Assembly (NCBI GenBank): GCA_916610825.1
Contig: OU744452.1
Location: 14,860,110-14,924,109, forward strand
Length of the DNA: 64,000 nucleotides
Reading direction: 5' to 3'
Source: Haliclystus octoradiatus
Lineage: Eukaryota; Cnidaria; Staurozoa; Stauromedusae; Haliclystidae
In this document: piece after piece, positions 1-64,000 of the stretch
Position numbering within the stretch: position 1 is the stretch's first letter
Layout: each line of letters starts with the position of its first letter
Made by a program: the position numbers and the translations under genes
Notes under the pieces: generated by a model
Told to the model about the DNA's origin: nothing
Databases searched by the model: none
What the model saw: only the letters and a program-made list of their open reading frames with translations

Positions 1-473
1 CAGCATTTTGAAATGACATAGATATCATAGATAGATAGAAGATATAAGAAATATAATTCAAATCATTGAAACAAAGTAAATTAGAATACAGAAAATGATA
101 AAAACTTTACATAGATATATGTAGCTATACAATGATTGAGGTCACCCCTCAAGCAATGATGAAGTATAACCAAAGTACTACTTATTCTTTGAATACTTAC
201 GTCATGAAACTAAACGCGCGCGGCAGAAACAGACTCTTGGAAACATCGATATCTACGTCATTTCTTATCGGATCGTCTTCAAACTTTTAGCAATCAATTT
301 TTTCAGGTGATATACATCATAATCAATCATTTATTTGAGAAATATTTTTCCAGTAGAACCCCCTATGGATCCAATTGAATACGAGCTGTGAAAGTGCGGA
401 ATGTTTTTTGTTACTGGTATTTATTTATACACGATGTTCAGCTATTATAATATTTGTGTTTGTTTTCGTGTAG

Positions 474-680
474 GCTATGTTTGAAGCTGGTGAATTCTTA
501 GTTGTACCTCATGCAAAATTTGGTTTCTTATTATTGCTGATTCTATTCTTAGCGTTGGTTGTATTTATTATTTCTGGATTCAAAATGACGAAAAAACTCG
601 GTATTGTCTTCGTATGCATGTATTTCTGTTTTGTAGCCTATGCTTACATACAAGATCTACTTTGTACTCACAATTGTTAA
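474..680 (+). CDS. C-terminal exon of a probable cation/Ca2+ exchanger (CaCA superfamily, NCKX-like)
   Basis: Terminal coding exon of 68 residues plus stop. It follows a good acceptor (TTTTCGTGTAG at 463-473), so the ATG at 477 is probably internal; the frame is open from 474. Two hydrophobic helices lie at about residues 15-35 and 42-60, separated by a basic turn reading FKMTKKLG. A hydrophobic helix, short basic loop with a K-LG motif, last helix and short polar tail is the usual end of K+-dependent Na+/Ca2+ exchangers (SLC24) and relatives. The protein would act in a membrane, exchanging Na+ for Ca2+. Upstream exons lie left of the window, and bases 1-473 would be intron. The family call rests on this short hydrophobic segment alone, so another multi-pass transporter is possible. 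Confidence 0.5.
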   Translation, partial: AMFEAGEFLVVPHAKFGFLLLLILFLALVVFIISGFKMTKKLGIVFVCMYFCFVAYAYIQDLLCTHNC

Positions 681-1986
681 TGAGTTGCAAATATTTAGTA
701 AATTTAGTAAATTATATGGAATGGTTTAAAATATTCATATAAAATTGTAAATAATTATGAGAAAAATATATCAATGATGATATAGATATATGAAATTTAC
801 ATTGAGTATGATGAGGTTTTGTAATTCTTGTTTTGAAAGAACGTTCGCCATGTAGAAAAACATTTTGGTGTTTCAAGATTGATATTGAACATGGTATTTT
901 GGAAATTATTAATAACTTAGAGCCAATCCCATGCCAAACATTATGAAAATATGTGCACCGTAATTATCTTGTCAAGATTTAGTAGATCATCTTGAAACAC
1001 AAACATATTTTTTTATTTAATCGATTTTCAAAGTTTTTTAGCATATGATTCTCTCGTACTTGAGTAACTCATTTATATTACAAAACAAAAACGTTTACCT
1101 TCAAGAGCAGTTTTAGAGTTGAACTGATTCTTGTGGTTTGTGTGAAACACGTTTGACCCAGAGCATGCCCAGAGCCATTAATTTCAATTGTAAAATAGAT
1201 GGCTCTGGTTTGACCTCCTTATAAATACTGATGAAACAGCCTGGTACTAGTTCTGGTCCGCAGCATTGTAATCAAATCTATTTTTGGTATGAAAATGACG
1301 CAGAATTTTTCAATGTAATGTGTAAAGTCAATCCGGAATGAAAAATATTAAAATTGCTGCACCAGATCTAGTGCCAGGCTCTTTTTGCCCAAACGAAATG
1401 TATAGTACAATCTCTTTGCTTGGATTCTACCGTGTGCTTTCTGATGGAAGACGAAACAAGTAAGCTCTTCCAGCAGATAATTAGAATTTTTTTAAAAATA
1501 GCTTGAGCGTGACTGCTATTTGAAACTTCGAAACAACACAATTATTTTTGTTTTTTCTCCAATCAGAAAAAGTATCATTTTCATGCCAAAAATATTCATG
1601 ATCAAAAATCTAAAAATGACTACAAAAGATTTGAGTACCATGCTCTGGTCCGCATTTTCCCGTAATTTTTATCATTGGATTGGCTCGAAGTTAGACGAGA
1701 CGGATTGATTCTAGATCATTCCATTATATACCTGGCCAATTGAAAAGGTCACGCCTATGCTGGCTGACATCGCTACGACGTCCTACGGGTGACGCCTGTT
1801 CCACGTCCACGTCGTGTCTTTGATGCGAATGTGAGATAAAACAATACAAAAAGAAAATACACAACAAAAACGCAATAAAGAGTGCAATGTAACTGCTTTG
1901 TTTCTTATCTGTCAACTACATCAAAAGATAATGCCTACGCAAAGCAGATTGAGACTCAAGTCTCCAACAATTATTTGAATTTTTAA
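681..1986. other. Intergenic, no gene seen
   Basis: Between the transporter exon and the stop codon of the - strand CP-domain gene. Contains one small inverted-repeat element at 1238-1380, listed separately. Other open frames here are short and show no domain. Confidence 0.6.
1238..1380. mobile_element. Short MITE-like inverted-repeat element
   Basis: Left end AGCCTGGTACTAGTTCTGG and right end CCAGATCTAGTGCCAGGCT are imperfect inverted repeats of about 25 bp enclosing ~95 bp without coding potential. No clear target-site duplication was seen. Confidence 0.55.
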
Positions 1987-2296
1987 TTATTGAAAATGAG
2001 GGCAACCTTCAGGATGGTGAAATAATGGATCACAAATTGCTTGGAATCTTTTCAAATCAGCAGCCATAGCAGCACCTTCTTTTGTTGCAAGTAAATCCTG
2101 AACGATTTTATTCAATTTGGATTTTGTAATTGATGAAAGGGATTCTTTGGTGGAATGAGGGCATTGCTTTGGTCCATATCCAGGAAGGGAGGTGAATTTA
2201 GCCATTAAAGCTTTTGACTCATCTGTGACAAATGGACAGGCACCATTCTTGAATGCTGGGCATTGCATTTTGGCTTTTCTCAAAGTTGAAGATTTG
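1987..2296 (-). CDS. CP-domain exon A (domain 3 of gene 1, terminal)
   Basis: Acceptor ATTTTATAG, then C and an open frame reading KSSTLRKAKM before QCPAFKNGACPF. This leader aligns with the AKAKA leader of exon B, but the only ATG (2268) is at the Met just before QCP. That argues that exon A is normally reached by splicing rather than by its own start. It then has LPGYGPKQCPHS, LLATKEGAAM, AICDPL and GCPHFQ. The stop TAA is followed by TTAAAA and is not a donor, so this is the last coding exon. Confidence 0.78.
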
Positions 2297-4963
2297 CTAT
2301 AAAATATACAAAGTGCATTTGAAAATCATATTCTCATAATGTTTTTTACCTCAGCAGTTTGATAAGTTCTCGTTTTGGGAGATTTTTTAAATAGCCTTAT
2401 TACGGTGGCCCACAACTGTCACGGCACATTAAAAATAAAACGCTGCAACATGTTGAAATCGTAAAAAAACATTCTTGATATTAAAAATCAAGCTGTCACA
2501 CATTGTTTAAAAAATATAAAATAGACACGCCACATCTTTAACAACGTAAAATCGTGCAACTCACCTTTGATAATTAGAATAAATGCGTTAAACATCATTC
2601 GAAAAACGAAAATCACCCTTCGATGTGAAAGATTGATGTCACGATTTTTTATTTAGTTAAGTGTGTGCGATCTGTTTTTTTCTTAACAAAAGTTTGCCGT
2701 GGCATTTGGCAAAAATCCACGGCAAACTATTATAATCATTATCATCATCATTTAATCAGGAATTCATTTTCACAGGACTCGTGAATATTTGATTACAGCA
2801 AATAAGTCGCGACCGTGATTATCAATGTATTATTATTTTATATTATTTTACGTACAGATAATGAAATATATATTGTTTCATGTTAAAAAGTACCTCATTT
2901 TCAAGCTTTTAACAAATCAATGTTTATCTTAGTATGTTATACTCAGACATGTATCGTAGTGAATTGAAAAGACTAGATGAAAAAAATATAAACCTAAAGT
3001 GTGATTTCACTACTTTTCAGATTTTGAAAAAGATTTTGTTAAAGATGTTGCGTGTCTATTTTGTATTTTTTTAAACAATGCGTGACAGCTTGATTTATTT
3101 TATATTATTTTACGTACAGATAATGAAATATATATTGTTTCATGTTAAAAAGTACCTCATTTTCAAGCTTTTAACAAATCAATGTTTATCTTAGTATGTT
3201 ATACTCAGACATGTATCGTAGTGAATTGAAAAGACTAGATGAAAAAAATATAAACCTAAAGTGTGATTTCACTACTTTTCAGATTTTGAAAAAGATTTTG
3301 TTAAAGATGTTGCGTGTCTATTTTGTATTTTTTTAAACAATGCGTGACAGCTTGATTTTTAATATCAAGAATGTTTTTTTACGTTTTCAACATGTTGCAG
3401 CGTTTTATTTTTTAATGTGCCGTGACAGTTGTGGGCCACCGTCACCTTATAACACGCGGACGATTTAGGTAAGAAGATTGCAAGGCCACAATTGTTTTCG
3501 AGTTGGAATTAACAAAGAGAGATTATTCATCAAAAGGAAATATGGATGTGGTATCAATTAAATCGTAATCAAATTACGTATCTATATTTATTCGTATTAT
3601 TTTCAAATCTTCTTTCTGGAAATCTGCTACCGGAACTCCCCAGATGGAGCTAGCCAGAAGCAATTCGTTTCTAAATTGTATATAATCCACGATATTACAT
3701 AATTTCTTCTCCGCTTGATATCTCTACACAAAATGTACACATTTCTATAATTGTACAAATAATTTTATAGTAGTTTTTTACAGCTACGATAGTATAAAAC
3801 ATGATCAAAGCTAAACACAAACAAGAAACAACTTCAAGAAAAGTTCGTTTTCTCTCTCAAAGCAAAGCAAGACAAAGGTTATGATGTACTATAGTTTCTA
3901 TTCTTCGACGTCACGACCATCCCCCCAAACTAACGCTAACCGATGGCTGAGGGTTCATATGCCAATAATGACAGCCCCAGTTATAAATCATACGATGATA
4001 TCAGGATAACCATGACCATTCCGGATAATATGAATAGAATAATATGGGAGTGCAAATTTGCCTTTCAAAATTTTGTTTTTCCAAACTTGATACCTCAAAT
4101 ATTTTCAGGCAAAAATGTATACCCTAGAAATTTTTTATCGACGCATGTTTACACCTAAATGTTTACATCATAATTGTTTGTAATGCACATTATAAACAAC
4201 AGTTGAATATATTTACTTTTTGAGGTATAGGCAACCTTTGTGATTATCAATAATTGGATGAACAAGAGACTGGAATTTCTTCAAATCATTAGCCATAGCA
4301 GCACCTTCTTTTGTAGCCAACTCTTCGGCAATGATGGCATCAAACTTCTCTTTGTACAATGTTCCCAGTGAATCAGCAGAAGAATGTGGGCATTTTTTTG
4401 GTCCATATCCAGGCAATGTTTGGAATTTAGCAAGAAGAGCCTTGACTTCATTTGTTGCAAAGGGACAACAACCATTTTTAAATGCTGGGCATTCGGCTTT
4501 AGCTTTTGCTGCAGCACCAGCCATGCTATCAGAAGCAAAAACAATGTTTTGATTAACATGGAACTTGATTTTTCTTTGCCCACATGTACTTACAGGAAAC
4601 CAGGATCAAATTATATATCAAAAAATGTCCCCATAACATATATTGCCTCACTTACTTGCTAAAATGGGGACATCCCTTGTGATTATCCAACAATGGACGA
4701 CAGATTGCGTGAAATTTTTTAATGTCATCACTCATCGCTGCACCTTCTTTAGTTCCAAGAACTTCTGCAATAATGGCATCAAATTTCTCTCCAGTCAATG
4801 TTCCCAAGTAAGCTTCTGAGCTGTATGGACATTGTTTTGGTCCAAATCCAGGCAATTTGGTGAATTTTGCCATAAGAGCTTTGGATTCATTAGTTGCAAA
4901 TGGACAAACGCCATTCTTGAATACTGGGCAATGTGCCCTTGCTGCAGCGATAGTTGCGGCCAT
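1987..4963 (-). CDS. Three-domain Cys-Pro-repeat protein, gene 1 (3 coding exons)
   Basis: Proposed structure on the - strand: exon C 4963-4656, exon B 4525-4217, exon A 2296-1987, with introns of 130 bp and 1,920 bp. Exon C ends AGC AA before GTAAGT and exon B begins with C before ATG, giving AAC in frame. Exon B ends AAA AA before GTAAAT and exon A begins with C, again AAC in frame. The product is about 308 residues: three tandem CP domains of ~102 residues each. The start is the ATG at 4963, four bases after a CAG acceptor, so a 5' UTR exon lies upstream. No signal peptide or membrane segment is seen, so it is probably intracellular. Alternatives are three separate single-domain genes, or intron-retained forms of one gene; transcripts are needed to decide. 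I do not recognise the family. The larger intron contains a 1-kb inverted-repeat transposon. Confidence 0.62.
2402..3442. mobile_element. ~1.04-kb DNA-transposon-like element with ~142-bp terminal inverted repeats
   Basis: Left arm 2402-2542 starts ACGGTGGCCCACAACTGTCA; right arm 3300-3442 is its near-perfect reverse complement, ending GGGCCACCGT. Within it, a 262-bp segment is tandemly duplicated (about 2834-3095 and 3096-3357), so the inner part of the right arm occurs twice. No transposase frame is visible: a non-autonomous element. It sits in the B-A intron of gene 1. Confidence 0.85.
2834..3357. repeat. 262-bp direct tandem duplication
   Basis: The run CGTACAGATAATGAAATATA starts at 2851 and again at 3113, and the identity extends about 262 bp with almost no mismatches. 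Internal to the inverted-repeat element; it indicates a recent duplication. Confidence 0.9.
4213..4525 (-). CDS. CP-domain exon B (domain 2 of gene 1)
   Basis: Follows acceptor TTCTGATAG at 4526-4534. Begins C|ATG GCT; leader AGAAAKAKA, then ECPAFKNGCCPF, LPGYGPKKCPHS, ELATKEGAAM, and GCLYLKK at the end. This copy has lost the fourth CP (Cys-Leu instead of Cys-Pro) and gained a tandem cysteine (GCCPF). Its TAA (4215-4213) overlaps a weaker donor, AA|GTAAAT. It could be a stand-alone 103-residue protein or the middle domain of gene 1. Confidence 0.75.
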
Positions 4964-4967
4964 TTTT
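4652..4967 (-). CDS. CP-domain exon C (domain 1 of gene 1)
   Basis: Acceptor TTAATTACAG, then AAAA and ATG at 4963. The domain starts with an Ala-rich leader (MAATIAAARA) followed by CPVFKNGVCPF, a K-LPGFGPKQCPYS segment, LGTKEGAAM, and GCPHFS. If the following intron is retained, translation ends SK-stop, with TAA at 4654-4652; the same bases are a near-perfect donor, AA|GTAAGT. An extra cysteine sits in AICRPL. It is 103 residues if unspliced at the 3' end. Confidence 0.8.
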
Positions 4968-7900
4968 CTGTAATTAAAAATATCTCAAGCTAAAATCCAA
5001 AGCAGTATAGTATATTGTCGAATCAAAATATCTTGATTAATTTGAATATGTGTGCAAAAAGAACCTGCTTATAGCAAAGATATTAATCAATAAGCATTTT
5101 GGTACTTCTTTTCGGATAAGACTTCCGTTTATTGATTCCCAAATGAGTTTATCAATCAAGCCAATCCCATTTCTGATTCGAAATCTATAGGCCCCAGTTA
5201 CACAATATTTTCAAGGAGGTGATTTACATCATTTGGTCTGATAAGTAACGGAGTCAATTTAACATAATGATTATCACTTCAGCACTTCCTGAATGGGATT
5301 GATGTCTATACCATTATGCTTTTCACTCATGCAGCATTTGAAAGATAGTATACGTAAAAGAAGGTTTTTAAGTTGAAGAGTGAAACAAGAACGGCAGCGT
5401 TTGGATGGGCTATTCCGAAATTTTTCTCGTTTTTTGTAGCTTTTTTATTTACCTCATACCATTTTAGTGAATTATAGAATGCAACTTTTAATATTACAAT
5501 CATTCTAGAGACATGCGCTGCTTTCAAGAAACCTTGGTTTGATCGATTAACTGAGGAAATTATCTTATTTTTATTTAATTACTTTGAACATATCATTATT
5601 TTTACGATTAAACACTGTTATGAAAAAATCTATAACAGTGGCGGAAAAGTAGCATGCATTTAAAATACAGACATTATTGTCTCGAGAGACAAAAGTATAA
5701 TCTTCAAATAGATTAAATAGATTCCACTTTACAACACAATGTTACGTATTCACTACAGCAATACTTCAATTGTTTCTATTAAACACCATGATTGAACGCA
5801 TGGGTAGGTTTTCAGACAAATAATAAGCCGAGGAATAAGCTGTGCCCGGTAAGACATCCGTTTTGTCCATTGAACAAAAATCACCATTGCAAAATTACAT
5901 CTAACATAAAACAACGTCCTTCGCATGAAAAGTAAATACCTCCCGTCAACTTTGTTTTCTTTTTAAAATGTTCTGCATTGAAAGTTTTTAACTTGGGCGG
6001 TTCCATCGTGTCTGACTGACATATCGGAAGATATTTTCGAATAGGGCATCAACATCCACGCAAAGTTTGATCAATTATTATTTCTTACAAATAAAGAGTG
6101 GCAAAAACATTTCCACAAAGTAAAAATATTCACAATAACTCAAAATATAAATAAACTACAGCAAGTTTAAGGTCCGTGTCTGACTGACACGGACGCTCGC
6201 CATTTTGCCAATTGGAGATGAACATTTGTAGATTTCTGCGAAGTGTTGGCATAAAGAAGAATAAAATCACTCTCATCATGTTCTTGATTGATGTAATTTT
6301 TGTTAGAAAATCATGAACAGAGAAACGCAAAATTTCATGTTTTAGTTTGTTGTTGTTCTCATAAATTCACGAGCGGCCAACTCGACGCTCTTTCTAAAAC
6401 ATTAATTTTCTCCAAATCGAAGTCTATATTCTCAATCAAACATATATATAATGATGGTAAAAGTATCTATTTTGGAGAAAACAATTGATTTTTGTCTAAA
6501 TTCCTTGCTTTATTTTTGACGCTTGTAAAATTTTTGGTTTCACTTCTGATGGAATCGCCCACTTGTTCTTAGAAGTCCATCTTTTTGGACCTTAGTGTTT
6601 CTATAATAAACATGTTTTCTAATACCCGAACTCACAGTGTCTCAAGCATATGTGTAAACATTATACGGCGTAACCCGATTAACTGCAACCTGGCTTCGAA
6701 ACCCTATAATAAACTATTTCTGTTCAATATACTGTTTTACCAAGTTTCCGATTTACAGAGAGTCTGCAAGCAGGCTAGCCAACTCCTTGTTATAGTTCTT
6801 CGATAAGTGCAAATTCATAAGTCATATATACATACAATAGAAATTGTCGGCAATTTTGATTTGCGCAGCAAGTTAAATTTCAGAATATTGCCAACAAAAC
6901 ATTGAACTGCTTGTATCACAACAATACTATGCAAAATAGTAAATCTATTTATATTTATTCAGTCATTGCGGCGAGGTCGAATGAAAATTATATAATCGTA
7001 ACTAAATCTATCCAGACAAGTACACCATTTTATAGGCTGTCAGTGTCACAAAAAGTGCGGGATTTTGAGACCTGTTTTCCGGAAGGCATGTTCATTATTT
7101 TTATCCAGAAATCATATTGATTTTAACTAGTTTTTATTTGAATTTCATGCCATTGAGCTCAAAATAAGTCACAAATCGGAACAGTTTCCTGTTTAGGTAT
7201 AGTGGGCAATAAATATACTAATGAATTAGTTGAACACTGATATAGTGCGCTGAGCTTTTTTCGATTTCGAAGCATACGTAACTTTATTCTGAAATATGAT
7301 ATATATGTGTGTCTTTATTGGAATATTAATAAATAAAAACAAAAAGTTAAACTAATTTCCAAAAGAGTACACACATAGAAGGCATTTATTCAACGCTCTT
7401 ATACTATGTGGTTAAGTTATAAATTTAAATGACAGTTATATTAATTATTATCTATAAAACATGAAAGCAAACATTTAAATTTGCTGAGAGAATTTGCACA
7501 AACGACATCATCCGGTAGTAACATCATCTGTGTATATGGACGATTCAAGTTTACTTACAAATCTACAATCTGACCCATGGGATATATTGAAATAATTCAT
7601 TACTATAGCTAACACGAGAGCGTATATATATTAATTCAAAAACATCTGAGATATTAATTAAGTTAAATAATGCAATATTGTAAATTTTTCCGCACTACAT
7701 AATTTGAGTGGCTTGAGTTTGGTTTTGTTTTGTTCCGATAGAGGCAAAATATATATCGATAATAATCAGAAGTTGAGAAAGTCAGAAGCAGTAAAATATC
7801 GAATTATAAGTAGTTAATAATTTACCTTTCAAATATGATTTGTTGAACAATTTCTTATTGTGTCAACAAAATAACTTTTCCAGTCTTTCCAAGGTCAACT

Positions 7901-10664
7901 GAAATATAAATTATAACAGTGTAAATTATAGAAAATATATCAATATGTCGTAAATAATGTGACTTGGATATTATCTACATTGAAGGGTCAAACGACTTAC
8001 CCTCTTCTCTCTGTTGAATGATAGGAGAATCTGATTTTAGAATTTGAAACCAATCTTTTTAACAAACCACAAAAGCAATGACATGTCGCGAATTTAATCA
8101 TGTGACATCGAAAAGTATCAATTGCCTTCAATCTGATTGGTTAGATTCCAGACTCATTCAGATTACTTTCCCGTGGTAAATTTTTACAGTTGACTGACTT
8201 TGGTATAACATTTCATTTGGATTTTTGAAGGCTTTGAATGTTTAATAAACAGTACATATTATTGCCTTTTGGGCCACAACGGATTTGGATAGAACTTTTA
8301 TTTTTATCACTGTTGCGGTTTTGCATATCGCGATTCTTTCCCCTTCAAAATTGGCCTTGACCTTGAACATGGAATTTTGGAGATTCTCGTGTCCCACTTT
8401 TCGAAACAAAAAAAGGGACGATAGTACGATACTACGTTTTAATTGCTACACGCAAAACGAGTATCGGATTCGTTTTACTTTTTTTTCCTTAAATATTTAA
8501 CTCTTCATCCAGATCCTGCTAGCTACTATATTTATAGTATAACTTTATTCCAACAAGAGCTATATGCCTTCAAAGTTGTAAAAGGCAACACTTTAAAAGC
8601 ATCGTCATAATTGTTGTAAAAACACATCATATATAACATTTGACAGGGTTAACGTTGTCGGTTCTGTCAGTTCCGAGCAGCTGTCAACAGCCAATAAAAA
8701 GCCTGGTTCCCATATAGCCAAACCGCCCGCGTCATTGCCTGGGTCACAGCCGTAGACATTTATCTAGTTTTTTCTATTGTTTCGACCGGATGTCTCATAA
8801 GCTGATAATACCATGTGATAATATCATGTGATACTCTTTGACCTTAATGTGATGTAACTTGTTTGACATGAATGAGAATGGTTAGAAAGTAGTACGTTAC
8901 GTAAATAAAAAATTCATGAAAACTTGTAGCCGAAATTAGAAAATACGTTTCCACCTCGCTATAATGAATACAATGAATATAATGGTAAATAATATAATAT
9001 AGAGTTACATGCATGTATGTGTTAACTTTGTTATAATTATTGAAGGCTACTATATCCGTTTTTATTATTACGAAGCTTTTTCACTTAAGTGGTTATTCTA
9101 CATGAATAGTATACACACTAGACGCTATCACATGGATGTTTATATAACATGGAACATATTATTGTTAATCAGCTCATAAATACACACTGAATGAGCCAAC
9201 ATAAAATCAAGGTCACACCTAAAATCATATTTGCTTGAGCATTTGTGTATTTCTCTGTCTCCTCTACACCATGTACACTGACCCGAAGTTTTACAAATCT
9301 GTCGGGTGGGTGTAAAATACCGACCCGCTGACTCGCCGACCACACAGACCAGATTGATTTAATCTAGAATTTCCGGGTTGACATGACGAATACTTCACGG
9401 CGTTGTACAGAATATTTTGTAAGAGCTTTCTGCTGAAGATTTATAAATTTTCTTTTATAGGTATGTTCTCGGTCGAATTAATTCTTCCAATTTGTTCAGC
9501 TCAACAATTCAACTTGGAAAGCATCGACACAATTATGACACGCACATCAATCCACGTTGTTATTTTCTTTTTTTTTTATTATTTATTTTATTTTTTTTTT
9601 TTTTCATTATTTTATTGTATTTTTATTTTTATTCCACAATTTTTTGTATTTTAATTCTGTTTCTATCGTTTTCTGTTGAAATATGCTATGAGAACGATGG
9701 GCCACCATGTCTATCATCTTGTTGTATTGTCTTTCGATCAAAATTTGACTGTTTTCCGATAACATGTCGCGCTCAGCCTGTGCGCAGACGTTTTGATGGA
9801 GGCATAATGGCGTTTTAGAAAGGGTTAATAATTTGTGAATTTAAATGCAAATAAAGTAATGTTCTGCCACTTCAATTTTTCTCGATTTTTAATATGTTGT
9901 TAAGCGTTAAATTCTGTTCTACAATCTGTAAAAACAGCTTGTGTTGCAATTTGTCCTGGGTTCCATGTTTTTCCGATCTATATTGACTGGACTATACAGT
10001 GATAACAGATAATAATTTCAATCAAAAAGTAAGAACAATAAAACAATAGACCCGTGTAACTCGCCAACCCGAGTAACTCGTCCTCCTTGTAAACAGGGCC
10101 TAAGTTACTTATAAAGAAACAATAGATTATTCCATATAATTCCTCATTCTCCACTAGTACAATAACTAAAGATAGACTGTGATAATCTATATTATTATTA
10201 TTGATAATGTTTTCTTTGTGATGATAAATGCCCAGTATGTAGACACACAGTCATGTTTCCTGTTTTGTATCTATAAAGACAGGAAAACATTGAACAAGTG
10301 AAGCAGTCAGTGAAAAAGGAGCGATAAGCCAGTTCTCATTCGATAGTCTATGTTAAAGGTAGCTTTTTTTCAATTGATATTGTGACCAATTTAAACGCAT
10401 AATGTAAATGGCATGACTCTTTTGTGTTTACTCTATTTTTAGTTAAACCAGTTATTGTTGATACCTTAATAGTTTTTAACCAATCACAATTTACCTGACT
10501 ACGCCTGTTTAAATACGTGTCCAATATCTTGACTACCTCTATATTCCTCTTTACGCTTTCAAGACAACACAACGATTACAGTTTTCAAGGTATGCATGTA
10601 TAGATTTGTCTTACTTTTTAATTAATTTACTACTTTGTCACAGTTTTCAGATAGTCATGGCATG

Positions 10665-10695
10665 GTCCGTTTAGGGTCCGTTTAGGGTCCGTTTA
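10665..10695. repeat. Three tandem 11-bp units (GGTCCGTTTAG)
   Basis: Three consecutive copies of an 11-bp unit can be read directly. Function unknown; probably simple repeat expansion. Confidence 0.7.
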
Positions 10696-11773
10696 TATAT
10701 TTATATAGTATCTAATAAATAAATAAGTGCAGGATTTGAGAAACATCTCAGGTTGTTCTCTTATTTTATTGTTTGATGATTTTCGACCCTTCATTATGAA
10801 TCAAAATGATATTTGATAGATGAAATCATTCATTAAAGGGAATTAATTAGTTAAATATAAATTAACTGAACTGAAATGAACCTTCTTAAGCAAATCAAAC
10901 AGGTTCATTGCATCGTTAAACAGTGAGACAGAAAATGATCGAAAAATCGTAATTTTGACTGCGTTTTTGGAGGAAAAATGATAACGAAAAGCAAAAGTAG
11001 AAGAACAAGAAAAGAAGAAATAGAAAATATTTTTCTATCTAACAAAGCAGTGTCCCAATTACACACTTTAAGATGCATAAAGATTTGCTCGCTTAAGTTT
11101 GTAAGAGTTTTTTTACAGCGTTTGCAATAATAATTTTTTACAACTCACGATAACACGCCTTCATTGTGTATGCTTGTAATTGGTCAGTCAATTTTGGCGC
11201 AAAAACTAATGCAATCAATGATTAAGGACCAATACTTACATACCATAATCTCCTGGACATTAATTCATATATAACCTTGTTGAAGGCAGCCTTTCGTTTT
11301 GAAATATTTAGATAGATAGATCATATATTTCAAATTTGCTCAACTAATTTTCATTAAAGCCAAATCATTAATTATTATGTATACTTCTTCATTTCATGTA
11401 ATTTAATTTCTAAAAATTCTTGAATTTGCATGAAGCATGTTTCTATTAAATAGAGGACCGCGTCCTGAAAATCATCTAAAATCAATGAGGCTTACTCTTT
11501 AAATGTCAAAGATATATATTTCAATGGATTTTTTTTTTAGATTCTTGTTAAAATCTTCTCCGCTTGACGCAATCAGAAATTGTTCAAGAATTAAAGGTAT
11601 AGTACAGCCATATTTAAACATTATATATGTATTATTGAAAATATTGATTCCTTCAAATGAAATTGTTGGCTGGATTAATGTATGTTACGTAATATATATT
11701 ATGCGTAATGCGCATGACGTTTTCTCTTCACATAACCAGAGGGCAGAACTGTTGTGCTATAGCTATATAATGT

Positions 11774-11955
11774 ATCTGGGGGCTTTACGTATGTCGTGCG
11801 CGTTGCAAATCGAAACAAGCTGTCTGTAGTTAGAAAACAAAGTTTTATCACACAAGGTCCAGTACTGGACGGAAACTGACTAATTGCTAGTAGCTATATA
11901 ATGACATGGGGGCTTTATGTATGGAGTGCACGTTGCAAATTGAAACAAGCTGTCC
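11774..11955. repeat. Diverged direct repeat of ~50 bp, spacing ~133 bp
   Basis: GGGGGCTTTACGTATG... at 11776 and GGGGGCTTTATGTATG... at 11909 align over about 48 bp, including a shared GAAACAAGCTGTC. Confidence 0.7.
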
Positions 11956-12908
11956 CTATGGTTAGAAATTCGCACAGATAGAAAACAGCTATCAATTTAA
12001 CTTTAAATGAAATCCTTACATAAGCATTCCAGGAGTACCACAATAACATATCATGCATGCATGGTTTCATGGTTGATCCTTCTTTTGAATGTGCGAAAGC
12101 AGGGATATTAAATCAGAAATAAACTGTTGGGAAAAAAAAACAAAGAATTGAAATGTTTTATTTCAATAATAGAACGCAAGCTGTCGACTGAGAAATAAAT
12201 ATTATTCTCTCTGATCTGTGCAGATATAAATCAGCATACTATTTTATGTGCATGATTCAAAGACAACTGTATCGTTTATATATAGCAGAAAGTTCTCAAA
12301 TGCTCTCTCTTTTCATCTATCCGAACCCTGCTACTAGAATTCTATGGCGTTTTTTGAGTCAGAAGTATCAAAATGGAGCATCGTTTGTCCATGACAACGG
12401 GCATAACAACGAACCAACTGAGACTAAAAATAGTCAAACAAATCTTTGAAATTGTTTATAAAGAAATGTAATGAAGATACTAATAGGAAGTCTTGCCTTG
12501 TACCGGCTAGTAATCTTTACAAAGTTTGGATATTTGAATAAATATGTATCTTCACATAGCAACGTTACATTTTTGCACGATATAGCTCGCGTACTATAGA
12601 GCAACAATTTGTGAAGCCAAATTGATTTCTGGAGATTGATTACAGTAGTGATTTTGGATGCCGTATATCACAAGACATTTTTAAAATATAACTGTACATA
12701 TACAGTTATATACAAATGTACTTGTGCTTATGGGTTGACGATATTGTTCGATAGTTCTACATGGTTTCGGTTTTTAAAATCATCGAACGTCACCCCAAAC
12801 TCTGATTGGTTTCTGTCGATGTTTTTGTAGTGGAATTCCTCAATTGCTTTCATATAGAAGTCTTCGAAAATGATTTGCTGCAAGTATATTGTTTGTATTC
12901 ACTTTTAG

Positions 12909-13209
12909 ATAAAGTAAAACCATGCCTGAATGTCCACAGTACGTCAAGGCTTGCCCCTTCAAAAATGCCCACACAGAGGCTCTCTCTGGTAAACTACGTC
13001 ATCTTCCAGGATGGGGCCAAGGCAACTGCCCGAATGCCCCATCAGGTGTTCAAAAAGGAATGACCTCAGGGCAATTCAATGGCATCATCGAAATGCTTCT
13101 TGCTACAAAGGAAGGTGAAGCCTCTGCAGACAATCTTCATAAGTATGCAAATGCAGCCAATGCTGTTATGAGCAAAGCTAAATCAATGGGATGTCCACAT
13201 TTCCAGTAA
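12909..13209 (+). CDS. CP-domain exon D (domain 1 of gene 2)
   Basis: Acceptor CACTTTTAG ends at 12908-12909, followed by a 12-13-base leader and ATG at 12922. Motifs: CPQYVKACPF (one residue shorter between the first two cysteines than the other copies), LPGWGQGNCPNAPSGV, MLLATKEGEA, GCPHFQ. The TAA at 13207 overlaps the donor CA|GTAAGT. Read without splicing it is a 95-residue protein. Confidence 0.82.
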
Positions 13210-16200
13210 GTTTCTACCTTCAATTGAATCTACAGGGCCGCTGAGAGAGGGGTAAGCAGGGTGTAATTTCCCAAGGCCCGAATGGTTCTCCTGGCTCATT
13301 TTGATTGTTAATGTGAGCCTCTGCCGCTGTTGCCGAGGACTGCTCACGACTATATTTTAAAAAATCTGTGATATTCTGATAATATTCACACCCCTAGGTT
13401 ATACGCAGTACTTTCGAGAGCCGTACCAACTGTTTTTGATACGCCGTACCAAGTCGACCAAACACAAAAAATTATAAAGTGGGATTATATGCCGATCCAA
13501 AAATGGTGTACCAGTTGATTTTTGTTTGAACTTTACCGCTTCCTGTGAGAAGAATTGTGACATTCTGTTCTGAGAATCCGTAATAGGAAGACTTTTTAAT
13601 TCGAAATCTGCAAAGTTTTTACTGCAAATTATTATTTGTCGACATACGCGTATTTATAAAACCACTAAAATATATTTGGTTTACAAACACGAGGTTCAAG
13701 ATTATATTATCTTCATATTTAATATTTTTTTCATGTTTAAAATGCTCAAAAACAATATATCATTGATAGATAGATTATTTGCTTTCGATAAAATTATGAT
13801 AAAATATAAAAATGGCAAAGAATACTCAAATGTGATCACAACAGTAGTTTATTCATTTATTTGAATTAAAACGTAATACTACACCACCACAGATTATAAC
13901 GACCAGACACGGCACTGAACGTTCGAAAATTGTGATTGGTCAAATAACGGCCATTATGTTTGTTGCCTATTTTTGACGCATTTCATCGTTGTCCATTACG
14001 ATTTTAGGGATTTATCGACAAAATGATACTTGAAATAATTCACTTTTGAAGCTGAATTCAGCCTTTCTCAAACTACTCAATGCAAGTGGATGGATGATAC
14101 GCTATATGTAAAATTTAAAATCATACTTTTGATATTAACAAATTTATTTTAAATGCCATAAATTCAAAAACCTAAAAAGTCTACGGTTGAAATGAAGAAA
14201 GGACGACAATATTTATAGTTTATCACATAAATTTCATTGCAAACTGTAAAATAATATGCACTGACGCTCGGTGATATGGAATAACACAATCACAGTCAAA
14301 GAATAGGCTATTTGGAGTGGATTTTTATGGAAATTACTGCTTACGTTTTTGCCATTATTTTCGATCGAATACGATCACACGCATGCCAAAAATCACGGCT
14401 CTTCAAACTGGGAAAAATCGTGTAAAGAGCCACATATATTCGATAAATTAATGAAATCATATTACAAAATATTATTTGCAATGTAATTGTAAATTTTATT
14501 TTCCAAAAACTGCTTGTATTCATAATTTATAGCCAGTTTTTCTCTTCAGTAAAATCAATGAGTTTGTTCAACTTTCATAAGTCAATAAAATATTGTCTTC
14601 CAGACACAATATACCATTATCAAACGATCATCTCAAAATAGAAGATATACTTTCCTGTTATTTTCCTTTAGCATGAAAATTGGGCGCAAAAGAAACGCGT
14701 AATTTGCCTATAAAATAAGTGCAAATTTATCGTGTTTTTCCATTGCGATTTTAGCGCGTAACTGCAGCCAGGTTATCGAGGGGCAACAAACATAATGGCC
14801 GCCGAGAACAATTGAATTCGAAAATACAATGAATTCGACTTTCAGTGCCGTATCTGGTCGTTATAATCTGTGTACACCACCGCTTTTGTTGTGATACGAT
14901 TACTAACCACGGTTACTTAGCAACAGGCAGGAAACAATAAGAAATTCATACAGAATCCCCCTGGAAATGACGAAAACATTCCAAATTCGAAATCGTACGC
15001 CTCACGTAAGTACGGCGTATTTTTCAACTGCTTTTTCAGGCGTACCGGTACGGCTGTTTTCTGTTTGGTGCGCCTGGATCAGCCGTACCTTCGATTTTGG
15101 GTCGACCCAAAAATTAATCGCCGTAATTTGCCAGATTATACGCCGTACTTTCAGGCGTGCCGATCCATTTTTGATGGATCGCCTCTCGAAAATACGACGT
15201 ATAACCTAGGGGTAATAATGTCACGGTTTCGCTTTACTGAAATCTCCTGTATACAATATAGTAATGACATGTATGCTCAAATATGATTTAATTAGTGGAA
15301 AATAATACAGACAACTTTTAATTAATGTAAAATAAACGAAAACAAAAGATTTGACAGACATAATAGCAACATACAGATATACTGTATTAGATGTGTTAAT
15401 TCAAACCTGACAATCATTTGTATTACGGTATTAATGAATGATTTGGTATAATGTATTCAAAAACCTTCGACGCTATTTAGTTTTCTTTTAGTAAGAGTAT
15501 ACGTACGGCAGCTTTTATGCAGATTGGACGCAGTCATTTTAAGACAGTACATGTAGTAAGCTGTTGAAGTTTCCAATATTAATTAACTGCTTCAAGTGAC
15601 TTTGTTGTCTTTCGTTTCCTTATTTTCCGAAATCAGCTTTATCACGATTGAAATCCACATGAAAAATAATTCAAAACTCATATGGAAATTTACGAAATAA
15701 ATCCATAGTTGGAAATTTACGAAATCTAGTTGATAATTTTTGAAATTGATTTGCACATCATAAAACCTACTTGGAAAACGTGTAGTAATTGAAAAACCGA
15801 AACGTGGAAATTATCAAATTTTGAATAATTAGTTGTCTGCTCCTGTACAATTTATAAACACGGGGTTTATTTAGCCAATGATCAACTCTTCTGGTTCTTG
15901 TTTCTTAAATATTAATAACGCTCGATCAAAAAAATCAGCTTCTTCCTCGTCGTCGAGTTATGTCGGATTCGCATTCCGGCACCTTCATCAACGCATTGGT
16001 GAACACAGTGGATTGAGCTCAGTGGTCGGAAAACATCTGAAATACCACAATAAATCCTTATAAAAAGCTTCTTTGGTGTTGATTTAATAAGAAAAGTCAA
16101 CGAAAAAATGTTAATTTTTATTCATATTAACAAACAACGTTTCGATTGCATCACGCAATCATTTTCAAATTAAGGGTAAAATTGATTATAGGACTATTTA

Positions 16201-18944
16201 TAAGGGCTAATTTGATACAATATACAAAGGATAATAATGCAGTATACAGAGGATAATAATATAGTAATACAAAATAAAAGAATAAATGAAATTGACAAGA
16301 AATATCTATATAAACACAAGGGACTTTAAAGAATCCTTTTGTGTATTAAGCGACGTCTTAATTTTTGCAATGAATACCATCTCTTTTATTAAGCAGTCAA
16401 ATTTTGTTTTACCACGAGACAAAACTCATATAATCTATAAAATAAACACAATAAATCCATCAGTGAACCAGAACACCCGTTTTCAATAGTGAGAAACTGA
16501 CTCAATGTACTTGATAATTCTGCATTGACATTAGCTATTTTAGATCTATACACACACAAACCAAATAATATCGAGGGATGAGATGTAAATATACGTCATT
16601 TATAGATAAATAAAGAGGTGAAGCATGTCCACCCACACTTGCACGAGTAAGGTGCTCAATGATAAACACCAGTCGTAAATAAAATGAGTCGTAAAAGAGT
16701 CATACGAAATCTTCGCTACTCAAAGTCTCACACCACAGGCTATTATAGTTATTATAGCCTGGGGATATACCATCTAAAAGTTGATAAGCGTAAGATTGGA
16801 ATGAAATGCTTGTCAGAGACGGCCTTCTCCAATATCTTCTACACATTAAACAAGTCCTCTAAATTTATTCACAGGTAGAAACTTATTATTTATTTAGAAA
16901 TCAATCTGGATGCCCAAAGTATGCAAATGGGGCCTGTCCCTTCAAAAATTCTGATGCAGAAGCCTTGTCTGGTAACTTAAGTAATCTGCCTGGATGGGGT
17001 CACGGTACATGCCCCAATGCCCCAGCAGGTGTTCACAAGAATATGTCGATGGCTGAATTCAATGGCATCATTGAAGTTTTGGAAGCTGGTGGAAATAACA
17101 GTGATCATCTTGACAAATATGCAGCCATTGGTAATGCAGTAATGGTGAAGGCTAAGGCACAAGGATGTCCTCATTTCCAGTAAGTAACTACTTTTATCAA
17201 GACCATTTTCAACCATGTTTCACTGTAATCAGTTTCGATTATCTTAGTGTATAGGATTTAAAAACACATATGATAGCTACCCCTGCGAAAAACAGTTCAG
17301 GGGTTCATGAACAGTTCATGAACGTCAAATGACACCAGATTTTCATGAAATGTTCATGGACTCCTGAACTATTTTTTGCAGGGGAATTTATCAATTTCTC
17401 TCATGTGTTTGATGGCTTTTTCAATGTGACTATACCAATATACTTTCGAAAATGTTTGCAGGGTTGTTTTGAGAGATGTTCCATAGGGTAGGGTGGATAG
17501 TGTCGGATTCACTTGCCTAAGCTTGACTTCAATATTATTTGTAGATTATTTTAGTTCAATATTATAATTAACATTTTTGTCTTTACGTCTGTTCTCTGGA
17601 CACGTTCCTTCTCATGATTAACGCCTGCATAGATCGGACTCGTCTAGCACGGTAAGCAGGCACTATTTTCTCAAATGTTAATCTTGAACATTTTTTAATA
17701 ATAAAGTTTATAGATTTAAGATAATATAGCAGTTGCTATTGTGCAAAATACTGATAGAAAAATCGCAAGATTTTTGAGTAAATCGTCTTATATTGACAGC
17801 TCTGAAATAAGCAGAATCGATGAGCTATAAACTATGGTATTTATTAAAGATCAGGAAAAACGTGTTGTTGACTATCTCATGTGGGGATTCCACTTAGTCG
17901 GATAGGCATTGTACCGCATAAGTATGGCGCCATCAGACTTAAAATTATGCCAGATTGACTGTGGAATTTACTATCACCATTCTGACAAATACACAGGATC
18001 ATCTCGCGTTCGATAATTCGCCAAGAGCTGATTGGCTTCTTCGTGGCAAAAACTGTGGTATACGAACATTATTACGCTCGGATGGAAGTAATACGGAGAG
18101 AGTAATAAATACTATTTTTCAAGACGGAAGCACAGATCCCATTTAGCACAGGGAGCTGTGTGTGGCCTTGGTGTAGTGGCTAGAGCGTTGGACCACGGCC
18201 CGCAAGGTCTCGGGTTTGGATTCTGGCCGGAGCACTATAGGTTGGCGTCAGGAAGGGCATCCGGCTATTAAACACACACACAAGCTTCAAAATACTAACA
18301 AACTAACCAACCCACCCGTTGAAAAAAGCTGCAATTACCTGGTTTGTGGATAAATGATAAATACAATTGGAAATTTGATCCAAAACTTTATATATCACTT
18401 TTAGGGTTGTGAATAGTTTAATTATGTCATTCCAAAGACACAATAGCAAGCAAAAGAACAAAAGGGAAAATATTATTGTTAATTTAACCCTGGAAAATGA
18501 CACATATAACCATATATTTATACATAGCACCGTTCTCCTCCGGGCAATGATATAGATATTATAAAGTTATAAGTTGATTCGGATGAAACATCCTGTAAAT
18601 AGTGCAATATATCAACATGTTTCTAATTTGTGTGTTTTGTATTGCTTAGAAATCAATCTGGATGCCCAAAATATGCAAATGGAGCATGTCCTTTCAAGAA
18701 TCCTGAGAATGAAGAATTATCTGGTAAATTGAAAAATCTACCCGGATGGGGAAAAGGCAAATGCCCAAATGCCCCAGCAGGCGTTCACAAAGGGATGTCA
18801 TGTGATGAATTCAATGCTATCATTGAGATGTTGCTTGCAACAAAAGAGGGGGCTGCAGCTTCTGGTGATCTGAAGAAATATGCAGCCAACACACATGCTG
18901 TCTTGGCCAAAGCCAAATCTCAAGGATGCCCACATTTCCAGTGA
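12922..18944 (+). CDS. Three-domain Cys-Pro-repeat protein, gene 2 (3 coding exons)
   Basis: Proposed structure: exon D 12922-13205, exon E 16898-17179, exon F 18650-18944, with introns of 3,692 and 1,470 bp. D and E both end TTC CA before GTAAGT; E and F both begin A AAT CAA TCT GGA TGC after an AG acceptor. Each join therefore makes CAA (Gln) in frame and links GCPHFQ to NQSGCP. The product is about 286 residues, three tandem domains. E and F have no start codon of their own in frame after the acceptor, which is the strongest sign that they are internal exons. D starts at the ATG at 12922 because an in-frame TAA lies just upstream inside the same exon. The D and E stop codons (CAG TAA) exist only if the introns are retained. 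No signal peptide or membrane helix is seen. Function unknown; the family is not recognised. Confidence 0.72.
13391..15212. mobile_element. ~1.8-kb long inverted-repeat (fold-back) element
   Basis: Ends are CCCCTAGGTTATACG at 13391 and its reverse complement ending at 15212. The similarity continues inward in mirror order: the CGCCGTACC/GGTCGACC stretches, then ATTATAACGACCAGA (13893) against TCTGGTCGTTATAAT (14852), and both arms carry AACAAACATAATGGCC or its complement. No transposase frame seen. It occupies half of the D-E intron. Confidence 0.75.
15878..16200 (+). mobile_element. Penelope-like retroelement 3' fragment with GIY-YIG-type endonuclease remnant
   Basis: A 61-residue open stretch (15878-16063) contains YVGFAFRHLHQRIGEH followed by a KHLKYHN-like His pair. 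The pattern YVG-x-RHL-x-RI-x-EH is what I know from the C-terminal endonuclease of Penelope-like elements. About 70 bp downstream, at 16137-16172, AACGTTTCGATTGCATCACG and its continuation resemble the terminal CGTTTCG...TTCA segment of such elements, which in reverse complement carries a degenerate hammerhead-ribozyme-like core. The upstream reverse transcriptase part is missing: a dead fragment. Confidence 0.6.
16898..17183 (+). CDS. CP-domain exon E (domain 2 of gene 2)
   Basis: Acceptor TTTATTTAG ends at 16897. The in-frame upstream sequence has a stop and there is no early ATG, so it needs an upstream exon. Motifs: NQSGCPKYANGACPF, LPGWGHGTCPNAPAGVH, GCPHFQ. The usual LLATKEGAA segment is replaced by VLEAGGNNSDH, so this copy has lost the most conserved non-cysteine motif. 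The TAA at 17181 overlaps donor CA|GTAAGT. Confidence 0.8.
17280..17384. mobile_element. TTCATGAA-rich palindromic MITE (clearest copy)
   Basis: Starts CCCCTGCGAAAAACAGTTCA and ends TGAACTATTTTTTGCAGGGG, with internal repeats of GTTCATGAAC. A complete ~105-bp copy in the E-F intron; the same family recurs through the dynein introns. Confidence 0.8.
18164..18284 (+). mobile_element. tRNA-derived SINE-like element
   Basis: GGTGTAGTGGCTAGAGCG resembles a tRNA A box and GGTCTCGGGTTTGGATTC a B box, spaced as in tRNA genes. A tail GGAAGGGCATCCGGC and a CA-rich end follow. The acceptor-stem pairing expected of a functional tRNA is missing, so this is a SINE. It lies in the E-F intron. Confidence 0.65.
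18650..18944 (+). CDS. CP-domain exon F (domain 3 of gene 2, terminal)
   Basis: Acceptor TATTGCTTAG, then the same A AAT CAA TCT GGA TGC start as exon E. Motifs: CPKYANGACPF, LPGWGKGKCPNAPAGVH, MLLATKEGAAA, GCPHFQ. An extra cysteine is in MSCDEF. It ends CAG TGA TTT, not a donor, so this is the true stop. An ATG at 18630 would extend the frame across the acceptor and is probably not used. Confidence 0.82.
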
Positions 18945-20059
18945 TTTATGAGTGAATATTCCTTAATGAGCAGACTTTTAAAAGCGCTTTTTAACCTTTT
19001 TGGTATAATTAATAATCAGTGTAGGATTTAGTTGCTATTGCATGAATGCTAATTGAAAATATAACAATTATATTTTCATTCATTTTTTAAAATCGATGTT
19101 TATTTTTTAAATTTATCTTGCAATTAGGATTCTTACGTTAGGATTCTCCGTTGATATATAACATAGAATCCTCAATTTAGATGGTACTAGGGTGAATTGC
19201 CTGACTTCTCTTAGGAGGCAGTAACTTCTCACCGCGATGGCCGTTTTGATAGATTAAAATCTATTGTTGGTAGATAATTTTATGATTTGATATATTTCAA
19301 TTCGCATCACAAAATACAATAGTTGCCAAAATTAGCAAGCTTTACAGAATAACGAGAAAGTGCATGTGCTAATAATATACTGTCGCTTTTGTAGTTATTC
19401 AAAATGTTTGATATAATGAAAATTTATGACCGAATTTCATCATAACGTAAGCATAAAAAATGGGGCTCAATCAATCAATCATATCAATCAAACCAACCAA
19501 TAAGATTGTGTTTAATTTTTTCGGAGCGCAAGGTGTCCCCGTGTTGTTTGTGTGCACTGTGCATAGCATTATGCTATCAACTTCCTTGATGAAGAAAATG
19601 ACTGACGTACCGTAGCCATGAGTCAAAAATCGAAGCCCGTCCGACAACGACTGGAAAACAGTGATTGTAATTTCTAATGGTAGATAATTCAAACATCTTA
19701 CTTGAAAACCGACTAAGAAAACAGCGGAAAACTAAATCACACACACACGCAATCATACTTTTGCATTTATAGGTATAGATGATAAGATGGGATGTAATTA
19801 CGAATTCATAGACTTTTACCAGAAAGATATTTATTCTATTATAACATATACATGAGTAAGCAACATTCCTCTTAACAGAGAATTTAGCATATTTCAAATT
19901 ATTAAAATTCAGAAATTGTCATATGCTACATTAAAGTATTAGAATTACAAACACTTGAACTCAGCTAAAACAAGGACATTACATAACCCTTTTTAATAAA
20001 AAAATATTTGATTTTGCAATAACGGTTTCAGAATCAATCTATACTCTACTTCCTTATTT
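18945..20059. other. Convergent intergenic region between CP-domain gene 2 and the dynein gene
   Basis: The + strand CP gene ends at 18944 and the - strand dynein gene at 20060, so their 3' ends face each other. A possible AATAAA for the dynein mRNA is on the - strand at 19834-19829, about 226 bp past the stop. No gene is seen; open frames here are short. Confidence 0.5.
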
Positions 20060-23000
20060 CTAACAAATTAGTGCCACACCACTTGTCACGAAATCATAGA
20101 CATCACCGCTGGTAGGAATGTTTACAGATGTGATATACGAAAGACTTGGTAGAGAAGAGTTCGCATAAATAGGGCAGTTGTATAGAATAGCCAAAGTTTC
20201 AGCAGCAGATGAATTATTGTTATTGTTCTACAAACGGAAACAAAATAGAAAATTAATGTAACACAGGTGGCATGGACGTATGTGATTTCTGCGCAGAAAA
20301 ACTAGACAATATTTTCTCAGTTAACACATTTATGCTTGAAACAAGAATAGCTAGAAAAATCTTTCTTATTTCAAGCAAAAGTGTTCTTAAAAACTCTTTG
20401 TTATTTTGACCCATAAATAAAGAAAATAGCTCTTCCCTAGACCATGAAATTTTCTTATGGCCCCCTGTGTATGTATTTCAACCATTTTTTCAACAGTTTT
20501 TAAATAACATGTCCATGGTTGTAGTAGGATGAAAGTACTTGTACAAGTGCTTGTTTGTTTGTATGATATATATATATAAGTGTTTAATTAATTAAGTTAA
20601 CATTTTGTAATATATGTTATACATAAATGCCCCTCAATGTGCTATATATAGTATAAAAACGACATATATAACTTGAATAAGGTTGGTGACATGAATGACT
20701 GATATCCATTTCAGTGAAATATAAGAAAAGAATAATTTCTCTAGAGAAGAATAAAAATTTTAAATGGAATACGATCCGAATGTGTAAACTGTACATGAGC
20801 AGGAGGTATTAATCACCTATTGTCTAGTCAGAGCTATCACGTAATACCTCCTCCTACCAATATGTTCATAATAATTACAGTTAAACGTCACCATCCTAGC
20901 GTGAGCCTAGTGTATTTCTCTATAAAACTCCGATTTCAGATGAAGCATTCAAATTTAAACTGGAGCAGGACCTATAAGAGTCTGAGCCATAATTTATAAC
21001 ATAGTCCTTTAACTTCAAAGTAATCACTGTATATACAATTGAAGCTGTTTGAATATCCAAGTGCAGAGGCTTGGTACGCTATGCATTTCAGATTATGTCC
21101 ATCTTATAACTTTGTATTTGCAAAATTTTGGGTTGATAAAATAGATTAAATTCTCGGACATTTTATAGGAGTTTGTATGAAATATGTTTGAGCTGAAAGC
21201 GGACTTGGAATCTATTTTCTTACATCAGCGGAGCCAAACTCGGAGTCAAATCCTTCTATTATTTGGACTTTTTCAGATTTGGAGTCGGGAAAAGGTATGA
21301 ACACTATTCGTTTTGTTGTCTATGTACATATTCCGTATTTACCGCAGTTGAAATGAAGCACTTGCCTCTCAATGAAAGGGGAAAGAAACGCTGGATGTGA
21401 ACATTTAAAATGTATCTACTATGTTTTGATGGCTGGGTTGAGTTCTCGATTGATTTTATACAAAACTTTCCTTTTTTCGTGTAACCTTACAAAGCTTTTA
21501 TACATTGTTCAAATTGAATTCCACAGTCTGATTACTATGTGTCTTTCATTATGCGTGGAGGCACGTGATCTATGAGTAATACCAATATGGAACCGAATAT
21601 CTCCATATTTATCTGAAAACCGTTGAAACCTTGTCATAAAGCAGGTAGCCATCCCTTCAATTATTGCAATATTTCACCAAAAGAGGTGCGACTTTTTCGT
21701 GTAATAGTCGTGAGGGTTATCCGAAGCTTCTCAGATACATCTTTATCTTGATGTTGTTCTTACAAGTATAGTAAATTGGAAACAATGATGATAACAAATT
21801 ATACACAGGAAACTTTGAGTTACTGAAAAAGGCTTTACTACATCCTTGTTTCCAATCTAACTGCAAGTTAAGAGAGATATTAATGCATACTAGAAATTGT
21901 CAAAAATCCTCAGATGACCAATTCAATTCTTACCGACTGAATAGCATTGAATACCAATGGAGGAAATGAACTATAACGCTGGGAGGATGATGAAAGCTCA
22001 ATAATATTGTTGATAGGATTCCATATTGCTTGATCTAAGCAAAACCCATCAATTATTAGCTTGTTGCTATTATTCATCTGAAAAGTAAAGAATAAGTCCA
22101 TGTTAAAAACAATATATACATATCCCAGGAAGATATCACTGTGCACGTTCTGTGTGATAACTATAAGCAGGTTATTCGATTAATAGGAGGATTAGCTCAG
22201 ATGGCAGAGCAACCGAACTTCAGATAAATCCCCCTAAGGTCAACTCAGCCTTGACTTTATCTGAAACATCAAATGAGTACCATCTGAGGATGGCGGATGG
22301 AATGGTCCAGAGGGAATTGCATCTAGAAATAGAGGAGTGGTACGGGTGCCTTCGGTAGGGCGACACCGTCTACATATATATATATATATAGGTTATTCGA
22401 TTATCGCAGGAAAAGTTTCACTAGATTAAAAATTTGCTTTCATTGTTTTGAAATTAATCTCGTATTATTAACCCGACCTTCAAAAATAAATCCAATTAAC
22501 GGTAACCAGTTGTACAATCTGCAGCACAAGTTTCTAGGCATGTTTGTTTGCCTGTTTATTAATGTACTACATATGAAAGAAAAACAAGGACACATTATCT
22601 TGGAATAAACAAACTTTTCCACGTGCAGCTAGAAATTTTTACCTTATCAACATATTGAAAGAAGAATAAATTACATAGACTATTGGTTTTACTAAAAAAT
22701 CTCTAGACCGTGTGATATTGAGATCACTAATAAGTGGTAAATTCTAAAAAATATTTTATTAATCAGAATTATACTCTTGGAATAATTATTTTGATATGTC
22801 CAACTGATGAACGTTGGATCGACGTCGATCCAACGTCGATGTGTCGTTGTCATTACCTTCTGTAAAGTGTTATCATTGCAACCATCCAGTTTTTCTTCTA
22901 ATGGACGAAGATCTATGGACATTGTGTCAATGGCGATCCCCTTTTTACGGCATTCATACTGAAGAAGAGCTGTTAGAAAACCTGAAAATGTAACGCAGAA

Positions 23001-26000
23001 TAGTGTTTCATAGAGGTTGCACAGCAAAACAAACTTCCTAGCAGTACTTTTTTAATTGGGTGTGACTATTATATGAGCATTTTGCGAAATAGGTAATAAT
23101 TAATCAAATTATCATTATTATTCATAATCAGCATATAATCAGCGATAAAGATAAGAATTATACACTCATCTATATAAAAGAGTGGATTAAGCAAAGATAA
23201 AACTAGAAAGAAAGATTTCTAATGCTAATAGCGTTCCAACGTAGATGCTATGATTCGATGGCGGTCATTCCGCTATTCCAGTATGAACACTTTATAAAAA
23301 CTACTTTAATAATTGAATTATCGGGGAAAGGCTACTATAATCGATAGGCTACTTTTATGTATTCTACGGTGCTTTGTATTTTTCAATATATGTCTATTTG
23401 AATGATAAACCCGTCAACTTCCTCTTGACTTTTGTAAATAAGCGGACGCCATTTTGTTTGAGTGAACACAAATCGTCAGACGTGGCTTCAAAGTTTGACT
23501 TGATTCTCTATCTAGTATTTTATATATTTGTGACGGTTCGTGGCAGAATCAACATTTCAATAAAATTTTGGATTACAGTTCATTTGATCATGTAATTTAG
23601 AATTTTAATTTATTTTCAAGTCTTCGATTTGTTTTCATTGAACTATACATCGTCACACTTCATGGGGGTAATAAATGCACGAAAAGGGGACAAACATTCA
23701 CACAGGCACGGCGATTTACGATCCATTTGTATATAGATTTTGGACGACTCTATCCCATTTTATTTATTAAAATACGTTTAGCTTCTCAATAGATCAGTGC
23801 AATTATACCTTTTGGATGTAAAAACGCTGGCATCCAGAAAGGTTCGTTGTAACAAACTACTGTCTCCTTTTTGACATCTTTGCTAATTGTCATCATTCTA
23901 TTGAAGAACTCAACATGTTTCTCCAGTTGTATGCACCATAATGCTAATGTTTCATTGGTACTTCTGGATAGCTGTTGGAATTGAAATGCAAAAATTGGTA
24001 TAATTTCAATAGAAGATTTTCACATCGGCTACATTTGTCTAGTAAAACAATAAATCTCGGGGTCACGGTCTTTTCAAAATCCCGGGGGGGGGGGGTAACT
24101 TCAAATGGTTGGCATACGGGGACGTGCCAATTGTTGAGGGTACCTTTTTATGGTCTTCGAAAATTTTTGAGGTTTCCATTTCAGATAAAATTTTCGAGAT
24201 ATTGTTTTTCAATGAGCAAAAAATATTGATGTAAACCCACGAAATTGCAATCAATTCTCAAATATGCTTCAATAAAACATTATTTGGGGTATACATTTCG
24301 GCTTGAATAAAATATTTGAGGTATCAATTTTGAGGGTAAAATTCTGAATTCAAATTGTCACCCCCCGTTCAATTTACACCACCCGGGTGAGGACACCCAT
24401 ACATCGGCTGTACGGAAACGTGCCATTTTTAAGGGGTGCCTTTTCCAGATTTTTGTGAAATTTTGCAGTGTCATTTTAGAACTTTTCCTTTGTTTTGCTG
24501 CTCGTAAAAACATAAAATTAAATGGTCTTTATTCTCATTTGCTGTGAAATCTTACGGGTTTCCTCTTATTTTGAAAATGGCACACCCCGTCAAAAAATTA
24601 CCAAAGTTCGAAGGGGGCTGCCAATGAGCTACCAGTGAACATGAAATAGCATTTATTTGGGTTGGATCGCTTGCTTTCATTTTATTTCATTACTAACCTT
24701 CCATTGTTTTGGAACTTTATTATTTATAATCTCTTTGTGTATGTTATCAAGATGATCAGTGAATAATGTATTACCATCGATAGCCGATTGAAGATTTAAG
24801 ATATCGGATTGGATATTATCGAGAAGATTATTATATGAGGTAATCTCTCTCTTGAGTGCAACGCTGATCGGATTACTTTTAAAATTACTAATGTCTTTTG
24901 ATTTGTGTATTCGATTTAGTGCAGGCTTGTCTGAAACAGAAAAATTAAAAACAAGGTATCATCATCATCATCATCATCATCATCATTCCACCTGTCAAAA
25001 CAGTTTATAAACGTTAAATGGCACGGTTTTTATGGACTATTAATGAACTATTTATGACATGGCATAAACATTTTATAAATATGCTTGCAAAGTTCATGAT
25101 TTCATCAAATTCTTTAACAGGGACACTTTACATGATAACGAAGGCTAACAATAATTGAATATATATATGGACAACGTTATCAAACGTACAAGATATTGAA
25201 GAAATTTATCAAATATTTATGCAAAGAAAGTTGAAAATGAATATTCCTTCTATCCATACAATAGGTACAAGGAGTAAGGAGAAGAACAGAGATAATCAAT
25301 GATTCAATGAAAATACTTTTTATAATTTGGAATGCGTATTTCGGATATTGGGAGATTTCTATTTTACATGTATAGAGATAAGTTTTGTACTCGTAAATGT
25401 TGTTCTTCTGTTTTCGCTTTCTAAGAAGATTCCCTTTAAAAATGCATTCTTAGTGAACTTTTTCTGTCTCAAACATTTTACGATAATGTTACTGTTTAAC
25501 AATTTATTCCAATGTCTATACGTAAAATCATTTATACATCAGCCCCCCAGAATCACATTAAATTGTAAAATATGTTACATGTAACAATCTAAGAGTAATC
25601 TTAAAATTTGATTGGCTGGTTTGTGTGTTTCAAAATTCTAGGATAAACATTTTTTGTAAATTCCTATGAAAATTTGACGATAAAATCGTCTCACACTTTT
25701 TACGATAATGTTACTGTACAGATGTCACCCGTTTATTTCCAATAGAGGTGATACACTGAAAAAAGCCTAAACATTTTATGTTACTGTCAATAAAAAAACA
25801 AACAATATGCCTCTATCACTTCAACGTTAATCTAAATATTTAGAGGTATTTTATAAAGACTTGAGATCCAAGAAAAGATACATTACATAAACGTTGATCT
25901 CAAATAAATCTTTCAAATGGATTCCTATCTTGAAATGTAAGTTAACTTCCTTGATTTTACATCAATTGAAATAATCCTTACCTTCCATAATTAGATCTAT

Positions 26001-29000
26001 TGGTTTTGGAAGATGTGATAGAATATCTAAGAGGTGTTCTTTATTCCCATCGGATTCATCATTATGTCTGTAATCAAGCACAATAATAGGCTTTTGTTAT
26101 ACACCAATAGTAGTACAGTAGTATAGACAGTCACATTATAGGAATGTGCCGCCCCTCTTACATCTAATATATTTGCTACATAAAGAACGCCACAAATCAC
26201 GGTCAGACATAGCTGACAAAGAAACTTGTAAATAACACAATTCACAATACCCCATTAGAGTTATACCAATAGATTTATACCAATATAAATATATCAATAG
26301 AGTTACACCCTTTTAAATACACCAATATAATAGACCAATAGAGTTATACCAATATATTTATACCAATATAACAACACCTATAGAACTATACCATAGAATT
26401 ACATCAATATGAAGACTCACAGATTCTGAAGTATAAGCCTCAAATCTATTTCCGGCAATTTATTCCAATGTCTATACGTAAAATCACTTTTACTTCAGCC
26501 CCCTAAAATCACCCTAAACTATAAATATGTTATTATGCTATAATCGAGAGTCATTCTAAAATTTGATTGGCTGGTTTGTGTGTTTCAAAATTCTACGATA
26601 AACTTTTTTTTTTAATTCCTATCGAAATTTGACGATAAAATTAGATGTTCAAAGCTGAAGAAGAATAGGAAACTACAACTGATATTATTAGATGAATTAG
26701 AGCAATCTCTATTCATATGGAGCACGAAGTTTTTCTTGTATCAGACATCAAAACTTACAAACATCATTAATCCATCATAATGCTAGTACTTACCGTGATT
26801 GGTTTCTACTCTCACGGTAAAGATCATTCAAAGTAGCGATGAATTGATGTGTTTTAGCACAGGCTACGTGAATGTGAGAGTTGGCATGAAAACCACATAA
26901 TTTGGATGTACGATTCCGCTGGTGAGCACGATTGATTAGACTTGTAAGATGCATAATTGTGACAGAGCAAGATTGCACAGTCTGAAATACAATGTTTGCA
27001 GAATGGTATGATTTTATTGTCTACAGTGGAATACCTGTCCATATGCCAGTGCTTGCAATCTAACAATCTGACAACAATACACACGCAACCTTGACATGTA
27101 TATTTTTCAATGTCATGTATCCACAAAACGAGCAATCTAGCAGCTTCTGTCACCAGTGCTATATACGGGGACGTTGAAATGTTGAAGGGTACCTTTTCCA
27201 AAAATTCAGGGACAAAAATTTGGGTTTTCCTTGCAATGAAGATTTTTCAAGGCATACATTTAAACTTTTGGTCAATTTTTAAATTTTTCTTAAATCTTTT
27301 CTCTCGTCTTTTTTAAGGTAATATGTTCCTTTTAAAATATATCTGGGGTATCTTTTTCATGATATGAACATTTGCTGTGGTCATTCTGTCAAAGTTCCAT
27401 TTGAACAACCACGTTGCAGCGCAATGGAAGTTACCGCCTGGTCCTATATACAAATTAGAAGTTATAATCAGGGTCTGATAAGAACTTTCTGAAATCTCAG
27501 AGCATGTTAACGTTCTCTGCTGGATGTTCTCTAGTCATCCAGGATCTAAGATTATGTATGATTTGCACTTTTATAGTAATCACTCATTTATAGTATACAA
27601 ACAACCAACAGAGCAGATATGTGGCGCGCACGTTCAGATTCAGCACAGAAGATACCAGGGAATTCGGCAAAACATTTCAGACAATTATCAAGCCGAAATT
27701 CACCTGAAGTTCCTACAGGATGTCATCAAATAGGATGAAATGTTAATACATTTAAAATTCCTTTCCTTAAAACACAGCAACAAATCATTATCGCAAGATG
27801 ACTATATATGGACTTGCAATACAGATAATTCGTCGTAGCAAATAATAGATTATTTGAATAATTATCGAGAGACACATTGAAAAAGCTCTATAACTACTAG
27901 GAAAATATACTTCACGTTTTATTATTAAGATAATACTGACAGCGTACCTTATCAAGGGAAGGCTGCTCAAAGTTTTCAATTGACATTCTCAATGTTGTTT
28001 CTAGTAATGTTGATAAACGATGTTGGTCTCGAGGATCTGTGATTTTCCCACCATAAACAAGTGAGCCGATCACATAGGCAAGTTTCGATACAGGGTATCT
28101 AGATTTACTTTCAGAGAGATCTTTCATGATGTTTGCAGATATCTTAAAGGAGACAAAATCATACATAAACAACTAAACTATATAAATGGGAAACAATAAC
28201 GAGGCAAATACTTTAGTATCACACATTTATTTTGCGATCATCAGTCAGACTCCTGCTATTGAAACCTTCTTTGAACGGTCACCTGTCCATAGCGCCCAAT
28301 TTCATACCCCAAAATGAAGAACGTATGACATGCCTGAAGCACAATAAAACCTATTAGATCCCTTGAATCATCAATTGTAGATTTAAGTAAAACAGATGAT
28401 AGCTACATTGCAGTGAAACCTGTAAACACAGCCAGCTATGAGAGGTAGATTAATTGACCACTATATGCAGGTGAGTGACCTTTATATACAGGGTTGATTC
28501 AATAGAAAACGCTATTGATTTAATTGATAATTGCTATTTAAGACATTGCTAGAGTGACCACTATACCCTGGGATCCTTAAAACAGGGTTGAATCAATAGA
28601 AAATACTACTTTAGACATATCAAAAGTGACGAATGTTGATAGATGGCAACTGTATAGAGGTGGCCATTATAACAGGTTTGACTGTCCTTATGCCTCCGAT
28701 AAAGAAATAAAGTACACTATACAGCAGGGGTTTGTATACATGTCAGTCATGTTTGAATATGGAGACAAAATCTATACAATTCACTGCTATTATTACCTCT
28801 AAATCTGCTAATGTAAAATCATATGGAACATTCCAGCCAATAGATCCATAAAGTTTACGTTGCTGAATAATTGAGTGGAAAAAACAAAGACGAATAACAA
28901 GTTGTTTATAACTATCATCTGATTGGTTCGACTGTTGAGCATGTGACGTCGGACAGTTGATTGTCAAATCGTTATCTTGCAACATAGTTGATATCGATTG

Positions 29001-29042
29001 ATGAAAGTCTGTAGATAGACTTGCTGCATTTTCAATTGTTTG
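20060..29042 (-). CDS. Dynein heavy chain exons 33-41: C-terminal domain and stop
   Basis: Exon 29042-28797 codes [34 protein letters not shown]; 28142-27948 has [20 protein letters not shown]; 26981-26794 has [20 protein letters not shown]; 26067-25982 has [15 protein letters not shown]; 24930-24698 has [20 protein letters not shown] and ends VPKQW; 23971-23809 has [10 protein letters not shown]; 22981-22857 has [19 protein letters not shown]; 22077-21934 has [15 protein letters not shown]; the last, 20227-20060, has [10 protein letters not shown] and ends VTSGVALIC then TAG. This is the complete C-terminal domain seen in axonemal heavy chains. Confidence 0.95.
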
Positions 29043-32000
29043 CTGTGAAATAAAAAAAAATAAAAATGTTATTGAAATACAGTACTGAGATCGCTTTGTG
29101 TATTTTCGTTATTGAAAGCATAGAAAAGCATAGGTTATATATGTTCTGATCAGGAAATACAGCTTTGCAAGACTATATCACTTGAATCATGTGTGATGTT
29201 TCCGGTTTTAGCACGAACTCTTGTTCATGTAGCTTTGAAGGATTTTCGTAGTTAATTCTAACATACCTTTAAGTTGGAAAATAAATAAACACGTTGGAGC
29301 TGCTTTAGAATGAAGGATAGCGACAAGAGACTACACGTAGTACACGTAGTGAACATTGGCTAAAACGTTTCGATATCACTAATAGCATCGTCTATGATCC
29401 TATGAATGTATCGAAACGTTTTTATCAACAACTACGTGCAGTTTGTCATCGCTATTCTTCATTCAAAATTGTTTACAGGAAAATTTTTAATAAAATTTGA
29501 GTTGACATTGAAAATGTTCTTGAATCTAGTGTGAAATGTTCTTGCTTAAGATGATTACCGAAAGTGAATTTTGTACAGGATTGTCTTTAAGTGATGTTTT
29601 TAGGCTACAAATAACACATTTACCTTGGCGGAGTCACGTAGAATCGAGTTAGAGAAATTCGTTGTTGGCATGGTGCTGAGCCAAAGTCTAAAATCAGGAT
29701 CAACCATGGTCGATGGATCTCTTATCCTAATAGAGCAAAATAAAATAATTATCTATATTTGATATATTGCCAATGAGAGGAAAATGTTAACTCCTAAATT
29801 AAGACAATATATAATTAGGACTCATTATAGCAATGTGATCATTTTGAATTGGGAATACATTCTTCGAAATTCAAATTCAAAATTCAAACTACATAATTCA
29901 AATTATGACAAAAGCATCATCAAATGTTTGAATAAATGATTTCAAATAAGCGAGTTAATTGATTTTGTGAAGACCCTCATGAAAATCTGAATGAAAAATG
30001 TGGTCTCATGATCAAATAATAATAATTTATTTCCACTTGTATTCTACTACATGTACGTAAATACAGCAGTTGCCAAAATAAGCACATTTTACAGGATGAT
30101 GAGATCTGATTATTTCCTGTAGATTTGCTATAAAATAAGCAAGAAGATAATCCTATCGAAGGGGGTAAGCAAGAAGATAATCCTATCGAAGGGGGTAAGC
30201 AAGAAGATAATCCTATCGAAGGGGGTAAGCAAGAAGATAATCCTATCGAAGGGGGTAAGCAAGAAGATAATCCTATCGAAGGGGGTAAGCAAGAAGATAA
30301 TCCTATCGAAGAGGGTAAGCAAGAAGATAATCCTATCGAAGGAGGTAAGCAAGAAGATAATCCTATCGAAGGGGGTAAGCAAGAAGATAATCCTATCGAA
30401 GGAGGTAAGCAAGAAGATAATCCTATCGAAGGGGGTAAGCAAGAAGATAATCCTATCGAAGGGGGTAAGCAAGAAGATAATCCTATCGAAGGGGGTAAGC
30501 AAGAAGATAATCCTATCGAAGGGGGTAAGCAAGAAGATAATCCTATCGAAGGGGGTAAGCAAGAAGATAATCCTATCGAAGGGGGTAAGCAAGAAGATAA
30601 TCCTATCGAAGGGGGTAAGCAAGAAGATAATCCTATCGAAGGGGGTAAGCAAGAAGATAATCCTATCGAAGGGGGTAAGCAAGAATACATGCTCTATAAG
30701 TGTCTTTTAGTACGAATGCTGTCACATGAAATGCGCATCAATATCATTAATTTTTGTTCTTGAAATGAGCATCAGCTTTCTTGTTTTACGCAATTACGAA
30801 TTTAGTTAATCTATCTTTCCTAAATCAATTTACGCACACATCAATAATTGTGATCCTCTTTTTAGCTTTGCTAACTGAGATCTTCAGATAGGCTGCGAAT
30901 GTGATGTTCGCTTACGTTTCAACCAGACCCTGTAGTTTTGGCATGAATGATAATGCTAAGTGACAATTTTGTAATAAAACCCAACGATTTCTCAACCCGT
31001 AAGCTTTCTTAACAACATCAATCGCTTTTTGTCCTTGTCCTCTACCAAGTGATACAACCTCTACTCCAGTTGTCGAGCCTCTCTTTTCTTGCGCAAATCG
31101 TAAAAACACTGCTGTTGAATCAACTCCTTTGATAAAAATAGAACAGATGAATGGTAATAAAAGGTTAACACACACTTGCGGTGTTTGTATTCATATTTAC
31201 TACATGAGGAATGTTGGAAGACACCAGTGAAGTATTAAAAGCTCGAGCCGGAGGTGCATAAATTCTGCAGATGTATATACAAAAAAGTTCCCTAAAGTGC
31301 ATTCTACAGGTATGATCAGCGAACATTTATGGAGCACAGTGACATCCAATTCCATGGAGTTGTACACAGAACACAGATGCTTGGCTAGATCCCCTGTATG
31401 CCATTCACATCAGTGCATACAAATGATCCGGGGAATGATCTCAGGATATCATTATGCATAAGCAAGTAACAATTATTTTCACACACATACCTGAAGCCAC
31501 AGTTATAACTATTGGCATTCGACAATTTGAAGCATCGTAAACACCACTCAAACTATTATCCTGAATCAACATAAATCTCTTTCCTAAGATCTTGGATGTA
31601 TAGCTTGTCATTGATTCAAGGAATTTATCAGGTTGGAAACATTTCACTAACATTAATCGTTGAAAATCAGATAAAGATGCTGGAGACCAATCATTATCTA
31701 AAATAAACAATACAATGATGAAAAATAAACAAACAATTTAAAACAATAATATACGTTATTATGATGAATAAATGTTAGAATATTTGTACTATATTAAAAA
31801 TAATAATATGCAAACCATTTGAGAGAATGCTCGATATATAGTGAAGTAGACATATGTATAATGAAACAAAGATTACTCAAGTTTTACCGTCACTCTGATT
31901 GGTTGTTAATACACAATGGAAGATAAATCAAGGTCTAATTATATCACATATTGGCGTGGCAACAGCTTAAAAATTTCCAGGTGTTGCCATGGCAATATTT

Positions 32001-35000
32001 GAACAATGTCAACTGCCATGTTAGAGCACATTGTTTGCAACTCAAAACTGATCTGGAAACCCCTGATTGTTTTTCATTATCACCTTTGAAGTATACTTTC
32101 ACATCGATGACATAAGTTAATTAATTAAAATTAATTAAACAAAAGCAAAGTTCAGGCTCTACTGTTCCAAAACTCCTTAAAAACATTTTCTCGAAATTGC
32201 CACATTTTTACTGACAACAAGAATATACGCACTTGCGTGTAGCCCCTAGCTAGAAAGCTTTTTCTTATTTTAAGTACACATTTTCTAAAAGTTTTGTTAT
32301 TTTGCCAAGAAACATTCTCTAATAAAGAAAATATATCTTCCACATAAATGATTTCCATGTGAATGAACTGATTACTTGTGGTAAGTAGTAATTAGATGTA
32401 GTGATGTTACCTCAGTCAGTTTGAGAATTCTGTAACATTTTGAAAGGATTGACCCTTAGTAGGATTTGGATTTGCATGTGATGCCGGAGGCGGTATTCGG
32501 ATGTAATTCTCTGCTGATAATTTTTGACAGTGGGATGTGGGGTATTATTTTGAATATCTAAAGTAAACTGCTGAGATATATACAACGCATATGAAAGTTG
32601 AGGCACATAACTGCAAAAAATATAGACTTATCATATGTTGGTTCTTTTGTATTGCGACTAGTGTAAAGATAAATTACAGACAACATTTCAGGAAAATTTC
32701 ATGAATATGGATATATGGTCACCCCCTAATATATTATCAGTTAGAGGGCTAACCATAAAATGTTACCTATTTTAGCAGATGATAAAAATCCGAGTGGTTC
32801 ATCACAAGCTAAATAGTGCAACCAAAATTCTTCATTTTCCTCAAGATGGTTGACAAGTCCATTGAAGTCAGGAAAACAAGTAACCAGACTTTCACAATCA
32901 TTCCGTATCTCCTTTGTCATCCATTTTGGAAAACGAATTTCTTTTTTCTTTAAACTATTGTCAATATTTACATACGTTGATTTAATCAACCAGTCAATTT
33001 CTTCCTTCAACAAATTTGAGTTGTTCATTTTTTCCAACATTGATTGACAGCATAGATGAAATAAAAAGACCAATCGATGCTCATGAGATAAACCACGTGA
33101 TACAAAAGCGTAAGTTTCATAAGTAAGACATTGAATGATAGGCTGTAATGTTGATTCGGTTGGTTCAAATACTGTTGTGTTAGACATATGCCTTTTTGAG
33201 CTCATCTAAAATTATAATTACAATTTTTCAATAACGGATGATAATGTATCAATACAGTAAGCAATTAGTGTAGGTCCAGTACTGTACCTTGTGTGATAAA
33301 CTTTTAGATCACTAAATAGCGAAAATAATTTGGAAGCAATGGTAGAACTTTTTGAGTAATTCTACAGAATTTAGATTATTACTTTTTGCAGCCAAGTATA
33401 AAGTTAACAAAATATTTTAGTCAATGCCGCTATTTGAAGCATTGCTCAATTTTATTTCATCAACTGATTTCTAACCATATTCATCAGAGCTATCCATTTA
33501 CAAGAGTTGAGGGCACTCTTTCATGTGCCACTCGGCTCCTATTGGATAGATACCAGTCACATGATTTTATGGAACCCCGTTTTTAATCCGTCAAACCAAG
33601 GCTCGCGAAATTTGAACAGAGCACGCGGAAATAATATCCGACATAAATAGGGTCGACTCATAAAAAGTCGAAAATCAAAAGTTTTTGTGACTTGACTACT
33701 TTGCAAAGTTTTTTCGATAAACGAATAGGTAATATTTGAGAAATAAGCCTTTGAAAAAGTGAGAGTTTCAAATCTTGAGTTACGGAGAATGAAAGTTAAG
33801 TGACGTCATACTGTAAAAATTTCTATCACGACGAATGAGCGCAATAAGCATAAAGTCACGACATTTATCGAGCATCCTTCCATAACAACAACACGATTTT
33901 CGAATATTTTGTTCGTAAAAACATGCTACGAAGAAATGCTCGATAGTTGTGGTGATCTTATCGCGCTCAATCGTCGCGACAGGAATTTTTACAGTATAAC
34001 ATCACTCAACTTTCATTCTCCGTTTCCCAAGATTTGAAATTCTCACTTTTTCAAATGCTTAATACTCAAAAAATACTTATCCGTTTATCGAAAAAAAATG
34101 ACAAAGTAATCAAGGCAATTAGTAACAGTTAAGGTAAAATTTTAATTTTCAATTTTTTATGAGTTGACCCTATTAAGAACGGTAAACAATTCACAATAGC
34201 TCAATAAACCGTTATTTCTATTTATAGCTCAATAACTGATTGCTAACCATAATCATAACTGATATGAATAATTTGTATTCACAATGCTGAAAGGGTTGTT
34301 CAAATAATCACTATAGACACTATGAGTTCTATATAAAGATATGACTTGATGTAAGATGTAATACTGTATATTTATTTCTATTTGAAACATAATTCTAAAA
34401 TATCACGAAGGTTTTCTGCGATCTGATTGGTCGAAAGAGCGTGCATGAAATCCTAGGGTAAGACATGGCTCCGAAAACCGGGAAAAACCGCAAGCTTCAA
34501 AAAGTTTTTGATCTGTGATAAAATACAGAATTCATAACTTTTTGATAACAATCCAATAAATATCTCAATAATGGCTACGATTTACAGAACGACATTTAGC
34601 TCAAGATGTTTTTATTTATCGAAAAGCGTGGTAAATGAGTTATTGGTCGTGTAACATGCAAAATAAAAACACAGAATGAAAGACAATTATAGGCTACGCT
34701 GTTTCAAGGTAAACCTAAAATTTAAATAACAATTACTGCATTAATTTGCTAAAGAACTATTGTACCACTTGTATTACAGACGTTCTTGTATATGTCTTTC
34801 TTTATTCGACAAAATTATTGCAGTTCTTGACAGTGCAGACATCATAGTATCTTTCTAGAAACAATGTTTTTCTAGGAAGTTAAAAACATTGTTTCTAGAA
34901 AGATACTATGATGTCTGCACTGTCAAGAACTGCAATATCTGTTGTGACTATTAAATCTTATTTCTTCATTGCTCATTCTTCTAGTCCCCTTCATAATTCT

Positions 35001-38000
35001 TTCCTCCTCATTAACCATATAGTTGGTTTTCCAACTGAGTTTATTATCTACTGTAATTAAATCATATTTTCAAATGTATTTCACACCTTTTATAATATTG
35101 TTTATTCTATATTTTCAAATGTATTTGAAACATTTTATAATTTATTCTGTTCATTTAGCCATATTTAATATTACTATTATTATCATTCTCATTGTTTACT
35201 ATTCTTATTTAAATGTTGTTTTAAATTTTACAAATTATCTAAATATAACATTTCTTTAATCATTCTATAAATTTACAGGTATCCCAAATAAACAAGCATT
35301 GATTGCTTCAGGGATTAACCTTATCATGTATCACTAATTAACTTTCAACTATGTTGATTTGTAAATTATTATTATTAAGTGTTTTACATGATTAAATAAA
35401 CATCTATCTAAAATCTATCTTGTTGTGGGATTCTCTTTGCTTGGTTTATGGATTGAAATTGAATTTTAAATTGTGAATTCATGAATTGAAAATTCGCCGT
35501 CGAATGAGATTCCGACATTTGTTTTATTTTAGAAAAGGGTTACCACATGCTTGCAAATGTTTGTATTCATATTTACTAAACTCGAAAATGTTGGGAGACA
35601 CTCGGGAAGCTAAAAATCACTCGCTCGGAGCTCGTGATTTTTTAGCGCTTCACTCGTGTCTCCCAACATTCTCTCGTTTAGTAAATATGAATACAAACAT
35701 GGCAAGTATGTGGTAACCCTTTACTGAATAATCACTACATTAATGACACCAAAACCATGAAAAATTAGTGAAACTTCATTGCATTTTTATGGCATTTTCA
35801 AGGTAATTTTCCATTTTAATATCGTCAATATGGATGTTCTCATGACTTCTCACAAAACTTTCATGGCATTTTCATGGTTTTGGTGTTGGTAGTGCTACAG
35901 TTGTCGTTGCCGCATTCAAAAATTTCTCCAACAACATACTAACCTTTCTAACTTGATTAATGAGACCACCCGTTGAACAATCAATGCCTTCATAACCAAG
36001 ACAACGTTGAAATAATTCAACAAACCATTTCAATGAGAATTCATACATTGAACCCAAATGACTAATATCATCGATTAAGAAATATAGCATTGTGCCTCGG
36101 TTTGCAATTGGTAGATATAAAATTCTTTGTTGCTCAATTGTTGTCTGTAGATGAATGGATTGATTTAAATGTTCTTGTATAGCCAATGATGTAGTTTTGA
36201 TTTCTTCAAGTGTATCTACTAATGTACCATCATCAAGAATATTATTATTACACAAATCAAGGAGTTCTAATACATGGTCTTCTAACGATTGAATTTTTGA
36301 TCTATCTTCATGTAAAGATTTCAAAATTTCAATTCTTTGAATTTCCAAATCCGATCTCAAATGGTTGACTGTTACTGATAATAATTGATCTTTTAAACCA
36401 TCATTTGTGATATAAAAATTAACAATATTAAGATAGTTTAATAAATGTGGAGATAATTTCTTTGATGAACGATCACGTGTTATAATGTATAATTTGAAAT
36501 TTTGATTAATCTCAATCTCGCTATCATGTATTTTTATTGATCCTTTTTTGTCGTACATGCAAAGCGTGTACATAATTGAGGGTAACTCATGGTTTATAAC
36601 CTATGGAGGAAAAAACAAACGAATGTAATACGATTAGACGAAAAATAAACATGAAGCCTGCATAAAACAGCTGAAGAGTTCATGAACAGTTCATGAACAG
36701 TTTATAAATGTTAAATGACCCCAATTTTCATGAACTATTCATGAATTGTTCATGAACCCCAACAGACAGTTCATGAACAGCTCATGAAAATTGGAGCCAT
36801 TTAACGTTCATGAACAGTTCATAAAAATCTGGGGCCTTTATAACGTTCCTGAACTGTTCATGAACTCCTGAAATGTTTTTCGCCAGTTGACAGACAATTG
36901 TGTTTCAATCCTGTGTTAACTCCAACAAACTGAGTACCTCTGAAGTAGGTCAGAGGAAATATTTATTATCCCTGTGAAAACAATTCATGAATGTTAAATG
37001 GTCCAATATTCATGAGCAACTCATGAACAAATCCATGAAAGCAGGCCATTGACGTTCATAAACTAGTTTATGACCTGTTATGACCATGTAATTATGGATG
37101 TTTGTGAAGTTCAAGAACTGTTCATACAAAAGGCCATAAAAAAGATCATGAGCTAGTTCATGAACTGTTCATGGAGAATCTTCATGAACTAGTATATTTA
37201 AAGTCATATCATTTTACCTCGAGAATGACTTTGGATCCAAGACGTAGAGCATTCTCAATTGATCTTGTCAGATTAACATCATTTGATTTCAACTGCATCA
37301 ACTCATTAGCAGATGTCATACTTTTTATCCAATCAGAAGCTTGCATTTGTGGATCAATAATAAATGATGGCAATTGACACGTGTCAATCAAAACAGCATT
37401 TTCAATTGAATGGCAATCATTTGGTAACCCATAGCTGAACCATTTTTCAATTTCTATTTGACCAATCATAAATCTAGACCAATTGAAATCTTTGCTGATA
37501 AGTATAGAATGTTGTTGACAAATTCCAGGAAGGCTCTCTTTAAATAATGATCTTGCTGATGTTGATAATTCACCACAGAATGTTGTCATTGCAGCGGTTA
37601 AAACACATTCACCAGCTAAGTACATTTCCTTGTTATTTAAATTATCAAGATCATCTTCCCAGCGAACCTTTACAACCAACACAATAGTTTAAAGTTGGAT
37701 AAACACAATATTGTAGTGTCAAATGAATTTAGATTATCCGTCATGTCACGTAATCTAGGTGGCCAGACTAGTTTAATATATGAGAAATGAGAATGTGCAA
37801 TTGTGTATTGAGAAATATACTGTGAAATCTGTATATAACAGCTAGCAATGAGAGGTAGACAAATTGACTACTAAAAGACAGTTGGCTTCTTATATACAGG
37901 GTTGATTCGATAGAAAGTATACTATTATAAACATAGTAAGAGTGACTACTATAGACAGGTAGCCACTGTATAGAGGTGACTGTAGTAGCCAGTGTCCGAT

Positions 38001-41000
38001 AAAATATTCTTCCTTCCGGGAGTCTAATTGTTGTTTCTGAAACTGTTTGAGTGATTACATCATTTAAAATTTTTACAGCTTTTCAATTCAGGGGTTATAT
38101 GGTCATTAAAATATGGTAAAAACTGCACCAGCTTACATATCTTCCAAAGAAAAGAAAGCAAATATTATTTTTGTTCTGATTGCAAAAATGTGAATGCAAC
38201 TATTTCCTCCCCTTCCTTTTAAATTTGTGAACAATTCCCACGCGAAAAACAGTTCAGGAGTTCATGAACAGTTTATTAACAGCTCATGAGAGTTAAATGG
38301 CCCCAAATTTCATGATCTATTTGTAAACTGTTCATGAATTGTCCATGAAGGGTCATGGAAATTGGGGCCATTTAACATTCATGAACTGTTTATGAACTCC
38401 TAAACTGTTTTTCGACGGTTGAACTAGCAGATGTTATTTATTTGTTCCTAATATGTCACTGATATAGCACAACTGTAAACAGTTCATGAACATTTGACTA
38501 GTTCATGAAATCACAAGTATTTTATGTGCAGAGTTCAAGAACAGTTAATGAAAAATAATTGATAACGATTGTTCTTATAGTTGTTCAATTAGCTAATTGC
38601 AATTTTCTGATATTTTCTCTGTTATGTATTGCGTGTTGTAATAAAATGCTATGTGACTATACCTCATCATTACATCATATAAGTAGAAAATACATCATAC
38701 CTTTTCATCAGATAACGCTGCAATCAGATCTTTTGCTCTTATTAGACGTTGTGATGTCAAATTTTTTGATTCGTTTAATTCTTGATATTCGTTGTTCTTA
38801 CTTGAATAGTCTGATTCAACTGATTCAAGTTTTTTCTCAATCTAAAAATAAATTGGTACGGACGAACACGTGTTAGACCAGTCGCTTTATCAATTAAAAA
38901 TACATTGTAAACAAACAGAAAATAAAATTATTCTTGATATGGAGTGAAGATTTATTAATAGTACAGAACCCATTGAAGTATAAGTAAGCTGTGAGTGCAG
39001 ATCGTGTTGAACAACTAAAGGCTAACCAAGATCACCACCACCGCTCATTTCAAGCAACTGGCTTTCGTGAATGGAATATCGTACCAGAAAAGATGAAATT
39101 AATCACTTAATTTGGATGTTTTCAAAAAACAATTTAAACAATAATTAGTAGCTAAAATTTTTTCCTGTAAAGTTACCATATTTAACTATATAGTTCAAAC
39201 ATGTTACAAATGTTTTCTATTATTTTAAATCAATTATAGTATTATATAATTTCTATCAGTCCTATGAAAAAAAACATGTATGTTTATCAGGAATAAATGA
39301 TAATGATATACAATGGTGATGACTATCGGTCCTCGGGGGCAATCCATACATATTTTGCAGCTGATGTTTGACTTTCTCCCTGCTGTATTTATTATAGTTT
39401 TAACAGGTGTTATTGTCTTTGTTTAATATATTTTATATACTCACATGACGTAGCATTTCTGTCTTTGTGTGTAGCTTTTGTCTATTCTGTGCTAATTTCT
39501 CATTAACAATAACACATCGCTCTTGTTTAGGTTTAACAACCCGGTATACTTCTGTGTACCTCTTCAATGCCAAAACCCATTGACACATACTACGGCATGC
39601 AACCGATATTTTACCAATAGTATTTGTATTGAAATCTGTATGACTTGTCAATTTCTTTATTTTGTTGTACATCTTATCATTAATGGAATTTCTGTCGAAT
39701 TGAATTAATCTTTTAAGAAAGGAAGGGTCACCTAATAAACCCTTTGCATAAGACCAATCCGTTTTCTCTTGGAGTAATACACAAACAGCAGATATGACTA
39801 TTGTTACCATGTGGGGTGGCTTGGTGTAAACACGAATTTCCGATATGTCGCCTTTATCTACGATTAAAAAAATCAGAAATTGAACAATTAAAACATTATG
39901 TTCTTATTTGCATCTCATACCTGATTATGCATCAAAACAGTATGTACTCAGGTAAGGGGTCAGACAAAATCAGGAATCTTTGAAACCTGTTTTGTGGAAG
40001 ACTAAGAAAATTCAGAAAGAAAATGCAAAATGTTGGATACATAAATTAGAATCATTAGAAAAATAATCGATTTTTATAGCAGGTACAAATTAAATTATAA
40101 ATCATAAATTCATTATTATTAGTGTGAAGAACATCTAATTAACAGGTGTCGTCCAAACTTTTTGACGGCTTAGTATTATTAAATGCTGCTTTTATACTCA
40201 CTTTGCATAGACGGGGGGAGGTTAACTTAATATTTTGTATATTATTCAATGGACTGTTATAGTTTCATAAACTGGTCATTGATATTCATGAACTGTTTTT
40301 ATAAGGAAAAGCCAATTTTAACAAACACAAACCATCAAACAGTTCACAAAAGGTTCATGAAAGTTCAGAAAATGCATGAACTGTTCATTCGAAATTCATG
40401 GAATACCAAATGTTGTCATGAAAATATTTATTATAATTTCATGAACTGTTCATTCATTAACTTCATGATTAAATTGAATAGCATGACCTACCAAGTGCAT
40501 TCAATGCCAAGATAGCAGCGTCAAATTGAGGCATTGTTTTCATTAAATCAAGACGTGCTTGATCAGCAATGATCTTTGTTTTTTCAGTTTCTTCGTCCAT
40601 TATTTTCTGCTGTTCCAAGACAATATCACGAACAGAATTAACAACCTCTCTATCTTTCTGTAATTGTACAAGCAATACTTCTGTTTCCTGAGAAAAGAGA
40701 AATAAACTTCATTTGTAGTTCTCTAGGAGAGTAAATAAAGCAATATTTTCTGGCTTTATGTGACAACAAGTAGCTAATGCCCCGACCTAGCTCCACAAGG
40801 CCCCCTATTCCGCCAGGTCGAACATGCTAATTTGTGATTGGTCATTCCGATTTTTTGTAATGAGCGCATCATTTCACTCAATAAAAAGCTACATGTCCCC
40901 TCTACAAAACAGCCATTAGTAAAATGTAGTACAGAGGCATGTGGCACAGTTCTACATTAAATGTGGAAAATGTAACCTGGATTACAATAGATAGGACCAG

Positions 41001-44000
41001 GCTCTCTTTCTGATTGTAATCTGCTACCTAGCTTCACATTTTGCCATTCTTGTTATACTTGCTAGTTGTCACATTTGCTCGAAAGAGTTTACTTATAATC
41101 CAGTACGCCTTGTTTTTCAAGAAACAGCCAAATTCTGGTACTTCTTCTCAAATCACTTCTTGATTACCAATATAATTTACACAAGTATTATAATTTCACA
41201 TTATGATTAATAATTTCCATTGATTATCAGTGTGAATATCAGTGTGACCGGTAATCAGGGGTGGTAAAATGTGCATTTACAAAGCAAGCCGAGTTCATGA
41301 ACTGTTCATGAACTCCTGAACTGTTTTCACAGGGTCAACCCTGAGTTTAGATGATTTGGTTTCCATGAACCTTTCATGGACAATAAACTCACAAACCTTA
41401 TATAGTGCAACTCATATAAGTGAAATCCCCGCATATTTGCAACCAGACTCTAAACCCTATAAACTATTTTCTAGTCAAGTACAAGTTACCGTAAGAAAAT
41501 GTTGGGTAAGTGCAAATTCAGATAAATGCAATGGAGTTCATTGACAATTTTGACTTACACTTGAGCGGTCTACATTTTAGTATTAGGAATTGCAACAATA
41601 CCCATTCATATTACCTTTTGTTTTACTTCAACTTCTGGTCCAAGTTTTGTTAAATATGTTTCCATTTCAGACACATAAGAATTCGCTTCTTCTAGTTTGC
41701 CTAACCCACTGTGTAGCCTTTGAAGCTTCAAATCTTTTTTATTTTGATTAGTTTTGAATATTTCCCAGAATGTATTGATAAATTGAATAAATAATCTTGG
41801 TGTAACATACCTATATGCAAGATACTCGTTATAAACTGATAACGCATGGTTGTATATTGCTAATATACAATGCAGAATATTATTATGCTGTGCTTGATAA
41901 GATGGTATCGGATTTGATAGTTGATGATGTGATAATAGATTATCAGCAACAGCTACAAGTACATTACAAGGCCATATATCATACCAATCAACGTAACAGT
42001 GTGTTATAAGTGAAGAGAAGTCTTGAGAAAGAATTTTAAAGGCATTTCCATTAACATCTAGTGAAATGATAATGTGTAGTTTTGATAACTTTGATGTCAG
42101 AGTTTCTTGTTTGTAATTTTCTATCTCATTTGTTTCATTTGATAATTGTTTTATTTCTTTGGCATCGAATAAAAGACTCAAATCATTTTGGCAGATGATG
42201 CACATTAATAACTCAACATTTGATACCTAAAAATACATAGAAATATTTTGATTGAAAATAGCAACAACAATGTAAACAATATTTCTGCACTCACTTCTAA
42301 CCCCCTCCTGAATTGTTTATGAACTGTTCATGAACACCTTTTAAACAGTTCATGAACGTTGAACAGCCAGATTTTCATGGACTGTGCAAGAAAGTTCATG
42401 AACCTGTTCAAGAAGTGTTCATGAACTTTCAGGCAAATTCACATTCATGAACCCGTTCATGAAGTGTTCATGAACTGTTTGTAAATCGATAAAAAAATAT
42501 TCATGAACTGTTAATGAAACTCATGGATTTTTACAGGGGAAGCAACAGCTTATGAGAATTAGGCCATTCAGGCGTGATAGTCAAGCTCAGTCAAAAAAGA
42601 GAAAAATCCTTTGAAAAATGATTAAACAATAGAACAATAAGTGTTTTAGAAGGATTTAGAACTATTCATGGACTGATCATGAATTGTTCATGAGCGCGTG
42701 GAATTTGTTCTCAGGGGCATATCATTGTTTGTGAATCATCCATGAAATGCTTGATAGAGTGTTCATGATTTCGATATAATATTTCTCAGTGGAATAGAAT
42801 GCTTTACCTCTGTCAATAGCTTATCGTCCACATACAAAACAGTTCTTTGCTTGATTATTAAAGCATTCCGTACTATTCCTTGTAACTCCTCTTTAAATTC
42901 AGTTGGTGATAAACAACTTTGTATTTTCGGTTTAATAAACTGACATCCACCAATAGAAGCAGACAATTGAGCTATACATGCTCTACCTGTACCGCTGCGT
43001 CCAATCATTAATAAATGACCGTGCTTAACACGTTGCATTCCAACAGCTTGAAGAATATGATCAACAACAGATGGAAAGAAAGTAAAATGAAGCGGTACTG
43101 CATTTGATTCCAAATATGCACGGTCCTTGTAATTCTGAAAAACAAGAAATTTTCAATCATTTTTCATACAGAAATTAAAAGCATTCACTATTGCACCAAT
43201 CTAGAAAGCTCATAAATGCGTAGCAGTTAATACATTGCAAATAAGTTTTTGTTAACAAAAAGAAGAAGAAATTATTAATTTTATCAATGGTAGGAATGTT
43301 TCATGAACAACTTGGGTCATTTTTTTGTTTCTTGAAATTTTAATTAATTGTTCTTGAAAATGTTGTAAACTCTTCCTTAACTGCTCATGAAGTTTTAAAG
43401 TAGATTTTTCCCTACGGATTAGAGAGAAATATTTTACAGTTATTCATCGAAGGCGAGGTGAATATCGGCTGATAATACCTGTTTTATACGTGTTTTAATC
43501 AACGATTAACAGGTCGATTTTGGATCGTGTAAACCATAACATCACTTTGAATGTATTTCAATGCAACAAAAAAACAATTATCTGTTGTGCCACAACCATT
43601 CGAAATTAAAGAGCGGTTAATAAGGAAAATTATTTCAAGCCTATGCACGATTGATTGGTTAAATTATGCTGATATGCAGTTCAAAAACGTGTGCTGATGA
43701 GTTTGTTCATGAGTTCATGGACCTACATCATGATGCAGGAGTTTTATGAAACATATGATTCCAAGTTTCAAAAAAGAATTTTAAAATTAGAATCATCATG
43801 ATTGTATAAGTATTCACTACAAATTTAAAAATACTGAAAACTTAAGGAAAACTTACTGATTATTGTACAAGATTGGGCACTTTTCAGTAGATTATAAATT
43901 TCAAGGTGCCTTCCAGTAGTTTTAAAGTGCTGTTTTACACTTTATTTTCTCAGCAGGTTCTCATTAGTGATTCAGTTAATCTAAGATTCATAGTGTGTGT

Positions 44001-47000
44001 GGTACATTGTGTATTCATGATTCATAGATTCAAAATCATAGATTTGAGAAAACATCAAAGGCATCTAGCAGTTTTATGTTAGCTAATTTCAAAGCCCATT
44101 GATTGACAACAATGACATCTAAACTGGATAAAATAAGCGTATCATAGACAGTTCATAAAAACCAGTTCATGAACTTTCGGAAAGGTTCATGAACTGTCAA
44201 CCAAAACTTCAGTTTAAAGGGGCAAAATTGACCGGCGACTGCTGCAAGCTCAAGTTGAATTTATGCTTAGCGTAATTCAACCGTCTCGCTTTGAAACTAT
44301 TGTTATACGCAGGTCTAATTTGTTATAAATTCATGTCAACAATGACCATTGTGTTGTAAACAATAAACATGTACGTGATCCTAAATGCGTAGCGCCTGCC
44401 GGTCATTTTTGCTCCTTTAAGAACTTTTCATGAACAGTTGATGAGCTGTGTGTTCATGAACCTAGATTGACAAACTTTTCACGGACATTTCATGAAAATA
44501 ATCATGATTTTCATGAAATTAAGTCTGGTAGATAATTGCTCAGTGAACTGTTTTTGATATTGGGTCGTGAAATAGCATAGTTTCAACATCAATACCATTA
44601 TTCATAATAATTTTGCACTCGCTGACGGTTATATATTTATAACTCACCTCTAAGATCTTATTAAGCTCATCTGATTCAGGTAGCCTTTGGTAAGTACGCT
44701 TCTCAGCTTGTGAATTCATCTCAGCTATATCTCCAAATCTTGGCACTGATTTTAAATCTATACATTCTGTACCTCGTATCCATGACGCGTGGAAGCTTTT
44801 TTCCATAGAAGAAGAGAATATTTCTTTGTCAGCTGGTGTTGCAAGACGTTGACAAAACACTTTGTTTACTTCAAACGCTAATAATTGAGCACACTGAGAG
44901 CGTGTCCTAGCTGAGTCTGGCTGAATTGATGCAATATTGATAAACATCTGAAGACAGAAAATGATGCATATTGGTGATAATTAATCATGAATAGTAAATT
45001 TATTAGGCGAACGGAATGGGTAGAATTAGAGTTCTATAGTGTGCAAACTTGGAATAAATCCTGGAGATGCCATGTAACACGTTGGTACCGTTCCGTAGCC
45101 TTGATAATATCACTGTCATGGTGCAGTCAAAAGTTGTAATAATTGTTAGGCTGTGATTCATTAACTAAGTGAAATAGTTGAGTTTGATAGAAACAGTTAG
45201 TGAAAATTTAGTGGTATTAAGCAGGTTGTGATATTAACAATACAGTGAAACCTGTATATAACAGCCAGCTATGAGATGTAAAGAAATTGACTATAATATG
45301 CGCAAGTGGCCTTTATATATAGAGTTGATTCAGTAGAAAATACTATTTTAGACAAACCAAGAGTGACCACTATCGACAGGTGTCCACTGTATAGAGGTGA
45401 TTGTTATAACAGGTTGTTAGAGCTACTGTTGATTGAGCAGGTTAACTGTAGTGTTAGAGCTACACCGTAACATCATTTATCCAAAAAGGCGAAGAAAATA
45501 ACAATATCTGTGTGAATTATAGAAAGTTACTTACTCTTGTAAGATCTTTTGTGTTAAATAGATAATGTGGCTTCGATGGAATCGGTTTAAAATTCAATCT
45601 TGTTCTGATATAAATGCTTATACCAACGTTGACAATGTCAGTGCGGGAGCTACGAACATCTGCGGAGAAAGGATTACTTTGGAGAGAGCAGCCGATTCGT
45701 GTTGCATAAATCCTTTGAAGATCAACAATTGAAGGGTCAGGAAGACAAAAAGAGCTAAAAAATAGAAAACAATATAGGCCCATATAACAATGTATTGTGG
45801 TTCAGTGTAACTCGCTTAAGTGTAAGTCAGCATTGCTAACGATTTTAATTGCATTAATCCGAAATAAAAACAGACACTTGACTTTAAAACAGTTTATTAA
45901 GTTTGTTATAACTCATTTGACTGCATTTTAATGATATTTGTATAGATATACACAACAGACCATTTTGAAAATATCAACTCAGATAAATTGAATCAACTCC
46001 TCATTAAAAAATGTTGAACTGTGGTTAAATGAAGATGAGGATATCAAGAGAGGAGATCTACACTGGGGGATGTTGGTGCTGTTTTAAATTTTGGTGAAAA
46101 AACAGGACCTTAAAATGATTCACTTTTCAATGCATCAACATTTTGAAATACTGCTAGCTGGAATTGCATTTGAGTGAGTTCACAATATTGACTTGGCAGA
46201 TTGGATTTCCGGCAGTATCTCCAACTGTCCCCTAGTGCTGGATTTTAATTATAAAGTCTTAAATTATCCACTCCTGGACTGATCAATGTCCTCTGTTAAA
46301 ATAGCTTTTGTAAAGTTCATTAAAAATTCCAACAAAAAGGTCATTTAATGTTCATGAAATAATCATGATATTTATCACAGATCAATGAAGTCAGTATATT
46401 TTCTCAATATTTTTTGTTGAATCAATTCAACTTCTTAATATTATTAATGACATATTAAGATTGATTGCTGTCTAACATAGGTAACTATAGATGCAAAAGA
46501 AAATTCAATTAATACGTAACCCACACCCCCCCCCCCCCCCCCGAAAAAAAAATGTACAGTCCATAGAATATTTTATATAATTGAGAACTTTAATCATATC
46601 CCCTGCGAAAAAAATTCATGAGTGCATGAACAGTTCATGAACATTAAATTACCCTCAAACAGTTCGTGGACAGTTCAGGAAAATTGGAGTTAATTGACGT
46701 TCATGAACTGTTCATGAACATGTTTTTGTGGGTTTATGAACAGTAAATGAACAGTCACAAAGAGTTTATGAACACTTCCTGATTCATGACCCGGTTCATG
46801 AACTGATTCATGAACGTGAAATTACCTGAAAGTTCATTAACAGTTCATGAACTTTTGGGCAATTTCATGTTCATGAACTCATGAACTCATTTTTGCAGGG
46901 GATATATTATATCTGACTTACCCAAAATGCCTCAAAAGCCTTGATGAGATACCATGAGTTTGATTAGATGAGCAAACAGTAATGATATCATTTAAAGTGA

Positions 47001-50000
47001 CATGGATTCCTCTATGTGGATCATAATATGAATTGTGATCTAAGAATTCTCTCAATACTTCGAGAGAACGGTTAGGTTGATCATCTGTACTACAAGCCAT
47101 GTGGAGGTCATCAATGAATAATACCAACTAAACAACAAAATCAGTCACCAAAATACAATCAAAAATATGCAACACAAAATCAGTACATAAAGTGATTTGT
47201 ATAATAACCCATTGATTCGATCAATCTGATTGCTTAAGTTTTATGACACTAAATCCCTATATCAACAAAGAACTAAACCAGGTTCGAAAACGCAATCGAT
47301 CTTGCAGTTTGAACTTGATTTGAAATCAAGATTGAGAATTTCCAATTTGATAAGTAGTTTACAAAAACATTAAATTATGAGCAAGAAAATCATGTGAAAC
47401 TTCATTACAGTGTGCTAGTTATTATACAAAGCAATTGCCACAGTCAGTTTCATATGAGCTATAGCTTTATATCACACGAGAGATTACTTCAGTCATAAAT
47501 CTATAGCTTATAGGAAACTGTGCGTCAATTGTTATTCTAAAATATCACACAGGTTTTCTGCGATCTGATTGTTCGAAAGAGCGTGCATGAAATCCTAGGG
47601 TAAAACATGGCTCCGAAAACCGGGAAAAATCGCTAGCTTCAGAATTTATAACTAACTGATAACAATCCAATAAATATCTCAATAATTGCAACAATTTACA
47701 AAACAACATTTAGATCAAGATGTATATATTAATTGAAAAGTGTGGTAAATGAGTTATTGTTTGTGCAACGTGCAAAATAAAAACACAGAATGATTGACAA
47801 TTATGCTACGCTGTTTCAACGTAAACCTAAAATATAAATAACAATCAGTACATTAATTTGCTAAAGAACGATTGTACCACTTATATTACTGACGTTCTTG
47901 TATTAATATCTTTCTTTATTCAACAATATATATCTTGTTGTTGGATTCCCTTTGCTTGCTTTATGAATTGAAATTGAATTTTAAATTTTGAATTCATTGA
48001 ATTGAAAATTGACTGTCGAATGAGATTCCGACGCATGTTTTATTTTAGAAAAGGGTTACCACATGCTTGCAGATGTTTGTAGGCCTATTCTTATTTACTA
48101 AATTAGACTCTCACTTCAATCGTGTTTCCCTACTTTTTCTTGTCTGGTAAATACAAATACAAACATGGCAAGTATGTGCTAACCCTTTGTGTAAAATCAA
48201 TAATTCATAGTAACGTTATATTGCATAGCTTAAGAAGAAAAGTTGGAAATACATCATCAGCATACTTTGCTGCAAAACTTTAAGCTCATGTACATATTTT
48301 GAATATCATATGAGATGTAAGAGGTATTCATCAACAGTTGCCCGAAAGTTATAAACATTTGATGAACAGTTCATAAGAAATCTTAAATGTGAAGTAACAT
48401 AAACATGAAGTGTGCAATTTCAGATTCATGGACCGATTTTGCAGGCGATCAGATGAAAAATTCACAATGCTCGTCTTTCTTGAATCTGAGAATGTTAATG
48501 TCAAATTTCAAAGAGGAGTTTTTGAACAATAATTATCATAAAATTTACAGATAAATGAACCAATCAATCAGATTGCAGGATTATGCTAGATTATGACGTC
48601 ATATATTATAAAGAAATTCATCATACCTTTGAGTTATCTGGACAATGATAATCATCTTGTGAATATTTCTGAAGATTTTCAATTAGTATCGATCTAATCT
48701 CATCACATGATAAACTTGGACGGTAACATATATTCTTGAAATGCCATGCGATACCACCATGTATGTCTTGATTATTCGAGATCTTTTCATCAGGTAATAC
48801 ACTATCAAGAATTGATGATGGATAAATAGAACTCGATCCATCTTTCAGATGTAATAAAGCATGAGTGATGTGCAATGTCTTCCCAACGCCATTTTTTCCA
48901 TTGATTAAAATATTTTTATTTTCAGAAATTAAAATATTTGTTATAAAATTATACCTAATAGATGTCATTGTAGGGACGATTTGATCAAGTATACATGTAT
49001 TATTGCTTCTTATTGTATTCCATTTATTATTCGATTGGTTGAGATATGTTTCAATAACCTGGTCAATTGATGGTAAAATTTTTGACCAAGATGAAAATAT
49101 ATTTTTTTGTATATCAACGTAATAATGATAAACGGTGTTTTTATCGGGAGGATAATGGCAATCAATGTTCTTATCTTTAATTAAGTTTTTAAGAAATAAA
49201 TCAAAAACATTACAGATATTTACATGTGATGTTGTACCACGTTGATCAATAAATGATAATGGATCGATATCATCACAATCTTCAGGACAGCTATCAAAAT
49301 TTCCACCAAACGTCCATACATATGCAAACATATACAATTTTGTTATTACATCACAAAATTGGTCTTTATGTAATATAGTATTACGTCGTTGAAGACGTGT
49401 TGTTGCATTCAACAACCCTTTTGTTGTGATAAGTAATGTTCTTGGAGAATCATCCTTCGAATCGTTGTCACGATCTTCGCCAGAATTAAATTGAATTGAT
49501 TTTTTCATGTACTTCAATAAACCAGACAGCAAGGCACATAAATTACTGACATAAGTTAATGTTGGCATTTTTATAATTTGGTATTTGGTATTTTGTTTTA
49601 TGAATTCTAAACCTTCATCGATAGTAGAATCAAATAATTCAGACAAATGATCGCGACATTCAACTGGAATCTGAAAATAAAATATTGACAATAACCAACT
49701 GAATTTATTCAAAAGTAACCGATTGCTAAATCATAGTCAAAATTACCATCATGTCTTTCAATTTCTTTAGGAAGTCCCTTACAATTGGTATCCATGTAAG
49801 ATCATTATCACCCTAGCAACAAAGAAACAATGATGGTTACATTGTTTGCATATAATTGCATAGCAACAATGACCACACATTATATTTATGTTACTCAAAA
49901 TTTTACACTTAATACATTCCCCATTTTAAGACAAAGTATGTTAATTATACATTTCTATTATCTTGTGACATTGAGCACCACATTACTGCAATTTGATTGA

Positions 50001-53000
50001 CCGCTTTTACTTCTTCTAATTAAATATTACTAGCAATGTGCACTTTACACATGTACAGGTAATATTGCACCAATCAAAGATCAATTTCAGAACAGCGCAA
50101 TTTAGTTATTGGGTTGCTTTAAGGCATTTCGAATGCTTTCTAAAAACTGTTTGAGTCACTTCATTACTAGTAAGTTTGAATTCATTCATGGACATCTTCT
50201 ATGTCAGCAATATGTTAATGCGTTCTCAATCGAAATAGAGAACGGTGTATGAGCCAGGCCTTGGTCTATGACATTGATCAAAATCAAAATTGATCCCTTA
50301 CTGATATGAAATATGATTGTTAAGCAGTAGTAAAATACCATACGTCAACATGAAACTGAATTGTTAACTTACACAATAGACAACTCCACATCGACTGATA
50401 GTAGCAGGTGAAACATTAGCTAGATCGTCAACTTCAAAGATAACTTTTGCAACGGGTGGAAAGGAAATTTGCTCGCCATTTGTTAAACACAATGCCTAAA
50501 TATATAATGATTTCAAATTGAGGTTCTAGGGTTATACGTATCTAACTGTTTGCTTTATAAATTACTACAGGGGTATTCCCTTAATAACTGCTGTATGATA
50601 AAAATAGTCACAGTGAAAAAACCTGGGCAGGGGATTGTTTGATGCAAGAGTCAAGGTATATTATTTGGAAATTCACAATTCCATTTTGGTAACGCTGCAT
50701 TGCTACAATATATACTGTGTCTTCACCCCTGTTAAAATAGTTCATGAAATTTCAAGAAAATCAGGTCCTACATAGTCTTTATATAGGCTAGCATTTCAGC
50801 GTTAGTTGATAGACTTTATATGAACTGCCCATGATTATGAACGGGTAATGAACGGTTTAAAAACAATTATGAACATTTGATAAAGTTCATGAAATAGGTA
50901 CAAAGTTCATGAACTAGTCACAGTTCACTTTAAAACTATGTTAACAGGAACCTTGTTTAAGTGGTTAGCATCTAATCCATTCTCAACTATATGCATGAAG
51001 ATGTTGTCATCCCAATGAAATCATTATGAACTCAATGGATTTAAATTACCTTGGTGTCATCAAGAAGACTATTAAGATTCTCAACCCAGACAGTGTTAAT
51101 TGGTCCATCAAAAATAAGCCACTGTGCAAGACTGCTCACATCTAAACATAAAATATATGCATAATCAGTATAAGGCTGGGTTCAAACATGATCGAAACAT
51201 ACAAGAGCACTTTGATTGAAATTCTATTGACAATGGGGGAGACTTCCTCGAGCCCTATTTCCAAAGAAATGATAGATGTGTAGATCAAATAGTTTATTTC
51301 AACACCGAAGTCTAGCAGTTATTGGGGTGGCAGATAGAATAGTTTAAAGAAAAATGCGTACAACAGGGTGATGCTATCGATATTACACACGCGAAAAACA
51401 GTTCAGGAGTTCATGAACAGCTCATAAACGTTAGATGGCCATATTTTCATATACCTTTGATGAACTTTACAGAAACATTTCATCTACAGCTTGTGTTGTA
51501 AAAAAGTCCATGGAAATTGAGCCATTTAACATTCATGAACTGTTCATGAACTAAATGTTTTGCAAGGCTAATTTATTTTTTGAAATATTAAATTGGTAAC
51601 ATGTTTACAAACCTTTATCGGAAAAGCTTTCTTCCGTTTTATCGCAGATATCGTTATTCCCTTGATTCTCATTTACTACATTGGACTCCTCTAGATATTC
51701 TCTGTATTGTGCAGCAAATCTTCTGATGGTTGATGCAACTAACCCATCCTTCCATTTTCTAGTATTCTTGTTGTAAACACCATACAATTCATCCATAGTG
51801 AGACAATGCGGGTTACAATGAACAATATCAACAATCATTTGGAAATCTTTAACAGTCTGCAATAGATTTACATTATCGATAATGGAATACAAAAATTCAT
51901 GAAATTGTCAAATGTGAGTGAGTGGTTAAAGGAGATTACTTCAGTTGGGAGAGCAACCAAACTTCAGATCTGATCTAACTGACTGTGGTTCAGCTACCCC
52001 GAAGGTCAACTCAGCCTTGACTTTATCAAAAACATCAAATGACTACCATCTACGGGTCCAGAAGGGAATGGCATTGTGAGTAGCTTTGAAGCATCGTTGC
52101 GCATTGACAATCGAGACCTATCTGCCATGAAATATATTGAAATTGATCAGTAGTACAACGTTTCAGATCACAGTTGAGAGGGAACTTCCTTTATTGGAAT
52201 TGCATATAAGTGGGTTACACTATATCTGGACCTAGAGGCAATTTAACGATTTCTTCTGAATTTTTTGTTGATTTTTGACCAATAAATCATTAAAAATCTC
52301 AATGTTCTAATAAATTTGCTCTGTCCTTCCTTGAGGATTCGAGTGGTCCTACTTTTTGGGACCCTGATCAGGAAAGTGATCTTTATAACAAGAATAAACT
52401 TAACTATATACCTGTTTTCGTTTTCCTTGATTCATCAATTCTGAATAACTCTTTGATTTTAATGCATGTGCCAATACTTTACGGCATGTTGTTTTTCCCG
52501 TAGCAGCATCTCCCACCATAATAACACCATGCCGTAATGATAACGTGTCTTGCAATTGATGGACTTTCTTAACTTGCGGACTCCATCTTTGAAGATTTAG
52601 ATCTTGGATAGCACCATCAACTGATTTCTATTCAAGCATACATCATTTTAGTCATCAACTAACAGGTCCATACAAAAATCAAGCAATTGGATTGGTTGGT
52701 TGAGCAGCCTTTACAATTCATATTGTAAATATATGTTCTAAAATTGACTAGTTATTGATCTCAGGTTTAAATGTCAATATCGGCATACTGATTTTGGCAG
52801 ACTTTGGTCATTATCAGCTGATACTAATCTCACCTTTGATCAGTAACTGTTTAAATATCGAAACATAGTACCAATAAAAGTAGCTTATGATATTGATCTG
52901 ATAACACATATTCTTATTAAGGGATGTCTGTCGGATATTTCTCTTTCAAAAGCTCCAAAATACAATTTTCAAGGTCAATTTTGACGGCGGGAAAAGAGTC

Positions 53001-56000
53001 ACGCTATGGAAAAACTCAACAATGACATGTATGGATCAAAAAAAGTTCTATCAAAATCCGTTCTTTCCTAAAGACGATATAGACACTTTAAAATCATTTG
53101 AAATTGGACTTTGAAACACAAACATAGATGAAACAAAGCTACACAGAATATTCCATCATTGTGAATTAAGTGAATTAAGCAAACATACCTCAAGTCGTCC
53201 TGTTGCAGTATTTGAAAGTTTATATGAAGGAAAAATGTCTTGCAGTAAAGTATGGAACAATGACTCATCAGAATGCACTAATTTTGGTAGATTGACAGCC
53301 AATATTGCAGATGTTAAAAGGTCTACTTCGAATTCTTTGATATCTGACTCCTCAACAAAATCATGTCTGAAAACAAAACCATCAATATTTACAGTAAATA
53401 TTATTCCCACTACAGATTGTCTTTAACAGAAAGAAAAAAGAAAAGGAATTCAGTACAGGGATTAATTGATTAAGAAGCTATATGTCAATATAACTTTATT
53501 TAGTTATCAACCAGCATGTCAAAATGGAAATCGAACAAAATCGAGCAATTGGTTAATTAGGGTCGTACTCTGTTCAATTCTAAACCGCATTGACTGCTCC
53601 GTGTTTACTAACCATTATGGCGAAAAAACACAATGGATAATTATGTTTTCAATGCATTAAAATAAATTAAAATTCATGTCATGATTATGTGTTCCAAAAT
53701 GTTTATGTTAATCAAAATGTTAATCATTGACTTAAGGACAGAAGTCATTATGACGATATCATGGAGCCTCAGAGATCAATAACTGTTATGTATTCCATAT
53801 TTCATAATATTAAATTGTTAACTTTTTGTAAAAGTTTCTTATAATTATTTCAAAATGTAAACCTGTTTATCATAATTTCAAAATTCATAAATAAAAATGA
53901 TAATGAAAGTTCATTAATATTCCAAAAACAGTTCATGAACAATTCATGGTTTATTCAGGAATTCATAAGCGCTGTTGTCCCCCTGCAAAAAACAGTTCAG
54001 GAGGTCAAGACAGTTCAGGAGTTCAAGAACAGCTCATGAAAAGTTCATGAAAACTTCGGGCAGTTTAGAGCTTTCATGAACAGTTCATGAACTCCTGAAA
54101 TGTTTTTCACATGGGTTTATTCGAAGCTTGAAGAAGATCTATTTACAGTTTGCTGATTGTACTTGGGTTATTTTATTTCTTTTATATGTTTCCATTATTG
54201 GTATGTTTATAACGAACCAACCTTTTGATTCTCATCCATCGACCAGCCAATACAAGAACAGTCTTTACAGCACGTAAGCCAAAATCATAATGTTTCTATA
54301 TAGCAAAATGAAAGAAATAAAAGAGTGTTGAGATAGAATAACAGAATCAAACAGTATCCTTGTGAATTGTTAATGGATAATAAATGGTTCAATTTTCATG
54401 AACTGTTCATCATAATCATCAGGACTTCAATAAGCTGAAAATTGTTTTTTCACAATATGATGGGATAAACGTCTTTATTCGCTAAATTTCTATAGATTTT
54501 TTTATTCAGGTCAATCATGTGATCATCAAATGATTAACTTTAATAAATTATTACTCCTAAAATACTTCATCACATTGACACAATGGTGATCTAATTTGTT
54601 GATGATGACAGCTGGTGATCTAATTTGATGGAGAACTCAGTTTCTTCAAGCTTGTGCTTAACGATTTAACGGAAATGTTCATGAATAGTAGGATATTGAG
54701 AGTTCATGAACTTTAAATGAGCTTAATTCATGAAGAAAATTGTTTTCATGCACTTTTCATAAATATTTTTTTTAATGATCATGAATAGTTCACCAACGTT
54801 CATGATCTGTCTGGAATTTTTCTGCAGGGGTAGGCTATAGCCGATACCAACGAAAGGCAAGATTTAAACAACCAATTGTAATTAAATACATAAAAATGCT
54901 TTGGTAAAATACACATTCTGGCAGGGCATCTTCAAATTGAATACCCACCTGAGGGGTCAACTGCTCCCCTGCAATTTCATACAGTTTGGCAAGTTTTCTT
55001 GATAACTCGCCTGCCATTTGAAAACTGTTTGAGAACAACATAATCTCTGCAATAAGTGCAACAGCTGGTGTAACCATAGCAACAGGTCTAAATAAAGCCT
55101 TGACATTATCAGGTAGTTTGACACGACCAGCGTAACTGAAATAAAACAACGAGATGGCTTAATTTGACTGTAAAATAAGCCTTATAGATTATGAATCTTG
55201 GATATACTGGATTGCTACCAAAAGCATATTTAAATCATACTGACATTAGTACTGAAATCGTACTGAAATTTACCAAAACATTTAATTTAGATTCTTCCAA
55301 TTCTATTATAAAACTATTAAAAGGCATCATAAAATGTTAAAGCTACCGAAATTGAGCCCAGTTTAATACTCTATTCAGTAATTTTTCAAAAATATTTTTT
55401 ATTCTCAATATTCATAATGTAAACACATTAAAATGTTAGCAAAATTATAAGAACAGATCATGAAAACGTCCATGAAAATTAGGTCATTTAACATTCATGA
55501 AAATTAAATTAGACTATTTATCGTTCATGAACTACCAATGAACTCAGTAGATTTTTTTGCAGGGTAAAAAGCAAATATATTTACCCAGGATTCATTGTAA
55601 TGAAGACAGCACACGATGGTTGAATATTCACTTCTTTTCCTTCAAATGCAACCCTTAAAAAACAGAAGAGATGAACGCCTTTGTAAAACATATGATATGA
55701 TAGAACATTGATCAGTGAATTCCTGGAGGTCTGACCGATCATACAAACACAAAAACAGCCGTTATGATATTTATAAGCCAACAGATTAACGCTGTTGCAC
55801 ATTTCTTTACTTAGCTCAGTTACCGGTATGATGTATAAAGGCTAAATTCATAGAGTACAGTCAATATCGTATACAGTTAAACCTGTTATAGCGACCACCT
55901 CTATACAGCGGCCACCTGTCTATAGTAGTCACTCTTGCAATGTCTAAACTAGTATTGTCTATTGAATCAAACCTGTATAGAAAGGCGACCTGTTTATAAT

Positions 56001-59000
56001 GGTCAATTTATCTAGTTGCTGGCTGTTAAATACAGGTTTCACTGTAATACATTATAGTACAATATGTTTGCCGAAATGTGGTTAAAGTCAACTAACTAAT
56101 ATTGAATGATACGTTATCACGTAGTGCATTTTATCGCACAATACGTTCCAGATATTTGATCACATAACTCAGCACGCCATTATTGCGATTTGATTATTTT
56201 TTGTTTTGCTGAGGTGTCAACAATCAAATCTGTTGAAGCATTGGAATCTATGGAAATTGTTTTCAACAACAAAACCTGCTCCCCTCCAGAATAAATTTTT
56301 TTAAAGCGAAATCAGGTTTCCGGAAGGCAAAACATTTTGTCGGACCCTGGCTTATAATGAATTTCAATCAAACTTATCTTTATTTAATGCCCAAACCCTT
56401 AGTTCCTTATATCTACATTCTGATATAAGTCATGTTTACGTAACAAACCTCTCAGATGGTGAATCTTTGAAAGGTTTTTTAAAGAGAAATCAGGTTTCCG
56501 GAAGGCAAAACATTTTGTCGGGCCCTGGCTTATAATGAATTTCAATCAAACTTATCTTTATTTAATGCCCAAACCCTTAGTTCCTTATATCTACATTCTG
56601 ATATAAGTCATGTTTACGTAACAAACCTCTCAGATAGTGAATCTTTGAAAGGTTTTTTAAAGAGAAATCAGGTTTCCGGAAGGCAAAACCTTTTGTCGGA
56701 CCCTGGCTTACAATGACTTTCAATCAAACTTATCTTTATAAGCCATGTTTACGTAACAAACCTCTCAGATAGTGAATCTTTGGAAAGTTTCAATGTTGAC
56801 AAATATTGTGCAAGGACAGAGAGAACTTCAATGTCTATCCTGTTGAATTCATCAAAACAACACCAAGCACCAGATTGAGCTATGCCACACAACAATTTTG
56901 TAATGACCTGAAAACGAGTGATCATAACAATGCAGAGGTTTATTAAACAATGAACATGAATAATAATATTGAGAACTTAATTAAAGCAAACAAATGTGAA
57001 CAAACCGGTAAATCTAATCCATCCGAACAGTTAAATACCAAATAATGTTTACCAAGTGACTAAAATGAATAAAAAGGATTATTTTTAAGATGATGAATAC
57101 TGGATTTCAAAAGAGAAACATTTTTCCTTAAGGTTCAATATTAGTTTTGAAAGTTCTGCATTGAAATTATTCCAATTTTCATAAACTTCCTGTGGACAAT
57201 TCCCTACAATTTTCAAAAAACTTGATATCATGAACATTCCATTAATGTTTTTCATGAATGTTAAATCACTGATCATCCAAGAACTACAGTGGGATACAAA
57301 TTTAATCAAAATTATGAGGTAGATAAACCGTCCACTATATGCAGATAGCCTCTATATACAAGAACATGACAAAACGCTATCATAGCTACTAAAGAGAATA
57401 AAAGGTTCAGATTTGAAGCTAAACAAAGACAAATGTCAGCTATATAAATTGTAATGAAGTCAAATATTTTGGCCATATTATTTCTGAAGATGGTATTAGA
57501 GCTAATTCAACAGTCTACTAAAAATTTATTTGCACTGACTAATATAGCAGAATTAAGGACGACTCTAAGTACATGCACAACATCATGACAGTGACCTCTA
57601 TTGACAATTGGTCACCGTATAGAGGTGACCCTTATAACAGTTATATCTGTAATATGGAAATACCTTTGCTAAATCTTTCACGGTTTCTGTTTTGCCAGTA
57701 CCAGCTGGTCCAACAGGTGCACCATTAAGATTAAGATGTAAACACGTTGTAAGTGTCAAATAACAACGATCAGTTAATGGTGTAATTACTAATCGTTCGC
57801 AGCACCCATGATATTCATTACCATATGTAAACGTTGCAAGTAGCTGACGAGCAGTACAATTTCTTTTCACATCATCCCATTCAAATCTTAGGTACCTACA
57901 AGGAGAATATAACATTGGTGTTCACTACTGACACCAAAAGCAATGAAAAACATTGTGAAATTTCATGGCGTTTTCATGGCGTTTTCATGGCGTTTTCATG
58001 GCGCTTTCATGGCGTTTTCATGGCGCTTTCATGGCGTCTTCATGGCGTTTTCACATTTTAATATTGCAAAATGGGTTTTCATGGTTTTCAAACTCTTTCA
58101 TGGCTTAAAAAAACTTTAATTTTCATCTTTCTACATTTTCATGGCGTTTTCATGGCGTTTTCAAAGCATTTTCACATTTTAATACATGGCTAAAAAAACT
58201 TTAATTTTCATCTTTTTACATTTTCATTGCGTTTTCATGGCGTTTTCAAAGCATTTTCACATTTTAATATTGCAAAATGGGTTTTCATGGTTTTCAAACT
58301 CTTTCATGGCTTAAAAAAACTTTAATTTTCATCTTTTTACATTTTCATGGCGTTTTCATGGCGTTTTCATGGCGTTTTCACATTTTAATATTGCAAAATG
58401 GGTTTTCATGGTTTTCAAACTCTTTCATGGCTTAACAAAACTTTAATTTTCATCTTTTTACATTTTCATAGTGTTTTCACAACACTTTCATGGCATAACG
58501 CTATGAAATTTTACACCTTTTTCATGGGTTTGGTGTCGTCTGAGTAGTGGTACTTACTTTAACCATTCAAAATCAGTATCGTTTTCTACTTGATTGTTAA
58601 TGAGTGAATCTATGATGTCACGTGTATGAACCATCATCATAATAACACCAACAGAAGCATAGTACATGCTTTCTTCCTCAGTTGTGATAACATTGTTGAC
58701 AATATTTTGTAGCTTAACTATTAGTCTCTGTTTAGTATTGATAAGCCTTTGTTGTGAATCTTCAGCCCTTAATACTGTGGTAATTTCATTGTGCAGGATT
58801 ATTTCAGTCTGGAATAGAATGGAATTCATAATTTAGGCATTTATAATTGTAGTCATACAGAATAACTTTGTGGTCTGTATGACAGTTTTGTATTCCATAT
58901 AAATACACCATGTATAGAAAAAAGGGCACCGGAAGATACTTAGGACTAGGGCAAGCTAGATTTAAAGGGCATTTTCACGAAAATTTTCCGCAATGCGCAC

Positions 59001-60378
59001 AAAAAATACCTTTCCACAATGGTTCTGCAGCTAATGTCAAGACAGTGGTATCATATTCATTTTATTGCCGAGCCATACGACCAAAATAGCAACTATATTT
59101 GATAAAATTATAAATAACAGAAGTAAGGATGGGTTAATATTAATTATAGCGCTATATAGAATATCATTTTTTCTGAAAGGGCACATACTGTTACCGCTCC
59201 CCTCCCCCTTCCTCAAAGGCAGGAGGGGCAGTTGCAGGATTATGAAGAGGGGAAAGCAGCCACAACAACTGTGAAAAACAGTTCATGAGTTAATGAACGT
59301 AAAATTGCCCAATTGTCCATGAACTGTTCATGAATGTTCATGAAGTATTCATGAAAATGTGGGCAATTTCATTTCATGAACTGTTCATTAATCGACAAGG
59401 AAGTATGAACACTATAAACTGTTCGGGAAATTCATGATTTCTTTTCACAGGAATTGATTTGTGGGATCATCATCTGAGTTTGAAAGGAGGTGTGATAATT
59501 TTGCTATGATGCTGTTTTTTAGGCTTACAAAATATCCAACCTGAGGCTTGCATTGACAAAACAATGATCAATGCAGTGGACCTATTGTAGCTTCTAGCGT
59601 GGTAATAAGTTAAGATACTGTCTCTGCAAGAATCTCTACAGATACAGTTTGAGATGTATCGGAAATTTCTTGCTGACGATTTTCCTACATGATAACATTG
59701 ATCAAGTAGTTTAATTATGCTGCTCAAGCAGTTTTGAGTGTTTCGAAGGATATTTTTTATGAGAGATAAATAACAAGATTAAAAGTACTTACCGCTACCA
59801 ATGATGCCTGACCAGGGAAGGATTTGAACCAGTCAACATAATTATCATCTTTGAAATTCAACAAAGCATTTTCTATTGATCTGTATTCAAATAGTAAGCA
59901 TTAATATAGGCTAGAAACAAAAACAAATTTTGACAATGAAACATATTGGTAATTTAATTATCTTCCATGCAAATTGTTACCTTTTGACTGATTCGTTTAG
60001 TATATTTTCAAGGCTTCCAAGCCATTGTTCCATTTGACCTCGAATCAATAACGGTCTAATAAAACATTAAGTAAGAACAAATTATTACATGGATTATTAT
60101 AAATCAGACATAAAAGTACAAATGTTAAAGATAGACTGAAAATAGATTGAAACTTAAAGGGTAATTATAACAACTAAAATTTTTGCTGAATTTCAATAAG
60201 AAAAATGCACATTTAGAGTTTATAAAAGGGGGTAAAAGACATAAATCCGCCGAAACCAAAAACAATCTCATGTCTGATTATTGGATAACAGAATACTGAC
60301 AAAATGAATGGGTTCAAATTTTACAAATGAGAGTTACTGTGCAGAATATTTGGCTTGGATGATAGATTTTCTATGAAC

Positions 60379-60439
<61 letters not shown>

Positions 60440-61999
60440 GATTTTGCAAAATCTTTAACAAGTCAATCAACACATCCAGTTTTTCTTGCTGATAAGCCAT
60501 TGAATTGTTTAATGTTTGCCGACGATATAGTCTTATTTTCTCAAACCAAAGAGGGTCTCCAAAAAGGCATGGAGAAAGCATATCTTTACGCCGAGCAATG
60601 GAAGCTCAAAATTAATTATGAAAAGTCAAAATGCATGATCTTCTCAAAAAATTATGTTGATGAGCAACATTTCTTTTCCATTAATAATACCCCCATCGAA
60701 ATGGTCGAAAATTACAAATATCTAGGTTTTTCGTTTCATTGCTCCTCAAAACAAAACAATGTTTTGGTATTAAGCAACTTTGCACAAAAGCCGAAAAAGC
60801 ATGGGCAATAACACAGCGCTCTATGGGGCGGTCGTCAACCAGCTATGTCGCAATTCACAAAACAATGTTTACTACCATGATAAAACCCATACTTCTCTAT
60901 GCTAGTGATGTTTGGGGTGATTCTGTTACTCACATTGAAAATAACCAAATAGAAACTGTACAGCGAGATATTATGCGGAAAATATTAAATGTTAGAAAGA
61001 ATTCCAGTAAGATAGCTGTTAGTGCGGAATTGGGGATCATCCCTCTACAGATTGACGTTAAAATTAATATGATCAAATTCCTTGTTAGAATGATTAACTC
61101 CAAAAAAAGTAGTTTACTGTACAAGGCATTTGGTGAACAAATCGTCAACAGTTCATCAACTTCATGGCTGGGTAAAGTTATAGGAATCAATTTACAGCTT
61201 TTGATCTCTAAAGAAACTAATCAAAAATCTGATCAAATAAAACTAATCAACTCTATAAAAGATCAATTAAATAACGAATACAAAATCAACTTTGAGCAAA
61301 CTAATCTAAACTCTAACACTCCAGGCCAATCGAACCAATTGAAATTCTACAAAACAATCAAACATAAATTTGAATTTGAAAATTATTTGCTACTTCCACA
61401 CAAAAAGTCTAGGATAGCAATAACTCAGATCAGAATCAGTGCTCATAAGCTCGGAGTACAGACCGGACGATATTCTAACATTCCCTACGAGGACCGGCTA
61501 TGTCCCCATTGCGATAGTGACAGTATCGACGATGAGATACATCTACTCTTTAACTGTAATATAAATAGTAACTTGAGGGTAGCGTTTTTTAATAAAATAG
61601 AAAAGTTGCATAACAACTTTCAGGTATTCTCGGATACAGAGAAATTGGAACTGCTCTTTTCCCAAACAGAGTTACAAACAAAGAAACTGTTGGGAAGATT
61701 TCTTTACGAATCTTTGCAGAAACGCTATAATAATTTGCAATAGTGAATAATAGAATGACCCATGTTTTGATAATTTTATAACTATATAGTGAATCAATAT
61801 TATCTTAATATGTTGTTATTTAGAAGCAACAGGGATAAATAGGTTCTTATAACAACTATGCTAAATAAAAAATAAATAAAAATATATATATATATATACA
61901 AATATCGAATAACAACATAATAATATTAAATAATACTTACCACACACCTGTATCTATGTAAACTGGTATATTGGTATTAAATCAAAACAAACAAACAAA

Positions 62000-62059
<60 letters not shown>

Positions 62060-63682
62060 TTATTTCGGACCTAATAAGTTCACATAGAACTTTTTATCAC
62101 AGGACTGATTATAAAACTAAAATATATGATATACAGTAACAAACATCAAATTATACACAGTAATAACAAAACAAAACTAAGAGTGAATGCTTATGTTGAC
62201 GTTCAAATGCTTTTCAAGAAGACCTTTGAAACTTGTCCATCTGGAAACCTCTTGAGGTGTTTATGAATTTGCGGACAATAAACCGCAATACCAAACATAT
62301 ATAGTAGAGGTGTTGCATAATATACCAAAACCATGGCAAAAAGCCTGAAATTAAATGGCATTTTTGACATTTTAATATCATGAATCTGGATGTTTTGAAA
62401 CCTTTCGTGGTTTATAAAATTTATCGTTTTCACACCACTTTCATGGCATTTTCATTGTATTGGTGTACCTTTGTAGGTTGATGTTGTTTATAATGTTTGT
62501 TCAGGACTATCTACATCATGATATTAAACATTTGACCAATCAAATTGTTCAACTTTGTTCTATTCCCATATTGATCTGTTGATCAATGACTAATGAATGT
62601 TATAGGTACCTTTACTGGTAATCTATAAATGTGGGTCACAATTAAAATTTCCATGAATGTGATATCTGAATTGCTATTTAGTATCGATGTAGCCTGAAAG
62701 ATCATTACCTCTGAAGTTGAAAAGTTTCATTTTCATTTGATACCACCGCTTTGATTATATTTTTGTTGACATGAAAACGTTGAATATTTGAAAAGCATTT
62801 ACAACAGTACGGCTCAATGATAGACATATGCTTTGTGTTAGCCAGAATACGTATCAGTTCATCATTTGTTAAGAAATAGAGACGTGCAAATGATTGACGT
62901 TTACCCTCTAAATAGTCCTAGGATAAATATACATAATTATATGAGATATTAACTTCATATGATGATGCTTTCAAGAAAGAGGATTGTGTTTCCCTTACAA
63001 AATATTATAGTTATCGCCAGTGGAAACTGCCCAACACCTGCACAAATTTGAGTGAGTTCATGTCATGAACTATTTCATTTTCCATGTAAACCTTGAAGGT
63101 CTGTTTAATTTAATCTTTTAGTGAACCATTTATGAACAGTATGTTAAAATAATACTGCATACATTGGTAGAGTCAGCACTATTAGATTGGCAGCAGCTGT
63201 ATAGAAGTTGTGGTTATAAAAGGATAAATGCTTCAATTTAACACGGGTTGACATTACTACGGTTTGAAACAGTTGGAAGTGGGAGTCCTAGGCTCTTCTA
63301 TCACTCCTCCAAGAACGTAGAAGAGCATGTGTGGTGGTGACATGTATGCGTTTCTTGGTAACCTACCTCCTACCTGTTATTGTTGGCTGCTGATCTCCCA
63401 CCAACCAAGCACCAAAATGCCAAAAAATATGTAATTTATGAATATGTATATGTAAAATGGGATAAATGTAATGTTTTTAACATGGGCTAACATTACTATG
63501 GTTCGAAACAGTTGAAGCCTGAGTTAGGGCTTCCTACATTGAAAAAGCCAACATGTTCTTCCAAGGATTTAGATTTGACACAGGATAGACTGTACAATGT
63601 AAATATAGTATATCGCTTACCTCCAATCCAAAGCGGATGATTTCCAGATTTGATTTGCAAGATTTTAATGTCTCCAAGAAAC
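20060..63682 (-). CDS. Axonemal-type dynein heavy chain, 3' two-thirds (41 exons, 5' end outside window)
   Basis: Motor subunit of ciliary/flagellar dynein: ATP hydrolysis in the AAA ring drives microtubule sliding. Exons (- strand): 63682-63621, 62917-62709, 60055-59981, 59880-59793, 58808-58558, 57895-57664, 57059-57006, 56907-56762, 55653-55585, 55135-54949, 54295-54222, 53366-53189, 52627-52412, 51856-51613, 51141-51050, 50495-50373, 49812-49747, 49670-48627, 47127-46922, 45754-45535, 44947-44648, 43134-42808, 42226-41615, 40687-40492, 39857-39445, 38841-38701, 37667-37218, 36600-35944, 33205-32767, 31697-31491, 31126-30916, 29726-29624, 29042-28797, 28142-27948, 26981-26794, 26067-25982, 24930-24698, 23971-23809, 22981-22857, 22077-21934, 20227-20060. 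All phases agree; ~3,145 residues, intact. Walker A motifs are seen in AAA1-AAA4. Sequence is divergent in AAA3-AAA6; I could not assign the DNAH orthologue. Confidence 0.96.
20258..20473. mobile_element. MITE-like inverted-repeat element
   Basis: Begins ACACAGGTGGCAT and ends ATGGCCCCCTGTGT, imperfect inverted repeats. A related internal segment (AGAAAGCTTTTTCTTATTTT...) recurs near 32250-32350. Intronic in dynein. Confidence 0.5.
22186..22391 (+). mobile_element. tRNA-related SINE-like element with (TA)n tail
   Basis: GGATTAGCTCAGATGGCAGAG looks like a tRNA 5' end with an A box. The element continues with AAGGTCAACTCAGCCTTGAC and ends in ATATATATATATATA. A second copy is at 51928-52090. 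Intronic in dynein. Confidence 0.65.
22811..22836. repeat. Perfect 26-bp palindrome
   Basis: ACGTTGGATCGAC directly followed by its exact reverse complement, one base beyond which pairing stops. It lies about 20 bp past the donor of dynein exon 22981-22857. Confidence 0.85.
24061..24620. repeat. GGGACGTGCCAATT...GGTACCTTTT repeat, two arms
   Basis: ACGGGGACGTGCCAATTGTT at 24115 and ACGGAAACGTGCCATTTTTA at 24413 are related; a third relative, ACGGGGACGTTGAAATGTTG, is at 27164. An interspersed repeat of unknown type; includes a 13-base G run at about 24084. Confidence 0.5.
24957..24987. repeat. (ATC)n microsatellite
   Basis: About nine ATC units just upstream of dynein exon 24930-24698 in the transcribed direction. 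Confidence 0.9.
25498..26645. repeat. Pair of ~190-bp direct repeats
   Basis: TTATTCCAATGTCTATACGT occurs at about 25503 and 26459, and both copies run on to AATTTGATTGGCTGGTTTGT and TTTCAAAATTCTA. The copies are ~956 bp apart and flank dynein exon 26067-25982. Divergence is about 10%. Confidence 0.8.
26255..26405. repeat. Degenerate ACCAATA/GTTATACC minisatellite
   Basis: Repeated units like GTTATACCAATAGATTTATA follow each other about eight times with length variation, just upstream of the exon at 26067. Confidence 0.65.
28408..28692. mobile_element. CAGTGAAACCTGT-family MITE
   Basis: Starts GCAGTGAAACCTGTAAACAC and ends ATAACAGGTTTGACTGT, with internal GTGACCACTAT and AGGGTTGATTCAATAGAAAA repeats. 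Longer than other copies because of an internal duplication. Intron of dynein. Confidence 0.75.
29305..29472. mobile_element. Fold-back element with CGTTTCG core
   Basis: GAATGAAGGATAGCGACAAG at the left mirrors TGTCATCGCTATTCTTCATTC at the right. Inside, AAACGTTTCGATATC pairs with GTATCGAAACGTTT. The core resembles Penelope-like termini. Intronic. Confidence 0.65.
29624..33205 (-). CDS. Dynein heavy chain exons 29-32: AAA6 and base of C-terminal region
   Basis: Exon 33205-32767 codes [20 protein letters not shown] and [15 protein letters not shown]. Exon 31697-31491 has [20 protein letters not shown] and ends IVITVASG. Exon 31126-30916 has [15 protein letters not shown] and [19 protein letters not shown], close to the universal SLGQGQG...[11 protein letters not shown] block. 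Exon 29726-29624 has [20 protein letters not shown], matching HPDFRLWLTS-x-P. The intron 29727-30915 contains the 30-bp minisatellite. Confidence 0.95.
30136..30685. repeat. 30-bp minisatellite, 18 full units
   Basis: The unit TAAGCAAGAAGATAATCCTA plus TCGAAGGGGG repeats 18 times without gaps (30136-30675), then a 10-base partial unit. Only two or three units carry a single G/A change in the G run. Because 30 is a multiple of three and the unit lacks - strand stops, long repetitive frames appear on that strand; these are not coding. It sits in the intron between dynein exons 31126-30916 and 29726-29624. Confidence 0.97.
33647..34174. mobile_element. ~530-bp fold-back element
   Basis: Ends AATAGGGTCGACTCATAAAA and TTTTATGAGTTGACCCTATT are inverted repeats, and the mirror similarity continues inward (AATGAAAGTTAAGTGACGTCA against ATCACTCAACTTTCATTCTC; CGATAAACGAATAGGTA against TACTTATCCGTTTATCG). 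The whole element would fold on itself. No coding frame. Confidence 0.8.
34385..35722. mobile_element. Repeat element, copy 1, carrying a ~600-bp insertion
   Basis: Shares AGGTTTTCTGCGATCTGATTG, GCGTGCATGAAATCCTAGGG and a 3' part GGGTTACCACATGCTTGCA with a shorter copy at 47531-48190. Copy 2 lacks the segment corresponding to about 34815-35415, which includes the perfect hairpin. The last 185 bp (about 35537-35722) is itself a palindrome built on TTGGGAGACACTCG/CGTGTCTCCCAA. Confidence 0.7.
34816..34937. repeat. Perfect inverted repeat: 56-bp arms, 10-base loop
   Basis: Left arm 34816-34871 and right arm 34882-34937 are exact reverse complements; the loop is CTAGGAAGTT. Transcribed within a dynein intron, it would form a stable hairpin. 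The absence of any mismatch implies recent origin or gene conversion. Confidence 0.95.
35745..35889. mobile_element. ACACCAAAACCATGAAA-family MITE, copy 1
   Basis: Left GACACCAAAACCATGAAAA, right TTTTCATGGTTTTGGTGTTG. It ends about 54 bp downstream of the donor of exon 36600-35944, so apparent read-through from that exon enters this element. Confidence 0.75.
35944..37667 (-). CDS. Dynein heavy chain exons 27-28: AAA5 and start of AAA6
   Basis: Exon 37667-37218 codes [55 protein letters not shown] and GSKVILE. Exon 36600-35944 codes [20 protein letters not shown], a coiled stretch, and [15 protein letters not shown], the dynein R-G-T-x-L-YF motif. The donor AAAG|GTTAGT at 35944 ends the exon; reading on gives only a transposon-derived tail. 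The family FYITND-x-GL motif is present as [13 protein letters not shown]. Confidence 0.94.
36664..36893. mobile_element. TTCATGAA-family palindromic element
   Basis: Multiple GTTCATGAACAGTTCATGAAC units and GGGGCC/ATTTAACGTTCATGAAC blocks, ending CTCCTGAAATGTTTTTCGCC. Looks like two copies, tandem or nested. Dynein intron. Confidence 0.7.
37819..37992. mobile_element. CAGTGAAACCTGT-family MITE
   Basis: Begins TACTGTGAAATCTGTATATAA and includes AGGGTTGATTCGATAGAAAG and AGAGTGACTACTATAGACAG, as in other copies; the right end is eroded. Confidence 0.65.
38238..38418. mobile_element. TTCATGAA-family palindromic element
   Basis: Left CGCGAAAAACAGTTCAGGAG, right CTCCTAAACTGTTTTTCG; internal TTCATGAAC repeats and GGGGCCATTTAAC. 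Confidence 0.72.
38701..40687 (-). CDS. Dynein heavy chain exons 24-26: stalk and microtubule-binding domain
   Basis: Exon 40687-40492 is a charged coiled coil ([20 protein letters not shown]) ending [14 protein letters not shown], the usual entry to the microtubule-binding domain. Exon 39857-39445 is that domain: [34 protein letters not shown], and [17 protein letters not shown], then the start of the second helix. Exon 38841-38701 ([20 protein letters not shown]...) is coiled-coil helix 2. The domain has the length and signature residues of a normal axonemal stalk head; no flap insertion typical of some subfamilies was noticed. Confidence 0.95.
39000..39145 (+). mobile_element. LINE 3' coding end fragment
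   Basis: One frame reads [18 protein letters not shown], resembling the R-x-F-x-x-R-x-x-x-x-WN-x-LP terminus of non-LTR retrotransposon ORF2 proteins, then a stop. The rest of the element is absent. Dynein intron. Confidence 0.4.
41615..43134 (-). CDS. Dynein heavy chain exons 22-23: AAA4
   Basis: Exon 43134-42808 has the AAA4 Walker A as [19 protein letters not shown], with Arg replacing the P-loop Lys; axonemal dyneins often have GVGGSGRQS here. Walker B is [10 protein letters not shown]. Exon 42226-41615 (204 residues) contains [15 protein letters not shown], matching the VTP-x-x-x-x-x-I-x-x-F segment before the stalk, and ends in the start of the coiled coil ([19 protein letters not shown]). 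AAA4 may bind ATP weakly or not at all. Confidence 0.93.
42300..42545. mobile_element. TTCATGAA-family palindromic element(s)
   Basis: At least eight TTCATGAA/GTTCATGAAC cores; begins CCCCTCCTGAATTGTTTATG and ends CTCATGGATTTTTACAGGGG. Dynein intron. Confidence 0.7.
44648..49812 (-). CDS. Dynein heavy chain exons 17-21: AAA3
   Basis: Exon 49812-49747 codes [20 protein letters not shown]. The large exon 49670-48627 (348 residues) carries Walker [12 protein letters not shown] near its 3' end. Exon 47127-46922 starts with Walker [11 protein letters not shown] and has the REFLDH segment; exon 45754-45535 ends [13 protein letters not shown], and 44947-44648 completes the domain. Walker A here is canonical in GxxGxGKT but unusual in wording (GKNGVGKT against the common GPVGTGKS). 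The intron at 48626-47128 holds a fold-back element. Confidence 0.93.
45240..45418. mobile_element. CAGTGAAACCTGT-family MITE, complete copy
   Basis: Starts TACAGTGAAACCTGTATATA and ends TTGTTATAACAGGTTG, about 178 bp, with the family's AGAGTGACCACTAT core. No transposase. Dynein intron. Confidence 0.78.
46526..46543. repeat. Poly-C run followed by poly-A
   Basis: About 18 consecutive C, then GAAAAAAAAA; a simple sequence that may be misassembled or length-variable. Confidence 0.85.
46600..46908. mobile_element. TTCATGAA-family palindromic elements, long cluster
   Basis: Starts CCCCTGCGAAAAAAATTCAT and ends ATTTTTGCAGGGGATA, enclosing around ten TTCATGAA cores. It finishes about 14 bp before the donor of exon 47127-46922. 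Confidence 0.75.
47531..48190. mobile_element. Repeat element, copy 2
   Basis: Diverged relative of 34385-35722 without the insertion, with the same start (ATTCTAAAATATCACACAGG) and the same end (AACATGGCAAGTATGTG). Lies in the intron between exons 49670-48627 and 47127-46922. Confidence 0.7.
50373..53366 (-). CDS. Dynein heavy chain exons 12-16: AAA2
   Basis: Exon 53366-53189 reads [20 protein letters not shown] and [14 protein letters not shown], the AAA1-AAA2 connector. Exon 52627-52412 has Walker [19 protein letters not shown]. Exon 51856-51613 has [16 protein letters not shown] and [10 protein letters not shown], the standard NPK-x-x-TM-x-ELYG...W-DG block. Exon 51141-51050 has [20 protein letters not shown] and exon 50495-50373 has [15 protein letters not shown]. 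The Walker A lysine and the SPATISRCG arginine are intact, consistent with nucleotide binding at AAA2. Confidence 0.95.
51388..51570. mobile_element. TTCATGAA-family palindromic element
   Basis: Left ACGCGAAAAACAGTTCAGGA; right CATTCATGAACTGTTCATGA then TTTTGCAAGG. Ends about 40 bp before the donor of exon 51856-51613. Confidence 0.7.
51928..52090 (+). mobile_element. tRNA-related SINE-like element, second copy
   Basis: GATTACTTCAGTTGGGAGAG, CCAAACTTCAGATCTGATC, GTGGTTCAGCTACCCC (B-box-like) and AAGGTCAACTCAGCCTTGAC match the copy at 22186 but keep about 30 extra bases. Confidence 0.65.
53975..54117. mobile_element. TTCATGAA-family palindromic element
   Basis: Left CCCCCTGCAAAAAACAGTTC; right CTCCTGAAATGTTTTTCACATG; central TTCATGAAA repeats. 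Dynein intron. Confidence 0.72.
54222..57895 (-). CDS. Dynein heavy chain exons 6-11: AAA1, the main ATPase site
   Basis: Exon 57895-57664 has [16 protein letters not shown] and a canonical Walker [18 protein letters not shown] 54-bp exon at 57059-57006 supplies [10 protein letters not shown] and is easy to miss. Exon 56907-56762 has Walker [12 protein letters not shown] and EVLSVLAQ. Exon 55653-55585 has [20 protein letters not shown] (sensor I), 55135-54949 has [20 protein letters not shown], and 54295-54222 has [17 protein letters not shown]. All catalytic residues of AAA1 are present, so this is expected to be an active motor. The segment after FRPVAM ([18 protein letters not shown]) departs from the usual MMVPDYALIAE wording. 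Confidence 0.95.
55873..56047. mobile_element. CAGTGAAACCTGT-family MITE with TA flanks
   Basis: TA then CAGTTAAACCTGTTATAGCG at the left; ACAGGTTTCACTG then TA at the right. TA target duplication and CAGT...ACTG ends fit Tc1/mariner-pogo-type transposons. It lies in opposite orientation to the copy at 45240. Confidence 0.8.
56297..56795. repeat. 178-bp tandem repeat, ~2.7 units, including a dynein exon 3' end
   Basis: AAATCAGGTTTCCGGAAGGC occurs at about 56309, 56487 and 56665. Each unit ends with the sequence that, on the - strand, is the tail of exon 56907-56762 and its donor (CTGAGAG|GTTTGTTACG). Donor copies sit at 56762, 56627 and 56449. The first-used unit has a ~45-bp deletion. Confidence 0.88.
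57300..57655. mobile_element. CAGTGAAACCTGT-family MITE interrupted by a Ty3/gypsy fragment
   Basis: Family-typical GAGGTAGATAAACCGTCCAC at 57315 and GTATAGAGGTGACCCTTATA at 57617 flank unrelated sequence at about 57380-57580. Within it, on the + strand, [11 protein letters not shown] and, in another frame, [14 protein letters not shown] match the Ty3/gypsy reverse transcriptase connection segment. The fragment is short, frameshifted and inactive. Confidence 0.62.
57924..58549. mobile_element. ACACCAAAACCATGAAA-family MITE, expanded by TTTTCATGGCG repeats
   Basis: Ends CACTACTGACACCAAAAGCA and TTTGGTGTCGTCTGAGTAGTG are inverted. The interior has runs of the 11-bp unit TTTTCATGGCG (57960-58046 and later) and larger tandem blocks containing ACATTTTAATATTGCAAAAT. 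Its right end is about 8 bp from the donor of exon 58808-58558. Confidence 0.78.
58558..63682 (-). CDS. Dynein heavy chain exons 1-5 in window: end of linker (DHC_N2)
   Basis: First visible exon codes [14 protein letters not shown], the next [20 protein letters not shown], matching the dynein signature in which the linker ends with a KR-x-FPRFYFLSNDELL-type block. Then [20 protein letters not shown] corresponds to the usual RG-x-VE-x-WL segment, followed by FPGQASLVA and, in exon 58808-58558, [11 protein letters not shown] and NDTDFEWLK, the stretch just before AAA1. Exons 63682-63621, 62917-62709, 60055-59981, 59880-59793 and 58808-58558; phases 0, 2, 1, 0, 2 at their 3' ends. A LINE fragment lies in the 2.65-kb intron between the second and third. 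Confidence 0.92.
59270..59452. mobile_element. TTCATGAA-family palindromic element
   Basis: Starts GTGAAAAACAGTTCATGAGT and contains CATGAACTGTTCATGAATGTTCATG; ends TTCATGATTTCTTTTCACAG. Dynein intron. Confidence 0.7.
60380..60440. repeat. (ATC)n microsatellite, ~19 units
   Basis: Uninterrupted CATCATCAT... directly abutting the 5' truncated LINE. On the - strand it makes a poly-Asp frame that is not a gene. Confidence 0.95.
60440..61893 (+). mobile_element. 5'-truncated, frameshifted non-LTR retrotransposon (LINE)
   Basis: The frame opens inside the (ATC)n tract and reads DFAKSL..., then [20 protein letters not shown] with the FADD catalytic motif of reverse transcriptase, [15 protein letters not shown], and [10 protein letters not shown] frameshift near 60760-60780 moves the reading to the frame ending at 61743: [26 protein letters not shown], then [21 protein letters not shown], the Cys/His motif after RT in several LINE clades. 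Missing: the 5' part of RT, endonuclease and ORF1. A short 3' UTR ends in (A)n(TA)n at about 61893. Inactive, inserted in a dynein intron opposite to its transcription. Clade not assigned. Confidence 0.88.
61998..62475 (-). mobile_element. (ATC)n tract and probable 3' end of a minus-strand element; MITE copy 3
   Basis: On the - strand AAATAAATGATGATGATG... is preceded by TTAGGTCCG, a layout seen at LINE 3' tails with a short tandem repeat. Adjacent at about 62323-62470 is a third ACACCAAAACCATG-type copy (CCAAAACCATGGCAAAAA ... TTTTCATTGTATTGGTGTA). Confidence 0.5.
63241..63525. repeat. Diverged direct repeat
   Basis: GGGTTGACATTACTACGGTT (63245) and GGGCTAACATTACTATGGTT (63485) share about 35 bp including GAAACAGTTG. 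Confidence 0.65.
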
Positions 63683-63825
63683 CTAAATATAGGAATTAAA
63701 TAAGATTAATATATTTCGTCTAAAGGATAAAAACGTATAGGCAACACATAACTTTTACCAGGCTTTCATAATTGTTTGAACTTGTTTTCTCAGATGTAAA
63801 CAACATAATGTGATTTTCTTTCTTA

Positions 63826-63951
63826 TAGAGCAAAACCTGTTATAGATGTAGCCTCTATACATCAGCCACCTGTCTATAGTGGTCACTGTTGGCATATCTG
63901 AAATAATACTTTCTATTGGATCAACCCTGTGTATCATAGCTGACTGTTGTG
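63826..63951. mobile_element. CAGTGAAACCTGT-family MITE, partial
   Basis: AGCAAAACCTGTTATAGATGT and CACCTGTCTATAGTGGTCACTG match the copy at 55873; the right end is lost, running into a SINE-like sequence. Confidence 0.65.
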
Positions 63952-64000
63952 CACTGGTAGCTCAGCAGCAGAGTGTCCGTAGTTTGTGCTCGAGGTTGGG
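63952..64000 (+). mobile_element. tRNA-like SINE start, cut by window end
   Basis: GCACTGGTAGCTCAGCAGCAGAGTG has an A-box-like TAGCTCAG and CTCGAGGTTGGG could be a degenerate B box. The window ends before its 3' part. Confidence 0.45.

Follow-up and report, generated by a model that had tools for sequence, protein, structure and literature searches.

A conserved four-site Cys-Pro domain, putatively involved in heme handling, in stand-alone proteins and at the N-terminus of heme oxygenase in the stalked jellyfish Haliclystus octoradiatus

Little is understood of how labile heme travels through the cytosol, and only a few carriers dedicated to it are known. Descriptions of Cys-Pro (CP) motifs usually present them as short sites that stand in isolation. 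According to a work on these sites (PMC10377097), many heme-binding proteins carry CP motifs and CP peptides bind ferric heme, with a shift from five- to six-coordination in peptides that have a nearby His. In human heme oxygenase 2 (HO-2), the motifs are two C-terminal dipeptides situated before the membrane span. Another publication (PMC8808069) states that mutation of one or both of these dipeptides left the lowering of labile heme in cells unchanged, which indicates that strong buffering is not a necessary property of CP sites. The presequence of ALAS (Preseq_ALAS, PF09029) offers a second case of CP motifs on a heme-pathway enzyme, in this instance at its N-terminus. Outside the heme field, metallothioneins are cytosolic metal buffers, Cys-containing, repeated and without an evident signal peptide, all of them characteristics shared with the proteins described here.

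These proteins are encoded in the genome of Haliclystus octoradiatus, a stalked jellyfish (Cnidaria, Staurozoa). The window, that is, the whole stretch of DNA analysed, comprises 64,000 nucleotides (positions 14860110-14924109 of C8, a chromosome of 21.35 Mb), and the genome searched was a 262 Mb assembly of 33 contigs (261,861,806 bases). The published description of the genome gives 33 scaffolds, the longest of 39,977,743, with an N50 of 28,991,210 and an N90 of 20,733,292, and prints a total of 261,898,343, which is 36,537 bases above the sequence searched here (PMC9975415).

Two genes of the window, gene A and gene B (Table 1), encode proteins of 308 and 286 residues. In both of them the three coding exons join without any frame error, and each exon carries one CP domain. 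The four introns are all GT-AG and all in phase 2, which makes the middle exon of each gene symmetrical; symmetrical exons are the usual setting for exon duplication. The start codons are divergent and lie 7,958 bases apart, and the head-to-head pair of three-domain genes proposed in the initial annotation was thus recovered with its six exons open and spliced in frame. A search for structured RNAs in the window gave none at Rfam gathering scores.

Table 1. Features of the two genes of the window and of the single-domain genes found elsewhere on C8. Positions are those of the window unless preceded by C8.
Feature	Location	Strand	Basis
First coding exon of gene A, with the start ATG and CP domain A1	4656..4963	-	open frame, splice
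Second coding exon of gene A, with CP domain A2 (GCLYL, not GCPHF, as fourth motif)	4217..4525	-	open frame, splice
Third coding exon of gene A, with CP domain A3 and the stop codon	1987..2296	-	open frame, splice
Gene A intron 1, GT-AG, phase 2, 130 bases	4526..4655	-	splice
Gene A intron 2, GT-AG, phase 2, 1920 bases	2297..4216	-	splice
First coding exon of gene B, with the start ATG and CP domain B1	12922..13205	+	open frame, splice
Second coding exon of gene B, with CP domain B2 (without TKEG block)	16898..17179	+	open frame, splice
Third coding exon of gene B, with CP domain B3 and the stop codon	18650..18944	+	open frame, splice
Gene B intron 1, GT-AG, phase 2, 3692 bases	13206..16897	+	splice
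Gene B intron 2, GT-AG, phase 2, 1470 bases	17180..18649	+	splice
Region between the divergent start codons of genes A and B	4964..12921	.	CDS coordinates
Single-domain gene, 103-aa open frame, ATG to stop	C8:6163573-6163884		A1/C2 search
Single-domain gene, 103-aa open frame, ATG to stop	C8:6167181-6167492		A1/C2 search

The CP domain spans about 95 residues with four Cys-Pro sites, and the alignment of the six window domains has 16 invariant columns, including the Cys of all four motifs. An invariant spacing with conserved blocks had been claimed for these exons, a description that was confirmed with a few exceptions. The gap of 24 residues between the second and third Cys and the LPG[YFW]G block are found in 6/6 domains, whereas the gap between the third and fourth Cys is of 52 residues in three domains, 54 in two and 51 in B2, outside the announced range of 52-54; G-C-P-H-F is kept in five of the six (A2 is the exception), and TKEGA in four, with TKEGE in B1 and the block missing from B2. 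The first two sites follow the pattern CP-x6-CPF in 5/6 window domains and are one residue closer (x5) in B1; across the genome, all eight domains of the stand-alone type (see below) have a CP-x5/6-CPF pair. Pro follows the Cys, as had been noted for nearly all of them, in 11/15 cases in gene A and in 12/13 in gene B. When each protein was shuffled 20000 times, the mean number of CP dipeptides was 1.0 for A and 0.9 for B, with a maximum of 6, and the observed count is more than ten times the shuffled expectation in both. An excess of CP over chance, which is one of the marks of heme-regulatory motifs, is therefore present in proteins A and B.

Hydropathy is in line with the lack of a signal peptide noted previously: the maximum Kyte-Doolittle mean over 19 residues ranges from 0.22 to 0.78 in the eight stand-alone domains, without any long hydrophobic stretch. 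Moreover, these copies look to be under purifying selection, with dN/dS values of 0.11-0.46 in 17 of the 28 domain pairs, ratios that are rough since dS exceeds 1 in all 17, the remaining 11 pairs being saturated at silent sites. In the alignments used for this estimate, the last codon of A1, A2, B1 and B2 extends one base into the donor.

Searches of the databases agreed with the initial view of an unrecognised family. In Pfam, all six window domains and the two single-domain genes lacked a match above the cut-off, as did, in NCBIfam, the two window domains tried and exon 1 of the heme oxygenase (HO) gene described below, and, among PDB sequences, A1 (to E 5) and a profile of the six domains (to E 10). 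A match to a well-characterised domain, named beforehand as the result that would speak against the family, did not appear above the cut-off in any of the three. None of the six exons had the HO core (PF01126) among its listed matches. Among the open-access titles in the matches listed, none dealt with such a domain or with a cnidarian HO carrying an N-terminal CP domain. A bacterial or viral origin was also considered and discarded, with no relative in scans of genome contigs and viral contigs, which need near-identical short peptides and reach close relatives only, or in a tblastn search of plasmids, where four Streptomyces records (E=0.05) fall inside an AarF/UbiB gene and were taken as chance.

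Genome searches with A1 and with C2, a domain from one of the single-domain genes, retrieved all six copies of the window, a further two on C8, a single place on C5 and fragments on contig C1, another chromosome, which look decayed. The search with B3 found all eight stand-alone domains and matched neither C5 nor contig C1. The two additional domains at 6.16 Mb of C8 we read, by eye on the sequence, as two single-domain genes; their joining into one spliced gene was rejected, since the phase-2 donor of the first domain and the acceptor just upstream of the second ATG do not agree in frame. The expanding family suggested by the initial annotation is thus supported at the level of the genome: eight stand-alone domains in four genes (A, B and the two single-domain ones), one copy fused to HO on C5, and the decayed fragments of contig C1. 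In a tree of the nine domains, B1-B3 group with a support of 100, while A1-A3, the single-domain copies (domains C1 and C2) and the HO copy are placed at supports of 14-56, the latter on a long branch.

Some observations on the mitochondrial contig of the assembly (C33, 18,316 bases) may be recorded here. It fits genetic code 4, with TGA read as Trp, and the AGA and AGG codons of COX1 fall at positions where Arg is expected. ARAGORN detected two tRNAs only, and a frame for DNA polymerase B is present (PF03175, 2.6e-15), a combination that is a medusozoan pattern.

The place on C5 is an open frame of 199 residues, with a match to heme oxygenase in the final 48 (PF01126, 2.9e-12). When two more exons are spliced to it, this frame yields a protein of 455 aa whose residues 147-351 cover positions 2-204 of the 204 in PF01126 with 245 bits, as in a full member of the family, and whose core matches heme oxygenase 2 (PDB 2q32) at 6.6e-65. 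The segments IHRQAE (at 159), with the proximal His, and GDLSGGQ (at 274), which are the catalytic ones, are both intact. PF01126 matched the genome at four places, three of them exons of this same gene and the fourth, on C4, with 13.8 bits, under the cut-off of 23; the C5 gene is the only HO gene that the search found.

Residues 9-104 of this HO align end to end with a profile built from all eight stand-alone domains, with the four CP sites in register, at 34.4 bits when the N-terminal 145 residues are scored and 29.3 bits for the whole protein. None of the shuffled controls, 1000 of each kind, reached 34.4 bits: the top scores were 7.8 for plain shuffles, 23.9 when CP was moved as a unit and 19.2 when the CP positions were fixed (873, 990 and 997 per 1000 were listed, respectively, and the rest scored too low to be listed). 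The values of up to 23.9 bits obtained with CP as a unit indicate that the CP content itself earns part of the profile score; profile E-values overstate the homology of the HO N-terminus, whereas its rank among the shuffle controls does not. In the opposite direction, a search from the HO N-terminus found C8:6163570 at 1.3e-7 and four more, that is, all five A- and C-type domains and none of the three of gene B, and the genome search with the C2 domain found HO, also at 1.3e-7. These sequence comparisons show the HO N-terminus to be homologous to the stand-alone CP domain. The HO copy is divergent, with about 32% identity to its nearest relatives, no LPGxG block and CPIF instead of CPHF. The protein has eight CP sites, six in the N-terminal part (17, 24, 42, 49, 101 and 110), which make up three CP-x5-7-CP[FY] pairs when the extra sites are included, and two in the C-terminal part (381 and 410), which precede a hydrophobic tail.

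A splice-acceptor-like AG occurs 1-4 bases upstream of the start codon in gene A (four bases before its ATG), in the HO gene and in the two single-domain genes, and 13 bases upstream of that of gene B. An intron in the 5' UTR or the addition of a spliced leader, which takes place in some medusozoans, would explain its presence. The position of the AG is also a hint that the stand-alone domain exons may share one ancestral exon with HO exon 1.

The comparison with known systems shows both likenesses and differences. As in human HO-2, CP sites accompany an HO catalytic core, and the CPFI and CPIT motifs of the jellyfish protein, between the core and the hydrophobic tail, resemble the two that precede the membrane span of HO-2. 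In contrast with those two C-terminal dipeptides, the jellyfish HO adds an N-terminal domain with four sites, and the same four-site layout is also found in stand-alone and tandem proteins. The genes of the window differ in turn from heme oxygenases (PF01126) in that they keep the extra domain only, with no HO core. The genome has one exon for the ALAS presequence (PF09029, E=2.1e-7), which was rejected as another carrier of the domain, as its CP motifs are ordinary ones and its score with the domain profile is 1.9 bits; a heme enzyme can thus carry CP sites without being a relative. PF09029 was not listed for the six window domains, and the HO N-terminus gave 11 bits (E=0.57) for a cut-off of 21. 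Unlike metallothioneins, the jellyfish domain has about 5% Cys, mostly as Cys-Pro, long conserved stretches between them and no Pfam match above the cut-off. The chemistry of CP sites was already known, and novelty with respect to the libraries searched is confined to the domain as a module and to its fusion with HO. This unnamed domain family is real and its link with HO sound.

The fusion of the domain to the only HO gene found ties it to heme handling, and we consider it fairly probable that the CP domain is a cytosolic module for heme buffering and delivery, present in both HO and stand-alone proteins. The heme role suggested in the initial annotation gains independent support from this fusion; binding is still putative, and the zinc and thiol roles are kept as rivals. 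What a gene fusion demonstrates is a common pathway rather than the binding of a ligand, and the heme-pathway link, the other mark of heme-regulatory motifs, comes through the HO gene, to which the stand-alone genes are connected by association only. The low identity of the HO copy, its missing LPGxG block, its CPIF in place of CPHF and the fact that the gene B domains and HO do not find each other count against the heme reading, as do the share of the profile score that CP content earns, the unaltered effect of the HO-2 mutants on labile heme and the failure of the ALAS presequence to match.

In a domain for zinc or another metal, the four Cys, with the His of CPHF, would hold a structural or buffered ion and the connection with HO would come via released iron. 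The conservation of all four Cys in 9/9 domains, HO copy included, would suit such a site, as would some zinc-finger matches (PF18384, E=3.2; PF18044, E=0.85 and 0.066), but these are sub-threshold and far under the cut-off, and the best profile for CCCH and related fingers reaches 13.4 bits against 24.6. The inter-Cys gaps of the eight stand-alone domains (6-7, 24 and 51-54) do not include CxxC or zinc-knuckle spacings. Pro directly follows Cys in 35 of the 36 aligned core positions of the nine domains, which zinc sites are not known to require, and the HO fusion also speaks against this explanation, which we regard as unlikely. A thiol/disulfide module, in which paired CP Cys would report the redox state and gate HO or its partners, is suggested by the CP-x5/6-CPF pairs of the stand-alone domains and the three pairs of the HO N-terminus, as well as by reference titles that call the heme-regulatory motifs of HO-2 a thiol/disulfide switch; nevertheless, there is no thioredoxin-like match above noise (the glutaredoxin model gives E=0.094 and 12.9 bits, for a cut-off of 87.25), and the proposal seems to us improbable. 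A redox role is compatible with heme binding.

The two other explanations concern the link itself and the state of the genes. That the HO N-terminus is not homologous, its CP sites having been gained separately as both proteins meet heme, would fit the low identity and the long branch in a weakly supported tree, the mutual failure of B-type domains and HO in the searches, and the many heme-binding proteins with CP motifs mentioned in PMC10377097; the 0/1000 shuffles with CP positions fixed that reach the observed score, the four sites aligned end to end and the two-way match between HO and the C2 domain leave very little room for it. As for decaying or untranscribed duplicates without function, the partial loss of the fourth motif in A2, the absence of the TKEG block in B2 and the decayed fragments on contig C1 point in that direction, but the dN/dS ratios of the unsaturated pairs, the open frames and the consistent phase-2 splice sites of genes A and B make it hardly credible.

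Under the preferred reading of a heme module, each of the four Cys-Pro sites could offer a thiolate ligand to ferric heme, a proposal based on what single Cys-Pro heme-regulatory motifs do, and the shift in coordination that a nearby His produces in CP peptides would suit the C-P-H-F motif. The divergent copy ahead of the HO-2-like core might catch labile heme and either hand it on to the catalytic pocket or restrict the supply. The one- and three-domain proteins may work as multi-site heme buffers or chaperones, which would shield heme from causing damage and could deliver it to HO or to other users. We infer heme binding and transfer, a cytosolic location and expression of the genes. More tentatively, and with less than even confidence, we propose a hitherto undescribed modular four-site CP heme-binding domain that would be the heme-loading part of HO and would have been exon-duplicated into one- and three-domain cytosolic carriers of heme toward degradation.

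If this were true, a cnidarian would have proteins dedicated to carrying labile heme to its degradation. A conserved and repeated four-site module, found both free and fused to HO, would allow heme capture and hand-over to be measured in a compact protein, and the jellyfish CP domain would be a lead to similar carriers in other cnidarians.

A search of the genome with PF01126 found a single heme oxygenase (HO) gene, on contig C5, encoding a protein in which an N-terminal Cys-Pro domain is followed by an HO-2-like core, two C-terminal Cys-Pro motifs and a hydrophobic tail; the chain carries eight Cys-Pro sites. The presequence exon of 5-aminolevulinate synthase (ALAS) has ordinary CPF and CPV motifs and was not matched by the Cys-Pro domain profile.

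Features located in the window and elsewhere in the H. octoradiatus assembly (G000; L025 and L026 are stretches of contig C5)
Feature	Position	Strand	Remarks
HO gene	G000:C5:890047-895005		Parts L025:6048-6628, L025:9243-9473, L026:451-1006
ALAS presequence exon	G000:C10:18484126-18484257
Two short Cys-Pro domain fragments	G000:C1:15408833-15410010		Spaced ~1 kb
Tandem duplication, 262-base unit	Window 2833-3358		Within gene A intron 2
Minisatellite, 30-base unit	Window 30136-30685
Dynein heavy chain exons	Window 35872-57921	Minus	AAA_6, AAA_7, AAA_8, AAA_9 and AAA lid matches
Open frames, non-LTR reverse transcriptase-like	Window 60377-61743	Plus	Judged by eye

Within the window, the intronic duplication is perfect (2.0 copies, 100% matches); either it arose very recently or the assembly has duplicated the unit. 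The minisatellite comprises 18.3 copies with 98% matches, and several of its reading frames are open. Dynein heavy chain domains were matched in all four frames tested, and the plus-strand frames look, by eye, like the terminal part of a reverse transcriptase of the non-LTR type; a Pfam search with a 351-aa frame among them gave no match.

The two C1 fragments share 69% and 71% identity with the single-domain gene at C8:6163573, the second being a weak match (E=0.217) that carries a stop, and the pair looks like a decayed copy.
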